Origin: Streptomyces sp. MMBL 11-1
GTDB taxonomy: Bacteria > Actinomycetota > Actinomycetes > Streptomycetales > Streptomycetaceae
Assembly (NCBI RefSeq): GCF_028622875.1
Contig: NZ_CP117709.1
Span: 3,537,001 to 3,601,000 of the forward strand
Length of the DNA stretch: 64,000 nucleotides
Reading direction: 5' to 3'
Shown here piece after piece: positions 1 through 64,000 of this stretch. Each line of letters starts with the position of its first letter. Positions within the stretch are counted from its first letter, which is position 1. The notes below the pieces were generated by a model. The model was given only the letters and a program-made list of their open reading frames with translations, made no database searches and was not told where the DNA came from. A program made the translations under genes and the position numbers.

Positions 1-568
1 TGTTGCCCGCGGCGTTGGTGATGCCCGCGATGTCGCGGAGCGAGCCGTTGGGGTTGCCGTCCAGGTAGCGGAAGGCGACGCGCCCCTCGGCCTCCAGCTC
101 GTCGAGCGTGCGCTCGTCGGCGGTGTACCGGCCGTCCATGTTCTTGAGCGGGACGCTGATCTCCTGACCGCCGCTGTAGTCCGAGGTCCAGGCGGTCTCC
201 GCGTTCTCCACCCGCAGCTTCTGGTCGCGGCAGATGAAGTGGAGGTGGTTGTTGCGCAGCATCGCGCCGGGCAGCAGGTGCGCCTCGGTCAGGATCTGGA
301 AACCGTTGCAGATGCCGAGGACCGGCAGACCGGCCTTCGCCTGCTCGATGAGGGTTTCCATGACCGGCGAGAAGCGGGAAATCGCGCCGGCACGGAGGTA
401 GTCCCCGTAGGAGAAACCGCCCGCCAGAACGACCGCGTCGACCTGGTGCAGGTCCTTGTCGCGGTGCCACAGCGATACGGGCTCGGCGCCCGCGATCCGG
501 ACGGCGCGCAGGGCGTCCTGATCGTCGAGGGTGCCGGGAAAAGTGACGACGCCGATACGGGTGGTCAC
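1..568 (-). CDS. purQ: Phosphoribosylformylglycinamidine synthase subunit I (partial, C-terminus outside window)
   Basis: Class I glutamine amidotransferase subunit that supplies ammonia to PurL in step 4 of de novo purine synthesis. The GTG start at 566-568 opens [13 protein letters not shown], a typical PurQ N-terminus. The nucleophile elbow is visible as GICNGFQIL, with the catalytic Cys at about residue 86, and the [14 protein letters not shown] loop precedes it. About 189 codons are present out of a family length near 225, so the His/Glu part of the triad lies beyond the left edge. The start overlaps the purS stop by 4 nt (GTGA), showing translational coupling. Cytosolic. Confidence 0.97.
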
Positions 569-816
569 TTCTCCTCCTCCACCTTCACGACGAAGTCCTC
601 GATGACGGTGTTGGCGAGGAACGTCTCGGCCAGCTCGTTAATACGGGCGAGGGCGGCGTCGTCGACCGGCCCCTCGACCTCCAGCTCGAAACGCTTTCCC
701 TGACGAACGTCCGCGATTGACTCGAAGCCGAGACGGGGCAGTGCGCGCTGCACCGCCTGTCCCTGCGGGTCGAGGATCTCGGGCTTGAGCATGACGTCGA
801 CTACGACGCGTGCCAC
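565..816 (-). CDS. purS: Phosphoribosylformylglycinamidine synthase subunit PurS
   Basis: 83-residue small subunit that bridges PurQ and PurL in the three-part FGAM synthase of Gram-positive bacteria. It starts with GTG at 814-816 ([19 protein letters not shown]) and contains the expected QRALPRLGF and VEDFVV-like strands (here [13 protein letters not shown] at the C-terminus). The length matches the family. A longer open frame runs upstream to 1200, but only this start gives the family N-terminus. The stop overlaps the purQ GTG by 4 nt. The promoter presumably lies in the 817-1238 gap shared with the divergent lsr2-like gene. Confidence 0.97.
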
Positions 817-1238
817 TGGCACTCCCGGTGTGGTGGTGTGGTGCGGCTGTCTCTCCGGGGGGTTCCCCAGACCCCCGCGGGTCCACTCAGCGTACCTGGC
901 CAAAATTTCTACGCGGGTAGATATCGGGCGGGACGGACAGGGCGGAGGCCCTGCGCGGATCACGCCGGGATATCGGCCGCGACACCGTGCGGGAAAAGGT
1001 CTGGGAAAAATCGCGCCAGGATTGCACACGGATTGCACACGGACACGCGGGTGCAATTGGCCGGGCTTCACAATGCGGCACCCGCCGCTGTACAAATGAT
1101 TACCGGGGAAAGCAACATTGCTCCGGGAACAACGGAACAGTCGACACCTCGTCGATCCGCATCCGCCCGCCTGGCAGCCGGAAGGCCGGCATCCGCGCAC
1201 GCGACACGCGCCGGTGCCGTAGGAAAGGACCGATATCC
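817..1238. promoter_or_regulatory. Divergent purS / lsr2-like intergenic region
   Basis: A 422-base gap between divergent genes with no convincing coding frame. It is less GC-rich than its surroundings around 1010-1130. It holds an 11-bp tandem repeat at 1021-1042. It must contain the promoters of both purS (leftward) and the Lsr2-like gene (rightward). No purine riboswitch or other recognisable leader is visible. Confidence 0.6.
1021..1042. repeat. Tandem 11-bp repeat upstream of the lsr2-like gene
   Basis: Two perfect adjacent copies of ATTGCACACGG, followed by a partial ACACG. They lie about 200 bp upstream of the lsr2-like start, in the most AT-rich part of this spacer, and could be a regulator-binding site. 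Function is inferred only from position. Confidence 0.55.
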
Positions 1239-1574
1239 GTGGCTCAGCGCGTAGTGGTGACGCTCTCCGACGACATCGACGGGGGAGCAGCGGCGGAAAC
1301 GGTGACCTTCGCCCTGGACGGGAAGACGTACGAGATCGATCTCAATCCCGCCAACGCGAAGAAACTGCGGAAGACCCTGGCTCCTTACGTTGCCGCCGGT
1401 CGAAAGCAGACAAATGCCAGCAAGCATGGCAGGACGCCCACGACCTACCACCACACCTCCCTCGCCCCGGACCCGGCGGCCGTCCGCGCCTGGGCCCGCT
1501 CGCACCGGATGGAGGTGCCGGCCCGGGGCCGCATTCCGAAGAAGGTCTACGAGGCGTTCGACGCGGCGAGTTGA
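1239..1574 (+). CDS. lsrL: Lsr2-like nucleoid-associated silencing protein (LsrL-type paralogue)
   Basis: 111-residue xenogeneic silencer of the Lsr2 family. Residues 1-60 (MAQRVVVTLSDDIDGG..., then TYEIDLNPANAKKLRKTLAPY) form the oligomerisation domain. The C-terminal AVRAWARSHRMEVPARGRIP carries the DNA-minor-groove binding loop, where the usual RGR hook is present as ARGRIP. The GTG start follows an AGGAAAGGA-type ribosome-binding site at 1221-1230. Streptomyces genomes typically encode Lsr2 plus a second copy, LsrL, and from memory LsrL lies beside purS/purQ, hence the symbol. It acts on AT-rich and foreign DNA, which is relevant to the islands downstream. Confidence 0.9.
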   Translation: MAQRVVVTLSDDIDGGAAAETVTFALDGKTYEIDLNPANAKKLRKTLAPYVAAGRKQTNASKHGRTPTTYHHTSLAPDPAAVRAWARSHRMEVPARGRIPKKVYEAFDAAS

Positions 1575-1842
1575 TCCGTGACGGGCCCGGGCGCCGACGG
1601 GTTGAGCCGTGGCGGCTCCCGGGCGTCCGGCCCGTCAGGCGTCCGCGACCCCGGGGCCGGAACGCCCCCGCCCCGGGCAGCCGGACGCTCCGTCAGGCGG
1701 CCCCGGACGCCCCGCCGGCCGGGCCCCGGGGGCCCGTTCCGCGAGGCCCTCGGGGAGCCGACTTGCGCGACACCCCCGCAGGTCGGCTAGAGTCTGGAGC
1801 ACGCCGAGGGGCGAGGCCGCAAAGCCGAATCCCACGCAGCGT

Positions 1843-1914
1843 GCGGGTGTAGTTCAGTAGTAGAACATCCCCCTTCCAGGGGGAAGGCGCAGTGTGCAAT
1901 TCCTGTCACCCGCT
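1843..1914 (+). tRNA. tRNA-Gly (anticodon TCC)
   Basis: The acceptor stem GCGGGTG (1843-1849) pairs with CACCCGC (1907-1913), with discriminator T1914. The anticodon loop is CTTCCAG, giving anticodon TCC. The T-arm sequence is weaker than in the neighbouring Gly tRNAs but pairs. No CCA is encoded. Confidence 0.95.
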
Positions 1915-1993
1915 CTGCACGACTCTTCGGACCACTTCGTTGGATCAGGTAGAGTAGTGCTCGCTCCACCGGTGAAAGCCGAGTGGCTGCACT

Positions 1994-2066
1994 GCGGACG
2001 TAGCTCAGTTGGTAGAGCGCAACCTTGCCAAGGTTGAGGTCGCCAGTTCGAACCTGGTCGTCCGCT
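1994..2066 (+). tRNA. tRNA-Gly (anticodon GCC), copy 1
   Basis: The acceptor stem GCGGACG (1994-2000) pairs with CGTCCGC (2059-2065). The anticodon loop TTGCCAA gives GCC, and the T-loop GTTCGAA is canonical. Copy 2 at 6066-6138 is identical, and the identity extends about 5 bp upstream (repeat 1989-2067 versus 6061-6139). A terminator hairpin follows at 2073. Confidence 0.97.
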
Positions 2067-2072
2067 CAGCAT

Positions 2073-2105
2073 CAAAGGCCCTGACCTTCTCGGTCAGGGC
2101 CTTTG
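2073..2105 (+). terminator. Hairpin terminator after tRNA-Gly pair
   Basis: A perfect 14-bp stem, CAAAGGCCCTGACC with GGTCAGGGCCTTTG and loop TTCTC, begins 6 nt after the tRNA. Confidence 0.9.
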
Positions 2106-2233
2106 TCGTACTCCCGCCTCTCTCATCCCCTGCGGCCTCATGCGTCCGTCCCCTGCGCCCTCATGAGGTTTGTCATGAGCAGTGGTGACAGCGCGCACTG
2201 CTCATGGACCGGTTGCGGCGGAAACCTTGAGGC

Positions 2234-3259
2234 ATGACCAGCGACGACATTCTCAGCGACCACGTGGACGGTCCCGTGATCGAGGCGCACGAGGTGCGCC
2301 GGCGTTACGCCGGCGGCTTCGAGGCCGTGTCCGGGATCTCCTTCTCCGTGGCCCGCGGCGAACTGTTCGCCCTGCTCGGGACGAACGGCGCGGGCAAGAC
2401 CTCCACCGTGGAGCTCCTCGAAGGCCTGGCCCCGCCGACCGACGGCACGGTCCGGGTCCTCGGCCACGACCCGTACCGCGAACGCGCCGCCGTACGCCCC
2501 CGTACCGGGGTGATGCTCCAGGAAGGCGGCTTCCCCTCCGACCTCACGGTCATGGAGACCGTCCGCATGTGGTCGGCGTGCACCACCGGCGCACGCCCCG
2601 CCGGCGAGGCCCTGGAGATGGTCGGCCTGTCCCTCCGGGCGGACGTACGGGTCAAGCAGCTGTCCGGCGGCGAGAAGCGCCGCCTCGACCTGGCGCTCGC
2701 CCTCACGTCCCGGCCCGAGGTGCTCTTCCTCGACGAGCCGACGACCGGACTGGACGCCGAGGGCCGGCAGGAGACCTGGGAGCTCGTCCGGGCGCTGCGG
2801 GACAACGGCACAACCGTGCTGCTGACCACGCACTACCTGGAGGAGGCCGAGGCGCTCGCGGACCGCCTGGCGATCATGCATCAGGGGAGGATCGTGACGA
2901 CCGGGACCATCGCCGAGGTGACCGCGCGGCAGCCCGCCAGGATCCGGTTCGTCCTGCCCGAGGCCGTGCCGGCGGCGCGGCTCCCGCTCTCGCTGCGGGC
3001 CGCGGCGGAGGGGTCCCGGATCGAGATCCGCACCCCCGCCCTCCAGGAGTCCCTGCACGAACTCCTGGAGTGGGCCCGGGAGTCCGGCGTACGGCTGCAC
3101 GGCCTCGACGCCCGCTCCGCCTCCCTGGAGGAGGCGTTCCTCGACATCGCGAAGACCCGGCACGCGCCCCGGGACCAGGACCCGCGCCAGGTCCCGGACC
3201 GCGCCCCTCGCTCCGGCGGCCCCGGCGGCACGGAGAGCACGAAGAAGGTGACGGCATGA
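2234..3259 (+). CDS. ABC transporter ATP-binding protein (DrrA-type, ABC-2 exporter)
   Basis: 341-residue nucleotide-binding subunit of a two-component exporter. Walker A is GTNGAGKTS (about residue 53), the signature is LSGGEKRRLDLAL and Walker B is EVLFLDEPTTGLD, followed by the switch His in LLTTHYLEEAEALADR. The roughly 100 residues after the core resemble the C-terminal extension of DrrA/NodI-type proteins. The start ATG lies 8 nt after an AAACCTTGAGGC stretch without a strong ribosome-binding site. The last codons overlap the permease gene by 4 nt (ATGA at 3256-3259). The substrate is unknown. The linked kinase and regulator suggest induction by a cell-envelope or drug signal. Confidence 0.95.
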   Translation: MTSDDILSDHVDGPVIEAHEVRRRYAGGFEAVSGISFSVARGELFALLGTNGAGKTSTVELLEGLAPPTDGTVRVLGHDPYRERAAVRPRTGVMLQEGGFPSDLTVMETVRMWSACTTGARPAGEALEMVGLSLRADVRVKQLSGGEKRRLDLALALTSRPEVLFLDEPTTGLDAEGRQETWELVRALRDNGTTVLLTTHYLEEAEALADRLAIMHQGRIVTTGTIAEVTARQPARIRFVLPEAVPAARLPLSLRAAAEGSRIEIRTPALQESLHELLEWARESGVRLHGLDARSASLEEAFLDIAKTRHAPRDQDPRQVPDRAPRSGGPGGTESTKKVTA

Positions 3260-4077
3260 CGACCACCACGACCCCCGCCCTCGACCGGACGCCCGCCGCC
3301 TCCCCCACGCGCGCGGCGGCCGTGGCCCGGCGGCTGACCGCCCTCGGCCGCGCCGAGCTGATCCTCCTGCTGCGCAACCGGACCGCGATCGTCGTGGCCC
3401 TGCTGCTGCCGCTCGTGATGATCTTCGCGATCCGGTCCTCGCTCGAACAGGTCGACCTCGGCGGCACCGGGCTCACCGTCGCCGGCGCCACCCTGACCGG
3501 CGGCATCGGCATGGTGCTCGTCCAGGTCGTCTACATGAACCTCGTCTCCGCGTACGTCGCCCGGCGCGAGGAACTCGTCCTGAAGCGGCTGCGCACCGGC
3601 GAGATCTCCGACCGCGAGATCCTGGTCGGCACGGCGCTGCCGTCCGTCGCGCTGGCTCTCGCCCAGTGCGTGCTGCTGATGGTGGCCGGCGCGATCGCCT
3701 TCGATCTGAGCGCCCCGCACCGCCCCGACCTCCTGCTGGCCGGACTGCTGCTGAGCTTCGTCCTGATGTCCGCCCTGGCCGCGGCGACCACCGCGATCAC
3801 CCGGACCGTACAGACCTCGCAGCTCACCACCCTGCCGCTGTACTTCGCCTCGCTCTTCGGCTCCGGACTGTTCGTCCCGCTGGCGGTGTTCCCGGACAGG
3901 CTGGCCTCCGTACTGGAGCTGCTGCCGATGACCGGCGTGATGACGCTGATCCGGCACGGCTGGCTCGGCGGCGCGGAGGGCGGCGACCTGTTCACGGCCG
4001 GGGTGACCGCGCTGGCCTGGACCGCTTTCGGCGTGTTTGCTGTGCGACGGTGGTTCCGCTGGGATCCGCGCGGCTGA
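3256..4077 (+). CDS. ABC-2 type exporter permease
   Basis: 273-residue membrane subunit partner of the preceding ATPase. A Thr/Pro/Ala-rich cytosolic start (residues 1-30) leads into about six hydrophobic segments, including IVVALLLPLVMIFAI, LLAGLLLSFVLMSALAAATT and LYFASLFGSGLFVPLAVF. The ABC-2 hallmark region ARREELVLKRLRTGEI follows the second segment. The start is fixed by the ATGA overlap with the ATPase stop. Only one nucleotide separates its stop (4077) from the kinase ATG (4079), so all four genes are likely one transcript. Confidence 0.93.
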   Translation: MTTTTTPALDRTPAASPTRAAAVARRLTALGRAELILLLRNRTAIVVALLLPLVMIFAIRSSLEQVDLGGTGLTVAGATLTGGIGMVLVQVVYMNLVSAYVARREELVLKRLRTGEISDREILVGTALPSVALALAQCVLLMVAGAIAFDLSAPHRPDLLLAGLLLSFVLMSALAAATTAITRTVQTSQLTTLPLYFASLFGSGLFVPLAVFPDRLASVLELLPMTGVMTLIRHGWLGGAEGGDLFTAGVTALAWTAFGVFAVRRWFRWDPRG

Positions 4078-4078
4078 C

Positions 4079-5425
4079 ATGAAGGGACTGAGGGGCGTGA
4101 TCGGTCGGGTACGGGGCTGGCGGCGCGACTGGCACGAGCGCAGCAAACTCCAGCGCATCGACCTCTACACACGGGTGACGCTCTCCTCGATCACCTGGCT
4201 CTTCGCGGTGTCCTGGGGGCTGGTGCCGCTCGCCGAGACCCTGGACCAGGGAGCGGTGGCCATCGCCCTGGGAGCAGGGTTCCTCGTCGTCAACATCGCC
4301 CAGTCCGTGCTGAGCACCCGCAACCTGTTGCCCGCCTTCGACGCCTACCGGGGCCTGGCGCCGTTTCCTCCCGGGCGGCTGCGCTTGCCCGCCGCTCTCC
4401 AGGTGGCGATGACCGCCCTCGTGGTGGCCCTCGCGGCGGTGGGAGGCGTGCGGGACGAGGGGCTCGTGCTGCTGGTGCTGGACCTGCCGGTGGCGTTCGC
4501 CATCCCGTACGTCCTGATCGTGCCGGTCCGGCGGTTCCTGCTCCACGCCGCCGCCTTCTCGGTGGCCGGCACGGCCCTCCTGGCGGCCGTGGGCGTGCCG
4601 GGCGGGCAGTTGTTCGGGGCGGTCGTCTCGCTGACCGTCGTCACCCTGCTGGTGCTCGTGTCGGCCCGGCCGAGCGCCTGGAGCCTGTCGGTGATGTGGC
4701 AGGCGGAGGAGGCACGGGACATGCAGGCCCGGCTGGCGGTGGCGGAGGAGCGGCTGCGGTTCGGCCGGGACATGCACGACGTGCTGGGGCGGAACCTATC
4801 GGTGATCGCCCTGAAGAGCGAGCTGGCCGTGGAGCTGGCCCAGCGCGGGAACCCCGCGGCGATGGACCAGATGGTCGAGGTGCAGCGGATCGCCCGCGCC
4901 TCCCAGCAGGAGGTCCGCGATGTCGTACGCGGCTACCGGGAGGCCGACCTGCCCACCGAACTCATGGGCGCACAGGGCGTGTTGCGGGCCGCCGGTATCA
5001 CCTGCACGGTCGAGGGCGCGGACGGCCCGGCCGGCATCGGGGCTCCCGCAGCCGTCCAGGGCGCGCTCGGCTGGGTGGTACGCGAGACCGCGACGAACGT
5101 CCTGCGCCACGGCGACCCGCGCCACTGCTGGATCCGGCTCGCGCGGACGCGGGACGCGGTGGTCCTGGAGGTCGAGAACGACGGGGCCGGCGCCACCCGC
5201 CCGCTCGGCGGCGCGGACGACGGCGGCGGTTCGGGCCTGGCGGGGCTTCGGGTACGGCTCGGCGCGCTGGGCGGGTCGCTCACCGCCTCGGCCGTCGGGG
5301 ACGATCTCTTCCGGGTGACGGCGACCGTGCCGCTCACGGCGTCCCGCCCGGACGTGAACGGCCACCCCGCACCGCCGCCCCCCAGCCCCTCGCCCGCCCC
5401 TTCCGCCCTCCCGGAGGAACGATGA
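4079..5425 (+). CDS. Sensor histidine kinase (HisKA_3 / DesK-like)
   Basis: 448-residue membrane sensor. Six or so hydrophobic segments occupy residues 35-200. The dimerisation/phosphorylation motif is FGRDMHDVLGRNLSVIALKS, with the phospho-His in RDMHDVLG at about residue 232. A compact ATPase domain follows (ETATNVLRHG N-box; GGSGLAGLRVRL G-box). The C-terminus is a Pro/Ser-rich tail of about 30 residues. The ATG at 4079 gives tight coupling with the permease; an earlier in-frame ATG at 4037 lies inside the permease gene and was rejected. It overlaps the regulator gene by 4 nt. Confidence 0.94.
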   Translation: MKGLRGVIGRVRGWRRDWHERSKLQRIDLYTRVTLSSITWLFAVSWGLVPLAETLDQGAVAIALGAGFLVVNIAQSVLSTRNLLPAFDAYRGLAPFPPGRLRLPAALQVAMTALVVALAAVGGVRDEGLVLLVLDLPVAFAIPYVLIVPVRRFLLHAAAFSVAGTALLAAVGVPGGQLFGAVVSLTVVTLLVLVSARPSAWSLSVMWQAEEARDMQARLAVAEERLRFGRDMHDVLGRNLSVIALKSELAVELAQRGNPAAMDQMVEVQRIARASQQEVRDVVRGYREADLPTELMGAQGVLRAAGITCTVEGADGPAGIGAPAAVQGALGWVVRETATNVLRHGDPRHCWIRLARTRDAVVLEVENDGAGATRPLGGADDGGGSGLAGLRVRLGALGGSLTASAVGDDLFRVTATVPLTASRPDVNGHPAPPPPSPSPAPSALPEER

Positions 5426-6042
5426 CCACCGCGCAGCCCCTGCGGGTCCTGCTGGCCGACGACGAGCACCTGATCCGGGGCGCGCTGGCCGCGCTGCTCG
5501 CCCTGGAAGAGGACCTCGTCGTGGTCGCGGAGGCGGCGAGCGGCCCCGAGGCCCTGGCGATGGCTCTGGCGCACCGGCCCGACGTCGCCGTCCTGGACCT
5601 CCAGATGCCGGGCGCGGACGGTGTGAAGGTCGCCACATCGCTGCGGGCCGAGCTGCCCCACTGCCGCACCATGATCGTGACCAGTCACGGCCGCCCCGGG
5701 CACCTCAAGCGGGCCCTGGCCGCCGGCGTCCGGGGGTTCGTCCCGAAGACCGTCAGCGCCCGGCGGCTGGCGGAGATCATCCGTACCGTCCACGCCGGGA
5801 ACCGTTACGTGGATCCCGAGTTGGCGGCCGACGCCATCTCCGCCGGCGACTCCCCGCTGACCGCCCGGGAGGCCGAGGTCCTCGAACTGGCGGCGGACGG
5901 GGCGCCGGTCGCGGAGATCGCGGAGCGGGCTTCCCTGTCCCAGGGGACCGTACGGAACTACCTGTCATCGGCCGCCACCAAGATCGGCGCGGAGAACCGG
6001 CACACGGCGGTGCGTCTCGCACGCGAGCGGGGTTGGGTATAG
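5422..6042 (+). CDS. NarL/DesR-family response regulator
   Basis: 206-residue two-component regulator. The receiver domain covers residues 1-125, with acidic pocket ADDEH and phospho-acceptor Asp in VAVLDLQMPG, a conserved T/S in MIVTSHG, and Lys in FVPKTVS. The LuxR-type HTH lies in residues 140-200 (LTAREAEVLELAADG, then QGTVRNYLSSAATKIG). An AGGAAC ribosome-binding site precedes ATG 5422, which overlaps the kinase stop. It probably autoregulates the 2234-6042 exporter operon, as in DesKR-type systems (inference from linkage). Confidence 0.95.
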   Translation: MTTAQPLRVLLADDEHLIRGALAALLALEEDLVVVAEAASGPEALAMALAHRPDVAVLDLQMPGADGVKVATSLRAELPHCRTMIVTSHGRPGHLKRALAAGVRGFVPKTVSARRLAEIIRTVHAGNRYVDPELAADAISAGDSPLTAREAEVLELAADGAPVAEIAERASLSQGTVRNYLSSAATKIGAENRHTAVRLARERGWV

Positions 6043-6065
6043 TAGGCATCGCGCTTCGGCGCACT

Positions 6066-6138
6066 GCGGACGTAGCTCAGTTGGTAGAGCGCAACCTTGC
6101 CAAGGTTGAGGTCGCCAGTTCGAACCTGGTCGTCCGCT
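6066..6138 (+). tRNA. tRNA-Gly (anticodon GCC), copy 2
   Basis: Identical over its whole length to 1994-2066, including anticodon GCC. It starts 23 nt after the response regulator stop. It is the right half of a 79-bp direct repeat that brackets the exporter/two-component block. Confidence 0.97.
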
Positions 6139-6145
6139 CCGGATG

Positions 6146-6179
6146 GGAAAGCCCCGGTCCTCTCGGACCGGGGCTTTCC
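6146..6179 (+). terminator. Hairpin terminator after tRNA-Gly copy 2
   Basis: A perfect 15-bp stem, GGAAAGCCCCGGTCC with its complement and a TCTC loop, lies between the tRNA and the convergent purC stop (6195). It probably serves both strands. Confidence 0.9.
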
Positions 6180-6194
6180 GCGTATCCCTGGCGG

Positions 6195-7109
6195 CTACGA
6201 CCAGTTGGTGCCGGTGAGCACCTCGTACGCCTCGATGTACTTGGCGCGGGTCGCCGCCACGATCTCCTGCGGCAGCGCCGGGGGCGGCTGCTCGCTCGCA
6301 CGGTCCCAGCCGGAGGCCGGCGAGGTCAGCCAGTCGCGCACGAACTGCTTGTCGTAGCTGGGCTGCGCCCGGCCGGGCTGCCAGGTGGCGGCGGGCCAGA
6401 AGCGCGAGGAGTCCGGGGTCAGCACCTCGTCGGCGATGATCAGCCGCTCGGTCCCGTCCTCGGTGGTCTCGAAGCCGAACTCGAACTTGGTGTCGGCCAG
6501 GATGATCCCGCGCTCGTGCGCGATGTCCCGGGCCCGGCGGTAGACGTCGAGCGTCGTGCGCCGCAGCACGGCGGCCGTCTCCACGCCGACCTCCCGGGCG
6601 ACGGCCTCGTAACTGACGTTCTCGTCGTGATCGCCGACGGCCGCCTTGGTGGCCGGGGTGAAGATCGGTCCGGGCAGCTCGGACCCGTTGACCAGGCCCT
6701 CGGGCAGACCGATGCCGCAGACCGTACGGCTGGCGTCGTACTCGACGAGCCCGGAGCCGGTCAGATAGCCGCGGGCCACGCACTCGACCTCGACCATGCG
6801 CAGGGACTTGCAGACGAGGGTGCGGCCCGCCCAGTCGGCCGGGGCGCCCGGGGGCAGCTCGGTGGAGATGACGTGGTTGGGGACCAGGTCGGCGAGCTGG
6901 TCGAACCACCAGAGCGAGAGCCGGGTGAGGACGCGGCCCTTGTCGGGGATCTCGGTGGGCAGGACCCAGTCGTACGCGGAGATACGGTCGCTGGCGACCA
7001 TGACGAGGTCGCCCGCCTCGTTCCGGTACAGGTCACGCACCTTGCCGGTGTGCAGGTGGGTGAGGCCCGGAACCTGAACGGGCTCGGGCTTTTCTACAAA
7101 ACCGGACAC
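6195..7109 (-). CDS. purC: Phosphoribosylaminoimidazole-succinocarboxamide synthase
   Basis: 304-residue SAICAR synthase, which joins CAIR and aspartate with ATP in de novo purine synthesis. The family motifs are HTGKVRDLYR near the N-terminus, SDRISAYDWVLPTEIPDKG, ECVARGYLTGSG and DTKFEFGFE. The frame stays open upstream to 7496, but GTG at 7107-7109 gives the normal N-terminus (MSGFVEKPEPVQVPGLTHL). It is convergent with tRNA-Gly copy 2 and divergently separated from the next leftward gene by about 130 nt. Confidence 0.97.
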   Translation of the reverse strand: MSGFVEKPEPVQVPGLTHLHTGKVRDLYRNEAGDLVMVASDRISAYDWVLPTEIPDKGRVLTRLSLWWFDQLADLVPNHVISTELPPGAPADWAGRTLVCKSLRMVEVECVARGYLTGSGLVEYDASRTVCGIGLPEGLVNGSELPGPIFTPATKAAVGDHDENVSYEAVAREVGVETAAVLRRTTLDVYRRARDIAHERGIILADTKFEFGFETTEDGTERLIIADEVLTPDSSRFWPAATWQPGRAQPSYDKQFVRDWLTSPASGWDRASEQPPPALPQEIVAATRAKYIEAYEVLTGTNWS

Positions 7110-7236
7110 GGTGCCTCCGCGTAGATTGATCCAGGAGCGGTTCCGATTGTCCCGTACGGATGTCCCGCGGCGCGCGCCGGGCCCGGCGGGGCGTCGGTCG
7201 CGTTCGTGAATCCGGCCGGTCGCGTTCCTCGAACGG

Positions 7237-8691
7237 TCAGTCGCGCTTGCAGATGCGGTCGAGGAGGTTGGCCGTGGCCCGCTGGATCCGGGGGTCGGTG
7301 TGCCCGGGGCGGTCCAGGGCCGGGGACCAGGCGAAGGTGCCGGAGGCGAAGACGAGTGCGCCGGAGGGGGACTGGTAGAGCGAGGTCTCCTGGTGCCGGG
7401 TGGCGCCCTCGGAGTCCTCGTACGGGGAGTGGGCGAGCAGGATCCGGTTGTCGTGCTCGGGCAGGGTGGTGCGCGGGAAGTAGCGGTCGGCCTCACCGGC
7501 GACCAGGCCCGGGATCTCGTCGCCCTCGACCGCGCCCGTGGAGTCCCAGAGCCAGTGCTCGGCGTTGCGCACGACGAGCGGGCGGGGATCGGGCACCCGG
7601 CCCGCGTACTGGATGCCCAGGAGCTGTTGCTCGGGCCGGTCCACCTCGCGCCACAGGGCGGACTTCCCGGGCCCCCGGCGCTTGCGGCAGGTCAGCAGCC
7701 GGTCCGCCTCGCCGGAGGCCGACGGGGCGAGGCCCACCTGCCAGTACATGGTGTTGGCGGAGAGGAAGACGAGCGACGTGCCGGAGTCCCGGGCGCGCTC
7801 GGCGGCCCGGCGCATCGGCAGCGTCCAGTACTCGTCGTGGCCGGGGAAGACCAGGCCCCGGTAGCGGCTGGGGTCGACGCGGCCCGCGTGCAGGTCGCGG
7901 GCGTCGGCGTAGGCGAGGTCGTAGCCGTACCGCTCGGCCCAGCGGATGAAGTCGTACGCGTGCCCCACGTGCAGCGGCAGGCCGGCCCCGGCGTACGGGC
8001 GGTCGAAGGAGATCGTGACGGCGGCGTCCTCCTCGCCGAGCAGCCGCCCCCGCTCGTCCCACGCGTGGTAGAGGCTGGCACCGGTACGGCCGTCCTCCGG
8101 GTAGAGGTTGTACGCCTGCCAGGTGATGTCGGGCAGCAGGAGCAGCAGGTCGGCGGGGTGGTCATGGCGCACGGTGAAGGGGATGTGCGAGCGGTAGCCG
8201 TCGGCGGTGGTCAGGACGGCCACGTACGCGCCGACCGACCAGTAGCTCGGGATCTGGAGCCGCCAGGACATCCACCAGTGGTGGCAGGAGACCGTCCGGT
8301 CGGCGGCGAGCGGCGGGGGCTGGACGATGCCGGAGAGCCGCGGGCTGGTGGTGATCTTGGCCGCGCCGTCGCCGCCGTAATGACCGATCCGGTAGACGTC
8401 GACGGAGAACTGCTGGGGCGGGTCCACGGTGATGTGGAAGTCGATGGCCTCGCCGGGGGCCGCCGCGCCGGGCGAGACGAAGCCCTTGATCTGGCGGTGC
8501 ACATCGTCGGCGGTACGGGTGCCGCCGCCGGTGGAACGGGCGAGGTCGGCGTACCAGGGGACCACCTGGCCGGTGTCGTCGAAGTAGTTCTCGCTGCCGC
8601 GCAGCCAGGGCAGCGGGCCCTGCCCGAACGGATCGCTGACCGCGTGCGCGAGGGCGCCCGACTCCCACCGTCGAATCTGCTCCGCCCCCAT
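7237..8691 (-). CDS. N,N-dimethylformamidase large-subunit-like protein
   Basis: 484 residues, start chosen at ATG 8691 because a GGGAGGGG ribosome-binding site lies 7 nt before it; ATG 8721 is also in frame. The sequence resembles the C-terminal domain of the DMFase beta subunit: WQAYNLYPEDG (beginning of the catalytic-like domain), a YDLAYADARDLHAG stretch, GLVFPGHDEYWTLPMRRA, and HQETSLYQSPSGALVFASG near the C-terminus. The N-terminal part (residues 20-170) is a beta-rich domain with DFHITVDPPQQFSVDVYRIG. Actual substrates of chromosomal Streptomyces homologues are, to my knowledge, unproven, so the amide-hydrolase role is inference. No signal peptide. Confidence 0.75.
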   Translation of the reverse strand: MGAEQIRRWESGALAHAVSDPFGQGPLPWLRGSENYFDDTGQVVPWYADLARSTGGGTRTADDVHRQIKGFVSPGAAAPGEAIDFHITVDPPQQFSVDVYRIGHYGGDGAAKITTSPRLSGIVQPPPLAADRTVSCHHWWMSWRLQIPSYWSVGAYVAVLTTADGYRSHIPFTVRHDHPADLLLLLPDITWQAYNLYPEDGRTGASLYHAWDERGRLLGEEDAAVTISFDRPYAGAGLPLHVGHAYDFIRWAERYGYDLAYADARDLHAGRVDPSRYRGLVFPGHDEYWTLPMRRAAERARDSGTSLVFLSANTMYWQVGLAPSASGEADRLLTCRKRRGPGKSALWREVDRPEQQLLGIQYAGRVPDPRPLVVRNAEHWLWDSTGAVEGDEIPGLVAGEADRYFPRTTLPEHDNRILLAHSPYEDSEGATRHQETSLYQSPSGALVFASGTFAWSPALDRPGHTDPRIQRATANLLDRICKRD

Positions 8692-8707
8692 GCCGCGCCC
8701 CTCCCTC

Positions 8708-8770
8708 TGATCCCCGGACAACTCCGGGTGATCCCCCGGACAGCTCCGGGTGATCCCCGGACAACTCTGG
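8708..8770. repeat. Three tandem ~21-bp repeats upstream of the DMFase-like gene
   Basis: The unit TGATCCCCGGACAACTCCGG occurs three times with small changes (an extra C and A>G in copy 2, C>T in copy 3). Each unit contains a short dyad, CCGGA...TCCGG. The array begins 17 nt upstream of the ATG, in the 5' leader or promoter. Confidence 0.7.
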
Positions 8771-8938
8771 TGCGCCGAATGTCAGCGCCGGTCCCCAGCA
8801 CATCACATAACGCACGCGGTTCGTCACCCTTCGTCGCGAATTGACGGGGGCGGAGAACAGCCGGGCCGGGTCGGTGACACCTGTCGAACCTGGTCATCCC
8901 AGCGAACGGAGCTCGTCGTCGGACCGCCGGGCGGGTGG

Positions 8939-10678
8939 TCAGACCAGCCGGACGGGCTTGTCGGAGCGCACTCCCACCTCGGCCAGCCAGGACAGCAGCG
9001 GATCCGGATCGCCGTCCTCGACGAGGCTGAGGACGGGAGTCGCGAGGTCCGCCCGGCGCTCGCCGCCGACGAGCAGCGCCGGGCCGTCCAGCCAGTCCAG
9101 GCCGGGGGCCGCGCCGGCCGTGTCCACGGCCGCGCAGCAGACCATGGCCGCGACGTGGTCGGCGAGCAGCTCAGTGCCCGTACGAGGCGGCTGGAGCGGG
9201 AAGAGGGGCAGCGGGCCCGGCCCCCAGAGGTCGAGGAGGTCGTCGGCGGCGCCGGACCCCGGGCCGCCGTGCCCCGGGGCCCCGGCATCCTCTCGGGCGA
9301 CGGCGGCGCCGATGCCCGCCGCCAGTTCCTCGCCCGGGCCGCCGGGTCCGCCGGCACCGGACAGATGCTCCATGACCCGGGCCAGGGTGGGGACGGCGGG
9401 ATCGGTGGGGGAGGTGGGGGCGGGAGAGTCGGTGGGGTCGGCGGGATCGGTGGGGTCGGGGGCGGAAGCGCGCGGGATGCCCAAGGTGTCCAGGACCCGG
9501 TGCAGCCGCGCCGCCTCCGTACGCCACTTCCGGTCGACGACCTCGTCGGGATACTGCTGCCAGTCCACGGGCGCCCAGCCCGGGCCGCTCTCGGCGGGGC
9601 CGCCGTGGAAGAGCCGGGCGGCGAGCAGGGACGCCGCCTCGTCGGCGACCCCGGGCTCCTCCAGCAGGTCGCACGCGGGCCGCTCGCCGAGGCGCAGGGC
9701 GAAGCCTTCGGCCAGCCGGTCCCGGCGGGAGAGCTCGGTGAGCGCGGAGACGACCCCGGCGTCCAGCCGGGAGGGCCAGCGGCCCATCCGCCAGGCGGGC
9801 AGCGCCACCCGGGTCAGCAGCCGGTCCCAGCCGGCATAGGCGAGGCCGACCTGCTCCTGGGCGGCGATCCGCAGCCCGTGGTCGACCGTCTGGGCCCGCA
9901 TGGAGGCGGCGGCCGCCACACAGCGCTCCATCTCGGCGGCGTGGTCCCGGCAGGCCCGCAGCAGCAGCCGGGAGACCCAGCCGGTGAAGGCGAGCGGCGC
10001 CCCGCGCACCGCGCCCCGGCCGGGGGCGGAGGCATCGGCGATCGAGGCGTCCAGACCGCGTACGAAGCGGCGGGCGGCGGCTATGTCGGGGTGCGCGGAC
10101 GGGCCGGTGCCCGCCACCACGGGGGCGAGGACCGCGCGGAGCTCGGCGACCCGCATCCACCACAGGAACGGCGAGCCGATGACCAGAACGGGGGCGGCGT
10201 CCCCGCCCCCGCCACCCGCCTCGGGCCCCGGAGCCCCCGGGGCCCCCACGCCCTTCCGCAGCGCGCGGTGCGTCCGGTCCTCCAGCCAGCTGTCGCAGTC
10301 CGGGGTCAGCGCTATGGCCGAGGGCGCGGGCACGTCGAGCCGGTCGGCCAGGTCCCGGACCAGACGGTAGAGGTCGGGGGCCCCCTCCTCCGGCACGGCG
10401 ACGGTCGGGCTCATGGCGGGCCGCGCGCGGGCCACCGAGACGGCGACCAGGACGGTCACCAGCAGCACGACGACCGCGACGCCCAGAACCGTCCAGCGCA
10501 CGGCGTCCCAGGCCGGACCGGCCAGGTGCCCCCGCGCGCCCGCCGCGAACAGCACGACGGCGACGGCCGCGGGCAGGATCGCCACGGCCAGTGCCCTGCT
10601 GCGGATCCGCAGCAGGGAGAGCGCTCGGGCCTGTGCGGCCCGCGCACCCAGCTCCTCACCCACATCGATACCGGACAC
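8939..10678 (-). CDS. Membrane protein with an M48-like domain lacking the zinc motif
   Basis: 579 residues. Two transmembrane helices (about 30-48 and 62-84) are followed by a region patterned like HtpX/M48 proteases: LYRLVRDLADRLDVPAPSAI and then FLWWMRVAELRAVLAPVVAG (171-190). In active M48 enzymes the equivalent of AELRAVLAPVVAG reads as an HExxH helix (typically ...LAHELGH), so the zinc ligands are absent here. The C-terminal half (200-579) is Ala/Gly/Pro-rich with no recognised domain and a (T/S)(D/P)P-rich linker near 460-490. Location between purC and purD suggests a conserved chromosomal gene. Not catalytic as a protease if this reading is right. Confidence 0.75.
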   Translation of the reverse strand: MSGIDVGEELGARAAQARALSLLRIRSRALAVAILPAAVAVVLFAAGARGHLAGPAWDAVRWTVLGVAVVVLLVTVLVAVSVARARPAMSPTVAVPEEGAPDLYRLVRDLADRLDVPAPSAIALTPDCDSWLEDRTHRALRKGVGAPGAPGPEAGGGGGDAAPVLVIGSPFLWWMRVAELRAVLAPVVAGTGPSAHPDIAAARRFVRGLDASIADASAPGRGAVRGAPLAFTGWVSRLLLRACRDHAAEMERCVAAAASMRAQTVDHGLRIAAQEQVGLAYAGWDRLLTRVALPAWRMGRWPSRLDAGVVSALTELSRRDRLAEGFALRLGERPACDLLEEPGVADEAASLLAARLFHGGPAESGPGWAPVDWQQYPDEVVDRKWRTEAARLHRVLDTLGIPRASAPDPTDPADPTDSPAPTSPTDPAVPTLARVMEHLSGAGGPGGPGEELAAGIGAAVAREDAGAPGHGGPGSGAADDLLDLWGPGPLPLFPLQPPRTGTELLADHVAAMVCCAAVDTAGAAPGLDWLDGPALLVGGERRADLATPVLSLVEDGDPDPLLSWLAEVGVRSDKPVRLV

Positions 10679-10920
10679 GGCCGGACGTCACCCCCTCTGC
10701 CCCTCGACGGTGTTGGTCACTCCCCCACTGTGGCACCCGTCACCGACATCGCAATGCCGGTGGGCCAAGTGCCCGAACACTTGCGCCGCACCCTAGTTGG
10801 GGCCCCGGCAACCGTCATCCGGATGGCCCAGTCGTCACCCGATGGAATGGCTTTGGGCAAAGCTGCTGACGTGTTCGCGTCCATAGGCAAGCGCACCGGC
10901 CGGGGTGCCCGGGCAAGGAG

Positions 10921-10978
10921 CAGCCCCTCGCGCCCGCCCCCGTACGCCGGTGGCGTACGGGGGCGGGCGGAGGGGCTG
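10921..10978. terminator. Long bidirectional hairpin in the 10,679-11,175 spacer
   Basis: Nested inverted repeat: CAGCCCCTC...GAGGGGCTG outside, and CGCCCGCCCCCGTACGCC with its complement inside, loop GGT. It is the dominant structure in a roughly 500-bp non-coding gap after purD, which reads leftward into it. The rest of the gap holds two short direct-repeat families (11067-11102 and around 11120-11170) and no gene. Confidence 0.85.
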
Positions 10979-11066
10979 CGGTGCTCTGGTCCACGGTCCC
11001 TCGGGCCTGCGCGGCCCGCGGTCTGCCGAGCGCCCCCGGCCTGCGGAACCCTGACGGCGGGACGGC

Positions 11067-11102
11067 GACCAGCAGGCCCCTGATGACCAGCAGGCCCCTG
11101 AC
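11067..11102. repeat. Tandem 18-bp repeat downstream of purD
   Basis: Two copies of GACCAGCAGGCCCCTGAY stand side by side, inside a slightly longer imperfect duplication involving CTGACGGCGGGACG on both sides. Immediately rightward, the motif GCGCATGGGC recurs (about 11118-11155), running up to the purD stop. No function evident. Confidence 0.6.
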
Positions 11103-11175
11103 GGCGGGACGTCACGGGGCGCATGGGCACACAGGCGCATGGGCGCATGGGCGCCACGCACGGGCGCCACGGGTC

Positions 11176-12426
11176 TCAGTCCTGCGAGGCCTTCAGGGCG
11201 ATGTCCGTACGGTGCTGGGATCCGTCCAGGCGGATTCGGCCGAGCGCGGTGTAGGCCCGCTCCCGGGCCGCCGTGAGGTCCTTGCCGGTCGCGGTCACCG
11301 AGAGCACCCGCCCGCCCGCGCTGAGCACCGTGTCACCCTCGGCGCGAGTCCCGGCGTGCAGGACGTACGCGTCGGGGGCATCCTGCGCCGCCACGTCCGC
11401 GAGCCCGTCGATCGGGTCGCCGGTGCGCGGGGTGTCCGGGTAGTTGTGCGAGGCGATGACCACGGTGACCGCGGCGTCGTCGCGCCAGTTCAGCGGGGGG
11501 AGGACGTCGAGGGTGCCGTTGGCGGAGGCCAGCAGGACACCGGCCAGCGGGGTCTGCAGCCGGGCCAGGACGACCTGGGTCTCCGGGTCGCCGAAGCGGG
11601 CGTTGAACTCGATGACCCGGACGCCGCGCGAGGTGATCGCGAGGCCCGCGTAGAGCAGCCCGGAGAAGGGCGTGCCCCGTCGGCGCAGCTCGTCGACGGT
11701 CGGCTGGAGGACGGTTTCGAGGACCTCGTCGACCAGCTTGGGGTCGGCCCACGGGAGCGGGGAGTAGGCGCCCATGCCACCGGTGTTCGGGCCCTCGTCG
11801 CCGTCGAGGGCGCGCTTGAAGTCCTGGGCGGGCTGGAGCGGCACCACGGTGGTGCCGTCGGTGATCGCGAAGAGGCTGACCTCGGGGCCGTCGAGGAACT
11901 CCTCGATGACCACGCGGTCGCAGGACAGCGCGTGGGCGCGGGCCACGTCCACGTCCTCGGTGACGACGACGCCCTTGCCCGCCGCGAGGCCGTCGTCCTT
12001 GACGACGTACGGGGCGCCGAAGGCGTCGAGGGCCTCGTCGATCTCGGCGGGGGTGGTGCAGACGTAGCTGCGGGCGGTGGGGACCCCGGCGCCGGCCATG
12101 ACGTCCTTGGCGAACGCCTTGGAGCCCTCCAGCTTCGCGGCCTCGCCGGAGGGGCCGAAGCAGGGGATGCCGGCCGCGCGCACGGCGTCGGCGACCCCGG
12201 CGACGAGCGGCGCCTCCGGGCCGACGACCACCAGCCCGGCGCCCAGCTCGGTCGCGAGGCGCGCGACGGCGTCACCGTCGAGCGCGTCGACCGGGTGCAG
12301 TTCGGCCACCTCTGCGATGCCGGCGTTGCCGGGGGCGCAGTACAGAGCGGTGACATCGGGGTCGAGGGACAGAGAGCGGCACAGGGCGTGTTCGCGGGCG
12401 CCGCCGCCGATGACGAGGACCTTCAC
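11176..12426 (-). CDS. purD: Phosphoribosylamine-glycine ligase (GAR synthetase)
   Basis: 416-residue ATP-grasp enzyme that couples glycine to phosphoribosylamine in step 2 of purine synthesis. The N-terminus [19 protein letters not shown] carries the substrate-binding Rossmann loop. The ATP-grasp elements are [31 protein letters not shown] and [12 protein letters not shown], the last with metal-binding Glu/Asn. [10 protein letters not shown] is the conserved glycine-rich loop. Full length for the family. It lies between dnaX and the M48-like gene on the same strand. Confidence 0.97.
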
Positions 12427-12512
12427 GGGGTGCAGCCTATCCGCCGGGCACGAGGAGCCCCGACGGCCGCCGGTCCGTGGACAGGCGGCCTCCTGTTCTC
12501 CGCCACCACCGC

Positions 12513-12613
12513 ATCACTGCTCGCCCCTCCTCCTCACTGCTCGCGGCCCCTGCTCGCTGCTCGCCTCCCCTCCTCACTGCTCGTCACTGCTCGTCTCTGC
12601 TCGTCACTGCTCG
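12513..12613. repeat. CTGCTCG-rich repeat tract between dnaX and purD
   Basis: At least eight copies of CTGCTCG, mostly as CACTGCTCG separated by 2-18 nt of C/T-rich DNA, run through the spacer and into the end of dnaX. On the coding strand the units read CGAGCAGTGA, so the dnaX stop codon is itself part of a repeat unit. Slipped-strand expansion of the gene's last codons is a plausible origin. Confidence 0.75.
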
Positions 12614-14838
12614 TTGGTGAACTCCTCCACGACCGTGGCGCCCAGCTCGCGGACGATCAGCTCGTGGCCGGAGAGGGCGGAGTCGATGAGATCCGGATCG
12701 TCGGCCTCCGGGGTGTCGTCCTCGGGGGCGACGGGCCGCGGCGGCTCCGTCCCGTACGCGCTGTGGGAGTCCTCGGGGGCGGGCTCGGCATCCCGGCGCT
12801 GCGGCGGCGCGGAGGCGGGCGGCTGCTGCGGGGGCGGCGGAGGCTGCGGGGGCTGCCCCTGCGACGAGGGCATGGACTGCTGCGGGGCGGAGTGCTGGGG
12901 CCGGGGCTCGTACGCGACCGGGGCGGCGGGGGCTGCCGGGGCGGGCTGGTACTGCGGGGCGGGGCGTCCGGCGCCCATGCCGGGGCCCGGGGGTGACCCG
13001 CCGCCACCGGAGGTGTCGACGACCGCTTCGATGCGCCATTGGGCGTTGAACCGTTCGGCGAGGGCCTGCTTGAGGATCTCCTCGCTGCCACTGCTCGCGA
13101 AGTTGTCCCGGGCTCCCGCGTTGAGGAAGCCGATCCGGAGCGTGGTCCCGTCGAACCCGGCGACCTGGGCGTTCTGGCTGAGCAGGATCCAGGTGAAGCG
13201 GCGGCGGCTCTTGACCGCCTCCAGGATGTCGGGCCACATGTTCCGCACCTGGGCGGCGCCCTGGGCCATGCTCTGACCGCCCTCGGGTGCGGCCGGCGCG
13301 ACGGGGGCCGCCGGGGCGGCGGCGGGCGGCGGGGAGGCGGCGGGGGCCGGGCCGCTGCCGGGGGCGGACGCGGTGGGCCAGCCTCCGGGGCGACGGGCCT
13401 GGTCCGGGCCGGCCGCGGCGGGCCAGGACCCGGGGCGCTGGGCGGGCTCGGCAGTCGGGGGGGCCTCGGCGGGAGCCTGCGGGGCGGGCTCGGCGGCCTG
13501 CGGTGGGTAGGCGGGGGGCGTCGCGGGTGCGGGAGCGGCGGGGGGCGCCTCGCCCCGTACGGCGGCACGGGCCGCGTCCGGACCCGCGGCCTGGGGGACG
13601 TAGGCCTGGGGGGCGTGGGCGTCGGGGCCCGGTGCGTACCCCATCGGCGCCGCGGCGAACCCGGCGGCCGCCGCGGCCGAGGCCCCGCGCTCCAGCCGGT
13701 CGAGGCGGGCCTGGAGCGACCGCTCGTCGTCGTAGGCGGCGGGCAGCAGGACCCGGGCGCAGATCAGCTCCACCTGGAGGCGCGGCGAGGTGGCTCCGCG
13801 CATCTCGGTGAGCCCGTCGTTGACCAGGTCGGCGGCGCGGCTCAGCTCGGCGGCGCCGAAGACGGAGGCCTGGGCCTGCATCCGCTCGACCACGTCGGCG
13901 GGTGCGTCGATGAGGCCCTTCTCCCCCGCATCCGGCACGGCGGCGAGGATGACCAGATCGCGCAGCCGCTCCAGCAGGTCGGCCACGAACCGACGCGGAT
14001 CGTTGCCGCCCTCGATGACCCGGTCCACGACCTCGAAGGCGGCGGCCCCGTCGCCGGCGGCGAAGGCGTCGACGATCGAGTCGAGCAGGGAGCCGTCGGT
14101 GTACCCGAGGAGCGAGGTGGCCATGGCATACGTCACACCGTCGTCGCCCGCGCCGGCCAGCAACTGGTCCATGACGGACATCGAGTCACGCACGGACCCG
14201 GCCCCGGCGCGCACGACGAGCGGGAGGACGCCGTCCTCGACGGGGCTGTTCTCCCGCCCGCAGACATCGGCGAGATAGCTGCGGAGGGTGCCCGGGGGCA
14301 CGAGCCGGAACGGATAGTGGTGCGTACGCGACCGGATCGTCCCGATGACCTTCTCGGGCTCGGTCGTCGCGAAGATGAACTTGAGGTGCTCCGGCGGCTC
14401 CTCGACCACCTTCAGCAGGGCGTTGAAGCCCGCCGGGGTGACCATGTGCGCCTCGTCGATGATGTAGATCTTGTAACGACTGGAGGCGGGCCCGAAGAAC
14501 GCCTTCTCGCGCAGATCACGGGCGTCGTCCACGCCACCGTGCGAGGCGGCGTCGATCTCGATCACATCGATGGAACCCGGCCCGTTGCGCGCGAGGTCCC
14601 GGCAGGACTGGCACTCCCCGCACGGGGTCGGCGTGGGCCCCTGCTCGCAGTTCAGACAGCGGGCGAGGATGCGCGCGCTGGTCGTCTTTCCACAGCCGCG
14701 CGGCCCGCTGAACAGGTACGCGTGATTGACCCGGTTGTTCCGCAGGGCCTGCTGGAGCGGGTCAGTGACATGCTCCTGACCGATGACCTCGGCGAACGAC
14801 TCGGGGCGGTAGCGGCGGTACAGCGCAAGGGACGACAC
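12604..14838 (-). CDS. dnaX: DNA polymerase III subunits gamma and tau
   Basis: 744-residue clamp-loader ATPase. GTG 14838 gives the family start (SSLALYRRYRPESFAEVIGQ); upstream in-frame codons to 14931 lie in the SRP RNA region. The AAA+ domain has Walker A SGPRGCGKTT (44-53), four zinc Cys in CLNCEQ...PCGECQSC (61-79), Walker B IYIIDEAHM and the sensor RSRTHHYPF. Domain III and a long Pro/Ala-rich linker (about 400-530) precede the tau-like C-terminal domain (WPDILEAVKSRRRFTWILL). The tail is acidic. It probably makes only the long form, as no obvious slippage poly-A site is present. Confidence 0.96.
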   Translation of the reverse strand: MSSLALYRRYRPESFAEVIGQEHVTDPLQQALRNNRVNHAYLFSGPRGCGKTTSARILARCLNCEQGPTPTPCGECQSCRDLARNGPGSIDVIEIDAASHGGVDDARDLREKAFFGPASSRYKIYIIDEAHMVTPAGFNALLKVVEEPPEHLKFIFATTEPEKVIGTIRSRTHHYPFRLVPPGTLRSYLADVCGRENSPVEDGVLPLVVRAGAGSVRDSMSVMDQLLAGAGDDGVTYAMATSLLGYTDGSLLDSIVDAFAAGDGAAAFEVVDRVIEGGNDPRRFVADLLERLRDLVILAAVPDAGEKGLIDAPADVVERMQAQASVFGAAELSRAADLVNDGLTEMRGATSPRLQVELICARVLLPAAYDDERSLQARLDRLERGASAAAAAGFAAAPMGYAPGPDAHAPQAYVPQAAGPDAARAAVRGEAPPAAPAPATPPAYPPQAAEPAPQAPAEAPPTAEPAQRPGSWPAAAGPDQARRPGGWPTASAPGSGPAPAASPPPAAAPAAPVAPAAPEGGQSMAQGAAQVRNMWPDILEAVKSRRRFTWILLSQNAQVAGFDGTTLRIGFLNAGARDNFASSGSEEILKQALAERFNAQWRIEAVVDTSGGGGSPPGPGMGAGRPAPQYQPAPAAPAAPVAYEPRPQHSAPQQSMPSSQGQPPQPPPPPQQPPASAPPQRRDAEPAPEDSHSAYGTEPPRPVAPEDDTPEADDPDLIDSALSGHELIVRELGATVVEEFTNEQ

Positions 14839-14923
14839 ACCTACGAGGTTATCGGGGCCCACCGACAACGGAACCCACGTCACCCGAGCGCCCGCCCACC
14901 AGGCCCCCCGGGAACGCAAAGGG

Positions 14924-15007
14924 CCCCCCACGCACCCGCCAGAGCCGACCTACCCTTGCTGCCTTCCGGCCCTGGGGGAGTTCAGTCAGATAGCGCCACG
15001 TGAGGGG
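14924..15007 (-). ncRNA. ffs: Small (4.5S-type) signal recognition particle RNA
   Basis: The minus strand contains the invariant SRP core CAGGGCCGGAAGGCAGCAAG, i.e. the GGAA tetraloop plus the asymmetric internal loop recognised by Ffh. The outer ends pair as CCCCUCACG (15007-14999) with CGUGGGGGG (14932-14924), giving a single hairpin of about 84 nt, close to the short SRP RNA known in Streptomyces. It lies between dnaX and tRNA-Ser. Exact ends are inferred from pairing. Confidence 0.92.
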
Positions 15008-15156
15008 CTGACGCCCACCTTAGCGGATCCCCACCCCCTCCGGTCCACCCGCCCTCCCCACCGAACGACGGCCGAGCCACCCCCCGACCCCCTCTCCGGA
15101 CGATCTTCGGCGAACGTGTTCGCGAGCACCCTCCAACGTCTTGTATTGTTTGCGGC

Positions 15157-15241
15157 GGAGGATTCGCCTAGTGGCCTAGGGCGCACGCTTGGAAAGCGTG
15201 TTGGGGGCAACCCCTCACGAGTTCGAATCTCGTATCCTCCG
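15157..15241 (+). tRNA. tRNA-Ser (anticodon GGA); integration target
   Basis: 85-nt class II tRNA. The acceptor stem GGAGGAT (15157-15163) pairs with ATCCTCC (15234-15240), discriminator G15241, and CCA is encoded at 15242-15244. The anticodon loop TTGGAAA gives GGA, and a long variable arm (TTGGGGGCAACCCCTCA) is present. Its 3' 56 bp (15189-15244) recur at 45285-45340, so this gene was the attachment site of the 30-kb element and its 3' half is element-supplied. Confidence 0.97.
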
Positions 15242-15244
15242 CCA
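15189..15244 (+). repeat. attL: 56-bp tRNA-Ser 3' end
   Basis: Identical to 45285-45340, running from the anticodon loop to the encoded CCA. Matching stops immediately beyond both ends. This is the expected crossover repeat of a tyrosine integrase that restores the tRNA after insertion. Confidence 0.95.
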
Positions 15245-15260
15245 CGGCTGACCAGCCGAA

Positions 15261-15297
15261 ACGAAGGTCCCGACCGCACTGCGGCCGGGACCTTCGT
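15261..15297. terminator. Hairpin after tRNA-Ser
   Basis: A 17-bp stem with one mismatch, ACGAAGGTCCCGACCGC with its complement and loop ACT, begins 20 nt after the tRNA. It is element-borne, lying inside attL. Confidence 0.85.
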
Positions 15298-15304
15298 CGT
15301 TGTG

Positions 15305-15327
15305 TGGTTGCAGTTTTGGTTGCAGTT
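15305..15327 (+). promoter_or_regulatory. Putative integrase arm-type site, left end
   Basis: Two direct copies of TGGTTGCAGTT spaced by one nucleotide, 60 bp inside attL. Near-identical doublets occur at 45169-45191 (just inside attR) and, degenerate, at 57842-57864. Position on both sides of the core repeat in the circular form is what is expected of P and P' arm sites. The following stretch to 15532 shows no gene. Confidence 0.6.
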
Positions 15328-15532
15328 CCCAGCGTGGACGCCCGTGGACCTGGACGGACGGGCTTCGCCCCGAAATCCGGCAGACGTCACCTTGCTGGGT
15401 GTCGAGCCCGGTTCTCCTCCGAGCGGCACCTCAGCAGCTCGCCGCAGCAGTCACGGCGGCGGCGTGCTGGCACCTCCTACATAGGCGCCCGACGAGCCGG
15501 GCCCCGGCTGTCTACCTGTGATCATTCCAGCT

Positions 15533-15829
15533 TCACGAGCCGATCCAGCTGATGTGCTGGGCGGCCCACCAGAGCACGGCCACCACCGCCAGGCTGCCCG
15601 CCGCCTTGGCCACGCCACTCAGGAACGCCAGCGCCACCAACCGCCGCACGCGACGAGCCCCCTCCGGAGAGATCTTGCCCCCGAGCACCTTCGCCACCGG
15701 GCGGATGACCACGCACACCAGCACAAGACTGCCGACCAGTGCGGCCACCAGGAAGGGAGACGGCCCCACCCTCTGGAACACCACGGCCCCGGTCAGCACC
15801 TCCATGAGAATCCCAGTGAAATCCTTCAT
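15533..15829 (-). CDS. Small two-helix membrane protein
   Basis: 98 residues, start ATG 15829 preceded by a GGGGAAGG ribosome-binding site. Two or three hydrophobic segments: FLVAALVGSLVLVCVVI (about 26-42) and ALAFLSGVAKAAGSLAVVAVLWWA (65-88), separated by a basic linker with KVLGGKISPEGARRVRR. No known family recognised. It is the first gene inside attL and is divergent from the HTH-NTPase-TPR gene, with 171 nt between them for promoters. Confidence 0.7.
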   Translation of the reverse strand: MKDFTGILMEVLTGAVVFQRVGPSPFLVAALVGSLVLVCVVIRPVAKVLGGKISPEGARRVRRLVALAFLSGVAKAAGSLAVVAVLWWAAQHISWIGS

Positions 15830-16000
15830 ATCCTTCCCCTTCTCTGTGCCGTGAACGGGAATGACGATCCCGTCCGGAGAGGAAGGGGTGTGGTGTTCGC
15901 GAACGGAGCGCGAACACCACACCCGTGCACCGGGACTGCCCGGTTGGAAGGTGGGTTGCCGCGGCCACGGCACAGCTCGACCGCCTGGCAGGATGTACGG

Positions 16001-18703
16001 GTGACCACACCGTCAGTGCCGGCCGATGCGTTCCAGGAGTTCGGTGGCCTTCTTCGGCAGCTGCGCGAGGAGGCGGGGCTGACGGTGCGCGACCTGCACG
16101 ACGTGCTCGACGTGAGCATCTCGACGATCTCCAAGACGCAGAACGGAGGCCACGCCACGCCTCCGGATTTCTACATGGTCAAAAAATGGGTCACGGCGTG
16201 CCAGGACCGTGCAGGAGCCAGCGGCAGGACTCTGTCCGTCTCGGTGGACATCAAGTGGTGGCGCAAGCAACACGGACAGCTTGAGCGGTTACATGAGCAG
16301 CTCAGCTCTCAGCGTCGGGAGGCCGCCCGATCAGGTCTGGCTGGAAACGCGCGGCTGCCGGTGCGGCAGTGGGACCCTCTCCGACTCGGTGTCCGCCGGG
16401 CCATCACCGTCGCCCCAACCGATTTCGGCCGACCGTGCAGCCCTGCGGAAGGGGCACTTCGAGTGCCTGTCAGCGGGGACCTGCCACTGCTCCCTCCGTA
16501 CGTGGAGCGCAGCCACGACCGCCGGCTGCGAGCCCTCCTGGCCCGCTCCTCCGCGAACACCTGCGTGGTGGTGACCGGGAACTCGTCGAGCGGCACGACC
16601 CGCACCATGTGGGAAGCGGCAATTAAGTGCTGCGCCGACTGGACGTTGATCCACCCGAACAGCGCGGCCGATCTCGCGCACCTCAGCACCGCGCACATCG
16701 GCCCAAACACCGTGGTGTGGCTGGACGAGCTCCACTCGTACCTCCTTGACTCCGCAGCCGGGTCCGCAGCCGCGCGGGCGCTGGGCGAGCTCATGGAGGC
16801 ACCAGGCCCATACCTGATCATCGGATCCATGTGGCCGCGCCACTGGGACGAGCTCATGCGTCGACCAGCAGAAGGTGCTGACCATCATCGGCCGGCCCGG
16901 CAGTTCCTCGAGAATCACGTCGAGGAAATCGCTGTTCCCGACTCCTTCGCCCAGGACTCGGCCGCACAGGAGCTGCTGCGGCGCCGTGCCGCGCGCGACC
17001 CCAGGCTGTCCATCGCCTATGAGACAGCAGGTCAACAGTGGCGAATCACCCAGGTGCTGTCCGGTGGCCGCCAACTCGTGAGCCGGTACGAGCGAGGCGA
17101 TGACCGACACGGTACGGCGGTCATCTCCGTGGCCATGGACGCGCGGAGGCTAGGAGTCCACGGCCCCTACACCCCCGCTTTCCTCCGCACCGCCGTCGAC
17201 GGCTACCTTCCCGACGGTTCCCTGCGTGTCGGAGGCAAAGACTGGTTTGAGCACGCGCTGTCGTACGCCAGCGAGGAAGTCAACGGCGTCGCGCCTCTCA
17301 CCCCCGTGCGCCACACCCCCGGCATCGGCGAAGCCGAGGGGTACGTCCTCCATGAATACCTCGCACAGCACGGTGAGCGGACGCGGCAACACCTACGCAT
17401 CCCGGCTTCCCTGTGGAGCGCGCTCAGTTCGGAAGACAATGTCGGTTTTGCGCCTGGCAGCATCGACTTGACTGCCCATGTCAATGATCCAGAGACGCTT
17501 CACCGCCTGGGGGCCATTGCGCGCACCCGGATGCTGTACGGGTTTGCCGAGCAGTTCCTACGGCGAGCAGCCGTGGCGGGGGCTACGGCCGCATACCTGG
17601 AGCTGGCCGACCTCCTCACCGACCAGGAGCGGCACGACGAGAGCGACCAGGTACTGCAGCTGGCTGTTCCCACTCAACCGTATGCCCACGTCTACCGTGC
17701 TCGTCGGTTCTCCCGGCAAGGGCGCGTTGACGACGCCGTGGCCGCCTACTCCGCAGGAGCCGACGCATGCGACAGCACCTTCGGAATCGGAACGGGCATC
17801 CACTCGCGTCTCGAGATGGCGGAGATGCTCAGCCGCCACGATCGCGTGGAGGAGGCGATCGCCATGTGGCAAGCGGCCAGCGACGCCGGACTTCTCATCG
17901 ACCGCACACAATTCGCTAGCCTTCTTGCCAGGCACGGAAGGCTCCCGATGGCCGTCGCCGAACTGCGCAAGGACATCGATGCCGGATCCCGGCTCGCCCG
18001 CAGCAACCTGGTCCATCTTCTCGCCAGGCACAGGATGATCGACGAGGCCCTGACCGAGCTTCGTGCCGCAAGCTCCGAAGACCTCAACTGCGACGCCACC
18101 CATGTTGCGCGGCTGCTGATCCGGCAGGGGAACAAGGACGAGGCGGTTACGGAACTGCGCGCTGCGGCCGACCGCGGCGACCTCATTGCTCGACGCGAGC
18201 TCGGACGCATCCTCGAACAGGACGGGCGAACCGCCGAAGCCCTGCGCGAATACCGTCTGGCCGCCCAATCGGGCTCCGTGCCCGCGCGCGACGATCTGAT
18301 CCGCCTCCTGAAAGCCCGCGGGGAGCATGAGGCGGCCCATGCCGAACTGCAGGCGGCAATCGACAGCCTGCAAGCTTCGGCCGATGCTGGTGACTCCTGG
18401 GCACGGACCCAACGCGGCTTCATGTACGCGCAGATGGGAGACGTTGACCAAGCAGTCATTGAGATGCGCATCGCCGCCGACAGCGGTGATGCACAGTCTC
18501 GGTGGGCCCTCGCACAACTGCTGGAGATCCACGGGCAAGGTGAGAACGCCGTCACCGAAGCTGTGACAGCTGGTCAAGTGGGACTCCTCAACATCCGGGA
18601 CCAGTTCGTCCGGATGCTCAACCAGCAAGGCAAGGGTGACCTCGCCCGACAAGCCAGTCTCTATGGTCTACTCCCCGACGGGACAGTGGCCCGACCAGCC
18701 TGA
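16001..18703 (+). CDS. XRE HTH - P-loop-like NTPase - TPR/Sel1-repeat protein
   Basis: 900 residues from GTG 16001. Residues 14-50 form an XRE helix-turn-helix (LRQLREEAGLTVRDLHDVLD, then ISTISKTQNG). A P-loop-like segment VVVTGNSSSGTTR (189-201) and a Walker B-like TVVWLDELHSYL (237-248) follow. The usual Walker A Lys is replaced (GTTR instead of GK[S/T]), so nucleotide hydrolysis is doubtful. From about residue 500 to the end, repeats of 33-36 residues (e.g. LLARHRMIDEALTELRAA, LLIRQGNKDEAVTELRAA) look like TPR/Sel1 units. Codon 97 is TTA (16289-16291), read in Streptomyces by the bldA tRNA. The architecture is that of STAND-like sensors. It lies just upstream of a predicted nuclease unit. 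Confidence 0.8.
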   Translation: MTTPSVPADAFQEFGGLLRQLREEAGLTVRDLHDVLDVSISTISKTQNGGHATPPDFYMVKKWVTACQDRAGASGRTLSVSVDIKWWRKQHGQLERLHEQLSSQRREAARSGLAGNARLPVRQWDPLRLGVRRAITVAPTDFGRPCSPAEGALRVPVSGDLPLLPPYVERSHDRRLRALLARSSANTCVVVTGNSSSGTTRTMWEAAIKCCADWTLIHPNSAADLAHLSTAHIGPNTVVWLDELHSYLLDSAAGSAAARALGELMEAPGPYLIIGSMWPRHWDELMRRPAEGADHHRPARQFLENHVEEIAVPDSFAQDSAAQELLRRRAARDPRLSIAYETAGQQWRITQVLSGGRQLVSRYERGDDRHGTAVISVAMDARRLGVHGPYTPAFLRTAVDGYLPDGSLRVGGKDWFEHALSYASEEVNGVAPLTPVRHTPGIGEAEGYVLHEYLAQHGERTRQHLRIPASLWSALSSEDNVGFAPGSIDLTAHVNDPETLHRLGAIARTRMLYGFAEQFLRRAAVAGATAAYLELADLLTDQERHDESDQVLQLAVPTQPYAHVYRARRFSRQGRVDDAVAAYSAGADACDSTFGIGTGIHSRLEMAEMLSRHDRVEEAIAMWQAASDAGLLIDRTQFASLLARHGRLPMAVAELRKDIDAGSRLARSNLVHLLARHRMIDEALTELRAASSEDLNCDATHVARLLIRQGNKDEAVTELRAAADRGDLIARRELGRILEQDGRTAEALREYRLAAQSGSVPARDDLIRLLKARGEHEAAHAELQAAIDSLQASADAGDSWARTQRGFMYAQMGDVDQAVIEMRIAADSGDAQSRWALAQLLEIHGQGENAVTEAVTAGQVGLLNIRDQFVRMLNQQGKGDLARQASLYGLLPDGTVARPA

Positions 18704-18845
18704 GCAATAGCGGCGCCAGTGGGCGGCAGCGTGAGCCGCTGGCTCACCATCGAGGCCGCCCGGCACCGACGGTGAGGGTGAGCGGAAGCACCACTGTCAG
18801 AGGCCCGCCCTACAGTCCTGCCTAGAACACCAAGGGAGGGGCAGC

Positions 18846-19322
18846 GTGCCTGTCGACGGAAGTGATCAGTTCGCAGACCTCATGGCGTATCTCGCAGAGA
18901 GGCTGCCGGATCTCGCCGACCAGCTGAGGCAGGAGGTCCGGCAGGGGCGAGTCGCTTCCGAACAGCGGCTCAAGCAGGTGGGGGAGTATCAGGCGCGCGC
19001 CAGCCGGCTGGCGGCGGCTGATCTTCCGCCCCTCGGGAAGGCGGACATCGCCGTGCTCCCGTACACCGACGACGAGAGCATCGAGCTCGCTCGGATGGCC
19101 GTGCTCACCCTTGCCGAGACCATGTACGCGTCCCGCAAAGCAGTGCTGGACATCGCTTCAAGGCAGGAGATGGGGCTGACCGTAAAGTTCGGTGATCCGG
19201 AGCTGGAGACGCCCTCGTCTCTCGACCTCAAGGCCGAGACCGAGCACGCGCGGGCCGCGCTGGCGACCGTCCGCGCGCTGCTGTCCGAGGGAACGGACGT
19301 GTCCGTGGGAGCGATCCAGTGA
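18846..19322 (+). CDS. Helical protein of unknown function (partner of predicted nuclease)
   Basis: 158 residues, GTG start 18846 after a GGGAGGGGCAGC ribosome-binding site. Largely alpha-helical and charged: LAERLPDLADQLRQEVRQG near the start and ETEHARAALATVRALLSEG near the end. A central segment (ADIAVLPYTDDESIELARM) is less polar. No family recognised. Its stop overlaps the next start by 4 nt (GTGA at 19319-19322), so it is translationally coupled to the predicted nuclease and probably acts with it, perhaps as adaptor or immunity partner (inference). Confidence 0.7.
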   Translation: MPVDGSDQFADLMAYLAERLPDLADQLRQEVRQGRVASEQRLKQVGEYQARASRLAAADLPPLGKADIAVLPYTDDESIELARMAVLTLAETMYASRKAVLDIASRQEMGLTVKFGDPELETPSSLDLKAETEHARAALATVRALLSEGTDVSVGAIQ

Positions 19323-19981
19323 ACAAGCCCAGCCTGGTGCAGGCCATCGAGCAGGCGATCGGCGTCTTGGAGCCCCTCTATCGCGGCCAGGCAGATGAGT
19401 CGGACCTGTACGAGGCATCCTTGCTCGTCGTGTGCCTCGACGCCGCAAGGAGTGCGGGCGGAACCACACTCCTCACGCAGGACGGCACGAACCCAGCCGC
19501 CACGCTGCGGTTCCGCCGGTCCCCCGGCAACCTGTGGTCCGGCGATTTCACCCGCGCGGTGGTGAGATTCCCGGACACGCAGAAGAAGCTGGAGATCCAC
19601 CTGGGCGTATACGTTGCAGCGACCACGTCGAAGGTGGCGCACGAATGCGACGTCGCCGTACTGGACCACCAGGAGGCCGAGCGGAGCCGCCGAGCCATGG
19701 TCCATCCCCGGGGCAAGGGGCTCGTCGCCGCGATCGAGGCAAAGCACTACGGCACCTCGCCTGGCCTCGGGATCGGCCGCGGATTCTTGGGACTGGCGCA
19801 GGAGCTGGGCGGGAAGAAGTGCTCACTGGTCTTCCCGTCGCAGAGCTCCACTACTCTCGGCGCTCTGATCGCCAGGAGGGACAGCGAGGCGTACCCCCAG
19901 CTGCTCCCCGGCACGACGGCCGCTGACCGGCTTCGCGCCAAGCTCGACCAGGCCATCCGTAATTGGAAGAACCAGCTGTAG
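19319..19981 (+). CDS. Predicted PD-(D/E)XK-fold nuclease
   Basis: 220 residues from GTG 19319. The core pattern of a PD-(D/E)XK nuclease is visible: Asp111 in VAHECDVAVLD, then Glu140-Ala-Lys142 in GLVAAIEAKHYG after about 28 residues, with beta-strand-like flanks. The helix FLGLAQELGGKK and strand CSLVFPSQS follow as in restriction-like folds. The N-terminal 90 residues are helical (SLVQAIEQAIGVLEPLYRG). The first gene of the pair overlaps it, and a strong terminator (20003-20047) ends the unit. DNA substrate and biological role are unknown; placement in a mobile element suggests defence (inference). Confidence 0.65.
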   Translation: MNKPSLVQAIEQAIGVLEPLYRGQADESDLYEASLLVVCLDAARSAGGTTLLTQDGTNPAATLRFRRSPGNLWSGDFTRAVVRFPDTQKKLEIHLGVYVAATTSKVAHECDVAVLDHQEAERSRRAMVHPRGKGLVAAIEAKHYGTSPGLGIGRGFLGLAQELGGKKCSLVFPSQSSTTLGALIARRDSEAYPQLLPGTTAADRLRAKLDQAIRNWKNQL

Positions 19982-20002
19982 CGACACGGAGTCGGTCTCC
20001 AC

Positions 20003-20047
20003 GCGGTGGAGGGCGCCAGCGGAGTTCCCGCTGGCGCCCTCCACCGC
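20003..20047 (+). terminator. Terminator between nuclease unit and integrase
   Basis: A nearly perfect 19-20-bp stem, CGGTGGAGGGCGCCAGCGG with its complement and a 4-6-nt loop, lies between two convergent transcription units (19981 and 20078). Confidence 0.9.
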
Positions 20048-20077
20048 CGCGTGGCGTCCCGACGGAGGCGTCCGCCA

Positions 20078-21844
20078 TCACCAGTCGTCGGTGTCGCCGT
20101 ACTTCCCCGGGTTTCGGGCGCGGTCCACAGCCTGTGCACACGCTTCGGCGAAGGCAGCCTCTACGGCGTCCTTGTCCGTGCCTCGCACCTGGGCCTCGAC
20201 CTCCTGGCCCGTCCCGGGTCGTCGGGCCGTGCGCCAGGCAGAGGCGCGGTCGGTGTAGCGGTCGGTCTCAAATGCCCAGGCCGGCACCGACCACTGCTCC
20301 GGGACCTCGGTCGCCGCGCGTTCCCCGCCAGGAAGGAACAGGGCTCGGGCGTGGAAGACCACGGCCCGCTCCGGTACACGGTCGCGGATCGCGCTTGCAC
20401 CGCCCGGGCCCTGCTGTTCCCAGCGCCAGCGGTCCCATTCCTCGATCTCGGCAGGGTGGTCGGGCCAGTCCTCGCTCCACCGTGCGACGACCTCGTCGGC
20501 GTGGTCGCGGTGGAAGAAGGGAACACGCCGCTCGCCAAGGCGGGCGACGTGAACCACCAGCTCGGCGGGGACGGGGCTCTGGCCTGCCTCCGGCGCAGCG
20601 CTACGCGCAGGCTGGTCCGTGCCCCACAGGAGGCCGCCGACCTTGGCGGCGGTGTCCTTGAGGACGCGGCTGGTCAGGTGCTGGTAGCGGCGGCGCATCC
20701 GGGCGGACTTGCCAGGTTCCCAGCCCATGATCGAGTCGACGACCGCGTCGGGAACGCCGAGGATGAGCAACACGGTCGCCGCCGTGTGGCGAGCGTCGTG
20801 GAGGCGGGCATCGCGGACGCCGGCGGCCTTCAGCAGCTCCTTCCACTTGTGGTAGTCGGTGTTCGGGTTCAGGGGCTCGCCGGTGGGCGAGGTGAACACG
20901 TATCCCTTCTCCGTCCACAGGTCGCGGGCAAGGGCGCGCTCGCGCGCCTGCTCCTCCTTGTGCTGGCGCAGGAGCTGAAGGAGTTCGTCGGGGACGCCGA
21001 TGGGGCGCTGGCCGGCGCGGGACTTGGCGTTCTTCGTCTCGCGCCGGGTGTTGATCTTCTGGGGGCAGTAGCCGGGCTTGCGTCCGCAGCGGTCGCCGCA
21101 GCCGTGCTTGTAGCGGGGCCGCAGCCGGCCACGCCGTACGCGGATAACGCCGAGGTCGAAGTCGACGTCGTCCCACTGCATGCCGAGGACCTCGCCCTGC
21201 CGCAGGCCCAGGGCCAGGGCGATGACCCAACGGGCGGTGTTGCGGTGCTTGCCCGCTTCGGCGAGCAGGCGCTGGACCTCCTCGACCGAGTACGGCTCGA
21301 CCTCCTCCTCTTCCAGGCGCGGGGCCTTGGCGATCGTGGCCGGGTTGACGGTGAGATGGGCACGACGGACCGCTTCGTTGAGGGCGGTGCGTACGGTGCG
21401 GTGAACCTGGTGGGCGGTGCCTGCCGCGCTGCCGGAGTCCTGCATCTTCTTGTAGAAGCGCTCCAGGTGCTCGGGTTGGAGCTTCTCCAGGCGGTGGGCG
21501 CCGAGGCCGGGGATGAGGTGGTGGTTCACAGCGACGCGGTAGCCGTCGATGGTGTTCTCCGAGACGTGCGCGGCGGCGATGTTCTCCACCCAGTGCGTCA
21601 GCCACGTCTCCAGCGTCCAGCTCTGGCCGACCTTGCGGACGGCGCCCTTGTCGCGCTGCCGTTCCATCTCGCGGACGACCTTGGTGACCTCGGGGCGGGT
21701 CTTGCGGCTGACGTGGCGCCGATCAGGGGTGCCGTCGTCCTTGACCCCGGCGGTAACGTAACCGTGCCAACGACCGTCCTTGCCCTGGAAGATCGAGGAG
21801 CCGCCGTTGGGCTGGCGGGACTTCGGTGCGGAGGCTCGCGTCAC
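20078..21844 (-). CDS. int: Tyrosine recombinase (integrase) of the tRNA-Ser element
   Basis: 588 residues from GTG 21844 (GTGA overlap with excisionase). Arm-binding N-terminus (about 15-70, IFQGKDGRWHGYVTAGV), SAM-like core-binding domain (90-190, ENTIDGYRVAVNHHLIPGLG), then the catalytic domain with Arg in ALGLRQGEVLGMQWDDV, HxxR in RLHDARHTAATV and the Tyr nucleophile in KSARMRRRYQHLT. The catalytic core contains a Cys-containing insertion (YKHGCGDRCGRKPGYCPQK). About 160 extra residues follow the Tyr, making it longer than usual (~400). That extension is also present in the integrase remnant at 45724-46400, so it is a family trait. Confidence 0.93.
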   Translation of the reverse strand: MTRASAPKSRQPNGGSSIFQGKDGRWHGYVTAGVKDDGTPDRRHVSRKTRPEVTKVVREMERQRDKGAVRKVGQSWTLETWLTHWVENIAAAHVSENTIDGYRVAVNHHLIPGLGAHRLEKLQPEHLERFYKKMQDSGSAAGTAHQVHRTVRTALNEAVRRAHLTVNPATIAKAPRLEEEEVEPYSVEEVQRLLAEAGKHRNTARWVIALALGLRQGEVLGMQWDDVDFDLGVIRVRRGRLRPRYKHGCGDRCGRKPGYCPQKINTRRETKNAKSRAGQRPIGVPDELLQLLRQHKEEQARERALARDLWTEKGYVFTSPTGEPLNPNTDYHKWKELLKAAGVRDARLHDARHTAATVLLILGVPDAVVDSIMGWEPGKSARMRRRYQHLTSRVLKDTAAKVGGLLWGTDQPARSAAPEAGQSPVPAELVVHVARLGERRVPFFHRDHADEVVARWSEDWPDHPAEIEEWDRWRWEQQGPGGASAIRDRVPERAVVFHARALFLPGGERAATEVPEQWSVPAWAFETDRYTDRASAWRTARRPGTGQEVEAQVRGTDKDAVEAAFAEACAQAVDRARNPGKYGDTDDW

Positions 21845-22137
21845 GCGGCGGCCCCGAAGTCGGACGCCGACAGACGGCGGGCCAGGAAGTCGTTCACCGC
21901 CTCCGCTGGAATGCGGCGCAAGCTTCCGATCTTGACGGAGGCGATCTCGCCGGAGGAGACGTACTCGTACAGCTTGGTGCGGCCGATGCCGATCCGGCGG
22001 GCGGCCTCGGCGACGGTCAGGGCGACCAGGGTCGTGTCGCCGGCGGGTCGCCGCTCGGCCATCAGGGTGCGCAGGGCGTCTTCGGGGACGTCCAGGAGCT
22101 GGGCTATCTGGGAAATGGGCAGCGCGGGCTGCGGCAT
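21841..22137 (-). CDS. xis: Excisionase / helix-turn-helix DNA-binding protein
   Basis: 98 residues. The C-terminal half is a MerR-like winged helix typical of plasmid and phage excisionases: ALTVAEAARRIGIGRTKLYE, then SGEIASVKIGSLRRIPAEAV. The N-terminal 35 residues (ISQIAQLLDVPEDALRTLM) look like a second small HTH. It overlaps the integrase start by 4 nt, the usual xis-int arrangement. Probably directs excision of the element. Confidence 0.85.
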   Translation of the reverse strand: MPQPALPISQIAQLLDVPEDALRTLMAERRPAGDTTLVALTVAEAARRIGIGRTKLYEYVSSGEIASVKIGSLRRIPAEAVNDFLARRLSASDFGAAA

Positions 22138-22206
22138 GGGGACACTCCTCGCGCCGGCATATCGGCGTCACGGGAGCGGCAACTCCCGTCGGCCTGGCCG
22201 GTGGTG

Positions 22207-23061
22207 TCGTTCAGGGATGGATGGTTGGTCGTCGGCGACGGAGGTCGCCACGTGTGGTGCTTCTCGGCGTTCGTAGCGCCGCGGGAGGGGCAGTGGCCGG
22301 CTATTCGCCGGCGGGTGGCTGCCCCTGGTTTCGCAGGTGGGCCTGGGACGGGTGCATGCTTCTCATCAACGCTCGCTCCTCGAGCCGGAGAAGTTCGTCG
22401 ACCTGTCCTCTCTGCTCGGGTCCCATGTCCCCGTATGCGTTGAGTTCCATGTCGATCTCGTGCAGGTGCATCTGGTTCCGGTCGATCGCCGCTCGCAGCT
22501 GGTGGTACTCCCGCGTCATCTGGACGTACTCGTGGGCGAGCTGGCGAATGCGGGGCGTGGCCAGCTCGCCCGGCGGTCCAGTCAGGTCCTGCATGGTGAG
22601 GTCGAAGACCTTGCAGAAGCCGAGCGCCTCGTCGAGGTTGACCCTGCGACGGGGCTTGCCGCTCTCGATGCGCCAGATCGCCGACTGATTGATCGGATGG
22701 CCGACGGCGGCCATCTCCTCGGCGAGCTTCACCGTGCTCCAACCGCGGACCTCGCGCTCCAGCTTGATGCGGGCAGCGACGTGCTCCTCCGGCATCGGAC
22801 GACCGGGGCCGGCGCGCTCCGTACCTTCCTCACCGCTCACTCGCACCTCCCTTCACGCAACAACGGGTCCACTTGGGCCAGCATCCACAACTAAACATCA
22901 TTGCGGAGTGAAATGCAAGGCGTTGCGCTGCCGAAAATCTCGGCTATGGTCGTAGTCCGCCGTACAGCGGTGGACGGATCCGCACACGCAAGCGGCCCCG
23001 GTGCTACGAACACCGGGGCCGAAGTAGAGGCTCCACCGCACAACCATCCATCCCTGAACGA
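22207..23061. repeat. Perfect 21-bp inverted repeat bracketing the XRE regulator gene
   Basis: 22207-22227 and 23041-23061 are exact reverse complements (TCGTTCAGGGATGGATGGTTG and its complement). They lie upstream of xis and upstream of the helicase gene, with the XRE gene (22301-22840) between them. They could be paired operator sites of the XRE protein controlling both excision and replication units, or ends of an invertible segment. Confidence 0.85.
22301..22840 (-). CDS. XRE-family transcriptional regulator of the element
   Basis: 179 residues from GTG 22840, chosen because GGGAGG lies directly upstream; a GTG two codons earlier is possible. The XRE HTH covers about 20-70 (LEREVRGWSTVKLAEEM, then NQSAIWRIESG). 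The C-terminal half is a long helix rich in Glu/Arg/Gln (YVQMTREYHQLRAAIDRNQ), likely for dimerisation. It is divergent from the helicase gene across a 277-bp AT-richer spacer, and a 21-bp inverted repeat flanks it on both sides, so it is the probable repressor of element functions. Confidence 0.85.
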   Translation of the reverse strand: MSGEEGTERAGPGRPMPEEHVAARIKLEREVRGWSTVKLAEEMAAVGHPINQSAIWRIESGKPRRRVNLDEALGFCKVFDLTMQDLTGPPGELATPRIRQLAHEYVQMTREYHQLRAAIDRNQMHLHEIDMELNAYGDMGPEQRGQVDELLRLEERALMRSMHPSQAHLRNQGQPPAGE

Positions 23062-23117
23062 TCGAAACCGGAGGCCGGGGTTGCCGCCCCGTAATGGCCT
23101 GCCGGGTGAGGAGCTCT

Positions 23118-24638
23118 ATGCCTCAGGGTACGACCCTGCCGCCCCAGACGCCATCCCGCTTTGACGAGGGCCCCATGCCGATGGAGCCTCCATACAACAT
23201 GGACGCCGAGTGCGCGGTCCTCGGCGCCTGCATGCACAAAGCCGACATCATCGACGCGGTCCGGCCCATCCTCGGGGACGACGCCTTCTACCGGCCCGCG
23301 CACGAGACGATCTGGCGCGCGCTCCTCACCCAGCACCGCGAGGACAAACCGACCGACCCGATCGTCATCACCGAACTGCTCCGACAGCAAGGCGACCTGC
23401 AACGCGTGGGTGGCCCCTCGTACGTGTCCCAGCTCGCCAACGTGCCCTACGGCACCGGCAGCGCGGAGTACCACGCGGAGATCGTCCGCGCGAAAGCCGA
23501 CCTGCGCCGCCTGGTGACCTCCGCCGTACGCACCCTCCAGCGGGCCCAGGAGCCCGGCGCGGATCCCGAGGCGATCCGCAGCGACCTCGAAGCGGAGGTA
23601 CGTGCCGAACGCGAGCGCGCGCTCGCCTCGGGACAAGGGCGGCTGTTCCGCTTCGCCACCGATGGGTGGTCGTTCGTCAAGGAGAGCGGTGCGGACACCG
23701 AGCCCCTGTGGGGCACGCGCGAGAAGACCCTCTGGGCCTCCGGGGAGAGCCTGATGATCGTCGGCGCTCCGGGCGTCGGCAAGACCACCCTGGCCCACCA
23801 GGTGATCTTCGCCCGCCTCGGGTTGCAGGAGACCGTCCTGGAGATGCCCGTCGCCCCCAGCAGGCGCGTGCTCTACCTCGCGATGGACCGCCCCCAGCAG
23901 ATCGCCAAGGCCATGGCCCGCCGCGTCTTCCCCACCGACGAGAAGATCCTGCGCGAGCGGCTCATGGTCTGGGAGGGCCCGCTGCCCGCCACACTCGACA
24001 AGGAGCCCGACCTCCTCGCTGACCTCGCCGCCGCCCACCAGGCCGACACCATCGTGATCGACAGCCTCAAGGATGCGGTCAGCACGATGGTCGACGACAG
24101 CCTCGCGGTCGCCTTCCACAACGCCCGCATGCGCGCCATTCGCAACGGTGTGGAGATCATGGAGCTGCACCACCAGCGCAAGGCCACCGCCGACGCACCG
24201 CGCGGCCAGCGCCCCAGCCTCGACCAGGTCTACGGCTCCACCTGGTTCACCTCCGGCGCGGGCAGCGTCCTGTTCGTCACCGGCCGGGCAGGCGACCCCG
24301 CGGTCACCCTGCACCACCTCAAGACCTCCACCGGTGAGGTCGGCCCCCTGGACGTCACCCACGACCACGTGCGCGGCACCACCACCGTCGACCCCACCAA
24401 GGACCCCGCCGCCCTGCTGCGCAACGCCCCCAACGGGCTGAGCGCACGCGAACTGGCGACCATCCTCATCGGCGGCGGCGCCCCCGAACGTGCCGACATC
24501 GAGAAGGCACGACGCCACCTCGGCAGCCTCGTCGACAGCGGCCTGGCCACCAAGGCCGACGGCATGGCCGGAGGGGCCGGAGGGGGCCAGCAGGCCCGCT
24601 ACTACGCCTCCGCCCGCCACCTCACCGCCGTCGGCTGA
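23118..24638 (+). CDS. DnaB-N / RepA-like replicative helicase
   Basis: 506 residues from ATG 23118 (GTGAGGAG ribosome-binding site). Residues 15-110 match the DnaB N-terminal domain (NMDAECAVLGACMHKADIID, then RVGGPSYVSQLANV). Residues 185-430 are a RecA/AAA_25 ATPase: Walker A IVGAPGVGKTTL, Walker B ADTIVIDSLKDA, and HHQRKA with a GSTWFTSGAGSVLFVTG sensor region. The C-terminal 70 residues (LSARELATILI...) look like a winged helix. Likely replicates the excised element together with the adjacent iterons. A related chromosomal helicase would be much closer to DnaB throughout. Confidence 0.88.
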   Translation: MPQGTTLPPQTPSRFDEGPMPMEPPYNMDAECAVLGACMHKADIIDAVRPILGDDAFYRPAHETIWRALLTQHREDKPTDPIVITELLRQQGDLQRVGGPSYVSQLANVPYGTGSAEYHAEIVRAKADLRRLVTSAVRTLQRAQEPGADPEAIRSDLEAEVRAERERALASGQGRLFRFATDGWSFVKESGADTEPLWGTREKTLWASGESLMIVGAPGVGKTTLAHQVIFARLGLQETVLEMPVAPSRRVLYLAMDRPQQIAKAMARRVFPTDEKILRERLMVWEGPLPATLDKEPDLLADLAAAHQADTIVIDSLKDAVSTMVDDSLAVAFHNARMRAIRNGVEIMELHHQRKATADAPRGQRPSLDQVYGSTWFTSGAGSVLFVTGRAGDPAVTLHHLKTSTGEVGPLDVTHDHVRGTTTVDPTKDPAALLRNAPNGLSARELATILIGGGAPERADIEKARRHLGSLVDSGLATKADGMAGGAGGGQQARYYASARHLTAVG

Positions 24639-24658
24639 GCCCCGCACCGACACCTGAA

Positions 24659-24859
24659 AGCGTTCACGCGACCGTACACGCGGCCCTCGCGCCCGCAGAC
24701 CGCCGTGAACCGCTCACAGCGCACACGCTCACCGCAAAACCGCAGGTAGAGCGATCACGCGACCGTCCACGCCGTACACACACCCAAGCGATCACGCGCG
24801 GGGCCCCCTTTAGAAGGGGGCCCACGTGTACGCCCCCATCCGTGAACGCCGTGATCGCC
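24659..24859. repeat. Iteron-like repeats, candidate replication origin
   Basis: AGCGTTCACGCGACCGTACACG (24659) and AGCGATCACGCGACCGTCCACG (24750) are two near-identical 25-bp units. A shorter AGCGATCACGCG occurs at 24787, and an inverted version (GTGAACGCCGTGATCGC) at 24842. They directly follow the helicase stop in a 187-bp gap containing additional CGCTCAC words. Iterons beside a plasmid-type helicase suggest an origin; this is inference. Confidence 0.6.
24801..24823. terminator. Hairpin between helicase and membrane-protein gene
   Basis: A perfect 10-bp stem, GGGCCCCCTT-TAG-AAGGGGGCCC, ends 2 nt before the GTG at 24826 and contains the only AAGGGGG ribosome-binding sequence. It may terminate the helicase transcript or occlude initiation of the next gene. 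Confidence 0.65.
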
Positions 24860-26250
24860 TCCTCAATCTCCCCGGAGTAGCCCCGTACATGCCCCCTGCC
24901 ATAACCGACGTGCTCGCCACCGCTTCGCTCCCGTTCACCGATAGTCCGCTCCTGCCCGTGGCCGTCCTGGCCGTCGCCGCCGGCGCACTGCTCGGGGGCC
25001 TGAAGGCGCGAAGCAGCCAACACGGCACCCTCGATCGGCAGCGGCGTCTCTCGGCCGCCGTCGTCACAGCGACCGTGGCGGCGATCGTGTGCACCGCCTA
25101 CAGCGCGGATACGAGCTGGCGGTTCGCCGCCCACTACCTCGACATGCGCAACACGACCGAGCGCACCGCGATGTTCGCTGCCGCCGAGCTCGCCCTGTTC
25201 TCGATGGCCCTGATGGCCCGCCAGAACCTGCACGGGCCGAGGCAGGCAGCCGGCCTGCCCGGGGTCCTGGTCTGGGTGATCACGGCCATGCAGACCATCC
25301 CCGCCTACGCCGAGGCCGGCCCGGTCGGCGGCACCGTGCGTGCCTTCACCGGACCGGTGATGGCCGCCGTGCTGTGGCACCTGGCCATGGGTATTGAGTT
25401 GCGCCAGCGGACCCCCGACGCCGCATCCCGCGGGCTCGCCGCCGTCCTCACACGGCAGGCCCGCGAGCGGCTGCTCGCCCGCCTGGGGATCGTCCAGCAG
25501 GACCAGGGCGCCGCCGAGATCATCCGAGACCGGGCCATGCACCGGGCCGTCGCCCTGGCCGCCCGCCTCGCCGAGATGACGCCCGAGCAGCGGACGGGAT
25601 GGGCGGGCCGACGCGCCGTGCGCCGCCTGTCCAAGGCCCTCGCCCGCTCCGGCATCGACGCCGACTCGCTCCGCAACGAGCAGCTGATGCGCCAGCTCGC
25701 CACCCGACGCCAAGCAGCCGCCCTGGCCACCATCGAACTGCCCGGGCGCTGGACCCTGCCCGCCGGGCAGCACGCAGCACAGCCCGACCACTCCCGGGCG
25801 GACGCCAACGGGCGGGCGGACGGCGACGGGCGGGCAGAGGGCCGAGCCCGCCCGCATCCATCAGATCCGGGCGACGAGGAACCTCACCCGGGCGCCCGCC
25901 CGCGATCCGCCCGCCCGGATCCCACTGCCCGCTCCGGCCCGGAATCGACAGCCCGCCCGAATCGGTCAGCCCGGCCACAAGCGGCGACTCCGCCGCCCAC
26001 GGGCAGCGGCTCGCAACCCCCACCCGCTAAGCGCCGCACGCCGAAGCCGAAGCGGGCCGGCGGCAAACCGCGCGCCACCGACGACATCCTGCGCGCCTAC
26101 GCCCACCGGCTCCTTGACGAGCACGGCAGCCTGTCCCGCGACCTCCTGGAGGACACCGTGCGCGGAGACGGATACACGGTCGCCAGCGACGCTGCCGGCG
26201 TCATCGCCCGCGAGGTCAAGGCCGAACTGAATGCCTCCCGCCGCGGCTGA
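24826..26250 (+). CDS. Membrane protein with basic/proline-rich tail (mobilisation region)
   Basis: 474 residues if GTG 24826 is used; ATG 24889 with a distant GGAG is an alternative because a hairpin covers the first ribosome-binding site. Four or so hydrophobic segments (e.g. LLPVAVLAVAAGALLGG, VVTATVAAIVCTAYSA, AGLPGVLVWVITAMQTIP) in the first 210 residues are followed by a cytosolic helical part and a 130-residue Pro/Arg/Ser linker. A C-terminal HTH-like end reads ILRAYAHRLLDEHGSLSRD. Similar layouts (membrane N-terminus, DNA-contacting C-terminus) occur in spread and transfer proteins of Streptomyces plasmids, but no family is recognised. Confidence 0.7.
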   Translation: MYAPIRERRDRLLNLPGVAPYMPPAITDVLATASLPFTDSPLLPVAVLAVAAGALLGGLKARSSQHGTLDRQRRLSAAVVTATVAAIVCTAYSADTSWRFAAHYLDMRNTTERTAMFAAAELALFSMALMARQNLHGPRQAAGLPGVLVWVITAMQTIPAYAEAGPVGGTVRAFTGPVMAAVLWHLAMGIELRQRTPDAASRGLAAVLTRQARERLLARLGIVQQDQGAAEIIRDRAMHRAVALAARLAEMTPEQRTGWAGRRAVRRLSKALARSGIDADSLRNEQLMRQLATRRQAAALATIELPGRWTLPAGQHAAQPDHSRADANGRADGDGRAEGRARPHPSDPGDEEPHPGARPRSARPDPTARSGPESTARPNRSARPQAATPPPTGSGSQPPPAKRRTPKPKRAGGKPRATDDILRAYAHRLLDEHGSLSRDLLEDTVRGDGYTVASDAAGVIAREVKAELNASRRG

Positions 26251-26297
26251 CGGCCACTCCGCCCAGCCACTCACCCCACAACCCGAGACGGAGACCC

Positions 26298-26915
26298 ATG
26301 CACGACCCGCAGCACCCACCCGCCACATCCCAGCAGCAGCCGCCCATGACCCCAGCATCAGGCGGAGCAAGTTGTCCCGGGAGCAATGCTCCCGGAGTTC
26401 CCGCCCCAGGGGTGGCGGGAGCGTCCCGGCGCCGGGGGGCGCCGGACCGGCAGGCTGCGGCCGAGGGCGGACCGCAGCCTGGAGGGGGACGGCAGGCCGA
26501 GTCCCCTTCGCGGCGGCGTCAGCGTGCCCGCCAACCGAAGCTCCGCAAGCGCCTGCACCAGCCCAGCTGCCGCATGAACGATGCCGAGTACAAGCGCTTC
26601 ACCGACGCAGCCGCCCAGTGCCAGATGACCAACGCCGCCTTCCTCGCCTACGCCGTCGACAAGGCTGCCCTCGACCTGACCCGCACCGCCGCCGAGATCG
26701 CCACCGAACGGGAAGTCATCGGCGAGCTGTTCGCCGCGCGCCGGCACCTGGGTCGCATCCACGGCCTGTTCAACCAGGTCGCCAAGGCCCTCAACTCCGG
26801 CGCCGACGCACCCCACCTCAACGCCACCGCCCAGGCCGTCCTGAACGCGGCTCGCCGCATGGAAGACGCCACCGACGCCCTACTCGCCCACCGGGACGGT
26901 GGTACCGCCTCGTGA
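26298..26915 (+). CDS. MobC-like relaxosome accessory protein
   Basis: 205 residues, ATG preceded by GGAGACCC. The first 90 residues are low-complexity (Pro, Gly, Gln, Arg). The conserved part (about 95-200) matches bacterial mobilisation proteins: MNDAEYKRFTDAAAQCQMTN, then GRIHGLFNQVAKALNSG, the last being the MobC core 'N..gnNlNQi'-like segment. It overlaps the relaxase start by 4 nt (GTGA), the standard mobC-relaxase order. Likely helps melt or bind oriT; oriT itself should lie nearby but was not identified. Confidence 0.85.
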   Translation: MHDPQHPPATSQQQPPMTPASGGASCPGSNAPGVPAPGVAGASRRRGAPDRQAAAEGGPQPGGGRQAESPSRRRQRARQPKLRKRLHQPSCRMNDAEYKRFTDAAAQCQMTNAAFLAYAVDKAALDLTRTAAEIATEREVIGELFAARRHLGRIHGLFNQVAKALNSGADAPHLNATAQAVLNAARRMEDATDALLAHRDGGTAS

Positions 26916-28630
26916 TCCCCCGTATTCACAAGCGCGGCAGCGAGACGATCGGGCTGATCCGCTACCTGTACGGCCCCGGCTCCCATGAGGAGCACACCGA
27001 CCCCCATCTAGTGGCCGCCTTCGACCCGCTCACCCCCGACCCGGGCCGCGACCCGCAGGCCACCTACGGGCAGCTGCAGCGGCTGCTCGACCAGCCTGTC
27101 AACGCCCTGCCCGCCGGCCGACGGCCCAAGAAGCACGTGTGGCACCTGTCCGTACGCGCCAGCCCGGACGACCCAGTCCTGTCCGACGACGACTGGGCCG
27201 CCATCGCCCGCCGCATGGTCGCCGCCACCGGTATCGCCCCCGACGGCGACGATGCCGCCTGCCGGTGGGCGGCCGTCCGCCACGCCGACGACCACATCCA
27301 CATCATCGCCACGCTGGTCCGCGAGGACGGCCGACGGCCCCGTCTGCACAACGAGGCTCGCCGTGCCCAGGCCGAGGCCCGCCTCATCGAAGCGGACTAC
27401 GGCCTGCGCCGGGTCAGTCCGGGCGATGGCACCGCCGCGAAGCGGCCCACCAGCGCCGAACGCCACAAGGCCGACCGCCGTGGCAAGCAGCGCACCCCGC
27501 GCGAGGAACTGCGCGAGGCGGTCCGCCTCTCGGCGGCCGGTGCGGCGAGCGAGGAGGAGTTCTTCGACCGCCTCGCTGCGGCCGACCTGCTCATCCGGCG
27601 ACGCGTCGCGCCATCGGGCGACACCCTCGGCTACACCGTCGCCCTCCCCGGTGACCGCAACGCCAAGGGCGAGCCCGTCTTCTACTCCGGCTCCAAGCTC
27701 GCCCCGGACCTCTCCCTGCCCCGCATCCGCGACCGCTGGACCAAGACCTCGGACGACCCCGCCCAGGAACCAGCCCAGCCGTCGGTGACCGGGCCCGCCT
27801 CCGCACGCCGACGCGCCAGCGCCGCCGCCTGGCAGGCCCTGCTCATCATCGACCACGGCGACGACGGCGTCATCGCCGCGCAGATCGCCGCCGCCGGAGA
27901 AGTCCTGGACGCCCTCGCCCAGACCTCCGCCGCCCACACCCGCCACGAACTCCAGGCCGCCGCCACCGCGTTCGAACGAGCCTCCCGCTCCCACGTCCGC
28001 GCCGCACGCGGCCACGACCACGCCCTGCGCCAAGCCGCCCGCAACCTCGTCCACAGCGGCCCGGCCCTCGGCCGAGGCGAGGACGGCGCCACCGCCGCGA
28101 TGGCCATCGACATGCTGATCTTCCTGATCACCGCCGCCGCACACTGGCACGCCAAGAAGCAGCACGCCCAGCAGGACGAGGCCGCCCACCGAGCCGCCGA
28201 ACACCTGCGCGCCGCCTACCAGGCCGCCGCCGAGTACCCCATGGCCATGCTCAACCACCGGGGCCGGCGCCTGGCTCCAGCCTGGCAACGCCACCACTCC
28301 GCCGCCGTACGCCATGCCCTGCCCGAGCTGGCCGACCGGATCCTCGCCGAACCCGGCTGGCCGGCCCTCGCAGCCACCCTCGCCGAGGTCCAGGCAGCCG
28401 GTCACAGTCCCGCCACCCTGCTCGCCCAGGCAGCCGCACGACGGGAGCTGGGCACGGCGGAACGCGTGAGCGATGTGCTCGTGTGGCGACTGCGGCGGAT
28501 GGCCGACCTCCCAGCTGCCCCCGACAGCTCCCAGGGCCTGCGCACCCGGGGCATGTACGCGGTCACCTCACCGAAACAGGCAGCGCAAACCGGCACCAGG
28601 CTCGCGAATAGTTCGCCGCGGCGACGCTGA
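26912..28630 (+). CDS. HUH relaxase (mobilisation nuclease)
   Basis: 572 residues from GTG 26912. The relaxase histidine triad is visible as RHADDHIHIIA (about residues 123-133), preceded by the strand HVWHLSVRAS. The candidate catalytic Tyr lies in the N-terminal region (IRYLYGPGS). The remainder is helical and Ala/Arg-rich, with a C-terminal domain without recognised similarity. It nicks oriT and pilots single-stranded DNA in mobilisation. No translocase gene is seen in the element, so it probably depends on a helper conjugation system. Confidence 0.88.
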   Translation: MIPRIHKRGSETIGLIRYLYGPGSHEEHTDPHLVAAFDPLTPDPGRDPQATYGQLQRLLDQPVNALPAGRRPKKHVWHLSVRASPDDPVLSDDDWAAIARRMVAATGIAPDGDDAACRWAAVRHADDHIHIIATLVREDGRRPRLHNEARRAQAEARLIEADYGLRRVSPGDGTAAKRPTSAERHKADRRGKQRTPREELREAVRLSAAGAASEEEFFDRLAAADLLIRRRVAPSGDTLGYTVALPGDRNAKGEPVFYSGSKLAPDLSLPRIRDRWTKTSDDPAQEPAQPSVTGPASARRRASAAAWQALLIIDHGDDGVIAAQIAAAGEVLDALAQTSAAHTRHELQAAATAFERASRSHVRAARGHDHALRQAARNLVHSGPALGRGEDGATAAMAIDMLIFLITAAAHWHAKKQHAQQDEAAHRAAEHLRAAYQAAAEYPMAMLNHRGRRLAPAWQRHHSAAVRHALPELADRILAEPGWPALAATLAEVQAAGHSPATLLAQAAARRELGTAERVSDVLVWRLRRMADLPAAPDSSQGLRTRGMYAVTSPKQAAQTGTRLANSSPRRR

Positions 28631-28738
28631 CCGCAAAACCGAGCCGCGGAACATAGCAGACAATTCCCGGTTAGGTAAACCGGGAATTCTCCGCAACATA
28701 GAACACGCCCCCAGCCCACCCCTCCAAGGAGAATCCGT

Positions 28739-29104
28739 ATGCCCCAGCCCGAAATCCGCCCCCACGTCATGGCCCTGCTGTTCGACACGAACTTCAACCG
28801 ACCCCCGGGCACCCGCACCTTCCGCCACCTCGACGGACGCCCTTTCACCGACGAGGCACAGGCCCTCGCCGATGACGCCACCCTCGAAGAGCTCCAGGCC
28901 GCCGGCGTCCATGTCCACAACCCCGAGGCTGGAGCCGAGGCCCAAACAGCCGCGCACGAAATGGCCGAGCTTCTGTTCAAGTACGTCATCCCGCACCGTG
29001 AAGCCCTCATCCCCTTCATGACGCACGAGGACATGCTCGAGTACGGCCGACTGGAAACCGTCGTCGCTGCGGGCGCCGGCAGCCTCCGCCGGTACAAGGA
29101 CTGA
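28739..29104 (+). CDS. Hypothetical protein
   Basis: 121 residues, ATG 28739 after an AAGGAGAAT ribosome-binding site. Acidic, soluble, helical; features are FRHLDGRPFTDEAQALADDA, HEMAELLFKYVIPHREAL and a C-terminal LETVVAAGAGSLRRYKD. No family recognised. It follows the relaxase by 108 nt and is probably an element gene of its own unit. Confidence 0.65.
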   Translation: MPQPEIRPHVMALLFDTNFNRPPGTRTFRHLDGRPFTDEAQALADDATLEELQAAGVHVHNPEAGAEAQTAAHEMAELLFKYVIPHREALIPFMTHEDMLEYGRLETVVAAGAGSLRRYKD

Positions 29105-29400
29105 GCGCAGAGGCACGGTCCTTGCCACAAAACCCCGACGGCCGGTGGTCGGGAGTGCTCCCCGCCACCGGCCGCGACCCGTCGTCCACCGGACGGCCGC
29201 AAAGTCAGACCGCGAGAGTCGGTAGCCGGCGCACAGAATCCTTCCGCGCCAGCGACAGCCCAGTGGTGCATCCGACAGATCGAACATGCGATTAGAGCGG
29301 TTCCTGGGACCGAGCACACTCACACGGCAACCGACTAACGTACGGGCCGAATCGCCCCCACAAAGCTCGCACGACATCACACCTGAACAGGAACAGCCAC
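29105..29400. other. Non-coding gap with inverted repeat
   Basis: 296 bases between two unrelated hypothetical genes. It contains an imperfect hairpin built on GGCCGGTGG...CCACCGGCC (about 29140-29174), suited to terminate the upstream gene. The AT-richer stretch around 29270-29390 should hold the promoter of the next gene. No coding frame is supported. Confidence 0.5.
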
Positions 29401-30012
29401 ATGCCAGTACGCCCCGAGCTGCCAGAGATCTTGAACCGGGCCGATTTCGGTGGTCTCGCCAAGCGGGAGCCGAAGAGCGTCGCGAAGATGGCCAGCCGTG
29501 GCCTCCTGGCCGAACCGACCCACCAGCACCAGGGCAAGCCCATCTGGGAGAAGTCGGTGGCCATGGACTGGTTCCGCGCACTGCACGACCACGCGGTCGT
29601 CGTTCCGGGCAACGAGCTGGCCTTCGCCGAGCTGCGGGACCACGGCATCTACATGTGCCCCGCGACCAGCAACCACCTGAGCCTGGCCCGGCCACGATTT
29701 CTGGTCATGTACACCCCTGGCGGCGGCGGTCGCGTATTCGAGGTCACGGCCGTCGAGACCGTCAAGCAAGAGCTTCCCGGAACCCGGGCCACGACTCCCG
29801 AGACCGTGGAGATCACGCGCACGAGGGAAAGCGAGGATCGGACCACGTACCCGTGGACGATCTTCTTCCTCTCCGAGGTGGGCAGCGTCGAGATGATCAC
29901 TCCCGTCATCCAGCAGGGACGCTATGTGACCATCCACGATGTCCAGCAGGCCATGGAGTCGGGCAAGCTCCTGGTGCCACCGCTCGACAATGCGTTCCCC
30001 GTTCGACAGTGA
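29401..30012 (+). CDS. Hypothetical protein
   Basis: 203 residues from ATG 29401, with a CAGGAACAG sequence upstream serving as ribosome-binding site. The N-terminus (EILNRADFGGLAKREPKSVAKMASRGLL) looks like a small DNA-binding or helical module, and the rest is beta-rich (HLSLARPRFLVMYTPGGGGRVFEVTAV, interrupted by charged loops). It could be a nucleic-acid-binding PUA/ASCH-like domain, but this is a guess from strand pattern. It lies 97 nt upstream of valS on the same strand. Confidence 0.6.
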   Translation: MPVRPELPEILNRADFGGLAKREPKSVAKMASRGLLAEPTHQHQGKPIWEKSVAMDWFRALHDHAVVVPGNELAFAELRDHGIYMCPATSNHLSLARPRFLVMYTPGGGGRVFEVTAVETVKQELPGTRATTPETVEITRTRESEDRTTYPWTIFFLSEVGSVEMITPVIQQGRYVTIHDVQQAMESGKLLVPPLDNAFPVRQ

Positions 30013-30109
30013 ATCACCTGCCGGAGGCGGTAAAGGGAGTAATCGGGCCCCGGTGACGCCAGCAAAAGCCAGGCGAGAGTAGCCGGGGCACGCCCTTAGA
30101 ATGGCCGTC

Positions 30110-32731
30110 GTGACCGACAACACTCAGCAGCAGACAGCGCCCACCACCGAACTGCCGACCCAGTACACGCCGGCCGAGGTAGAGGGGCCGCTGTACGAGC
30201 GCTGGGTAGAGCGCGGCTACTTCGAGGCGGACGCGAAGAGCGAGAAGCCGGCGTACACCATCGTCATCCCGCCGCCCAACGTCACCGGCTCGCTCCACCT
30301 GGGCCACGCCTTCGAGCACACGCTGATCGACGCCCTCACCCGCCGCAAGCGCATGCAGGGCTTCGAGACGCTGTGGCAGCCGGGCATGGACCACGCCGGC
30401 ATCGCCACCCAGAACGTCGTCGAGCGCGAGCTCGCCAAGGAGGGCAAGTCCCGCCACGACCTGGGCCGCGAAGCCTTCGTCGAGCGCGTCTGGGAGTGGA
30501 AGGCCGAGTCCGGCGGCCAGATCGCCGGCCAGATGCGCCGCCTCGGCGAGGGCCTGGCCTGGAGCCGGGACCGCTTCACCATGGACGAGGGCCTGTCCCG
30601 GGCCGTCCAGACCGTCTTCAAGAAGATGTTCGACGACGGCCTGATCTACCGCGCCGAGCGCATCATCAACTGGTGCCCGCGCTGTCTGACGGCCATCTCC
30701 GACATCGAGGTCGACTACCAGGACGACGACGGCGAGCTCGTCTCCATGAAGTACGGCGAGGGTGACGACACCATCGTCGTCGCCACGACCCGCGCCGAGA
30801 CGATGCTCGGCGACACCGCCGTCGCCGTCCACCCCGACGACGAGCGCTACGCCCACCTCATCGGCAAGCAGATCAAGCTGCCGCTGACCGACCGCACGAT
30901 CCCGGTCGTCGCCGACACGCACGTCGACCCCGAGTTCGGCACCGGCGCCGTCAAGGTGACCCCGGCGCACGACCCGAACGACTTCGCCATCGGCCAGCGC
31001 CACAACCTCGAATCCATCGAGGTCCTCGACGAGCGCGGCATCATCACCACCCACGGCCCCTTCCAGGGCCTGGACCGCTTCGAGGCCCGCTCCGCCATCG
31101 TCGCCGCCCTGCGCGCCGAGGGCCGGATCGTCGCCGAGAAGCGCCCGTACGTCCACTCCGTGGGCCACTGCTCGCGCTGCAAGACGACGCTGGAACCGCG
31201 TCTGTCCCTGCAGTGGTGGGTCAAGGTCGAGACGCTGGCCAAGGCCGCCGGTGACGCGGTCCGCGACGGTCGGGTCAACATCCACCCGGCCGACATGTCG
31301 CAGCGCTACTTCGACTGGGTCGACAACCTCAACGACTGGTGCATCTCGCGCCAGCTGTGGTGGGGCCACCGCATCCCGGTCTGGCACGGTCCGAACGGCG
31401 AGCTGGTCTGCGTCGGCCCCGACGACGAGGCGCCCACGGGTGAGGGGTGGACGCAGGACACCGACGTCCTCGACACGTGGTTCTCGTCCGGCCTGTGGCC
31501 GTTCTCCACGCTCGGCTGGCCGGAGCAGACGCCGGACCTGGAGAAGTTCTACCCGAACTCCGTCCTGGTCACCGGCTACGACCTGATGTTCTTCTGGGTC
31601 GCCCGGATGATGATGTTCGGCCTGTACGCGATGGACGGCCAGCCGCCGTTCCACACGATCGCGTTCCACGGCATGGTCCGCGACGAGTTCGGCAAGAAGA
31701 TGTCGAAGTCGTTCGGGAACACGGTCAACCCGCTGGACTGGATGGACAAGTACGGCTCCGACGCCCTGCGGTTCACCCTGGCCAAGGGCGCCAACCCGGG
31801 CGTCGACGTCCCGATCGGCGAGGACTGGGTCCAGGCGTCCCGGAACTTCGCCAACAAGATCTGGAACGCCACCCGCTTCGCGATGATGAACGGCGCGACG
31901 GTCGAGGGCCCGCTGCCGGACGCCTCCGCGATGTCGGCGACGGACCGCTGGATCCTGTCCCGCCTGAACAAGGTCGTCGCCGAGGCGGACGCCTACTACG
32001 ACGACTACCAGTTCGCGAAGCTCGCCGACGCGCTCTACCACTTCGCGTGGGACGAGGTCTTCGACTGGTACGTCGAGCTGTCGAAGACGACGTTCTTCGA
32101 GGGCGGCGAGCAGGCCAAGGTCTCGGCCCGCGTCCTGGGCGAGGTCCTCGACGTCACCCTGCGGTTGCTCCACCCGATCGTCCCGTTCGTCACGGACACC
32201 CTGTGGACCACGCTGACGGGCCGCGAGTCGGTCGTCATCGCCGAGTGGCCGAAGGACTCCGGCTTCCGCGACGAGGCCGCAGAGAAGGAGATCGAGCTGG
32301 TCCAGCGGGTCGTCACCGAGGTCCGCCGCTTCCGCTCCGACCAGGGCCTCCAGCCCGGCCAGAAGGTCCCGGCCCGCTTGGAGCTGGCCGACACCGCGCT
32401 CGCCCCGCACGAGGCGGCCATCCGTCAGGTGCTGCGCCTCCAGCCGGAGGGCGAGGGCTTCTCCGCCACCGCCTCCCTGCCGGTCGCCGGCGCCACCGTC
32501 GCACTCGACCTGTCGGGCACGATCGACGTGGCCGCCGAGCGCAAGCGCCTCGCCAAGGACCTGGCCGCCGCCGAGAAGGAGAAGGCTCAGGCCGAGGGCA
32601 AGCTCGGCAACGAGGCGTTCCTGGCGAAGGCCCCCGACAACGTCGTGGACAAGATCAAGGGCCGTCTCGCCAAGGCGGACGAGGACATCGCCCGCATCCA
32701 GGCACAGCTGGACAAGCTGCCGCCGCAGTAG
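30110..32731 (+). CDS. valS: Valyl-tRNA synthetase (island copy)
   Basis: 873 residues from GTG 30110, the start that matches Streptomyces ValRS N-termini; ATG 30101 is three codons earlier. Class Ia synthetase with HIGH motif [15 protein letters not shown], editing domain ([17 protein letters not shown]), KMSKS motif [10 protein letters not shown], anticodon-binding helical domain and the C-terminal coiled coil ([19 protein letters not shown]). It looks fully functional and typical of the genus rather than divergent. The surprise is position: it sits inside the att-bounded element, with no T-box or long leader. It may be the second ValRS of the cell (resistance or spare copy) or the sole copy captured by the element. 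Confidence 0.96.
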
Positions 32732-32743
32732 GCACCGGAACAC

Positions 32744-32787
32744 GCCCGAAGGGGGCCCAGACCGTCTGGTCTGGGCCCCCTTCGGGC
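32744..32787. terminator. Strong terminator between valS and the glycosyltransferase gene
   Basis: A perfect 20-bp stem, GCCCGAAGGGGGCCCAGACC with its complement and loop GTCT, serves convergent genes ending at 32731 and 32810. Confidence 0.95.
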
Positions 32788-32809
32788 TCTTCGGTCTCCG
32801 GCGCTGGCC

Positions 32810-33736
32810 CTACGGAATCCCCAGCGCCTCGTACGGGCTCGACAGAGAGAACTCGCGCTGCTGCGCGACGATCTGGGCCTGGTGGAGATCGAACTGCGCC
32901 ATGTACAGAAGGTCGTCGAGGCGTGTCGGCTTCTGTTCCAGCACGTCGAAGGCGATCTCGGCGGCGCTGTCGTTTCGCTCCAGCCGGTCTCGGAAGAAGT
33001 CGAGGTTCTTCTCCACGACGAGGCGAGTCATGTCGAGTTCCGAGACTTCCGCATCGGACACTCGGTCGACTCGCGAGTGCACCCGGTACTCGTAGAACGG
33101 GCCGGCGACGCAGTGGATGGTGTTGGCCGCCCCTCGCCTGTACCGACTGGCCAGCAGGTTGACGGCGAAGGCCCAGTCTCCCCACTTGAGCACCCTCGGG
33201 TCGTACAGGCCGCATTCCAGGGCGTCAGCCCTGCGGCAGACGATCGACGTCGGAACGTGATGCTTGCGCACCACGAGGTCCTCGCGACAGGGGTACGAGG
33301 AGATCGTGAAGCCCTCGAAGGCACCGAACATCCACGACATCGTGTGCACGAACGCCGTGTCGGGGTCGGACTCGAGGATCGCTACCGCCCTGTCCGGGTA
33401 GGACCCGGCCGCCAGGAGGAACGGCTCGGTGGCCAGCCGGTCATCGGCATCCACCTGCATCACGTACTCCAGCCGCGCGGCCGCCAGGCCGGCGTTCCTG
33501 GCCGCGTGGTGCCCTTGGCGCTGCTCGAGGCGGACGACGCGTACGCCGGGCAGCTTGGCGCAGGTGTCGATGGCCTTCCGGGTCGTGTCGTCGTCCGACC
33601 CGTCGTCCACGATCACCACCTCGTACGGACGCCGAAGCGGCTGCTCGACGACCGACTCCACCGCCTCGACGAGGTAGTCGCCGGCGTTGTGGCAAGGGAT
33701 GACGAAGCTGATGCCTCCATGGCCCATGGTCGTCAC
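32810..33736 (-). CDS. GT2-family glycosyltransferase
   Basis: 308 residues from GTG 33736, overlapping the methyltransferase stop by 4 nt. GT-A fold signatures are FVIPCHNAGDYLVEAVESV at the N-terminus, EVVIVDDGSDDDT, and the DXD-like metal site in YVMQVDADDRLA. GLYDPRVLKWGDWAFA and a beta-alpha region complete the domain. No transmembrane segments. Substrate unknown; linkage to a methyltransferase and an oxidoreductase suggests sugar or cyclitol decoration of a small molecule or surface glycan. Confidence 0.85.
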   Translation of the reverse strand: MTTMGHGGISFVIPCHNAGDYLVEAVESVVEQPLRRPYEVVIVDDGSDDDTTRKAIDTCAKLPGVRVVRLEQRQGHHAARNAGLAAARLEYVMQVDADDRLATEPFLLAAGSYPDRAVAILESDPDTAFVHTMSWMFGAFEGFTISSYPCREDLVVRKHHVPTSIVCRRADALECGLYDPRVLKWGDWAFAVNLLASRYRRGAANTIHCVAGPFYEYRVHSRVDRVSDAEVSELDMTRLVVEKNLDFFRDRLERNDSAAEIAFDVLEQKPTRLDDLLYMAQFDLHQAQIVAQQREFSLSSPYEALGIP

Positions 33737-34491
33737 GAGGCTTCCCGTCCCTTCATGGTCGCGGTGCCGGCCGAAACGCGGCACCTCCGCACCGCGGTGA
33801 CGGTCGCACGAGTCGCTTCGAAATAGGTGCGCCGCGAGCGCGTGTCCTGCTCGGCGTGGTCGTCCCAGCTCACGGTCACGTCCCAGCCCTCGTAGATCCG
33901 CTCCACCGCGCGGCTGAGGTTCTCCGGCGTGTACCGGGCCTCGCCCTCGATGTGGATCTGACTGCCCTGGGCGTCCGTCCGGGAGATCCCGGTGAAGACC
34001 TCCAGGTAGTGCACGTTGACCGATCGGGAGCTCTGTACGGCCTGGGTGAGCACGGCTTCGACGTCGCATTGGGACAGGTAGTGGAGCACGTCCTTGGCGA
34101 CGAGCAGGCCGAAGTTCTCCTCGACCACGTACTGCTCGATGAGGGACTCCACCACCGTGACGCGCTCCGCCAGGTTCTCGTGCGGCGAGAGTCGCCGGAG
34201 CAGCGGTTCGGCCGGGGCCTGGTCCACCGCGACGACGGTGAAGCCGGCCTTCGCCAGGGCGATGGTGTAGGCCCCGGCGCCGTATCCGAGGTCGAGAGCG
34301 CGACGCGGGATGTCGGCGGGGAGGGACGTCAGCAGGGCGCGGAACCGCGCCGAGACGGGCGCATGCAGCTGCTCTCCGGTGCTTCGACCGTTCCGTAACG
34401 CGTCCGCGTAGAAGGCGTGGAGGGACGCCTTCGAGTGCTGTACGGGCAAGGGGCACCGCCTGGGGCTGGAGGGATGAGCGAGGGGAGGCAT
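33733..34491 (-). CDS. Class I SAM-dependent methyltransferase
   Basis: 252 residues. Motif I is ALDLGYGAGAYTIALA, followed by VVAVDQAP (motif II acidic loop) and LLVAKDVLHYLSQCD (motif IV region). ATG 34491 abuts the stop of the upstream oxidoreductase with zero spacing; GTG 16 codons in is an alternative because the first residues are Pro-rich and lack a ribosome-binding site. Contains a TTA codon (34396-34398 on the plus strand, in DALRNG), so translation should depend on bldA. Substrate unknown. Confidence 0.8.
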   Translation of the reverse strand: MPPLAHPSSPRRCPLPVQHSKASLHAFYADALRNGRSTGEQLHAPVSARFRALLTSLPADIPRRALDLGYGAGAYTIALAKAGFTVVAVDQAPAEPLLRRLSPHENLAERVTVVESLIEQYVVEENFGLLVAKDVLHYLSQCDVEAVLTQAVQSSRSVNVHYLEVFTGISRTDAQGSQIHIEGEARYTPENLSRAVERIYEGWDVTVSWDDHAEQDTRSRRTYFEATRATVTAVRRCRVSAGTATMKGREAS

Positions 34492-35976
34492 CTAGAAGTC
34501 GGCGATCTCGACGGGCCGACCGGGCGTGAGCAGAGAGGTCGCCAGGGCTTCGGTGACCTGCATCGGCAGCAGGTGCGCGGCGAGCGAGCTCCGGTTCTCG
34601 GTTCCCCGAAGCCAGTTCTCCATGAGCTGCCGGTTGCTGTCGCTGTGGAACAGCCCGTCGAACGTCCTAACCGACGTGTACTGCTCGTCCGGCAACAGGG
34701 AGGCGTTCGCCCTGGTGGTCAGCCGGGCGAAGGCGTCGATCCTGTCCGCGTTCTGTCCGCGGGGCACGTCGTAGCAGTGGACGTGCGCGGAGTAGAGGGT
34801 CGACAGCTGCGCTTCGAGGTCGACACTGGAGGTGCGGCCGTTCTTGTTGTAGACGTCGTCCGGGAGGTCACGCCAGCTGCGGACGGACGGCGTCGTCTGC
34901 TCGAAGGACAGCGTCCCGATGGTCAGGGTCCGCTCCGACTCGACGTCTACCAGGCGGAACGTGGCCGTGATGTCCGTCTCGCCGAAGGCGTTCTCCAGGA
35001 TCGCGGAGTGCGGCCAGCGGGGGTGTCCGTCCTCGAACCGGCTGGCGGCCGGCTTCGGGATCCGGAGGTGCTGATCGGCGGGGAAGGCTCCGAAGGAGCT
35101 GACTTCGAGCCGGAAGCGGCGGTCGGGGAACACGAGCTTGTTGAGGGACAGGCACTGCACGGCGAGGTCCACGTAGTGGTAGGCGCCGTGCATCATCATC
35201 CCGTAGCCGTACCGGTAGGGGTGATCGTCCCGCGTCTCGTACTCGTGCTGGAGGTTCCACACACCGCCGGCGGCGCGCAGGTGGAACGAGGTGACGGGGG
35301 CCTGCCAGTCCCGCACCCGCTCTTCGAGCGAGCGCAGCACCTCCCCGTTGTAGATGCGGTGGTACCGGCTCAGCGTCATCACGGAATGCTTGGCACCCGT
35401 ACGACCGGCCTGAGCGATCAGCTCCCGCATGACCTCGGTGATGCGGGACGGCGCGAACCGGCCATCCGCCATGGGCGCCAGGACCGGCTTCTCCACCAGG
35501 GAGTCGATCCCGTTCTCGACGCAGAAGCGCAGGTACGCCTCGTGCGCCTGTACCTCGGTCGCGATGTACACCTTCGTCGGCAGCTCGGGCAGGCGGAGGC
35601 GCCGTAATGCGGCTCTGATCAGCTCGGGCTGCTTCTGCTGCGCGGTCACGCCACGGCCCGACTCCGGGAGGTAGACGACCTCCCGGGGCTTCAAGTCGAC
35701 GCCCTGGATGCGCTCCTCGATCGTCGGCCGCTCCGACTCCAGGTCGATGACGGAGTACGAGTCGAGGTGGCCCGCCTCGATGGCTTCCTTGATGCAGGGC
35801 AAGTACTTGTTGGCGACGATCTCGTCGAAGCCGACCACGACGAGGTTGTGCCGGCGCGTGGCGGGTCGGGGACCGGGAGCAGCAGCTCGTCCCCTGGGCT
35901 CCTCGATAGAGCGGAGGGTCGGCTGCATAGGGATCGGCGTCGATGTCGCCCGAGGCGTTCGAGAGTCGGTTCTCAT
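34492..35976 (-). CDS. Gfo/Idh/MocA-like NAD(P)-dependent oxidoreductase
   Basis: 494 residues; ATG 35976 is preceded by GGGAG at suitable spacing, and ATG 35928 is a second option. After a basic, Pro-rich 45-residue start, the Rossmann N-terminus reads HNLVVVGFDEIVANKYLP, and the family EKP triad appears in DSLVEKPVLAPM. Longer than most Gfo/Idh enzymes (350 to 400 residues). The second half includes HGAYHYVDLAVQCLSL and a long beta domain. Contains a TTA codon (35605-35607). Probably oxidises a sugar or cyclitol; exact substrate not deducible. Confidence 0.75.
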   Translation of the reverse strand: MRTDSRTPRATSTPIPMQPTLRSIEEPRGRAAAPGPRPATRRHNLVVVGFDEIVANKYLPCIKEAIEAGHLDSYSVIDLESERPTIEERIQGVDLKPREVVYLPESGRGVTAQQKQPELIRAALRRLRLPELPTKVYIATEVQAHEAYLRFCVENGIDSLVEKPVLAPMADGRFAPSRITEVMRELIAQAGRTGAKHSVMTLSRYHRIYNGEVLRSLEERVRDWQAPVTSFHLRAAGGVWNLQHEYETRDDHPYRYGYGMMMHGAYHYVDLAVQCLSLNKLVFPDRRFRLEVSSFGAFPADQHLRIPKPAASRFEDGHPRWPHSAILENAFGETDITATFRLVDVESERTLTIGTLSFEQTTPSVRSWRDLPDDVYNKNGRTSSVDLEAQLSTLYSAHVHCYDVPRGQNADRIDAFARLTTRANASLLPDEQYTSVRTFDGLFHSDSNRQLMENWLRGTENRSSLAAHLLPMQVTEALATSLLTPGRPVEIADF

Positions 35977-36283
35977 CCGCGTTGCTCCCACTCGTGCTGT
36001 GACTGTTCGGAGCTGTTCCGAAGCAGATCGGACGTTGGTGGCCTTGGCCGTGATCGCCTTCTTCTGAAGATCGCGAAGGTGGCGTACTAGCCGGAGACGG
36101 AGCTGTCCTCCCCGGCGCCAGCGAGGAGGCGGCGGGGGCTCGTGTTCACACCACAAGGCTGCTGTCTGGGCCGCCCCGTCGGAACGTCCTCCCACCGCCC
36201 CAGGACCGAACTTTCACCGAACTTAGGCGCCCTACCAGGCCGTTCATAGCCGAGAGGCGTGAACCAGGTGGCACGCTGGCCGC
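35977..36283. promoter_or_regulatory. Divergent promoter region
   Basis: 307 bases between the leftward oxidoreductase operon and the rightward aminotransferase unit. It is AT-richer near 36000-36070 (TGTGACTGTTCGGAGCTG onwards). No conserved boxes are recognised. Both units likely start here. Confidence 0.5.
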
Positions 36284-37057
36284 ATGGCAGAACTCAACGG
36301 AGAACCGGTCGAGCCGGCCCAGCTTCAGAACCTGGCCCTGACCAACTACGGCCACTTCACCTCCATGCGAGTGGACGACGGGCGCGTACGTGGCCTGTCC
36401 CTGCACATGGAGCGACTTCAGCGCGACTGCCGAACGCTCTTCGGCACTGACATCGACCCGCAGCGCGTACGCGAGCTGGCCAGGCGTGCCGCTCCCTCCA
36501 CCGGATCCACCACGGTCCGCGTCACCGTCTTCGACCCCAGCCTCGACCTCGGCCACCCGGACAAGGCCGACGACCCGCACATCCTGGTGACCTCCCGGCC
36601 GGCGGGCGCCCTCCCTCTGCCGCCGCTCAAGGTGCAGTCCACGACCTACGTACGCGACGTACCGAGCGTCAAGAGCGTCGGCCTCTTCGCGACCCTGCAC
36701 CACCGCCGTCAGGCACAGCTGAACGGATTCGACGACGCCCTCTTCGTCGATCAGGAGCACGTGATCTCGGAGGGAGGCACCTGGAACATCGGCTTCTTCG
36801 ACGGAAGCCGCGTGATCTGGCCGAACGCCGACTGCCTCGTCGGCGTGACCATGGACCTGCTGAAGGCCGCCCATGACCACGAAACCCGCTCGGTCCGCCT
36901 GGACGACCTGACGAACATGCGGGCCGCATTCGCGACCAACGCGGCGATCGGCGTCCGCGCCGTCAGCGCGATCGACGGAATCGAGCTGCCCGAATCGCAC
37001 GCGATCATCGACACGCTCCGCAAGGAGTACATGGAGATCGAGGGCGACTTGTTGTAA
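36284..37057 (+). CDS. Class IV (branched-chain/D-amino-acid type) aminotransferase family protein
   Basis: 257 residues. PLP-binding Lys is predicted as K130 in DVPSVKSVGLF; the family Glu that contacts PLP appears in VISEGGTWNIGFF (E163), matching the 'EG..N' signature of fold-type IV enzymes such as D-alanine transaminase and aminodeoxychorismate lyase. Substrate class cannot be decided from sequence. The ATG lacks a clear ribosome-binding site. It is divergent from the Gfo/Idh gene and may belong to the same pathway. Confidence 0.82.
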   Translation: MAELNGEPVEPAQLQNLALTNYGHFTSMRVDDGRVRGLSLHMERLQRDCRTLFGTDIDPQRVRELARRAAPSTGSTTVRVTVFDPSLDLGHPDKADDPHILVTSRPAGALPLPPLKVQSTTYVRDVPSVKSVGLFATLHHRRQAQLNGFDDALFVDQEHVISEGGTWNIGFFDGSRVIWPNADCLVGVTMDLLKAAHDHETRSVRLDDLTNMRAAFATNAAIGVRAVSAIDGIELPESHAIIDTLRKEYMEIEGDLL

Positions 37058-37122
37058 CGCTCCGAAGCCGGGCTCCCACTGGCTAGGCTGGACAGGACCG
37101 TCCAGCAACAAGGAGTCCTGGG

Positions 37123-38064
37123 GTGGCGACAGTTGAGCGATGGTCCGGACTGGAGGTCCGGGCCTTACGCGAGGCATCGCGGATGAGTACGGAGGAGTTC
37201 GCGGCACGCCTCGGTGTCAGCGATCGCATGGTGTCCAAGTGGGAATCGCGCAAGGACACGATCCGGCTCAGGCAGGTGAACCAAGCGGCTCTGGACACAC
37301 TTCTCGCCGGCTCCGCCCCCGACGTCCACGAGCGGTTCGCGAGCCTCGCCCGCTCGCTGGGCACGGTGCTCCCCACGCAGGAAACCCCAAGCCCAGGGCC
37401 CCAGCCTCAGCAGCACCAGGTCCGCCATCCTCGCGACGGCAAGAAGATGGCCTTGGTCGAGGCCGGCACGTTCCTGTGCGGCGAGAAGAACGAGCCTGTC
37501 TGGCTCCCGTCCTTCTACATCGACGTCTTCCCGGTCACCAACAACGACTACGCGCGGTTCGTGGCCGCCACCGGCCACGAACCGCCCCAGCACTGGCACC
37601 GCGGCAAGTGCCCGGAGGCCATCCTCGATCACCCGGTGGTCTTCGTGACCTGGCACGACGCCTCGGCGTACGCGGCGTGGGCGGGGAAGGAACTGCCGAC
37701 CGCCCAGCAGTGGGAGAAGGCGGCCCGTGGCACGCGCGGCGATGCATACCCGTGGGGCAGCAACGCCACCCCGGCCAAGTGCAACTCCCGCGAGAGCGGA
37801 ATCGGCTCCACGACCCCGGTGAGCCGCTACCACAGCGGAGTCTCCCCGTACGGCGTCTACGACCTCTGCGGCAACACGTGGGAGTGGTGCTCGACCCGCT
37901 CCGAGCCTGGCCGCTACGAGCTCAAGGCCGGCGCCTGGACCAGCCCCTTCGCCCGCGCCACCCCAGCCGTCTTCAACGACGCCTCCACGGAGATGCTCGA
38001 CGACGACACCGGGTTCCGCTGCGCGATTCCTGCGACAGCGGTGGAGATGCTGCTCGGCACCTAA
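37123..38064 (+). CDS. XRE HTH fused to a formylglycine-generating-enzyme (FGE-sulfatase) domain
   Basis: 313 residues from GTG 37123 (AAGGAGTCCTGG ribosome-binding site). Residues 8-60 form an XRE helix-turn-helix (LREASRMSTEEFAARLG, then DRMVSKWESRK). A Pro/Gln linker (95-110) leads to an FGE/EgtB-like C-lectin-fold domain: LVEAGTFLCGEKNE, FYIDVFPVTNNDYARFVA, GKELPTAQQWEKAARG, and YDLCGNTWEWC, the usual GNVWEW signature. Such fusions occur in Streptomyces regulators and biosynthetic loci. Codon 15 is TTA (37165-37167). Whether it oxidises Cys or binds iron/ergothioneine-like substrates is open. Confidence 0.82.
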   Translation: MATVERWSGLEVRALREASRMSTEEFAARLGVSDRMVSKWESRKDTIRLRQVNQAALDTLLAGSAPDVHERFASLARSLGTVLPTQETPSPGPQPQQHQVRHPRDGKKMALVEAGTFLCGEKNEPVWLPSFYIDVFPVTNNDYARFVAATGHEPPQHWHRGKCPEAILDHPVVFVTWHDASAYAAWAGKELPTAQQWEKAARGTRGDAYPWGSNATPAKCNSRESGIGSTTPVSRYHSGVSPYGVYDLCGNTWEWCSTRSEPGRYELKAGAWTSPFARATPAVFNDASTEMLDDDTGFRCAIPATAVEMLLGT

Positions 38065-38139
38065 CGCTCAGGCAGTTGACGGTCGGGAATGTCAGCGTTC
38101 CGCTTGTGAGCGCTCGGTGGGGCCGGTACGACGGTCCCC

Positions 38140-39837
38140 ATGTACCGATGGTCGCCGCTCAACGATCGACAGTTAGCCATGCTCACCCGGATCAAAGCGG
38201 GAACGGATCCCGTTACCTCCGGGAGCCCGGAACTCGCCGTCACCGCCCGTGCTCTCAAGAGTCGGGGGCTCATCACCATGCCCAAGCACGGCGGGAGGTG
38301 GCAGGCGGAGATCACCGATGACGGTCGCTTCTACCTGGAACACGGCCACCACCCGGACCGGCCCGAGCCAGCTCCTCGCAAGCAACGACCGGTGGCTGCC
38401 GAGCCGAAGCCGGAGGCTGCGGCACCTCCCCGAGAGCGGGTGACACCCCCGCCTGCGGCAAAGCCGGCGCCAGCGCGCCCTGCGAAGCCGCCCCGGCAGT
38501 CACCGGCGGAAATCGGCGCGGCTTTGATCGCGGAGGTGCAGAAGGCCGGCCGGTTCCTCCGGATCCCGGATCCGGACGCCGAGGAGCGGGCCCGCTATCG
38601 CCGGGCGTTCGACGCCGCGCGGCAGTGTGCCCCGGACGGCTTCCACCTGAAGTACAGCGGGCGGGCAAAGGGAGACTTCTTCCTCGGACTACTCCGAGTG
38701 ACGGGCGAGGACGACACCGAGTGGAACCGGATCCGCCTGGCGCGCAGCCGTGTGATCACCGACGTCGAGGACGTGATCGCTGCGGTCACCGCGGACCACA
38801 GCGCCTTCGAGATCTCGGACGAGGTCCTCCCACGGGTGCTTACCTTCCTTCGGCTCCTCGCCGAGCAGGCCCTCGCGCGGCACGGCGATATCGCGGTGTC
38901 GAAGAAGCGCAGGCAGGTGCGACCGCTTCTCACGGTCCACGGCAGGACGTACGAGATCAGCTTCAAGGAACGGCAGAAACAGGTCCGGTACGTGCCCACG
39001 CAGCCGGGCCGACGGACGTACGACTGGCAGCGGGTCACCCCGGCCCACCGGCTCGAACCGTCCGGCGAGCTGGAGCTGCAGGTGGCCCAGCAATCGGGGT
39101 ACAGCTACGGCTACCGCTACGGCTGGACGAAGGAATGGTCCGACACCGCCAAAAAGCCGTTGGAGGAGCAGATCGACGCCGTCCTCCGTGCGCTGAAGGC
39201 CCGCGCGGAGGAAGAGGAGCAGGCCCGGCTGGCGCGGGAGGCGGAACAACAGCGTCAGCGTGAGGAACGGGAGCGGCAGGAGGAGGAACGCCGCCTGCGA
39301 GAGGCAAAGGAAGAAGAGGCGCACCGTCGGCGGAAAGCGGAGAAGAAGGAGCGTACGCGGCGAGAATGGGAAGCGGCGGTCGGCGTCGCGACGATCAAGG
39401 CAGTGGACGCCGTACGGGTTGACCGATTCGGCACCGCCCTGGCGCATTGGCGGGCCGCAGGGGAGATGCGGGCCTTCTGCGCCGCGCTCGACGAGGCCGC
39501 CTCCGCCTCGAACAACGCCCACGAAGCCGAGCGGCTTCGCGAGTGGTCAGCGTGGGGGAAAGCGGAGGCTGACCGGCTCGACCCGACCGTGGCCGGCAGG
39601 AGCCTGACCGGCCACAGCCTCCACGCGGAACCCACGGACGACCAGCTAAGGCCCTTCCTCGACGGCTGGCACCCGCAGCGGCCAGAGAAGGAGAAGCCCC
39701 CGAAGCAGGAAGAACCCACGGCGGAGGCCGAACCGCCCAAGCCGGAGCCGGAGCGGTGGCGCGGCTTCACCGACGAACGTCTGGACCAAGGCTGGAGATA
39801 TGGACCCCAAGGTCGCGCTCAATGGTGGAGGCGATGA
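38140..39837 (+). CDS. Large coiled-coil protein of unknown function
   Basis: 565 residues. The first 65 residues resemble a winged-helix (LNDRQLAMLTRIKAGTDPV, then ALKSRGLITMP). A Pro/Ala linker (75-120) leads to a mixed domain (120-330), then a long Arg/Glu-rich coiled coil with runs of EEEEQARLAREAEQQRQREE (about 340-410). The C-terminus is Pro/Glu-rich. Codon 12 is TTA (38173-38175). Its last 71 nt overlap the 3' end of the convergent next gene. Similar proteins are usually called hypothetical in Streptomyces. Confidence 0.75.
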   Translation: MYRWSPLNDRQLAMLTRIKAGTDPVTSGSPELAVTARALKSRGLITMPKHGGRWQAEITDDGRFYLEHGHHPDRPEPAPRKQRPVAAEPKPEAAAPPRERVTPPPAAKPAPARPAKPPRQSPAEIGAALIAEVQKAGRFLRIPDPDAEERARYRRAFDAARQCAPDGFHLKYSGRAKGDFFLGLLRVTGEDDTEWNRIRLARSRVITDVEDVIAAVTADHSAFEISDEVLPRVLTFLRLLAEQALARHGDIAVSKKRRQVRPLLTVHGRTYEISFKERQKQVRYVPTQPGRRTYDWQRVTPAHRLEPSGELELQVAQQSGYSYGYRYGWTKEWSDTAKKPLEEQIDAVLRALKARAEEEEQARLAREAEQQRQREERERQEEERRLREAKEEEAHRRRKAEKKERTRREWEAAVGVATIKAVDAVRVDRFGTALAHWRAAGEMRAFCAALDEAASASNNAHEAERLREWSAWGKAEADRLDPTVAGRSLTGHSLHAEPTDDQLRPFLDGWHPQRPEKEKPPKQEEPTAEAEPPKPEPERWRGFTDERLDQGWRYGPQGRAQWWRR

Positions 39838-40609
39838 CGCCGTGCCCACGGTCACGTAGGGCCTTCACCGACTTCTCCACGAGCTTCCCGAGCCGGACAA
39901 CCTCCTCGCGCAGGGCGACCAGCTCGTCGTAACGCTCGGCCTTGTCCTGACCACACCACTCCCGGACGGTCCGCAGAACGGCCGCTTCCGCGTCCAGCTT
40001 GCGGTCGTCCCGGCGGCTGTACGAGTACCAGGAGGACTGCGTGCGCTCCTGATCAATGGCCTGTTGCCTGCGGTCCACCTCCGGAAGGATGTCCTCGGCA
40101 AGGCGGACGGCCACGACGCGCGCGATGCGCTCAGTGACCGGCCACCCCGCCAGGCCGAGGCCGTCGCGGTTCTCGTAGACCATCGGGTCGCTTCGCAGCT
40201 CCGCAGCATCCATCCCGACCAGCCGGGCCCCCTCTTCGAGGCGGCTCAGTTCCAGGATCCCGGCGTCCGAGACACCTCGGCGCAGTCGCAGCTTGCTCCT
40301 CGGACGGACGAATCCGAGGACCATCCGCGCGGCCTCGATGTCTGCGCTCCCACGCACCTCCCGCGACGCCACGGCCAGCGCGAGCTCACTTGAATCGTCC
40401 GCACGAAACGCTTCAACGTCCTCCCAGCGCGCCACAAGACAGCTTGGGTTGACCCACTCCTGCAGCCCCGCGTCATCGCCTTCGAGGAACCGGATGTGAA
40501 GCCAACCAGTCCTGCCACGCCCACCCACACGCACGATCTCGACCCTGCGAACCGTGCTGCCCAGTTCCTTGGGCCTCGCTCGGAAGCCCCAGTGCTGACC
40601 CAACTCCAT
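39767..40609 (-). CDS. Hypothetical protein, start uncertain
   Basis: 280 residues from ATG 40609 (MELGQHWGFRARPKELGS); an in-frame ATG at 40654 would add 15 residues. The N-terminal 60 residues form a beta-rich KOW/SH3-like pattern (TGWLHIRFLEGDDAGLQEWV), and the second half is strongly helical and charged. No family recognised. It is convergent with, and overlaps by 71 nt, the gene at 38140, which may limit co-expression by antisense transcription. Confidence 0.6.
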   Translation of the reverse strand: MELGQHWGFRARPKELGSTVRRVEIVRVGGRGRTGWLHIRFLEGDDAGLQEWVNPSCLVARWEDVEAFRADDSSELALAVASREVRGSADIEAARMVLGFVRPRSKLRLRRGVSDAGILELSRLEEGARLVGMDAAELRSDPMVYENRDGLGLAGWPVTERIARVVAVRLAEDILPEVDRRQQAIDQERTQSSWYSYSRRDDRKLDAEAAVLRTVREWCGQDKAERYDELVALREEVVRLGKLVEKSVKALRDRGHGVIASTIERDLGVHISSLGPDVRR

Positions 40610-40858
40610 GTGTCCATTGAGCCAGGTCTCCTGCCCGCACGATGCGGACATCACCGAAACAAGGCTGATGGAACTGCGCCGCAGGTCGTGAGGAAGCCAG
40701 TCCGCTTGCCGAGCTGCACGAGCAGGAAGCCTTGCAAGCTAACGGCTCGGTCCGGCGAGGCATGGCCATGGGGATTCATCGGGGAGCAGGCCCGACCGAC
40801 CGCTACGAAGCACTGCGCCAAGGAGCGGAAAGCCCCGCCGGAATCGGACCCTCAAAAT

Positions 40859-41701
40859 TCATCCCTCGAGAGTGTCAAGAACAGCTTCCTCTACAGTTTT
40901 CTGCTCTGGAATGCCACTCGACTTCCATTCGATATCACCAAGGTCGACCCCGAATCGAAAATTTTCTTCCAGGAACACATCCTCACGGAACACCAGAACA
41001 GGCTTAGGCCCCTTTCCCGGACCTTTAGCTTCCTTCCAGATGATCTCCGCAGGGCGATTCCGGAATTCTTTCAGCTTCGCATCACGCTGGTCACCCGCAT
41101 CCATCAGCGAGATTTCGATGCCATCCAGGATGAGCTCCTCCATTTCGACACCGCTGTAACTGCGGTTACAGAGAAGCCCGGCCGCCCGCTTCCGCCCCGG
41201 ATGGATAGAGTCCCAGACCGAGCGAGCATTCCTCCGCCCCTGACCTGGAGGGTTCCCCCCGAATCCGGTCATCACGGTATTCCAGAGGACCGGACTGTAG
41301 GCGCGCAGAAGGGCCCGTTCGCCCAAGACGATCCAGATATCATCGAGGGTCAGGCACCTAACATCGAAGTCCGAAGCCTGGAGATTGGAAGGCTCTTTGA
41401 TGCTTCTGCGGTGATCGATTATCCGGTCGAACAGTTTCCGTTGAGTCAGGTTCGGCGGATCTCCGTAGCTACTATCACCAGCCGAAGCCTTCCCCACGTA
41501 AATGGGGATATCGGTACCCTTCAGGCCCTTGTAGATCGCAAGGTCGCCCTTGTAGTAGAGCGCATAGAGCCCGGCACCTGGGAACGGCTCTACCTGGTCC
41601 AGTGGCACCCGTGGACGACCGTCCATCTCCTCCCGGAGATTACGGCCGAGCAAGTCAAGGCCCAACGGATTGAACTGTGGGGATGCGGGGCTGGGAGCCA
41701 T
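40859..41701 (-). CDS. Eco29kI-like type II restriction endonuclease (GIY-YIG)
   Basis: 280 residues from ATG 41701 (GTAGGATCCC upstream). GIY-YIG signature GLYALYYKGDLAIYKG...IPIYVGKAS, then DHRRSIKEP and DVRCLTLDDIWIVLGERALL with the catalytic Glu in the last helix, and SVWDSIHPGRKRA, a segment strongly typical of Eco29kI. Eco29kI cuts CCGCGG; the same target here is inference. It is transcribed with the C5 methyltransferase and vsr genes (same strand, 118-nt gap to vsr). Confidence 0.85.
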   Translation of the reverse strand: MAPSPASPQFNPLGLDLLGRNLREEMDGRPRVPLDQVEPFPGAGLYALYYKGDLAIYKGLKGTDIPIYVGKASAGDSSYGDPPNLTQRKLFDRIIDHRRSIKEPSNLQASDFDVRCLTLDDIWIVLGERALLRAYSPVLWNTVMTGFGGNPPGQGRRNARSVWDSIHPGRKRAAGLLCNRSYSGVEMEELILDGIEISLMDAGDQRDAKLKEFRNRPAEIIWKEAKGPGKGPKPVLVFREDVFLEENFRFGVDLGDIEWKSSGIPEQKTVEEAVLDTLEG

Positions 41702-41819
41702 GGGCGGGATCCTACCCACGAGCGGAGACGCCCCGACCTCCAGGGACCGACAACCTGTCAGATTCGGGCCCTACGCCGAGCGCCGCTGATCCGGGCAAGC
41801 TGTGCACAATAGGCGCGTA

Positions 41820-42614
41820 TCACCCCGATTCGGGATGACTTACCGGCGAGCCTCGCACGGCTCCTATCACCCTCGCGGCTGCCGCGTCAGCGTCCTCGTG
41901 CTCCCAGATACGGACGACTGTCCAGCCCGCCTCTCGCAGGAGGCGATCCGTCTCCGCGTCCCTGATTCGGTTGCCCTCGATCTTGCTTCGCCAGAACTCG
42001 GCGTTCTTGTGTGACTCCCGAAGGTGGTCCGGGCAGCCGTGCCAAAAGCAGCCGTCGACGAACACCGCGACCTTGGGCCCAGAAAAAATCAGATCGGCGG
42101 TGCGGCGCAAGGTGGGCAGCGGACGTGCCGCCACCCGATAGCGAAGCCCCTGTTTGTGCAGCAGGGAACGGAGCCTCAGCTCGGGTCGGGTGTCCTTGCT
42201 CCGATTGGCCCGCATCACCGCGCGTACGGACGGCGAGGAAGCCCAGGAGCCTTCCGCCGGCGGTTCCTCGGTGAGAAGGCCCTTCTCCCAGGCCATCTTC
42301 CAGCCCTCGGCGAGGTTCGCGGCCCGGGTCTCGTGCTCGACCTGTCCGAGGTAGCGGGCCGGAGACTTGCCGCCATCGGACCAGCGCAGGTACGCGCGGA
42401 TGCGTCGCGTGTCGGGAAGCACCTTCAACTCCACCGACGCCCGGGCGAACCGCCCCTCGCCAAGATCCACAGAGCGCCTGTGGCGACCACCCGCAGCCCG
42501 GTCCTGTTCGGCCGCGATGACAGCCCGGGTCCTACCAGCCCGCCCTTTCCACGCCCGGTCCGGCGGCGAGTCGTGCTTCCAGCCGCTCTGCGCCCTGCTG
42601 GTGGGCCCGGTCAC
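41820..42614 (-). CDS. vsr: Very short patch repair endonuclease (Vsr) with an N-terminal extension
   Basis: 264 residues from GTG 42614, overlapping the methyltransferase stop by 4 nt. The Vsr core begins at about residue 127: VRAVMRANRSKDTRPELRLR, RTADLIFSGPKVAVFVDGC (catalytic Asp), then FWHGCPDHLRES with zinc/catalytic His and Cys. It nicks at T:G mismatches made by deamination of 5-methylcytosine, matching the linked cytosine methyltransferase. The first 125 residues, including a strand-rich ASVELKVLPDTRRIRAYLRW, are not part of ordinary Vsr (about 150 residues) and may bind DNA. Confidence 0.85.
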   Translation of the reverse strand: MTGPTSRAQSGWKHDSPPDRAWKGRAGRTRAVIAAEQDRAAGGRHRRSVDLGEGRFARASVELKVLPDTRRIRAYLRWSDGGKSPARYLGQVEHETRAANLAEGWKMAWEKGLLTEEPPAEGSWASSPSVRAVMRANRSKDTRPELRLRSLLHKQGLRYRVAARPLPTLRRTADLIFSGPKVAVFVDGCFWHGCPDHLRESHKNAEFWRSKIEGNRIRDAETDRLLREAGWTVVRIWEHEDADAAAARVIGAVRGSPVSHPESG

Positions 42615-43924
42615 TTCTGTCGCTCCTCCGCCTCGTCCAGGACGGTGGCGACCGCCTTCGCGAAGACCTCGCCAAGGGCAACGGGTACGGCATTGCCGAG
42701 CTGGCGCATCTTCTCCCCCCGGGGGCCCTTGAGCTCCCACGTGTCGGGGAACGTCATGACGCGCGCGGTTTCGCGGACCGTCATGTACCTGTACTTGTAC
42801 CGGACGCCGCCCTGAGCGGCCTTGTCGGCCACCAGCTCGTCCAGGAGCATGACCGACTCGCCGCCGGGCACACCGTGAACGCCGGCCTTGACCGTCTTCG
42901 CCGGGCGGTCGAGTTCGTTGGGGGTGTGCCCGTCGTAGATCCGGGCACCGGGCCAGCCGATGTGTTCCGTGAACCCGCCGAGGAAGTGCTCGGTGCGGTC
43001 CAGCCACTCGTCCGGCACATCCGGCAGGGGCTTGTTGTCGCCGATGCCGGCGATCGCGTCACGCAGGGTGTACCAGGGGAGCAGGCCGTCGTCCATCGGC
43101 ATGGTCTTCGGGAGCCGGGCCATGACCCACTCGCGCACGTGGGTGGGCACATTCGAGTGCCGCTCCCAGTAGCTCCCGTCCTCCATGGACCGAAGCAGAG
43201 CAGACTCGGAGTGCGTCGGCTTCACGAGCTCCTTGAACAGCTCAAGGTCGACGTTCAGGTCGCGACGGAAAGCAACAATGATCACGCGGTTGCGGATCTG
43301 GGGCACCCCGTAGTCGGCAGCGTTCACCGGCATCATGACGATGTCGTACCGCTTCTTGGGGTCGTCCGGCTCCTTCTCCCGCCGCTCCAGCAGGTACTCG
43401 TAGTGCTGCTCCCAGGTACGGTCGCCTCGCTCCTCGAAGGGCAGCTCCAGCTCGCGCTGGATGTAGTCGAAGTAGCGGCGGAACGAGGGCCTGAGCAGGC
43501 CGCGCACGTTCTCGCAGATCACGGCCTTCGGCTGGATCTGTTGGACGGCCTTGAACATCTGGGGAAACATGTTCCGCTTGTCCTCGTCGCCCTTGGCGAC
43601 GCCGCCGAGGCTGAACGGCTGGCAGGGAGGACCTCCGGCGAGCACGTCCACCTGGCCCGCCAGATAGTCCATGTCGAGCTCTTGGACATCGCCCGCGACG
43701 AGGGGCACCTTCTCGCCAGGCCCGGGGGCTCGGGTCGGCTTCTGGCCGTCGGGCAGCCGCTGGGCCCCGTTGGCCTCCAGGGTCTCGCATGCCCGCTTGG
43801 CGAACTCGTTGAAGAGCAGGGGGCGGAATCCGGCGCGGTGGACAGCCATGGCCAGACCGCCAGCGCCAGCGAAGAGCTCGACGCCCGTGCGGTCCTTCTT
43901 TGATCCTTCTTGCAGTTCAGCCAT
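42611..43924 (-). CDS. dcm: DNA (cytosine-5) methyltransferase
   Basis: 437 residues with the C5-methyltransferase motifs in order: I VELFAGAGGLAMAVHRAG, IV LAGGPPCQPFSLGG with catalytic Cys, VI KAVICENVRGLL, VIII QIRNRVIIVAF, and X MRQLGNAVPVALGEV. It protects the host from the linked Eco29kI-like nuclease, so its target is expected to include CCGCGG (inference). First gene of the methyltransferase-vsr-nuclease operon; the divergent GIY-YIG gene lies 116 nt away. The symbol is a family name, not an orthology claim. Confidence 0.95.
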   Translation of the reverse strand: MAELQEGSKKDRTGVELFAGAGGLAMAVHRAGFRPLLFNEFAKRACETLEANGAQRLPDGQKPTRAPGPGEKVPLVAGDVQELDMDYLAGQVDVLAGGPPCQPFSLGGVAKGDEDKRNMFPQMFKAVQQIQPKAVICENVRGLLRPSFRRYFDYIQRELELPFEERGDRTWEQHYEYLLERREKEPDDPKKRYDIVMMPVNAADYGVPQIRNRVIIVAFRRDLNVDLELFKELVKPTHSESALLRSMEDGSYWERHSNVPTHVREWVMARLPKTMPMDDGLLPWYTLRDAIAGIGDNKPLPDVPDEWLDRTEHFLGGFTEHIGWPGARIYDGHTPNELDRPAKTVKAGVHGVPGGESVMLLDELVADKAAQGGVRYKYRYMTVRETARVMTFPDTWELKGPRGEKMRQLGNAVPVALGEVFAKAVATVLDEAEERQK

Positions 43925-44040
43925 TCCAAAAGCATACCGCGGAGTTGTAGATCTTCAAGCCATTTCGAGGTGAAGGTTCGGCCACGTGTGCAGGCCACCG
44001 ATAGGGTTTCCGGGATCATGTCGACCAAGGGAGTGGACGA

Positions 44041-44880
44041 ATGGTGCCGGTGGTGGGCTCCGAGGACGGAACGCAGTACCACAAGGACTTCACCCTGAGC
44101 ATCACCAAGGCGCTCGGCGACCAGTTGGCGTACGCGCTGAAGAAGCTTGGCCGGGCGCCTCTCTCCGAAGAGAGCATCGCGCGACTCAAAGAGAAGCCCG
44201 GGGTCTACCAGCTCTACCTGAACGGGAAGTTCGTCTACGTCGGCAAGGCCGACAAGTCGCTGCCGGCCCGCCTCGGCAACCATCTGCGCAAGATCTCTGG
44301 GCGTCGCAACATCTCCCTGGATGAGATGGCCTTCTCGTGTCTGTACGTGGCGGAGGACTTCTCCGCCCTCGCCCCCGAGCAGCTGCTCATCACACACCAC
44401 AAGGGACAGGGCGACATCCCCTGGAACAACAACGGCTTCGGCAACAAGGATCCGGGCCGTCAGCGAGACAGCACGGTCCTTAAGCGGAATCACTTCGATG
44501 TCCTGTTTCCCATTGACCTGGACCGGCCGATCGAGGGTCTGCAGGCTGGCGAGACGACGCTGCATGAACTCCTAGAAGCGATCAAGGCCGGCCTCCCGTA
44601 CATCTTCAGGTATGGAAAGTCGGCGGAGTTCAAGGCTCGAAGCGTTCACGTGCCATCGGCCGCGATGACCGCCGACGAGGTCTTCCAGCTGATCTCGGCG
44701 GAGATACCGGACAAGTGGCAGGTCGCCGCCCTCATGGGTTACGTGATCATGTACGACGACAGTCCCAATACGTACAGGAGCGCGTGGCGGTACTACCGCC
44801 ACGGCGAGCGCATCAGCGCCGTGCCTGAGGCGGACCCGGCGGGGGTTGTCGAAGCCGAGCCACCGTCGATGGATGACTGA
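44041..44880 (+). CDS. Second GIY-YIG nuclease, Eco29kI-related
   Basis: 279 residues from ATG 44041 (GGGAG 7 nt before). The nuclease signature is GVYQLYLNGKFVYVGKADKSL with Arg in ARLGNHLRKISG and a Glu in ALAPEQLLITHHKGQ. GFGNKDPGRQRDST resembles the Eco29kI family segment after the active site. The C-terminal 100 residues (MTADEVFQLISAEIPDKWQV) form a separate domain. Divergent from the methyltransferase, it may be a second restriction enzyme with the same or a different site, or a control or helper nuclease. Confidence 0.78.
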   Translation: MVPVVGSEDGTQYHKDFTLSITKALGDQLAYALKKLGRAPLSEESIARLKEKPGVYQLYLNGKFVYVGKADKSLPARLGNHLRKISGRRNISLDEMAFSCLYVAEDFSALAPEQLLITHHKGQGDIPWNNNGFGNKDPGRQRDSTVLKRNHFDVLFPIDLDRPIEGLQAGETTLHELLEAIKAGLPYIFRYGKSAEFKARSVHVPSAAMTADEVFQLISAEIPDKWQVAALMGYVIMYDDSPNTYRSAWRYYRHGERISAVPEADPAGVVEAEPPSMDD

Positions 44881-44963
44881 CCCAGCTGACACAGACCAGC
44901 ACCGCAGTCAGCAGTCGAAGCGGCGGGCGTAGATCGCGAAAGTTCCGGTGCCACACTGCCGGG

Positions 44964-45152
44964 ATGATCAGGGAACCTGCCGAGACCACCGTCTCCGAAG
45001 CCGGCATCGTCGAGATCCCCTTGGGGGTACTCGCGGAGGCCGGACTGTCGCCAGGAGTAGCCGTCGTCGTGTACAGCGACGGAGATGGGCGCATCGTGGT
45101 CCGTCGGAAGGAAGACGCGATCCGCGACCTGCTGGAGAACGGTTCGCTGTGA
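44964..45152 (+). CDS. AbrB/SpoVT-like antitoxin-type DNA-binding protein
   Basis: 62-residue protein with the swapped-hairpin AbrB pattern: ETTVSEAGIVEIPLGVLAEAG, then GVAVVVYSDGDGRIVVRRKEDAI. Such proteins act as MazE-like antitoxins or small regulators. No toxin is adjacent. It is the last gene before attR, 133 nt away, where plasmid-stability modules are often found. Confidence 0.75.
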   Translation: MIREPAETTVSEAGIVEIPLGVLAEAGLSPGVAVVVYSDGDGRIVVRRKEDAIRDLLENGSL

Positions 45153-45168
45153 TCCAACGGTGGCCGCG

Positions 45169-45191
45169 TGGTTGCAGTTCTGGTTGCATTC
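45169..45191 (+). promoter_or_regulatory. Putative integrase arm-type site, right end
   Basis: TGGTTGCAGTTCTGGTTGCATTC, 20 of 23 positions identical to 15305-15327 and in the same orientation, lies 93 bp inside attR. It completes the expected arms of attP. Confidence 0.6.
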
Positions 45192-45284
45192 ACCCTCGTC
45201 CGCCCCCGTCCGGACGAGGCCGCCTCGATCGCTCCGCCGCAGGTCAGGACGGGTACGGCCCCCGCCGGACCCCCGTACGAACAT

Positions 45285-45340
45285 TTGGAAAGCGTGTTGG
45301 GGGCAACCCCTCACGAGTTCGAATCTCGTATCCTCCGCCA
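45285..45340 (+). repeat. attR: 56-bp partial tRNA-Ser
   Basis: Exact copy of 15189-15244. The 5' half of the tRNA is missing (preceding bases CCGTACGAACA are unrelated), so this is not a functional tRNA. Confidence 0.95.
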
Positions 45341-45358
45341 TTGCTCTCACCGGGCAAT

Positions 45359-45400
45359 ACGTCGAAGGGCCCCACCGCTTGCGGTGGGGCCCTTCGACGT
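45359..45400. terminator. Hairpin downstream of attR
   Basis: A perfect 20-bp stem, ACGTCGAAGGGCCCCACCGC with its complement and a TT loop, sits 19 nt after attR, the position a tRNA terminator would occupy. It would be the terminator of tRNA-Ser in the empty site or of the older element. Confidence 0.9.
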
Positions 45401-45470
45401 ATGGAGTCTCAGTTGGCCTCGCGTCCGGATAGGTGACCCGTCCGTCACGGTGGCCACCCGGAAAAAACGG

Positions 45471-45590
45471 TGCAACCGCCGGGCAGCACGAAGGTGGACC
45501 AACGCCGCAAACTCCTCCCCCGATGTCGACATCACCTGGAAGTACCTGCTCGTCGGGGAGCAGGACGTCGAGGACGCACAAGAGCCCTGA
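45471..45590 (+). pseudogene. Possible 3' fragment of a larger gene
   Basis: An in-frame stretch ending at TGA 45590 (RRWTNAANSSPD, then VDITWKYLLVGEQDVEDAQEP) reads like the C-terminus of a conserved protein but has no start or upstream domain; the frame upstream runs into attR and tRNA sequence. It resembles ends of helicase-type restriction subunits from memory; that match is weak. Confidence 0.25.
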
Positions 45591-45723
45591 GGACTCTCGA
45601 AGGGCTTCGGCCGGTAGTCGGCCAAGCTGACTGGCCACTTCGCACTGGCTCGGTCGCCAGACAGGAGTGCGCATCTGATGGACTGTGGTGGGACCCCATG
45701 TTCGTGGGGGGGGCACAGGCCCT

Positions 45724-46400
45724 TCAGCCAGCTAGATCGCCGTATTCCCCAGGATTCTGAGCCCGGCCGACAGCCTGTGCACATGTCTCCACGAAGCCGT
45801 GCGCGGCTGCCGCCAGGTTCGCTGCTGGAACCATGGGCCTCGACCACCCGCCCCGGCGACGCACAGTGTGCCAACGCACCGGGAGGCCGGTGTAGAGGTC
45901 GGCCTCGAACTCCCAAGCCGGGACGGACCACAGCTCGGGGTAGCCGGTGTTCACGCAGTGCCCGCCAGCCAGGAACAGCGCTTGAGCGTGGTGACCGGCG
46001 CGACGGTCAGGTATCTGATCACGTACAGCCATCGCATTCTCTGGGCTGTGGTGCTTCCACTTCTCCCTGTCCCGCTCCTCCACCTCGGAAGAGGGTTCGT
46101 GGTGATCGGCACCCCACTGAGTGGTGACTGCCTCCGCGAGCCAGCGGTGGGCGAAAGCCACGAGGCGCTCACCGAGCCGGGCAACGTACACGATCTGTTC
46201 GGCCGGAGCGGTGGTGTTGCTCGCACCAGCGGCGAAGCTCTCCGGGGTCGACGTGGACTGAGCGGTTCCGTCCCCCAGAGCAAGCCGCCGAACTTGTCGG
46301 CGGTGTCCTTGAGGACGCGGCTGGTCAGGTGCAGGTAGCGCCGGCGCATCCGGGCGAACATGCCGGGCTCCCAGCCCGTGATGGCGCCGACCTTGGCCAC
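45724..46400 (-). pseudogene. Frameshifted integrase C-terminal fragment
   Basis: From right to left the minus strand reads AITGWEPGMFARMRRRYLHL (with the catalytic Tyr) and TADKFGGLLWGTE in one frame, then switches frame to EQIVYVARLGERLVAF and onward to ACAQAVGRAQNPGEYGD. These align closely with GWEPGKSARMRRRYQHL and VVHVARLGERRVPFF of the intact integrase at 20078-21844. The N-terminal three quarters are missing, and the frame shift falls after GLLWGTE. Confidence 0.85.
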
Positions 46401-46613
46401 CGCTCAGTTCCGACGCTCCGAACCAAGGGACCAAAGGACCAAAGGACCAAGAGAGCATCGGCATCCTCAAGGAAGCTTGCGGCACCGACACCTAGTCCGG
46501 CGTCGGCCCAGCCGTCGAGACCGTGATCACGAACGACCATGCTGAATTGGCACTGCCCCATGGACGCTGGCAGAGCGGTGCAAGCGCTTCAAGGACGGAC
46601 CGATAGGGCTCGT

Positions 46614-46646
46614 CTGCTGGTCCTGGCACGTCGCCAGGACCAGCAG
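46614..46646 (-). terminator. Terminator of the GIY-YIG unit
   Basis: A perfect 14-bp stem, CTGCTGGTCCTGGC with its complement and loop ACGTC, lies 7 nt past the GIY-YIG stop. The preceding 46401-46613 holds a short (AAAGGACC)n repeat and no gene. Confidence 0.88.
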
Positions 46647-46653
46647 GTGTTCG

Positions 46654-47013
46654 TCAACGGCCGGAGATGCGCGGGAGCGCCTTGTTCCGCATGGGGCCAG
46701 CGGCGATACCGACGCGGCCTTCGATCCGGCGGACTGTCTCGATCGGCGTGGCGTCATCCAGCGGAATGACATACACGGTCGTCCAGTCGAGGGTTCTGTT
46801 CACGCCCCTGAGGTGCTGGGCAATCCGCCGATGGACGCCGACGATGGTTGAACCGACGTAGAGGATCCTTCCTGACCAGGCACACACAACGTAGACCGCC
46901 TTACGAGGGCGGACCGGGATGTCGGCTGCACACGGGTAGGGGCCGGAAGGCCCGTCGCGGTGCAGCTGGTCTCCTGCGTACGCGGCGAGAGAGGCAAGTC
47001 GCTGAGGCCTCAT
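46654..47013 (-). CDS. Stand-alone GIY-YIG domain protein
   Basis: 119 residues. The GIY-YIG core reads AVYVVCAWSGRILYVGSTIVG, followed by the conserved Arg in VHRRIAQHLRGV and the catalytic-type Glu in TVRRIEGRVGIAAG. The N-terminal 40 residues are a short lead. Start ATG 47013 overlaps the upstream stop (ATGA). Similar minimal proteins are often nucleases in mobile DNA. The tight link to a large unknown protein suggests a two-component nuclease system. Confidence 0.78.
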   Translation of the reverse strand: MRPQRLASLAAYAGDQLHRDGPSGPYPCAADIPVRPRKAVYVVCAWSGRILYVGSTIVGVHRRIAQHLRGVNRTLDWTTVYVIPLDDATPIETVRRIEGRVGIAAGPMRNKALPRISGR

Positions 47014-49040
47014 GAAGCGGTCTCAACGGCGTCGGAATCCTCTTCCTCCCACGCCTCGACGGCACCGTCCGGGTCTTCCAGGAACTCCGCCGTCCAACTG
47101 TCGTCACGCCGGGCCGTGGCTCGACCGCCCTTGCGGTTTCGGCGCTTCCAGGTTCGGCCCCAGAAAACTAGATCCTCGGTAGCATCGTCCAGAATGCCCT
47201 TCCACTCACTAACGTGATTCAGGTCAACACCGACCGTTTCGACGTGGTCGGCCCCATCCGCAGCCTTCACCGCCCGCAGGGCAGCCATGGCCTCCTCGAC
47301 GCTCCGCACGGCAGATCCGAGTACTGCAGCAGCGTCGCGCAGCGCGTCATCCGGAGTGTTCGTGGAAGAGGGGCGCGTCGGCGAACCGGCCTTGGGGAAC
47401 GTCGAGCGCAGGTAGACGTCGTTGAGGGTCTGGTCCTGTGCCCGGTCCTCGGTGAGACGGATGGTGCCATCCTCGTTCACAGCCCGGAGGCCACGACGCC
47501 CATCGCTGTGGTCAACGATGGCTCGGTGGAGCTGGTGGATCCCAAGACGCGACGAGAGCATGGTGTCAATGACCTCGCCGGGCCGCCGGCGATCGTCCGC
47601 ATTGGGATTGTTGTTGGTACCACGGTCGGCCCACAAGGACAGCGTCGCGATAAGAGGGTAGGCGGCTCGTGCGGCGAGTTCCAGACGCGACCCTCCGGGG
47701 GTACCTGCGGGATCGTCCTCGAACTCGTCCAGGGCGTCAGCCAGTACGTCATCGGCGGAACGGTGCGTAGGGTTGAAGTGGTTGTCGCGCACCGACACGA
47801 AGCCGTGTTGCATGTAGCGGCGGATACGGTCTGGGCTGGTGCCCTCACCCGCCACCGACCTCACGATGAGTGCCACGGCCAGCTTGACTCGGAAGTTCTT
47901 CGTGATCCGCTTGCGCGTCGACTGGCGGGTTACAGCATCGCGAATCGCGTCACGCACAGCCTGGTCATCACGAGTGAACAGAGCGATGATCTCCGCTGCC
48001 CGGATTGCCGGGTCAGTGGGCAGATGGGCCTTCTCCGCTTCCGAACGGCTGATCGCACCAGCGAGCCATCGACGACGCAGGGGCGTGAGGATGCGCCGGT
48101 CCTCCATGACGGTCAGCGCCTCGTCCGCGAGGGATTCCAACTCAGGGCCCTCGCCCCACTCCTTCGGGGCGTCGACGTGACGGAGGGCCACCAGGGACTT
48201 CACTGCCGACGAGAACCGGTCGGGCCCGCCCGGGAGGGGCTTGTATCCGACCAGAATCAACGCCGGCATCGTTTCGCAACGCAGCGCCTCAGACTGCTTG
48301 ACCGTAGGCCCCTGCTCGAGAGCGGTGTTCAGTTCCTTGATCCTGGACCGCATGGAGGCATCAGCCTCTGCCTTCACCACCATGTCGACGCTGTTGCCAT
48401 CGCCCAGAATGTCGTGTGCGGCGGTGGTACGCGACGAACCCTCTGCAGTGGTCACCGCCCACAGGTCGGGGATGTCCTCGGCGGTGTGGATGTAGCGGTT
48501 GGCTACCAGCCATACCTCAGTGAGCACCCCCTGATTGCGGATCGAGTACCGCCAGTCGTTCGCGTCCAGCACCGCCCGTGCCGCAAGCGCCGAAGCCCAC
48601 GTCATGTGCTCGGCCGACTCGACTGTGACTTCGAGGTGCGGCGTGGTACCGGTGCTGGTGGGGTCATCGACTGGGGCGAACCGCGACTCCTCGTCCGTGC
48701 CCGGTTCCACCGCCACCGGGTGGCGCCTGGCGTCGCCGATACGCGGGTTTCGGATGTCTGGCAGCGTACGCCGTGTCCACACGCGCGCCCGGACTGCGAG
48801 AAGGATGCCACCGGTGATCGCCAGTTCCGTGGGGATCTCGATCGAGCGGCGAAGCTCGGCCGGGTCCACGACGGCGTTGGCGATGGAGAAGGCAGCGTCT
48901 GAATGGATACCAAAAGCGTCCACGAGCTTCTCGGCAGCCTTGCGACGGGCAGCGATCGGCGCCAGCTCAGGAAGCCTGTTCACCGGCCGCGGCGGAACAT
49001 GGTCGTGAATCGCGGATGTCTCTTCGAAGATCGCGGTCAT
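47010..49040 (-). CDS. Large protein with a ParB/DGQHR-like motif, function unknown
   Basis: 676 residues from ATG 49040 (AGGAGGGCG upstream); ATG 49073 adds 11 residues. The middle-N-terminal part contains EVWLVANRYIHTAEDIPDLW followed by AVTTAEGSSRTTAAHDILG (about 194-212), reminiscent of the (D/E)G..R strand-helix of ParB/DGQHR-fold proteins. A helical central region and an acidic tail (EAWEEEDSDAVETAS) follow. It is 4-nt coupled to a GIY-YIG protein. I do not recognise the family; the motif reading is inference. Confidence 0.6.
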   Translation of the reverse strand: MTAIFEETSAIHDHVPPRPVNRLPELAPIAARRKAAEKLVDAFGIHSDAAFSIANAVVDPAELRRSIEIPTELAITGGILLAVRARVWTRRTLPDIRNPRIGDARRHPVAVEPGTDEESRFAPVDDPTSTGTTPHLEVTVESAEHMTWASALAARAVLDANDWRYSIRNQGVLTEVWLVANRYIHTAEDIPDLWAVTTAEGSSRTTAAHDILGDGNSVDMVVKAEADASMRSRIKELNTALEQGPTVKQSEALRCETMPALILVGYKPLPGGPDRFSSAVKSLVALRHVDAPKEWGEGPELESLADEALTVMEDRRILTPLRRRWLAGAISRSEAEKAHLPTDPAIRAAEIIALFTRDDQAVRDAIRDAVTRQSTRKRITKNFRVKLAVALIVRSVAGEGTSPDRIRRYMQHGFVSVRDNHFNPTHRSADDVLADALDEFEDDPAGTPGGSRLELAARAAYPLIATLSLWADRGTNNNPNADDRRRPGEVIDTMLSSRLGIHQLHRAIVDHSDGRRGLRAVNEDGTIRLTEDRAQDQTLNDVYLRSTFPKAGSPTRPSSTNTPDDALRDAAAVLGSAVRSVEEAMAALRAVKAADGADHVETVGVDLNHVSEWKGILDDATEDLVFWGRTWKRRNRKGGRATARRDDSWTAEFLEDPDGAVEAWEEEDSDAVETAS

Positions 49041-49910
49041 GATGTGGTCGCCCTCCTGGGCGTACTCAGGCACGCCGAAAGGGCACGGAACGAAGAACCA
49101 CAGGCGTCCGCATACTCCCGGGGTGCCACACGGATGTGGACCATGCCCGGGAGTCAGACAGCAATTGCCGTCAGGCGCATCCCCTCAGATTTGATCAGAG
49201 CAAGCCCTGACGTGATCTTCGGCGGCAACATGATGCTCGACAGGGCCTGCGGCGTGAGGAAGCATGCCTCCACGTTGCCTACCCCGAGGTGACCTCAGAG
49301 CGACCCTGCTTCGCTTCATGCGTCGCAGGCGACACGGACGCTACCACATGGCTGTCAACTAGCCTGGCTTGAACGGAAATCACTCGCCCGGCCAAGAAGA
49401 CGAGCCCCCAGCCACCGCACGGGAGGGCGGACGCCGTCGGCGTACGGCTTGATGGTCGGCGGTCGCGGTGGTGGTCCTCACCGCCGTGATGGCAGGCGTC
49501 CTGCTGTGACCCCGTGGCGACGCCCCTTCCGGAAACGCCTCGTCGAAGGTCAGAGCCTTGCACCGGCCCCCGGAAACCAGCGCCTCGCCCCCGCCCCGGC
49601 GCCCGCCGGATACTGGCTGAAGGAGGCCCCTCAAGGTCTCATCGACCCGACCGGGCCGGCGGACCTGATGATCGACGTCGCCACGCTCGCCGGCGCTGCC
49701 CCGCTCCGGCACGGGCGTGAGGCCGTGGAGGCCCAGAGCCGCGACAACCGGACTACAAGCGAGCACGGATGGACGAAGCGACCTTCCAGGGACAGCGTGC
49801 GGGACACTGGGAATTCACGTTCGAGGGCCCTGTACGCGATTTCCGCGCGGCGGAACTGGCGTTCACCGGCACCGACGGGGAGCCGGCCGCCGGAGTAGCG
49901 GTGCAGGCCG
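49041..49910. other. Non-coding stretch
   Basis: About 870 bases with no credible gene. Short frames on both strands lack ribosome-binding sites and look like high-GC noise. A lone VAVVVLTAVMAGVLL-stop frame near 49463-49510 may be a relic of a membrane-protein end. The stretch also contains AT-richer DNA near 49100-49370 that should carry the promoter of the leftward ParB-like gene. Confidence 0.5.
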
Positions 49911-49952
49911 GGCCGGGGTGGTGCACGTCCCTTACCGTGCACCACCCCGGCC
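49911..49952 (-). terminator. Terminator of the TIR-NTPase operon
   Basis: A perfect 17-bp stem, GGCCGGGGTGGTGCACG with its complement and loop TCCCTTAC, lies 11 nt after the stop of the last operon gene (49963). Confidence 0.9.
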
Positions 49953-49962
49953 CCTCCCCTGC

Positions 49963-50250
49963 TCAATACCAGGTGTCGGACCGAGCACGTGCGATGCGCG
50001 CACCCGTTTCGAAATCGTCGTAGTGCACGCGCACGTCCTGGATTCCGAGAGTCCGCATCAGGTCAGCCATCCGCACGACGTACCGACGCCCGATTCTCCT
50101 TACGGGACAGGGGAATTCACCGTTTCTCGCCCGCTTGTACGCCGTACTCAGACTCAGGCTCAGCGCGTCCGCCGCCATGCGCATCCCCATCTCCGCCGGA
50201 AGCCCGAACACAGCGGAGAAGGCGACCGACTCATCACGATGGCGCTTCAT
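49963..50250 (-). CDS. AlpA/excisionase-like HTH protein (last gene of TIR operon)
   Basis: 95 residues from ATG 50250, which overlaps the upstream TGA (ATGA). Contains MRMAADALSLSLSTAYKRAR followed by FPCPVRRIGRRYVVRMADLM, the MerR-like winged helix of AlpA/Xis proteins. The tail (VHYDDFETGARIARARSDTW) is unique. Might regulate the operon it ends, or act in DNA-bound effector assembly. Confidence 0.75.
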   Translation of the reverse strand: MKRHRDESVAFSAVFGLPAEMGMRMAADALSLSLSTAYKRARNGEFPCPVRRIGRRYVVRMADLMRTLGIQDVRVHYDDFETGARIARARSDTWY

Positions 50251-51014
50251 CGGTCGGCCCCCCACATCCCGAACAGGCCCAACTGCCCTCTCACTGAGGT
50301 CTGGACGCTTGGGCCCGCTCGGCGGCGACCACGCTGACGAACCTGGCGCACATGGTCCAGCAAGCCCAGTCGGTACGCCAGCGAGCCCAGGCGTTCTCCC
50401 TGTGCCTGCTGAGCGAGAGGCCTGGACATCCTCTCGACGCGTACGACTTCATCGCCCGCGATCGTCAACGGATCGGACCATTCCGGCTCCTGCACGGTTC
50501 CCCACTCCCCCACCGGGGTCTCCTCCGGACTGCGGCGGCCCGTCCGCCAGCCGGCGGCGAAGGCCGCATCGACCAGGTACTGCTCAGCGAGCGATGTGTC
50601 TGCCCGGCCAAGGGTTTGTACGCCCTCCAGCATTCCTTGCAGCAAGGCGGAACACACGTCGGCGTGCTCGGCCCCGGTACGGCGGGAAAGCGAGTACGCA
50701 GCTCCTCTCAAGCGGGGTGCGAGCAGCCACACGGCGACAAGCGTCCAACTCCGTCCGCCCTCACCCTCGTCCTCGCCCTCCGAATCCTGCCGGATGTGGC
50801 CGGCAATGTGCCGCCAGTGAGCGATCCGGTCGGGGTGGCCCGGTGCTGCTCGGAGGGCCTGGGAGCGCAGATCGTCCAGTGAGATACCCACTCGACCGCA
50901 GTGCGGCTCCGTGGGTGGGCCCGAACCACTGCACAGCGGCTGCATCTGGTCGTACCGCTGCTCCACGGACCTGCAGATGCGGGTGAAGACATCGGGGACC
51001 GGGCACGGGCTCAT
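50247..51014 (-). CDS. Hypothetical protein (operon gene 4)
   Basis: 255 residues from ATG 51014, overlapping the upstream stop by 4 nt. Helical protein: RICRSVEQRYDQMQPL, DDLRSQALRAAPGHPDRIA and a moderately hydrophobic SWTLVAVWLLAPRLRGAAYSL (about 87-107). SLAEQYLVDAAFAAGWRTG and LGLLDHVRQVRQRGRRR are later helices. No family recognised. Translational coupling to both neighbours implies a shared complex. Confidence 0.7.
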   Translation of the reverse strand: MSPCPVPDVFTRICRSVEQRYDQMQPLCSGSGPPTEPHCGRVGISLDDLRSQALRAAPGHPDRIAHWRHIAGHIRQDSEGEDEGEGGRSWTLVAVWLLAPRLRGAAYSLSRRTGAEHADVCSALLQGMLEGVQTLGRADTSLAEQYLVDAAFAAGWRTGRRSPEETPVGEWGTVQEPEWSDPLTIAGDEVVRVERMSRPLAQQAQGERLGSLAYRLGLLDHVRQVRQRGRRRAGPSVQTSVRGQLGLFGMWGADR

Positions 51015-52336
51015 CGCTCGCCCCCGGGCCACTCCGGGCCGGGGCCGCTCTGTGCCCATGCGCCGGGGTCGAACTGACGGGTGGGACCGTTCACTTCGGC
51101 GGCGATGCCTTCCGATTCCGTCGACCGGCTCTCGGTGCTCGACGGTTCCGCCGCGTCGGCCGGGTGGTCGGCAGCGTCTGCGCCGCGTGGGGGCGGCGGC
51201 CAGGAGGCGGGTGTGGCCGGAGGCGGATCCTCCGTAACGGTCTCCGAGGATTCGGCAGGAGGGCGTCCGCCCTCGTGGTCGCTCCGGCGCATGTGCCTGC
51301 GGATGTTCTCCGCGGCCTCCGGCCGGCCCGCCGCGTCCGACGTACGTGCGAGGCGGTCCAGGAACACCCTCGTCTCGTCCGACCCCTCGGTGAACCCCTC
51401 GCTGTCCAGCCAGGCGGCCAGGAGATCCGCTGGAGGTTCCTGTCCCGCTGCCGAACGGGTCGGGCCATGGCACGGCAGGGTCTGCCCGGCGCCCGGATCC
51501 GGGTGGTCGAACCCGCTCATGGGCTCGCCTTCCACCGGCTCCCCGCGGCCCCGGAGCAGATCCCGGTACTCCTCGGGGATCTCCTCGTCGTTGGCGGCGG
51601 CGGACAGGACCGTCAGAGGAGCGATCATGTCCACCGCACGCTCGATCTGGTCCTCGTGGCGGGCCATCCACCAGACCACCGCGTTGCCGGGGCTCCGTAG
51701 AGCATCCTCCCCCAGGTATTCTCTGAGGTTGCGTTCGTGCTGTCGTCGGCTCTCCCAACTGCCCATGGTCTTGCGCAGCCCGTCCATCTCTTCCAGGTGC
51801 TCCCTGTCCCTGGGCCGCAGGACCAGCCGGATGTCCGTGGCAAAGGCCTCCACCAGCCCCGAACTGTCGAGGCCCGATGCTCCCAGCATTCCCTCCAGCG
51901 AACGCTCCAGGAACGTGCACCGGCCGGGGTTCTCGGTCAGCGTCATGCTCTCCACACGTTGCAGAACGGACGTCGCGGCCAGGGCTGCCGGGTTGCCGTG
52001 CGACGAGGGAACGAACCTCCCGGCGGGCCGCCACCAGACGGAGGCGGAGAACAGGAAGGGGCAGTCCTCAACGGCGCTCTGGACAGGCACCACCACGATC
52101 GACGTCTCCTGGTAAGGGACTTCGGCCGGAGCCTGGGGAACGGACTCGTCCAGGTCCGGGGCCGTGGCACGTGTGCCCTCCGCACGCGACACCCGCATAT
52201 CGATCAGCAGAGCCCCGGCGATGAGCGCAGGCAGGAGGAACCACACCCAGAGCGGACGGCCGAGCGTGACTCCGACCGCCAGGGCGGTGGCAACGATTCC
52301 GCCGGACATGAGGCGCGTGATGTGCTGGGTACTCAT
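51011..52336 (-). CDS. Two-helix membrane protein with long cytosolic domain (operon gene 3)
   Basis: 441 residues from ATG 52336 (ATGA with upstream stop). Two adjacent N-terminal transmembrane helices (IVATALAVGVTLGRP and VWFLLPALIAGALLI, residues 14-47), then a cytosolic domain to about 290 that includes IERAVDMIAPLTVLSAAAND. The C-terminal 150 residues are Pro/Glu/Ser-rich and disordered. It probably anchors the system at the membrane. No family recognised. Confidence 0.72.
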   Translation of the reverse strand: MSTQHITRLMSGGIVATALAVGVTLGRPLWVWFLLPALIAGALLIDMRVSRAEGTRATAPDLDESVPQAPAEVPYQETSIVVVPVQSAVEDCPFLFSASVWWRPAGRFVPSSHGNPAALAATSVLQRVESMTLTENPGRCTFLERSLEGMLGASGLDSSGLVEAFATDIRLVLRPRDREHLEEMDGLRKTMGSWESRRQHERNLREYLGEDALRSPGNAVVWWMARHEDQIERAVDMIAPLTVLSAAANDEEIPEEYRDLLRGRGEPVEGEPMSGFDHPDPGAGQTLPCHGPTRSAAGQEPPADLLAAWLDSEGFTEGSDETRVFLDRLARTSDAAGRPEAAENIRRHMRRSDHEGGRPPAESSETVTEDPPPATPASWPPPPRGADAADHPADAAEPSSTESRSTESEGIAAEVNGPTRQFDPGAWAQSGPGPEWPGGER

Positions 52337-54339
52337 GGTCCTCCCTTTGTCCCTCGCGCACCCGAAGCGGAGGTGAGGCCTCCGACTCCTTGTGCGCGAT
52401 CGATCTCCCGGCAGAACCGGTCGGCGGTCCGCGCGCGGTCGTCGCGCTGGGCCCGGAGCCCCTCAGGCATGTCGACGGGCTCCGAGTCGGCCCAGTCGCA
52501 CGTCGTCACATAGAGCTGGTTCAACAGGTCCCGATCGCCGTAGGCAGCCAGCAGCAACGCGTTCAGGACCTCCTCCCCCGCCTGCCGAAGCGTCAGGGCG
52601 GCGAGCCAGCGCTGCACCGGCGGGGACCAGGCGCGCGCCGGCTTCCCCGCCAGCACGGCCCGCCATGCGAAGACGAACGCCTTCCAGGGCGGGTGGACGC
52701 GCAGTTCGGCAGGGTCGAGCAGCGCCAGAAGAACCTCCAGGCCGCCGTCCGCCGGTCCCGCTCGCGGCAGAAGGCGGTGCACCAGCCGCCCGTACAGCCG
52801 GCGGTTGCCGCGCGCCAGCTCCAGGAGGGCGGAGCGGGCTGCCGCCTTGATGCCTTCGGGGTTCTCGTGCCGCAGCGCGAGATGCCTGAGCCGGACCATG
52901 GCCTGCTCCGGATGGGTGACGGCCATCACCTGCCGGCACACGACCGTCAGCACTCGCGCGAGATCGGGCGCTAAGCGCGCCGTCGTCACCCACTGGTAGA
53001 CGTGCGAGCGGAACCGCGACCCGTACCGTTCGTGGCTGAGGCCCAGTTCGAGTGCCGCCGCGGCCTCGGCCCGCAGACGGCCCTCTGCCGAGGTGTGGGT
53101 CCATCTCTCGATGAGCAGGTGCAGATCATCGGGTCGATCGGTCATCAGGGCCTGTTCCGCGAATCGGGCGACCAGACGCGCGCGGTCCTCCGCCCCGAGG
53201 CCGGGAAGCTCCATGCATTCGCCCACCCAGTCCCGGAAGTCCGCGCGAAGGTCGGGAAAGTTCTCCCAGAAGTGCCGTCTGACCGCATCGTCGTAAGCGA
53301 GCCTGACGAACCGCACCCGCCCGTCGTCCTCCCGGGCCAGGGACAACTCCTCGAACTGTTCGCCCAGACCCGCCCGGGCCAGTCTGGGCGTTTCGTCCTG
53401 AGGATGCCCCAGGACGCCCAGGAGGCTGTGCGCGGCGCTCAGCACCGTGTCCGCCGGTCCGCCACTCGTCATGCTCGCCGCGAGCAGCAGTGCTCGTTCC
53501 TCTGCGCCTCGGTGCTGTCGCAGGTCTCCGGCCACCTGCTGCGACCAGTTGGTCGCGGCGGCCACGGATTCGTCCCGCCAGTGCTCGAAATTCGTGCCGC
53601 GGCCGGCCCGGTCCCGAGCCTGGACCACCAGGCCCGCCAAGCGGTCCAGCTCCCGCATGGGAGCGGTCCCGAACAAATGGGGCAGGTCGCCATGGTCCAG
53701 CTGCTCGTGCTCGAACCTCACGCCTCGCACCCTCAGATGGCGGCTGAAGACCGCCCGCCCGTTCGGCCGTTCCAGGTGCACGGCCAAAGGGGCGAGTTCC
53801 GCATCGAGCATCCATTCCAGGCCGGACGGAGTCACGGCGACCAGCCGGGCACCGCTCTCCTCGACCAGCGCGCGGTACGACATGAGCGTGCGCTGAGCGG
53901 TCGGGTAGTCACTATCGCCGATGCTCGACAGGTCCAGCAGATAGCGGTCGTCCGGCGACGGGTCCGGGGGCTCCTCCTCCCTGGCCGTGGGCAATTCCTC
54001 GATGCGGCTGCCCGGCACCGACGCCTCCACCAACAGCATGGTCGCCGTGGAGCGTCGGCCGATCCCGGGCGGGCCTTCCAGGAGCACCACCGCACCGGGC
54101 CGCGCCAGCCGGTCGGCCGCCCGGGCGTATCCGCCCGGCCATACGAAGCACTTGGCGAGCCGCCGCCGGTGCTCGCGTACGATCTCCCGCCGATCGACCC
54201 CGGCCCTGACCAGAGGTTCTCGGGGGCCGATCGAGTAGTAGTAGGTGTTGTTCTGGTCACCGCCACCGCTGTGTACCGGTCCCTGCGGGTCGCTGATCGA
54301 CGTGCCACCCGTGCCACCCGTGCCACCCGTGCCGGTCAA
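52333..54339 (-). CDS. STAND-like NTPase with N-terminal signalling motif (operon gene 2)
   Basis: 668 residues from TTG 54339 (TTGA overlap with TIR stop). A short Gly/Thr repeat (residues 2-13) leads to DPQGPVHSGGGDQNNTYYYS (17-36), matching a segment of the TIR protein. The NTPase begins with LLEGPPGIGRRSTATMLLVE (86-105); Walker A has Arg where Lys is expected. A Walker B-like YLLDLSSI (about 130) follows. The remaining ~430 residues are helical (e.g. LRHLALRHENPEGIKAAARS) and look like a HEAT/TPR-type sensor. The likely role is a sensor that recruits or activates the TIR effector. Confidence 0.75.
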   Translation of the reverse strand: MTGTGGTGGTGGTSISDPQGPVHSGGGDQNNTYYYSIGPREPLVRAGVDRREIVREHRRRLAKCFVWPGGYARAADRLARPGAVVLLEGPPGIGRRSTATMLLVEASVPGSRIEELPTAREEEPPDPSPDDRYLLDLSSIGDSDYPTAQRTLMSYRALVEESGARLVAVTPSGLEWMLDAELAPLAVHLERPNGRAVFSRHLRVRGVRFEHEQLDHGDLPHLFGTAPMRELDRLAGLVVQARDRAGRGTNFEHWRDESVAAATNWSQQVAGDLRQHRGAEERALLLAASMTSGGPADTVLSAAHSLLGVLGHPQDETPRLARAGLGEQFEELSLAREDDGRVRFVRLAYDDAVRRHFWENFPDLRADFRDWVGECMELPGLGAEDRARLVARFAEQALMTDRPDDLHLLIERWTHTSAEGRLRAEAAAALELGLSHERYGSRFRSHVYQWVTTARLAPDLARVLTVVCRQVMAVTHPEQAMVRLRHLALRHENPEGIKAAARSALLELARGNRRLYGRLVHRLLPRAGPADGGLEVLLALLDPAELRVHPPWKAFVFAWRAVLAGKPARAWSPPVQRWLAALTLRQAGEEVLNALLLAAYGDRDLLNQLYVTTCDWADSEPVDMPEGLRAQRDDRARTADRFCREIDRAQGVGGLTSASGARGTKGGP
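54301..54333. repeat. 9-bp tandem repeat at the NTPase N-terminus
   Basis: CGTGCCACC is repeated 3.7 times. On the coding strand it specifies repeated Gly-Thr-Gly just after the TTG start. Copy number could vary between strains. Confidence 0.8.
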
Positions 54340-55148
54340 CGTTCCTCGTCCACAGGTCGCCCGTTCCGGTCCGCCCTCTGCCGGACTTCCCCGTGGTTCT
54401 CGCCCACGTACTGCACGTTGCCTCCGTCGCCGGAGATGCGCGGGCCCAGGTACTGCTCACGCGCCTGATAAAGGTGCCCGCTCCCGGTGTGGACCGGGCC
54501 CTGGGGCTCGCTGACGAAGGTTCCGGAAAAGTCCCCGTTGAGATTGCCGATCCCGCCGCTCTGGCGGTGCTTGATCACCCTGGCCTGCATCCGGGCGTCT
54601 CCAGCCCCGTCCCTGTCGGTACCGCGGTCGTCGTCCGACGGTGCCGAACGGGTCCGGTAGCCGTTGCTCCGCGCGGCGCTTCCCAGTTCGGGCAGCAGTT
54701 CCACGAGGTCGTCGGCCAGCCCCGTCAGGTCAGCGTCCGCGTTGCGGTGGCTGAGCCGCCGGTACTGGCAGGAAGCCAGGGCTTCGATGTCGCCGGGAAG
54801 GTCGTCGGTGCGCAGCCTCTTCGCGCCACCGACCAGCAGAGGGATGACCACGGCCCCGGTTTCGAGCGCTTCCCGGATCTCCCGCCGGGTCCAGTCGTCC
54901 TCGTCCTCCAGAGGGCTCCGGCCGCCGGGGGCTCCCGGCTCCAGCCAGCGGGGCCCCATGACGGCCAACAGCACGCTGCTGCGTCGGACCGCGGTGAGCA
55001 GTTCCTGGGGGAACCGGCTTCCCAACCGGATGGACTTGCTCGCCCGGAAGACATTGCCATTGCCGAATACCCTGGAGAGTTCCCTTTCCACGAGTGTGGC
55101 AGTGGCTTCCTCGTCGTTGGTCCGGTAATTCACAAAGATCAAAGGCAT
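54336..55148 (-). CDS. TIR-domain protein with C-terminal signalling motif (operon gene 1)
   Basis: 270 residues from ATG 55148; ATG 55160 adds four. TIR domain at residues 2-140: MPLIFVNYRTNDEEATATLV, KSIRLGSRFPQELLTAVRRS, VLLAVMGPRWL, and DDWTRREIREAL with E90 placed as the catalytic Glu of NAD-consuming TIRs. A charged linker (145-195) leads to a C-terminal Gly/Asn-rich tail with SEPQGPVHTGSG (213-224) and GGNVQYVGENHG. The DPQGPVHSG counterpart occurs in the next gene's product. The probable role is NAD+-degrading or cyclic-nucleotide-producing effector, by analogy with bacterial TIR defence proteins. Confidence 0.82.
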   Translation of the reverse strand: MPLIFVNYRTNDEEATATLVERELSRVFGNGNVFRASKSIRLGSRFPQELLTAVRRSSVLLAVMGPRWLEPGAPGGRSPLEDEDDWTRREIREALETGAVVIPLLVGGAKRLRTDDLPGDIEALASCQYRRLSHRNADADLTGLADDLVELLPELGSAARSNGYRTRSAPSDDDRGTDRDGAGDARMQARVIKHRQSGGIGNLNGDFSGTFVSEPQGPVHTGSGHLYQAREQYLGPRISGDGGNVQYVGENHGEVRQRADRNGRPVDEER

Positions 55149-55317
55149 GCGGAATTCCATTTCTGTGTGATGTTCCCATGCGCGACGGAAAGGCAAAGTG
55201 ATGCCAGTGGGATACCGAAGGCCGGAGCCGAAGGGCCCGATCCGGAGAAACTCCCCGGTATGACGAAAAGCGGCCGAATTGCCGTGCTGCCGAGACTCCT
55301 GTGGCCGGAAACAGCCC

Positions 55318-56541
55318 TCAGTGACCAGCGCCGAGTACGTTGGCAAGTGCGGGCCGGAGCCCGCGCACCGCCGGGTTTCCACGGAACCGTGACCATTCAC
55401 GGTCCAGCCGACGCACGTCCGTACGGACAGTGGCCGAGGGAACGACGCTCATGAAGGCCAGCAGTTCGCGGGCTGCTTCGCAGGAACGCTCGATCTCACC
55501 CGCCGCGGCGAGCGCCAGCGCGTGCCGGAGACCGTACCGGGCGCGGGTGTTCAGGGCATGGGGTGCGATGCGCCGGCACTGGCGCTCCAGCACGTCGGCA
55601 GCCTGCCGGGGGCGGCCCAGATCGTAGAGGCACCACCCCTCCACCATCGAGACCGGGTCCTTGAGCTGGGTGGTGCCGAGCACCGGACCATCCGATGGGT
55701 CCACGGCCGCCGCCAGGAGATCGCGTGCCCGTTCCAGCGCTCTTCCACAAGCCCTTTCGTCGCCGGCGAGGGCATGGCCCTGAGCCTCGCGCTGGGCTGC
55801 CAGACCTCTGACTCTGGGGGGCGCGGCGCTGCGCTGAGCCTGTCGGGCGAGCGCGATCGTCCGGGGCGCATCCCCGTCGTAGTAGGTGACGAGCGCACGG
55901 CGGACCAGCGCGTAGTCCGCCAGATTCCTGTCCCCTCCGGCCTGCGCCAGCTCCACGGCCTCAGCCGTGGCGCGCAGCGCGGTGATCTCGTCCCCGTTCT
56001 CCTGGGCCATCCACCCGATGTACTCGGCGAAACGGGAGGCCGTGACGAGCAGGCCGGCCCGGGAGGACCCCGTGGTGCGGGAGGCCAGCGCCGTGACGGT
56101 GGAGGTCTGCGACCGGAGAACGGGCAGCATCGCGGCGGGCGCAAGGCTCTGGCCCAACCTCTTCATCTGGTGCAGTTGTTCCTGGAAGAGGGCGCCCGGC
56201 GGCAGGTCCTGGTCGCCGACATGACCGGTCCCGCCTCCGTCCGCCATGCGGGCGGCGAGCAGGGAGCCCACCCCTGTGAGGATCACGCGGCGGCGCGCGG
56301 GCCTCGGCCTGCTTCCGGCCGACTGATCCTCCGCGGAGAACAGTCGGCGCAACCGTCCACCGGCATTGAAATAGGCGTCACAGCACTGGGCCAGACTCAT
56401 CGTGGGGGGATTCATACCCCGCTCGATCTTGGAAAGATGCCCGGTGCTGTAGGTCGTGACTTCAGCCAGCTGCTTGAGCGTCATTCCGGCGTCCTCACGC
56501 AGCCGACGCAGCTCCGCACCGAAACGTAACGGGACGTCCAT
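55318..56541 (-). CDS. XRE-family regulator with C-terminal TPR-like region
   Basis: 407 residues from ATG 56541. The HTH lies at 7-65 (LRRLREDAGMTLKQLAEVTT, then TGHLSKIERGMNPPT), and helical repeats from about 130 onwards (RNLADYALVRRALVTYYDGD, ERACGRALERARDLLAAAV) form a TPR-like sensor. Of the kind often found upstream of peptide or conflict systems in Streptomyces. Codon 5 is TTA (56527-56529 on the plus strand), so its synthesis should need bldA. It is on the same strand 169 nt upstream of the TIR gene and is its likely regulator. Confidence 0.85.
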   Translation of the reverse strand: MDVPLRFGAELRRLREDAGMTLKQLAEVTTYSTGHLSKIERGMNPPTMSLAQCCDAYFNAGGRLRRLFSAEDQSAGSRPRPARRRVILTGVGSLLAARMADGGGTGHVGDQDLPPGALFQEQLHQMKRLGQSLAPAAMLPVLRSQTSTVTALASRTTGSSRAGLLVTASRFAEYIGWMAQENGDEITALRATAEAVELAQAGGDRNLADYALVRRALVTYYDGDAPRTIALARQAQRSAAPPRVRGLAAQREAQGHALAGDERACGRALERARDLLAAAVDPSDGPVLGTTQLKDPVSMVEGWCLYDLGRPRQAADVLERQCRRIAPHALNTRARYGLRHALALAAAGEIERSCEAARELLAFMSVVPSATVRTDVRRLDREWSRFRGNPAVRGLRPALANVLGAGH

Positions 56542-56838
56542 ACTTCCACCTTTCCAGCATCCTGTACGGCCGAATTACCCCTCGACCGCCTCCTGAAGGA
56601 GATTCTGGCACGGTCGCCCGTCGTTCAGCCGCGTAAAGCGAAGTTTCATGTTTCCTCCTTCTGTTCGGGCACGGGAAACCAGTGCGCAGCCCATGGCCCC
56701 GTACTGTGACTGCGTCCCCGCAATCAGGCGTTCGACATGCAGGGATCCTTCTGACGCCGATTCCGCGCCCCAGCCCTTCAGAGATACGAAATATCAGGTT
56801 CCGCATCGCACGATTTCCGTGATCACCCCTGTCGGCCG

Positions 56839-57727
56839 CACCGGTACGACACGGAACAGACCAACTGGGAAGGCGACGCCCCGACAGTCGGAGCGACCGA
56901 GCTGGCTTCCATGCTGCGTTCCGTGGCCCGGCAGGAGCCTCAACGGTTCGTTCAACTGGCACTCACATTCGACGAGACAGTTCCGGCTCCTGCCTTACTC
57001 CCCGGACACCGCCCTCGACCTGGCGGAACGCCTCTTCACCGACGTACGCGTCGACCTCCACGAGGCCCGGACCACCCACTGGCTGCTCACCCGGGTCCTG
57101 ATCCGCGACACCCGGCGCTTCGCACCGGAACTCCTCCGTGCGCTCGCCGGCCCGGAGGGAGCCGCCCGGCACGCCGGAGCAAGCTGGGCGGTCCTGAGCA
57201 TGAAGGGGCGCTTGATCCCCGGGCTGCCCACCGACCCGGCCGGGCTCGCGACGGCGGCACGCCAGGGCGCCGCCGAGGTGGCCGCTGAGGACCCCGCGTA
57301 TGGCACATCATTGCTTCAGGGCATGTTGCATGACAGCGATGCGGCGGTACGCACAGCGGCGGCATGCGCGATGACCGACGTGATGTCGCTGTCGCCCGCT
57401 GCCGCTGACGGCCTTATCGGCGCATTCCTCGGCAGTCCCGCCCTTGCTGAGCACCCCGAGACGCTGGCCCGTGCTCTCGCCAAATCGGCCGCCCGGCTGC
57501 CCTCCCGGGCGATCGAGGCATGCCAGGCGCTGGCAGCGGTCTCCGAGCGGGACGCCAGAGAGGGGCGACGCGGATACGCGCTGACCCAACGGCATCTGAT
57601 CGAGGCGGTACTCCGCCTGTACCGGCAGGGGGATACAGAGGTCCGCGCGCAGTGCCTCGACATCATCGACGCCCTTTATCGCACCGGCGCCCACGGACTG
57701 ACCGCCGCGCTCTCGGGAGAGCGCTGA
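56839..57727 (+). pseudogene. 3' remnant of a large repeat/NTPase-type gene, frameshifted
   Basis: Reading begins in one frame (TNWEGDAPTVGATELASMLR, then EPQRFVQLALTFDE) and continues after about 56980 in another (LLPYSPDTALDLAERLF, then ALAGPEGAARHAGASWAV and SLLQGMLHDSDAAVRTAAAC) to TGA 57727. Both parts look like consecutive segments of one HEAT-repeat protein of the kind found C-terminal to large STAND NTPases. The upstream bulk is missing and one frameshift is needed, so it is decayed. It may be the lost sensor of the region. Confidence 0.55.
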
Positions 57728-57841
57728 CAGTTCTCCGGGGCCCTGGGACACCTCAGAAGTCGAACACCGCCTCAGGGCGCGCTGACTCGATCGACGAGTT
57801 GGCACGGGTCAGCAGCAGCCGTGCCGCAAGAGGCGGCTCCG

Positions 57842-57864
57842 TGGTTGCGGTCTTGGTTGCGTTC
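57842..57864 (+). promoter_or_regulatory. Degenerate arm-type motif at the right end of the accessory region
   Basis: TGGTTGCGGTCTTGGTTGCGTTC matches the doublet at 45169-45191 with several transitions, and the flanks (CGTGG before, TTCACC after) also match. No core att repeat was found after it. The surrounding 57728-58008 holds no gene. Confidence 0.55.
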
Positions 57865-58008
57865 ACCGACGTTCGGCACCATCCCCGGTGCCAACCCGGG
57901 CCCTGCACCGCTACATGCTCCGGCCGGGTGTGCGGGACCCGGGTTCCGCGGGTTTTCGGCGGGGATCCGGGCGGGGGGCGGCAGGGTGTGGAAGGCCCGG
58001 GCCCGCGC

Positions 58009-58036
58009 GGGCCCGACCGGGATGACGGTCGGGCCC
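58009..58036 (-). terminator. Hairpin after the serine hydrolase gene
   Basis: A perfect 10-bp stem, GGGCCCGACC with its complement and loop GGGATGAC, lies 32 nt past the stop of the leftward hydrolase gene. Confidence 0.8.
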
Positions 58037-58067
58037 TTCGGCGTTCTCGGTACGGCCTCGGCCGGGT

Positions 58068-59234
58068 TCAGCGGCACAGGGCGGTGTCCACCGCGCGTTC
58101 GAGAGTTCTGCGGGCCGTCTCGCCGGTGAGCTGCTCGGTGACCGTGATGGTGGCGGCGCGGCCGTCGTCGGTGACGCCGCCGCGGGTCTCGTAGCCCGGG
58201 AAGCTGCCGCCGTGGCCCCAGGAGAGGCCGCCGCACGGCAGTGGTCTGCTGACGAGTCCCAGCCCGTAGCGGGCGCCCGGGCCGAAGGTCGCTTCGGCCG
58301 GGACCGTGGAGCGCATCCGGGCGAGTTGGGCCGCGGGCAGCAGGCGGCCGGTCAGGAGCGCCCCGAAGAAGCGGTTGAGGTCGGAGCCGGTGGAGATCAT
58401 CTGTCCTGCCGCCCAGGCCCAGGAAGGGTCCATCTCCGTGATGTCGCGCAGTGGCGTGTCCGCCGACTCCTGGTAGTAGCCGTGCGGATGGGGCCCTCGG
58501 ATGCCGGCGTCGCCGGGGGCGGGGAAGTAGGTGTGGCGCAGCCCGAGGCGCTTGATGACGCGCCGGTCGATCTCGTCGGCGAGCGGGCGGCCGGTGACCT
58601 TCTGGACGATCAGGCCGGCGAGCACGTAGTTGGTGTTGCTGTACTTCCAGCGCTTCCCGGGTGCGAAGTCCGCCGGGTGCCGGAGTGCGGTGGCGAGCAG
58701 TTCACGGGGGGCGTAGTAGCGGACGTCGTCCCCGAGGCGGCTGGTGTACTCGGGGAGTCCGCTGGTCTGCTGGAGGAGGTGGCGGACGGTGATGCGGCGC
58801 CCGTCGATCCTCTTCCCCCGGACCAGGCCGGGGAGGTAGGTGTCGACGGAGGCGTCGAGGCTCAGCCGTCGCTCCGCGACGAGCTGGAGTACGACGACCG
58901 CGACGAAGGTCTTGGTGTTGCTGCCGATCCGCACCTGCCCGTCGACGGGTACCGGCGCGCCTGTGGCCAGGTCACCGGTCCCCGCGGTGTAGGTCCGGTA
59001 GCGGCCGCCGGGGCCCTTGACGCTCGCCAGCGCGGCGGGCGGCCCGCCGTCGCGCACCAGGGCGTTCAGGCTCTGCTGGACGGTGTCCGGCCCGGCGGCC
59101 GAGGCGGCGGGCGGGGCCAGGGCTCCCAGCGTCATGACACCGATGGCCACCGCGGCTGCGGCGGGCAGGAGCTGTCGCCGCGTGCCGTGTCGCCGGCCGG
59201 GCGGCCGGAACAGGTGCCGTTCCTGTCCACGCAT
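58068..59234 (-). CDS. Secreted serine hydrolase (beta-lactamase / D-Ala-D-Ala carboxypeptidase family)
   Basis: 388 residues. A basic N-terminus and hydrophobic stretch LLPAAAAVAIGVMTLGALA ending ASAAG look like a Sec signal peptide. The catalytic motifs are SxxK in RIGSNTKTFVA, YxN in KWKYSNTNYVLAG, and HGG in WGHGGSFPGYE (the KTG-like triad position). It may act on peptidoglycan peptides or esters. The next gene (59288-60481) is a close paralogue, so the pair arose by tandem duplication. Confidence 0.9.
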   Translation of the reverse strand: MRGQERHLFRPPGRRHGTRRQLLPAAAAVAIGVMTLGALAPPAASAAGPDTVQQSLNALVRDGGPPAALASVKGPGGRYRTYTAGTGDLATGAPVPVDGQVRIGSNTKTFVAVVVLQLVAERRLSLDASVDTYLPGLVRGKRIDGRRITVRHLLQQTSGLPEYTSRLGDDVRYYAPRELLATALRHPADFAPGKRWKYSNTNYVLAGLIVQKVTGRPLADEIDRRVIKRLGLRHTYFPAPGDAGIRGPHPHGYYQESADTPLRDITEMDPSWAWAAGQMISTGSDLNRFFGALLTGRLLPAAQLARMRSTVPAEATFGPGARYGLGLVSRPLPCGGLSWGHGGSFPGYETRGGVTDDGRAATITVTEQLTGETARRTLERAVDTALCR

Positions 59235-59287
59235 GAGTCGACTCCTGGGGGGCCGGTGGTGGTCGTTCGGGTCGCCGGTGGCGTGAT

Positions 59288-60481
59288 TCAGCCGCACAGG
59301 GCCCTGCTCACGGCGTCGCTGACGTGCCGTGCGGCCGTCTCGTCCGTCGGGATGCTGGTGACGGCGACGTTGGCGGCGCGGCCGTCCTCGGTGACGCCGC
59401 CCCGGGTCTCGTACCCCGCGATGTCGCCGCCGTGGCCCCAGTAGACGCCGCCGCAGGGCAGGGGCCTGCTCGTGAGCCCCAGCCCGTAGCGGAGGCCGGA
59501 GGTCCCGGCGGGGACGGTGGTGCGCATCTCGGCGAGCTGGGCCGCCGGGAGGAGTCGGCCGGCGAGGAGCGCGGTGAAGAAGCGGTTGAGGTCGGAGTTG
59601 GTGGAGATCAACTGGCCTGCGGCCCAGCCCGCGGAAGGGTCCATCTCCGTGAAGTCGCGCAGCGGTCCGTCCGCCGGGCTGCGGTGGTAGCCCCGGGGGT
59701 GCGGCCCCCGGACGGTCATCTCGCCGGGGGCGGGGAAGTACGTGTGGCGCAGCCCGACGCGCTGGATGACGCGCCGGTCCATCTCCTCGGCGAGCGGGCG
59801 GCCGGTGACCTTCTGGACGATCAGGCCGGCCAGGACGTAGTTGGTGTTGCTGTATCCCCAGGTCTTCCCCGGTTCCGCGTCGGCAGGGTGTTCCAGGGCG
59901 AGGTCGAGCAGCTCGCGGGGCTCGAAGTACCGGTTCCTGATCTCGGTGTCGTCGAGGTGGATGCCGTACTCGGGGAGTCCGCTGGTGTGCTGGAGGAGGT
60001 GGCGGACGGTGATGCGGCTCCCGTCGATGCCCTTCCCGCGGACGAGGCCCGGCAGGTAGGTGTCGACGGACGCGTCGAGGTCGATCTTTCCCTCGCCGAC
60101 GAGCTGCAGCACCACGACCGCCGTGAACGCCTTGGTGTTGCTGCCGATCCGCACCCGGCCGTCCCTGGGCACCTTCGCGCCGGTGGCCAGGTCGCCGACC
60201 CCCGCGGTGTAGGTGCGGGTGCGGCCGTCGCGGTCCTGGACGCTCGCCAGCGCGGCGGGCATCCCGTCGTCGCGCACCAGCGTGTTCAGGGCCCGCTGCA
60301 CGGCGTCCGGCCTGGCGGCAGCAGCAGCGGCCGGGGCGGCGGGATCGGCGGTGGCGGGCGGGGCGAGGACGCCCAGCGTCATGACGCCGACGGCCACCGC
60401 GGCGGCGGCCGACCAGCCCCGTCGCCGCCGGCCGTCCCGCCGGGTCGAGGAACGGAGGTTCTGTCCTGTCCGAACACGCAT
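59288..60481 (-). CDS. Secreted serine hydrolase paralogue
   Basis: 397 residues from ATG 60481 (AGGAG 8 nt upstream). Signal peptide with AAAAVAVGVMTLGVLAPPATA. SxxK in RIGSNTKAFTAV, YxN in TWGYSNTNYVLAG, and HGG in YWGHGGDIAGYETRGG. Nearly colinear with the downstream gene (e.g. VDTYLPGLVRGK and LIVQKVTGRPLA are shared). 53 nt separate the two, so they are probably one transcript. The rightward two-component system starts 140 nt away and may control them. Confidence 0.92.
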   Translation of the reverse strand: MRVRTGQNLRSSTRRDGRRRRGWSAAAAVAVGVMTLGVLAPPATADPAAPAAAAAARPDAVQRALNTLVRDDGMPAALASVQDRDGRTRTYTAGVGDLATGAKVPRDGRVRIGSNTKAFTAVVVLQLVGEGKIDLDASVDTYLPGLVRGKGIDGSRITVRHLLQHTSGLPEYGIHLDDTEIRNRYFEPRELLDLALEHPADAEPGKTWGYSNTNYVLAGLIVQKVTGRPLAEEMDRRVIQRVGLRHTYFPAPGEMTVRGPHPRGYHRSPADGPLRDFTEMDPSAGWAAGQLISTNSDLNRFFTALLAGRLLPAAQLAEMRTTVPAGTSGLRYGLGLTSRPLPCGGVYWGHGGDIAGYETRGGVTEDGRAANVAVTSIPTDETAARHVSDAVSRALCG

Positions 60482-60621
60482 GATGCAACTCCTGGAACGT
60501 CGTTTCGTCGAGGCACGATCGTTGCTTCCGGGGCCCTTCGACCGCATCGCGGGAAAGCGGGAGAAGTCGCTCCCCCGATCGGGGGAGGCCGCAGGGGGGC
60601 CGCCCGGCGATACTGGCGATC

Positions 60622-61863
60622 ATGAACAGGGGAATTCGGCTGCTGCTGCGCGGCTCCACGTACTCGGGTGTGCTGTTCGCCTATTGCGGTGCGTTGGCGA
60701 GCCTTCCGCTGCTGCCTCTCGCTCTGTTGCCGGCGCTGTCGTGGCGATCCGCACCCGAGAGCGTGCAGGTCTTCGTGGTGCTGCTGGTCTGGGCGGCACT
60801 GGTCGGCGTGGTCGGACTGGCGCGTCCGGTGCGGCGGGCGCTGGTCGTGTCCGCCCGCCGGCTGCTGCGGGTGTCGCTGCCGAACCCGGCTGCCGTCCGC
60901 CCGGCCTCCGGTCCGCTCGGCCTCGACCGCTGGCGGACCCCGCTCTGGCTGGTGCTGCACGCGGCCGTCGGGTGGACGGGGGCGCTGGCGAGCGGGGTGC
61001 TGTTCATCATGGGCCTCTCCCTGCCCATGAACTGGCTCGGCGGCGAGGTGCGGGCGAGCCTGTTCGGCACGTCGGTCCGGGTGTCGGGCGGGTGGAGCTG
61101 GGTGGTGGCCGCCGCGTGCGTGCTGCTGGCGGTGGCCATCTGCGTACTGGTCACGAAAACCCTGCGGTGGTCGGCGCCCCGGCTGCTGGGGCCGTCGGCG
61201 GCCGAACGGCTCGCGCTGGCCGCGGAGCGGGAGCTGCTGCTGGCCGAACGCAACCGGATCGCCCACGAGTTGCACGACTCGATCGGGCACACGCTGACGG
61301 CCGCCACCATCCAGGCGGCGGTCGCCGGCGAGGTGCTCTCCAGCGACCCGGCCGCGGCGCGGGCCGCCATGCGCAGCATCGAGGACTCGACGAGGGCCGC
61401 GTTGGAGGACCTGGACTACGCGCTCGGAGTGCTGCGCGAGGAGGAGTCGGGTACGGCGCCGACCCGGACCCTGGCGGACCTCCCCGAGCTGCTGGAACGC
61501 CTGCGGCACACGGGGGCGGTGGTGGAACCGGAGCTGTCGGGTGACCTGGCGCGGGTGCGGGGGACGCTCTCCCGGGCGGCGTACAGGATCCTTCAGGAGG
61601 GGCTGACGAACGCGCTGCGCCACGGCGCGGGCGGCCCCATCGAGGTCCGGGTGGCGGCCGGACCGGACGGGCTGGACCTCGCTGTGGTCAACCGGACCGG
61701 AGCGCGGACGGGGCCGGATCCGGGCTCCTTCTCGACATCCGGCCACGGCTTGCCCGGACTGGCCGAGCGCGTCCGGCTGCTGCACGGCGAGTTCGGGTCC
61801 GGCCCGGACGGAACGGGGCACTGGCGGCTCGCCGTCCGGCTGCCGGCACGGACGTCGGCGTGA
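60622..61863 (+). CDS. Sensor histidine kinase (HisKA_3 family)
   Basis: 413 residues. Four or so hydrophobic segments in 10-185 (e.g. LLPLALLPALSW, VVLLVWAALVGVVGLA, WSWVVAAACVLLAVAICVLV). Phospho-His in RNRIAHELHDSIGHTLTAAT. ATPase domain with N-box RILQEGLTNALRHGAG and G-box STSGHGLPGLAERV. It overlaps the response regulator by 4 nt. Divergent from the hydrolase pair. Confidence 0.95.
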   Translation: MNRGIRLLLRGSTYSGVLFAYCGALASLPLLPLALLPALSWRSAPESVQVFVVLLVWAALVGVVGLARPVRRALVVSARRLLRVSLPNPAAVRPASGPLGLDRWRTPLWLVLHAAVGWTGALASGVLFIMGLSLPMNWLGGEVRASLFGTSVRVSGGWSWVVAAACVLLAVAICVLVTKTLRWSAPRLLGPSAAERLALAAERELLLAERNRIAHELHDSIGHTLTAATIQAAVAGEVLSSDPAAARAAMRSIEDSTRAALEDLDYALGVLREEESGTAPTRTLADLPELLERLRHTGAVVEPELSGDLARVRGTLSRAAYRILQEGLTNALRHGAGGPIEVRVAAGPDGLDLAVVNRTGARTGPDPGSFSTSGHGLPGLAERVRLLHGEFGSGPDGTGHWRLAVRLPARTSA

Positions 61864-62567
61864 GCGGATCCGGGACGGACGGGGGCACGGCCCTCCCCGC
61901 GGAAGCCGGCCCGGCCGTCACCCTCCTGATCGCGGACGACGACGAGGTGACCCGCAGCGGTCTGAGCATGCTGCTCGCCGCACAGCCGGGAATCTCGGTG
62001 CTCGGCGAGGCCGCCGACGGCATCGAGGCGGTCGACCGTGCGCTGAGCCTGCGGCCGGACGTGGTCCTGATGGACGTGCGTATGCCGCGTCGCAACGGGA
62101 TCGACGCCACGCGCCATCTGCTGGCCGAGGCGGCCGACCCGCCGAAGGTCGTGGTGATCACCACCTTCGAGAACGACGGCTACGTCACCGCCGCCCTCGG
62201 CGCGGGCGCCAGCGGCTTCGTCCTCAAACGACTCCCGGTCCGCCGGATCGCCGAGGCGGTCCGGGTGGTGGCGGCCGGCGAGGCGGTTCTCTTTCCGGCC
62301 GCACTGGGCCGCATGGTCGCCGCCCGCCCGCTGGACTCCGCGGCGGCCCTGCCGCAGGCCGCCCTGACCGGCCGGGAGGAGGAGGTACTGCGCCTGATGG
62401 CCACCGGGCTCTCCAACCCGGAGATCGCGGAGTCCCTCACGGTGAGCCTGGAGACGGTCAAGACCCACGTCGGGAACGTGCTGACCAAGCTCGGCGCGCA
62501 GAACCGGACCCATGCGGTGGTCATCGCCTACGAGTCCGGCCTGGTGGTCCCGCGCTTCGCCGAATGA
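61860..62567 (+). CDS. NarL-family response regulator
   Basis: 235 residues from GTG 61860 (GTGA overlap). Receiver with IADDDEVTR acidic pocket, phospho-Asp in VVLMDVRMPRRNG, Thr in VVVITTFEND and Lys in FVLKRLPV. HTH in LTGREEEVLRLMATGLSNPE, then ETVKTHVGNVLTKLGA. The first 19 residues form an Ala/Gly-rich lead, and a start nearer VTLLIADDD is possible. Partner of the kinase upstream. Confidence 0.95.
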   Translation: MSGSGTDGGTALPAEAGPAVTLLIADDDEVTRSGLSMLLAAQPGISVLGEAADGIEAVDRALSLRPDVVLMDVRMPRRNGIDATRHLLAEAADPPKVVVITTFENDGYVTAALGAGASGFVLKRLPVRRIAEAVRVVAAGEAVLFPAALGRMVAARPLDSAAALPQAALTGREEEVLRLMATGLSNPEIAESLTVSLETVKTHVGNVLTKLGAQNRTHAVVIAYESGLVVPRFAE

Positions 62568-62646
62568 CCGGCTGCCCGTGCCGACCGGGAGGGGCCTGGG
62601 GTCTGCCGTTTCGCGGCCCCGGACGTGGCCCCGGCCCCGGCCCCGG

Positions 62647-64000
62647 TCAGCGCGTGACGACCGGCCGGAAGGCGTCCCGTATGCCGGACTTGGTGGTGGA
62701 GACGAACTGGTCGCCCGGCCCGTAGTCGTACGTGCCGTAGTACTCGTAGCGCAGCACGGCCGGGCAGCTCTTGCCGCCGATCTGCACCGAGCGCGGATCG
62801 ACGCGCTTGCCGGTGCGCAGCTCGTAGACCTTCAGCGGGACCTTCACCTTGTGGAAGGTGACCCGGTGGGGGAAGTGCTTGAACTTGTTGTTCTTGTAGG
62901 AGCAGGACTCGACGGCGGCGCCGTTCTTCGCCGTGTCCGCGCAGACCACGAGCGCCGCCTCGACGGGGTCATCGGTGCGCCAGCCGGCGGGAAGCTTGCC
63001 GGTGTAGTCGGTGTCGCCGAGGAACAACGCGCGGTTGGTCCCCTTGCGGGGCGGCGGGGCGGCGCTGTACTTGGCGGGTTTGTCGCAGTAGCCGGATCCC
63101 GCGCTGTAGGTGGCGCCGATCAGAGTGCGCACCTCGTCGAGTTCGATGGCCAGGCCGGCCTTCTTCACGCCGCTGCGCGCCTTGCCGGTGAGCGGCTCGT
63201 CCGGGTACGCGTCGAGGAGTCGCTGGTAGTGCGCGCGTGCCTGCTTCCATTTCCCCTCGCCCATCAGGGCGTCGCCGCATCCGGCCAGCGCGGCGGGTTC
63301 CGTACGCGTCGCGGCGTCGGCCGACCGGTCCAGGACGTCACGGGTGGGCTCGCGGTCGCGGAGCCAGCCGGCCGTCTCGGCGGTATCACAGGCGTCCTCG
63401 GCGGGCAGGGTGTCGAGGAAGGTGTCCAGGGTCGTCTGGACGACCCTCTCGTGGCCGGGCTCCGTCAGGACCCGGGCGAGAACGCCGAAGCCCCGCTCCA
63501 GCTCCTCGACGTCCCCGACCTGCCCGGCGTCGTACAGCGTGGACGCGGCGCGCTCCAGCCGCCGGCAGGTCTCCACCACCGCGTCGCCGGGCTCGACCAG
63601 CGTCGCTCCCACCACGCGGTGTCCGGACCGCACCTCGCTCTGCGCGGCGACTGCCTCCTCGCAGTCACCGGCCTCGCGGGCATCGTCCACCCGGTTCCCG
63701 ATGCCGTGTGCGCCAACGCGCAGCACCACGGCGGTCAGCACGACCGCGACCGTGACCACGAGAGCGCCGTAGCGCTGCACCCGCCGTACGACGTGCTCAC
63801 GTCGCCGGGTCAGGAACCAGCCGTGGGCGACGCCCGCCACCCACCACAGGAGCAGCAGAACCTCGCACCAGGTCGCGGCGGTCGAGGCGGCGAGGCTGAG
63901 AAGCGTGACGCTGCCGAGTGCGGCGACCGCGGCCGACCGCCGGTGCCCCAGCAGCAGGTACCCGATGCCGAGCAGGGAGGCATTGCCGATCGCGGCCGCC
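62647..64000 (-). CDS. Multi-pass membrane protein (partial, N-terminus outside window)
   Basis: The frame is open from the stop at 62647-62649 to the right edge, giving about 451 codons. A start at GTG 63840 is possible, but upstream in-frame sequence (GNASLLGIGYLLLGHRRSA, VTLLSLAASTAATWCEVLLL) is clearly membrane-spanning, so the gene probably begins beyond the window. A third helix is YGALVVTVAVVLTAVVLRVG. The extracytoplasmic part has paired Cys (DCEEAV..., ETCRRLE, DACDTAE, CADTAKNG...CSYKNN) and a TPR-like stretch (GKWKQARAHYQRLLDAYPDE). Function unknown; it may be a surface-exposed or regulated membrane protein. Confidence 0.8.
   Translation of the reverse strand, partial: AAAIGNASLLGIGYLLLGHRRSAAVAALGSVTLLSLAASTAATWCEVLLLLWWVAGVAHGWFLTRRREHVVRRVQRYGALVVTVAVVLTAVVLRVGAHGIGNRVDDAREAGDCEEAVAAQSEVRSGHRVVGATLVEPGDAVVETCRRLERAASTLYDAGQVGDVEELERGFGVLARVLTEPGHERVVQTTLDTFLDTLPAEDACDTAETAGWLRDREPTRDVLDRSADAATRTEPAALAGCGDALMGEGKWKQARAHYQRLLDAYPDEPLTGKARSGVKKAGLAIELDEVRTLIGATYSAGSGYCDKPAKYSAAPPPRKGTNRALFLGDTDYTGKLPAGWRTDDPVEAALVVCADTAKNGAAVESCSYKNNKFKHFPHRVTFHKVKVPLKVYELRTGKRVDPRSVQIGGKSCPAVLRYEYYGTYDYGPGDQFVSTTKSGIRDAFRPVVTR

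Follow-up and report, generated by a model that had tools for sequence, protein, structure and literature searches.

We analysed a 64,000-nucleotide window of the 8.5-Mb genome of Streptomyces sp. MMBL 11-1. Five genes lie together on the minus strand, and the nearest named relatives for two of them, encoding a TIR-domain protein and a STAND/AAA+-like protein, are from Streptomyces. We refer to the second protein, earlier called the NTPase, as the sensor, after its proposed role. The features used below are:

55318..56541, minus strand, gene for an HTH regulator (HTH_31, Pfam E = 1.7e-12), upstream of the TIR gene
54336..55148, minus strand, TIR effector gene (270 aa), with the TIR domain (PF13676) at residues 4-135
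54363..54563, minus strand, whole Gly/Asn-rich tail of the TIR protein (residues ~196-262), matched as a unit by profile A2
54477..54512, minus strand, effector-side motif SEPQGPVHTGSG, TIR residues 213-224
52333..54339, minus strand, sensor gene, STAND/AAA+-like (668 aa, TTG start)
54259..54294, minus strand, sensor-side motif SDPQGPVHSGGG, sensor residues 16-27
54052..54075, minus strand, degenerate P-loop GPPGIGRR, sensor residues 89-96, with Arg in the canonical Lys place
51011..52336, minus strand, gene for a two-TM protein with an SPFH/Band 7-like domain at residues ~72-210
50247..51014, minus strand, fourth overlapping gene (255 aa), without a family

The TTG start of the sensor gene overlaps the TIR stop by 4 bases, and the SPFH-like gene overlaps the sensor stop by another 4. 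Across 80 loci, the TIR gene was directly upstream of the sensor gene in 79. The couple had been taken for a two-gene unit, which overlooked the SPFH-like gene that accompanies it in 77/80 loci; a homologue of the HTH regulator is present in 73/80. In actinomycetes the three genes (TIR, STAND-like and SPFH-like) form a conserved operon, which in most loci follows a gene for an HTH regulator; the operon was found in 55 of 246 sampled Streptomyces genomes, roughly a fifth. We kept the 255-aa fourth gene out of the core operon because just 8/80 loci have a homologue (E up to 1e-5); it is probably optional. A megablast search of PLSDB returned no near-identical plasmid copies of the operon. The TIR, sensor and SPFH-like genes matched no PADLOC model at E up to 0.1 and no NCBIfam family, and the HTH regulator matched generic PADLOC HTH models (best HTH_VI, 5.5e-7). 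An Eco29kI-type restriction-modification-like set, comprising a C5 methylase, Vsr and two Eco29kI/GIY-YIG endonuclease-like genes, lies at window positions 40859-44880, ~6-10 kb from the operon.

The TIR domain (Pfam E = 4.1e-9) matched SARM1 TIR structures (phmmer E = 2.8e-4), with the segment DWTRREI aligned to DWVHKEI. The candidate catalytic residue, Glu90, lies within DWTRREI and was present in 195/195 aligned rows, the window's included, after sequences that were non-TIR, truncated or odd (L085, L046, L091, L092, P0138 and P0170) had been excluded beforehand. With the domain and the candidate catalytic Glu kept, the predicted output of the effector is NADase activity. The VQYVG-like stretch remarked on in the original prediction is present in the window TIR and recurs in only 3 of 120 listed homologues (365 were found), and we dropped the idea of a RHIM-like conserved core. 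Five distant TIR tails (L091, L096, L097, L082 and L101) carry an extra GxVxGxxIQxRDI-type stretch ahead of the shared motif, which resembles other actinobacterial signalling motifs. ARD is mentioned for BASS2 in excerpts of PMC9815663.

The AlphaFold2 model of the sensor (pLDDT 89.0, pTM 0.86) indicates an AAA+-like core at ~51-265 followed by a mostly helical part to ~649, and predicts that residues 1-41, which bear the motif, are disordered (pLDDT < 50). The structures matched in Foldseek/VIA were AAA+ proteins and, in addition, an AVAST5 filament. The nSTAND3 profile matched 22 of the 27 rows of the sensor alignment A1 at E up to 1 (best 1.3e-5); the window sensor scored 16.1 bits, under the 27.2 cut-off. 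Alignment and model together show the STAND trait, namely the AAA+-like core, the Walker B Asp (Asp136, kept in 86/87 aligned rows) and a helical C-terminal superstructure. At position 95, the place of the P-loop Lys, Arg occurs in 83/87 rows, Leu in 4/87 and Lys in none. The earlier label of STAND-like NTPase holds for the fold, but the P-loop Lys expected of an NTPase is missing in 87/87 rows. Since this residue is replaced throughout, ATP hydrolysis is unlikely and an ATP-driven switch doubtful; ATP binding is possible. The third protein has a membrane anchor followed by an SPFH fold, which places it with SPFH/Band 7 proteins. The effector-tail profile, run over 5496 ORFs of the 80 loci, did not find the motif in the SPFH-like gene. 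In Saccharopolyspora shandongensis (L085), the operon is followed by another SPFH-like gene, a paralogue of the third one (L085:9044-10132).

The original prediction placed a shared Gly/Asn-rich motif at TIR residues 213-224 and sensor residues 16-27. Both are located there, and when the two proteins are aligned locally, the top-scoring segment is the motif region itself (TIR 199-237 with sensor 3-40, score 80). Shuffled tails aligned with shuffled N-termini reached at most 72 (0/20000 attained 80), and shuffled whole proteins at most 79 (0/2000). Profile A2 was made of 26 effector tails from other genomes without any sensor sequence. At E up to 0.001, A2 had exactly two matches in the host genome: the tail of the TIR protein (1.1e-21) and the N-terminus of the sensor (2.7e-4). 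In this genome a degenerate DNA pattern representing a G-P-x-[HN]-like-G-x-G motif occurred at 27 places (control 10), and among the 20 of these that were translated only the TIR and sensor ones fitted. We also compared codons at identical residues. In the window pair 12/17 differ, with 10.2 expected from random codon choice, and in 89 pairs 458/1090 differ, with 527 expected. From this near-random codon choice we conclude that the motif pair is not a recent DNA duplication and that selection at the protein level, not DNA copying, keeps the two tags alike.

The motif is also kept in homologues. A strict pattern was found in 112/120 TIR homologues among the matches listed and in 66/116 sensor homologues; the 50 sensor misses include records with a late annotated start (e.g. 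MHSGGGDQNN) and others with one letter altered outside GxG. We scored 81 pairs more leniently with a matrix built from the homologue lists, and 79 passed in both partners, L095, L096 and L101 only just. The 79-pair set used below leaves out L070, where the NTPase is split, and L099, whose partners have in common only a weak, different stretch. GxG was present in both partners in 77/79 pairs. Gly27 of the sensor, within the tag, belongs to a set of 13 columns that show no variation (87/87 rows) despite the predicted disorder of residues 1-41; Gly25 is kept in 85/87 rows and Gln29 in 80/87. The motif glycines are thus near-invariant in both partners within variable tails, and the motif persists while the proteins drop to ~30% identity. 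These alignments indicate that the motif is under selection. A natural TIR-sensor fusion (P0077) retains both tags, GPVNTGPGAQHN and GPVNTGPGPQFN.

The motif was further predicted to co-vary between partners, and this was borne out. At the position occupied by H, N or Q, the two partners carry the same letter in 73/79 pairs (35.7 expected by shuffling) and differ in six; L033 is Q/Q. Cognate 17-mers had a similarity of 55.4 compared with 45.5 after re-pairing, and with the large N clade removed the values were 47.0 and 38.0; in each case 0/10000 re-pairings were as high. As shuffling ignores relatedness, we counted co-change on a tree of the 79 sensor bodies, N-termini excluded. N/not-N changed four times in each partner and 4/4 independent contrasts agreed (the large clade, L078, L087 and L058), a number with which a sign test cannot fall below p = 0.125. 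In L058 N is lost from both partners, with H in one of them and Y in the other. The "not H" contrast was weaker (~2.5/5 with, 0.1 against and 2.4 unchanged), and of the other motif columns among those listed none agreed significantly (in column 16, 0.9 with and 1.6 against).

We then took a wider set of 104 pairs, of which 60 were kept and 44 were dropped as close relatives or fragments. The cognate mean was 61.4 vs 42.8, and 0/5000 re-pairings were as good. A protein's own partner ranked first for only 12/60 effectors and 14/60 sensors; its median rank was 9.5 for effectors and 7 for sensors of 60, where 30.5 is expected. No convincing common tag was seen between the partners of three distant pairs (L152, L169 and L179). 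Other pairs have pair-specific or doubled motifs (L166, L167, L168, L170, L171, L174 and L180). In the strongest of them the motifs are private to the pair: L167 has ATTNTGSGDLNQNSTVTHVSGDQ / ATTNTGSGDVNQDSTVTHVSGNQ and L166 has NFSGASGTFVGVNQNSTNHGKQNY / DFSSASGMFSGINQNSPNHGTQNY, while L168 and L171 have two motifs in each partner. The tendency of the tags to co-change across species suggests that the two proteins recognise each other through them, and homotypic coupling of effector and sensor by their tags is well supported by the sequence comparisons.

Profile A2 also allowed the family to be followed further. When 245 genomes of the order were searched at E up to 0.001, matches turned up in 43, and 12 of these had one on the sensor side too. 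One tail match, at G437:C1:2759381, is probably due to chance and was set aside, as there was no profile match among the called ORFs and no such gene pair in the frames listed. Among the 5496 ORFs of the 80 loci there were 89 matches: 79 TIRs, the effector of L085, eight sensors and one short ORF, which directly precedes the split sensor of L070; at this strict threshold A2 thus reached only 8/80 sensors. At the L085 locus the effector is not a TIR protein and ends in GTAINGDNLSMHTGSGDQFN; the sensor next to it starts with GTSVTGDGAQVHGGSGHQIN, and a CRP-type regulator replaces the usual one. With the distant L085 sensor as query, a search of 345 genomes of the class gave 26 loci in 22 genomes, the window's included. 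The neighbour was a TIR gene in 15 of these loci and a relative of the L085 effector in eight; neither was seen in two, and one was ambiguous. In L085 the TIR effector has thus been swapped for another that bears the same motif, and the eight loci have this other effector as well. A second effector family, seen in L166, L170, L172-L174, L176, L179, L180 and L085, has a VVDxKxFS ... TGDGY pattern. The VVDxKxFS...GDG pattern resembles that of class III nucleotide cyclases. The members tested gave no convincing match in Pfam, NCBIfam or among PDB sequences, and the cyclase assignment was dropped.

The operon most probably serves immunity or regulated suicide. The explanation that we favour overall, with moderate confidence, is that a STAND-like sensor recruits a TIR effector in such an operon by cognate, like-with-like tags. 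The sensor's disordered N-terminal tag and the effector's C-terminal one would be cognate copies of one short Gly-rich motif. Once triggered, the STAND-like protein, acting as the sensor, would oligomerise, and its clustered tags would recruit and nucleate those of the effector, like with like. The contact is probably a stacked beta, amyloid-like one, by analogy with what has been proposed for bacterial amyloid signalling (BASS). The TIR domains, packed together, would then turn on NAD+ cleavage. TIR NADases are generally activated by clustering. The presence of an SPFH-like protein in the operon suggests a membrane site, and this protein probably places the assembly there. We infer a role in defence from the TIR and STAND-like architecture, the patchy occurrence and the nearby Eco29kI-type set.

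The tags may pair directly, as we propose, and still do so by ordinary reversible docking, through short beta-strand augmentation or a condensate-forming tail, rather than by an amyloid template. They are short and Gly-rich, the sensor tag is disordered in AlphaFold2, and genome searches with the amyloid-motif profile PF17106 gave no match to the family. The layout and the repeated Gly/Asn/Gln/Tyr pattern are nevertheless similar to those of amyloid signalling motifs, the fungal FxGxGxQxxGxGxF among them (described in excerpts of PMC9815663), and doubled repeats are present; we regard reversible docking as the less probable form of contact, though one to be taken seriously. The main rival to direct contact is that the tags do not touch and both bind one third partner, the SPFH-like protein or a host factor. 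Common docking would likewise yield matching, co-changing tags, since both would follow one receptor site, and the SPFH-like gene travels with nearly all pairs. However, the SPFH-like protein has no matching motif, strong pair-specific tags occur in L170, L172, L174 and L180 with no SPFH-like match in flanks of only ~1.5 kb, and the doubled tags in both partners of L168 and L171 fit like-with-like contact more simply. We consider a third partner unlikely. That the likeness is a local accident without function, through low-complexity drift, gene conversion or duplication between neighbours, is very improbable: both tails are Gly-rich, neighbouring genes can exchange short stretches and identical-residue codons differ slightly less than expected, but the codon deficit is small, gene conversion was dropped on the codon test, and drift or copying sits poorly with a motif that is kept at ~30% protein identity, co-changes and survives effector exchange.

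Several known systems come close to this one. BASS NLR-effector pairs (Dyrka et al. 2020) are encoded by adjacent or overlapping genes of filamentous actinobacteria and have the motif at the effector C-terminus and the NLR N-terminus, according to excerpts of the review PMC7889193. The window pair, with its adjacent, overlapping genes in an actinobacterium, has the same tag layout as described there, as the original prediction had recognised, and by analogy it may work like a BASS pair. It differs in that the effector is a TIR protein or the second type and not Bell, in that Pfam does not recognise the sensor as a NACHT or NB-ARC protein and its P-loop Lys is missing, and in having a conserved SPFH-like third gene. 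Bell is the usual BASS effector, and TIR is mentioned as a less frequent effector class in the same excerpts (PMC7889193). The occurrence of BASS motifs with TIR effectors is thus already in print and the idea is not new. The original prediction knew of no description for this gene order, and we found none of the TIR / STAND-like / SPFH-like operon or its motif in open-licence papers, though the tables of Dyrka et al. could already list some pairs.

The EADs of Kaur et al. (2020, eLife) are also duplicate adaptors on a core component and a next-gene effector, with the nearest copies most alike and homotypic coupling predicted. In the excerpted text (PMC7159879), however, they are small domains with a helical or alpha+beta fold, carried by VMAP, iSTAND, GAP1 and similar cores, whereas the window tag has ~17-40 residues and is predicted to be disordered on the sensor side (pLDDT < 50, residues 1-41), which sets it apart from EADs. 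Unlike bacterial STAND/Avs receptors, the system has its effector as a separate protein and a sensor with neither a P-loop Lys nor a PADLOC match. Fungal motifs (PUASM, sigma) are similar in being Gly-rich and common to an effector C-terminus and an NLR N-terminus, and peptides of the FxGxGxQxxGxGxF motif formed amyloid-like fibres (both in excerpts of PMC9815663). The sigma profile PF17106 weakly matched the L085 effector exactly on the motif (E = 0.011). At E up to 1 it had no match among 27 sensor rows, and it gave 12 weak matches over 121 Streptomyces genomes, none above the cut-off and none at known places of this system. An E. coli control also gave PF17106 matches, and the fungal sigma link was dropped.

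More tentatively, and with less than even confidence, we suggest that these actinomycete immune operons have receptors without a P-loop lysine that would signal by templated assembly of disordered tags and not by ATP switching. Each would have its own tag "dialect" (H-, N- or Q-type, single or double) that insulates parallel systems, effectors (TIR or the second enzyme) would be exchanged while tags are kept, and an SPFH-like scaffold would hold the assembly at the membrane. If the proposal is right, the 104 pairs examined form a natural library of signalling tags, both matched and mismatched, for testing the specificity of amyloid-like immune motifs. A further immunity system, so far unlisted and found in about one in five sampled Streptomyces genomes, would then be added to those known, with a receptor that seemingly works without the normal ATP switch.

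Two further observations concern the surroundings and the state of the locus. Window positions 58068-60659 hold a gene for a beta-lactamase-fold serine hydrolase (PF00144, 59288-60547) and an apparent second copy. The sensor gene looks split in L070 and in L048, from the insect symbiont Streptomyces philanthi, which suggests decay of the system there.
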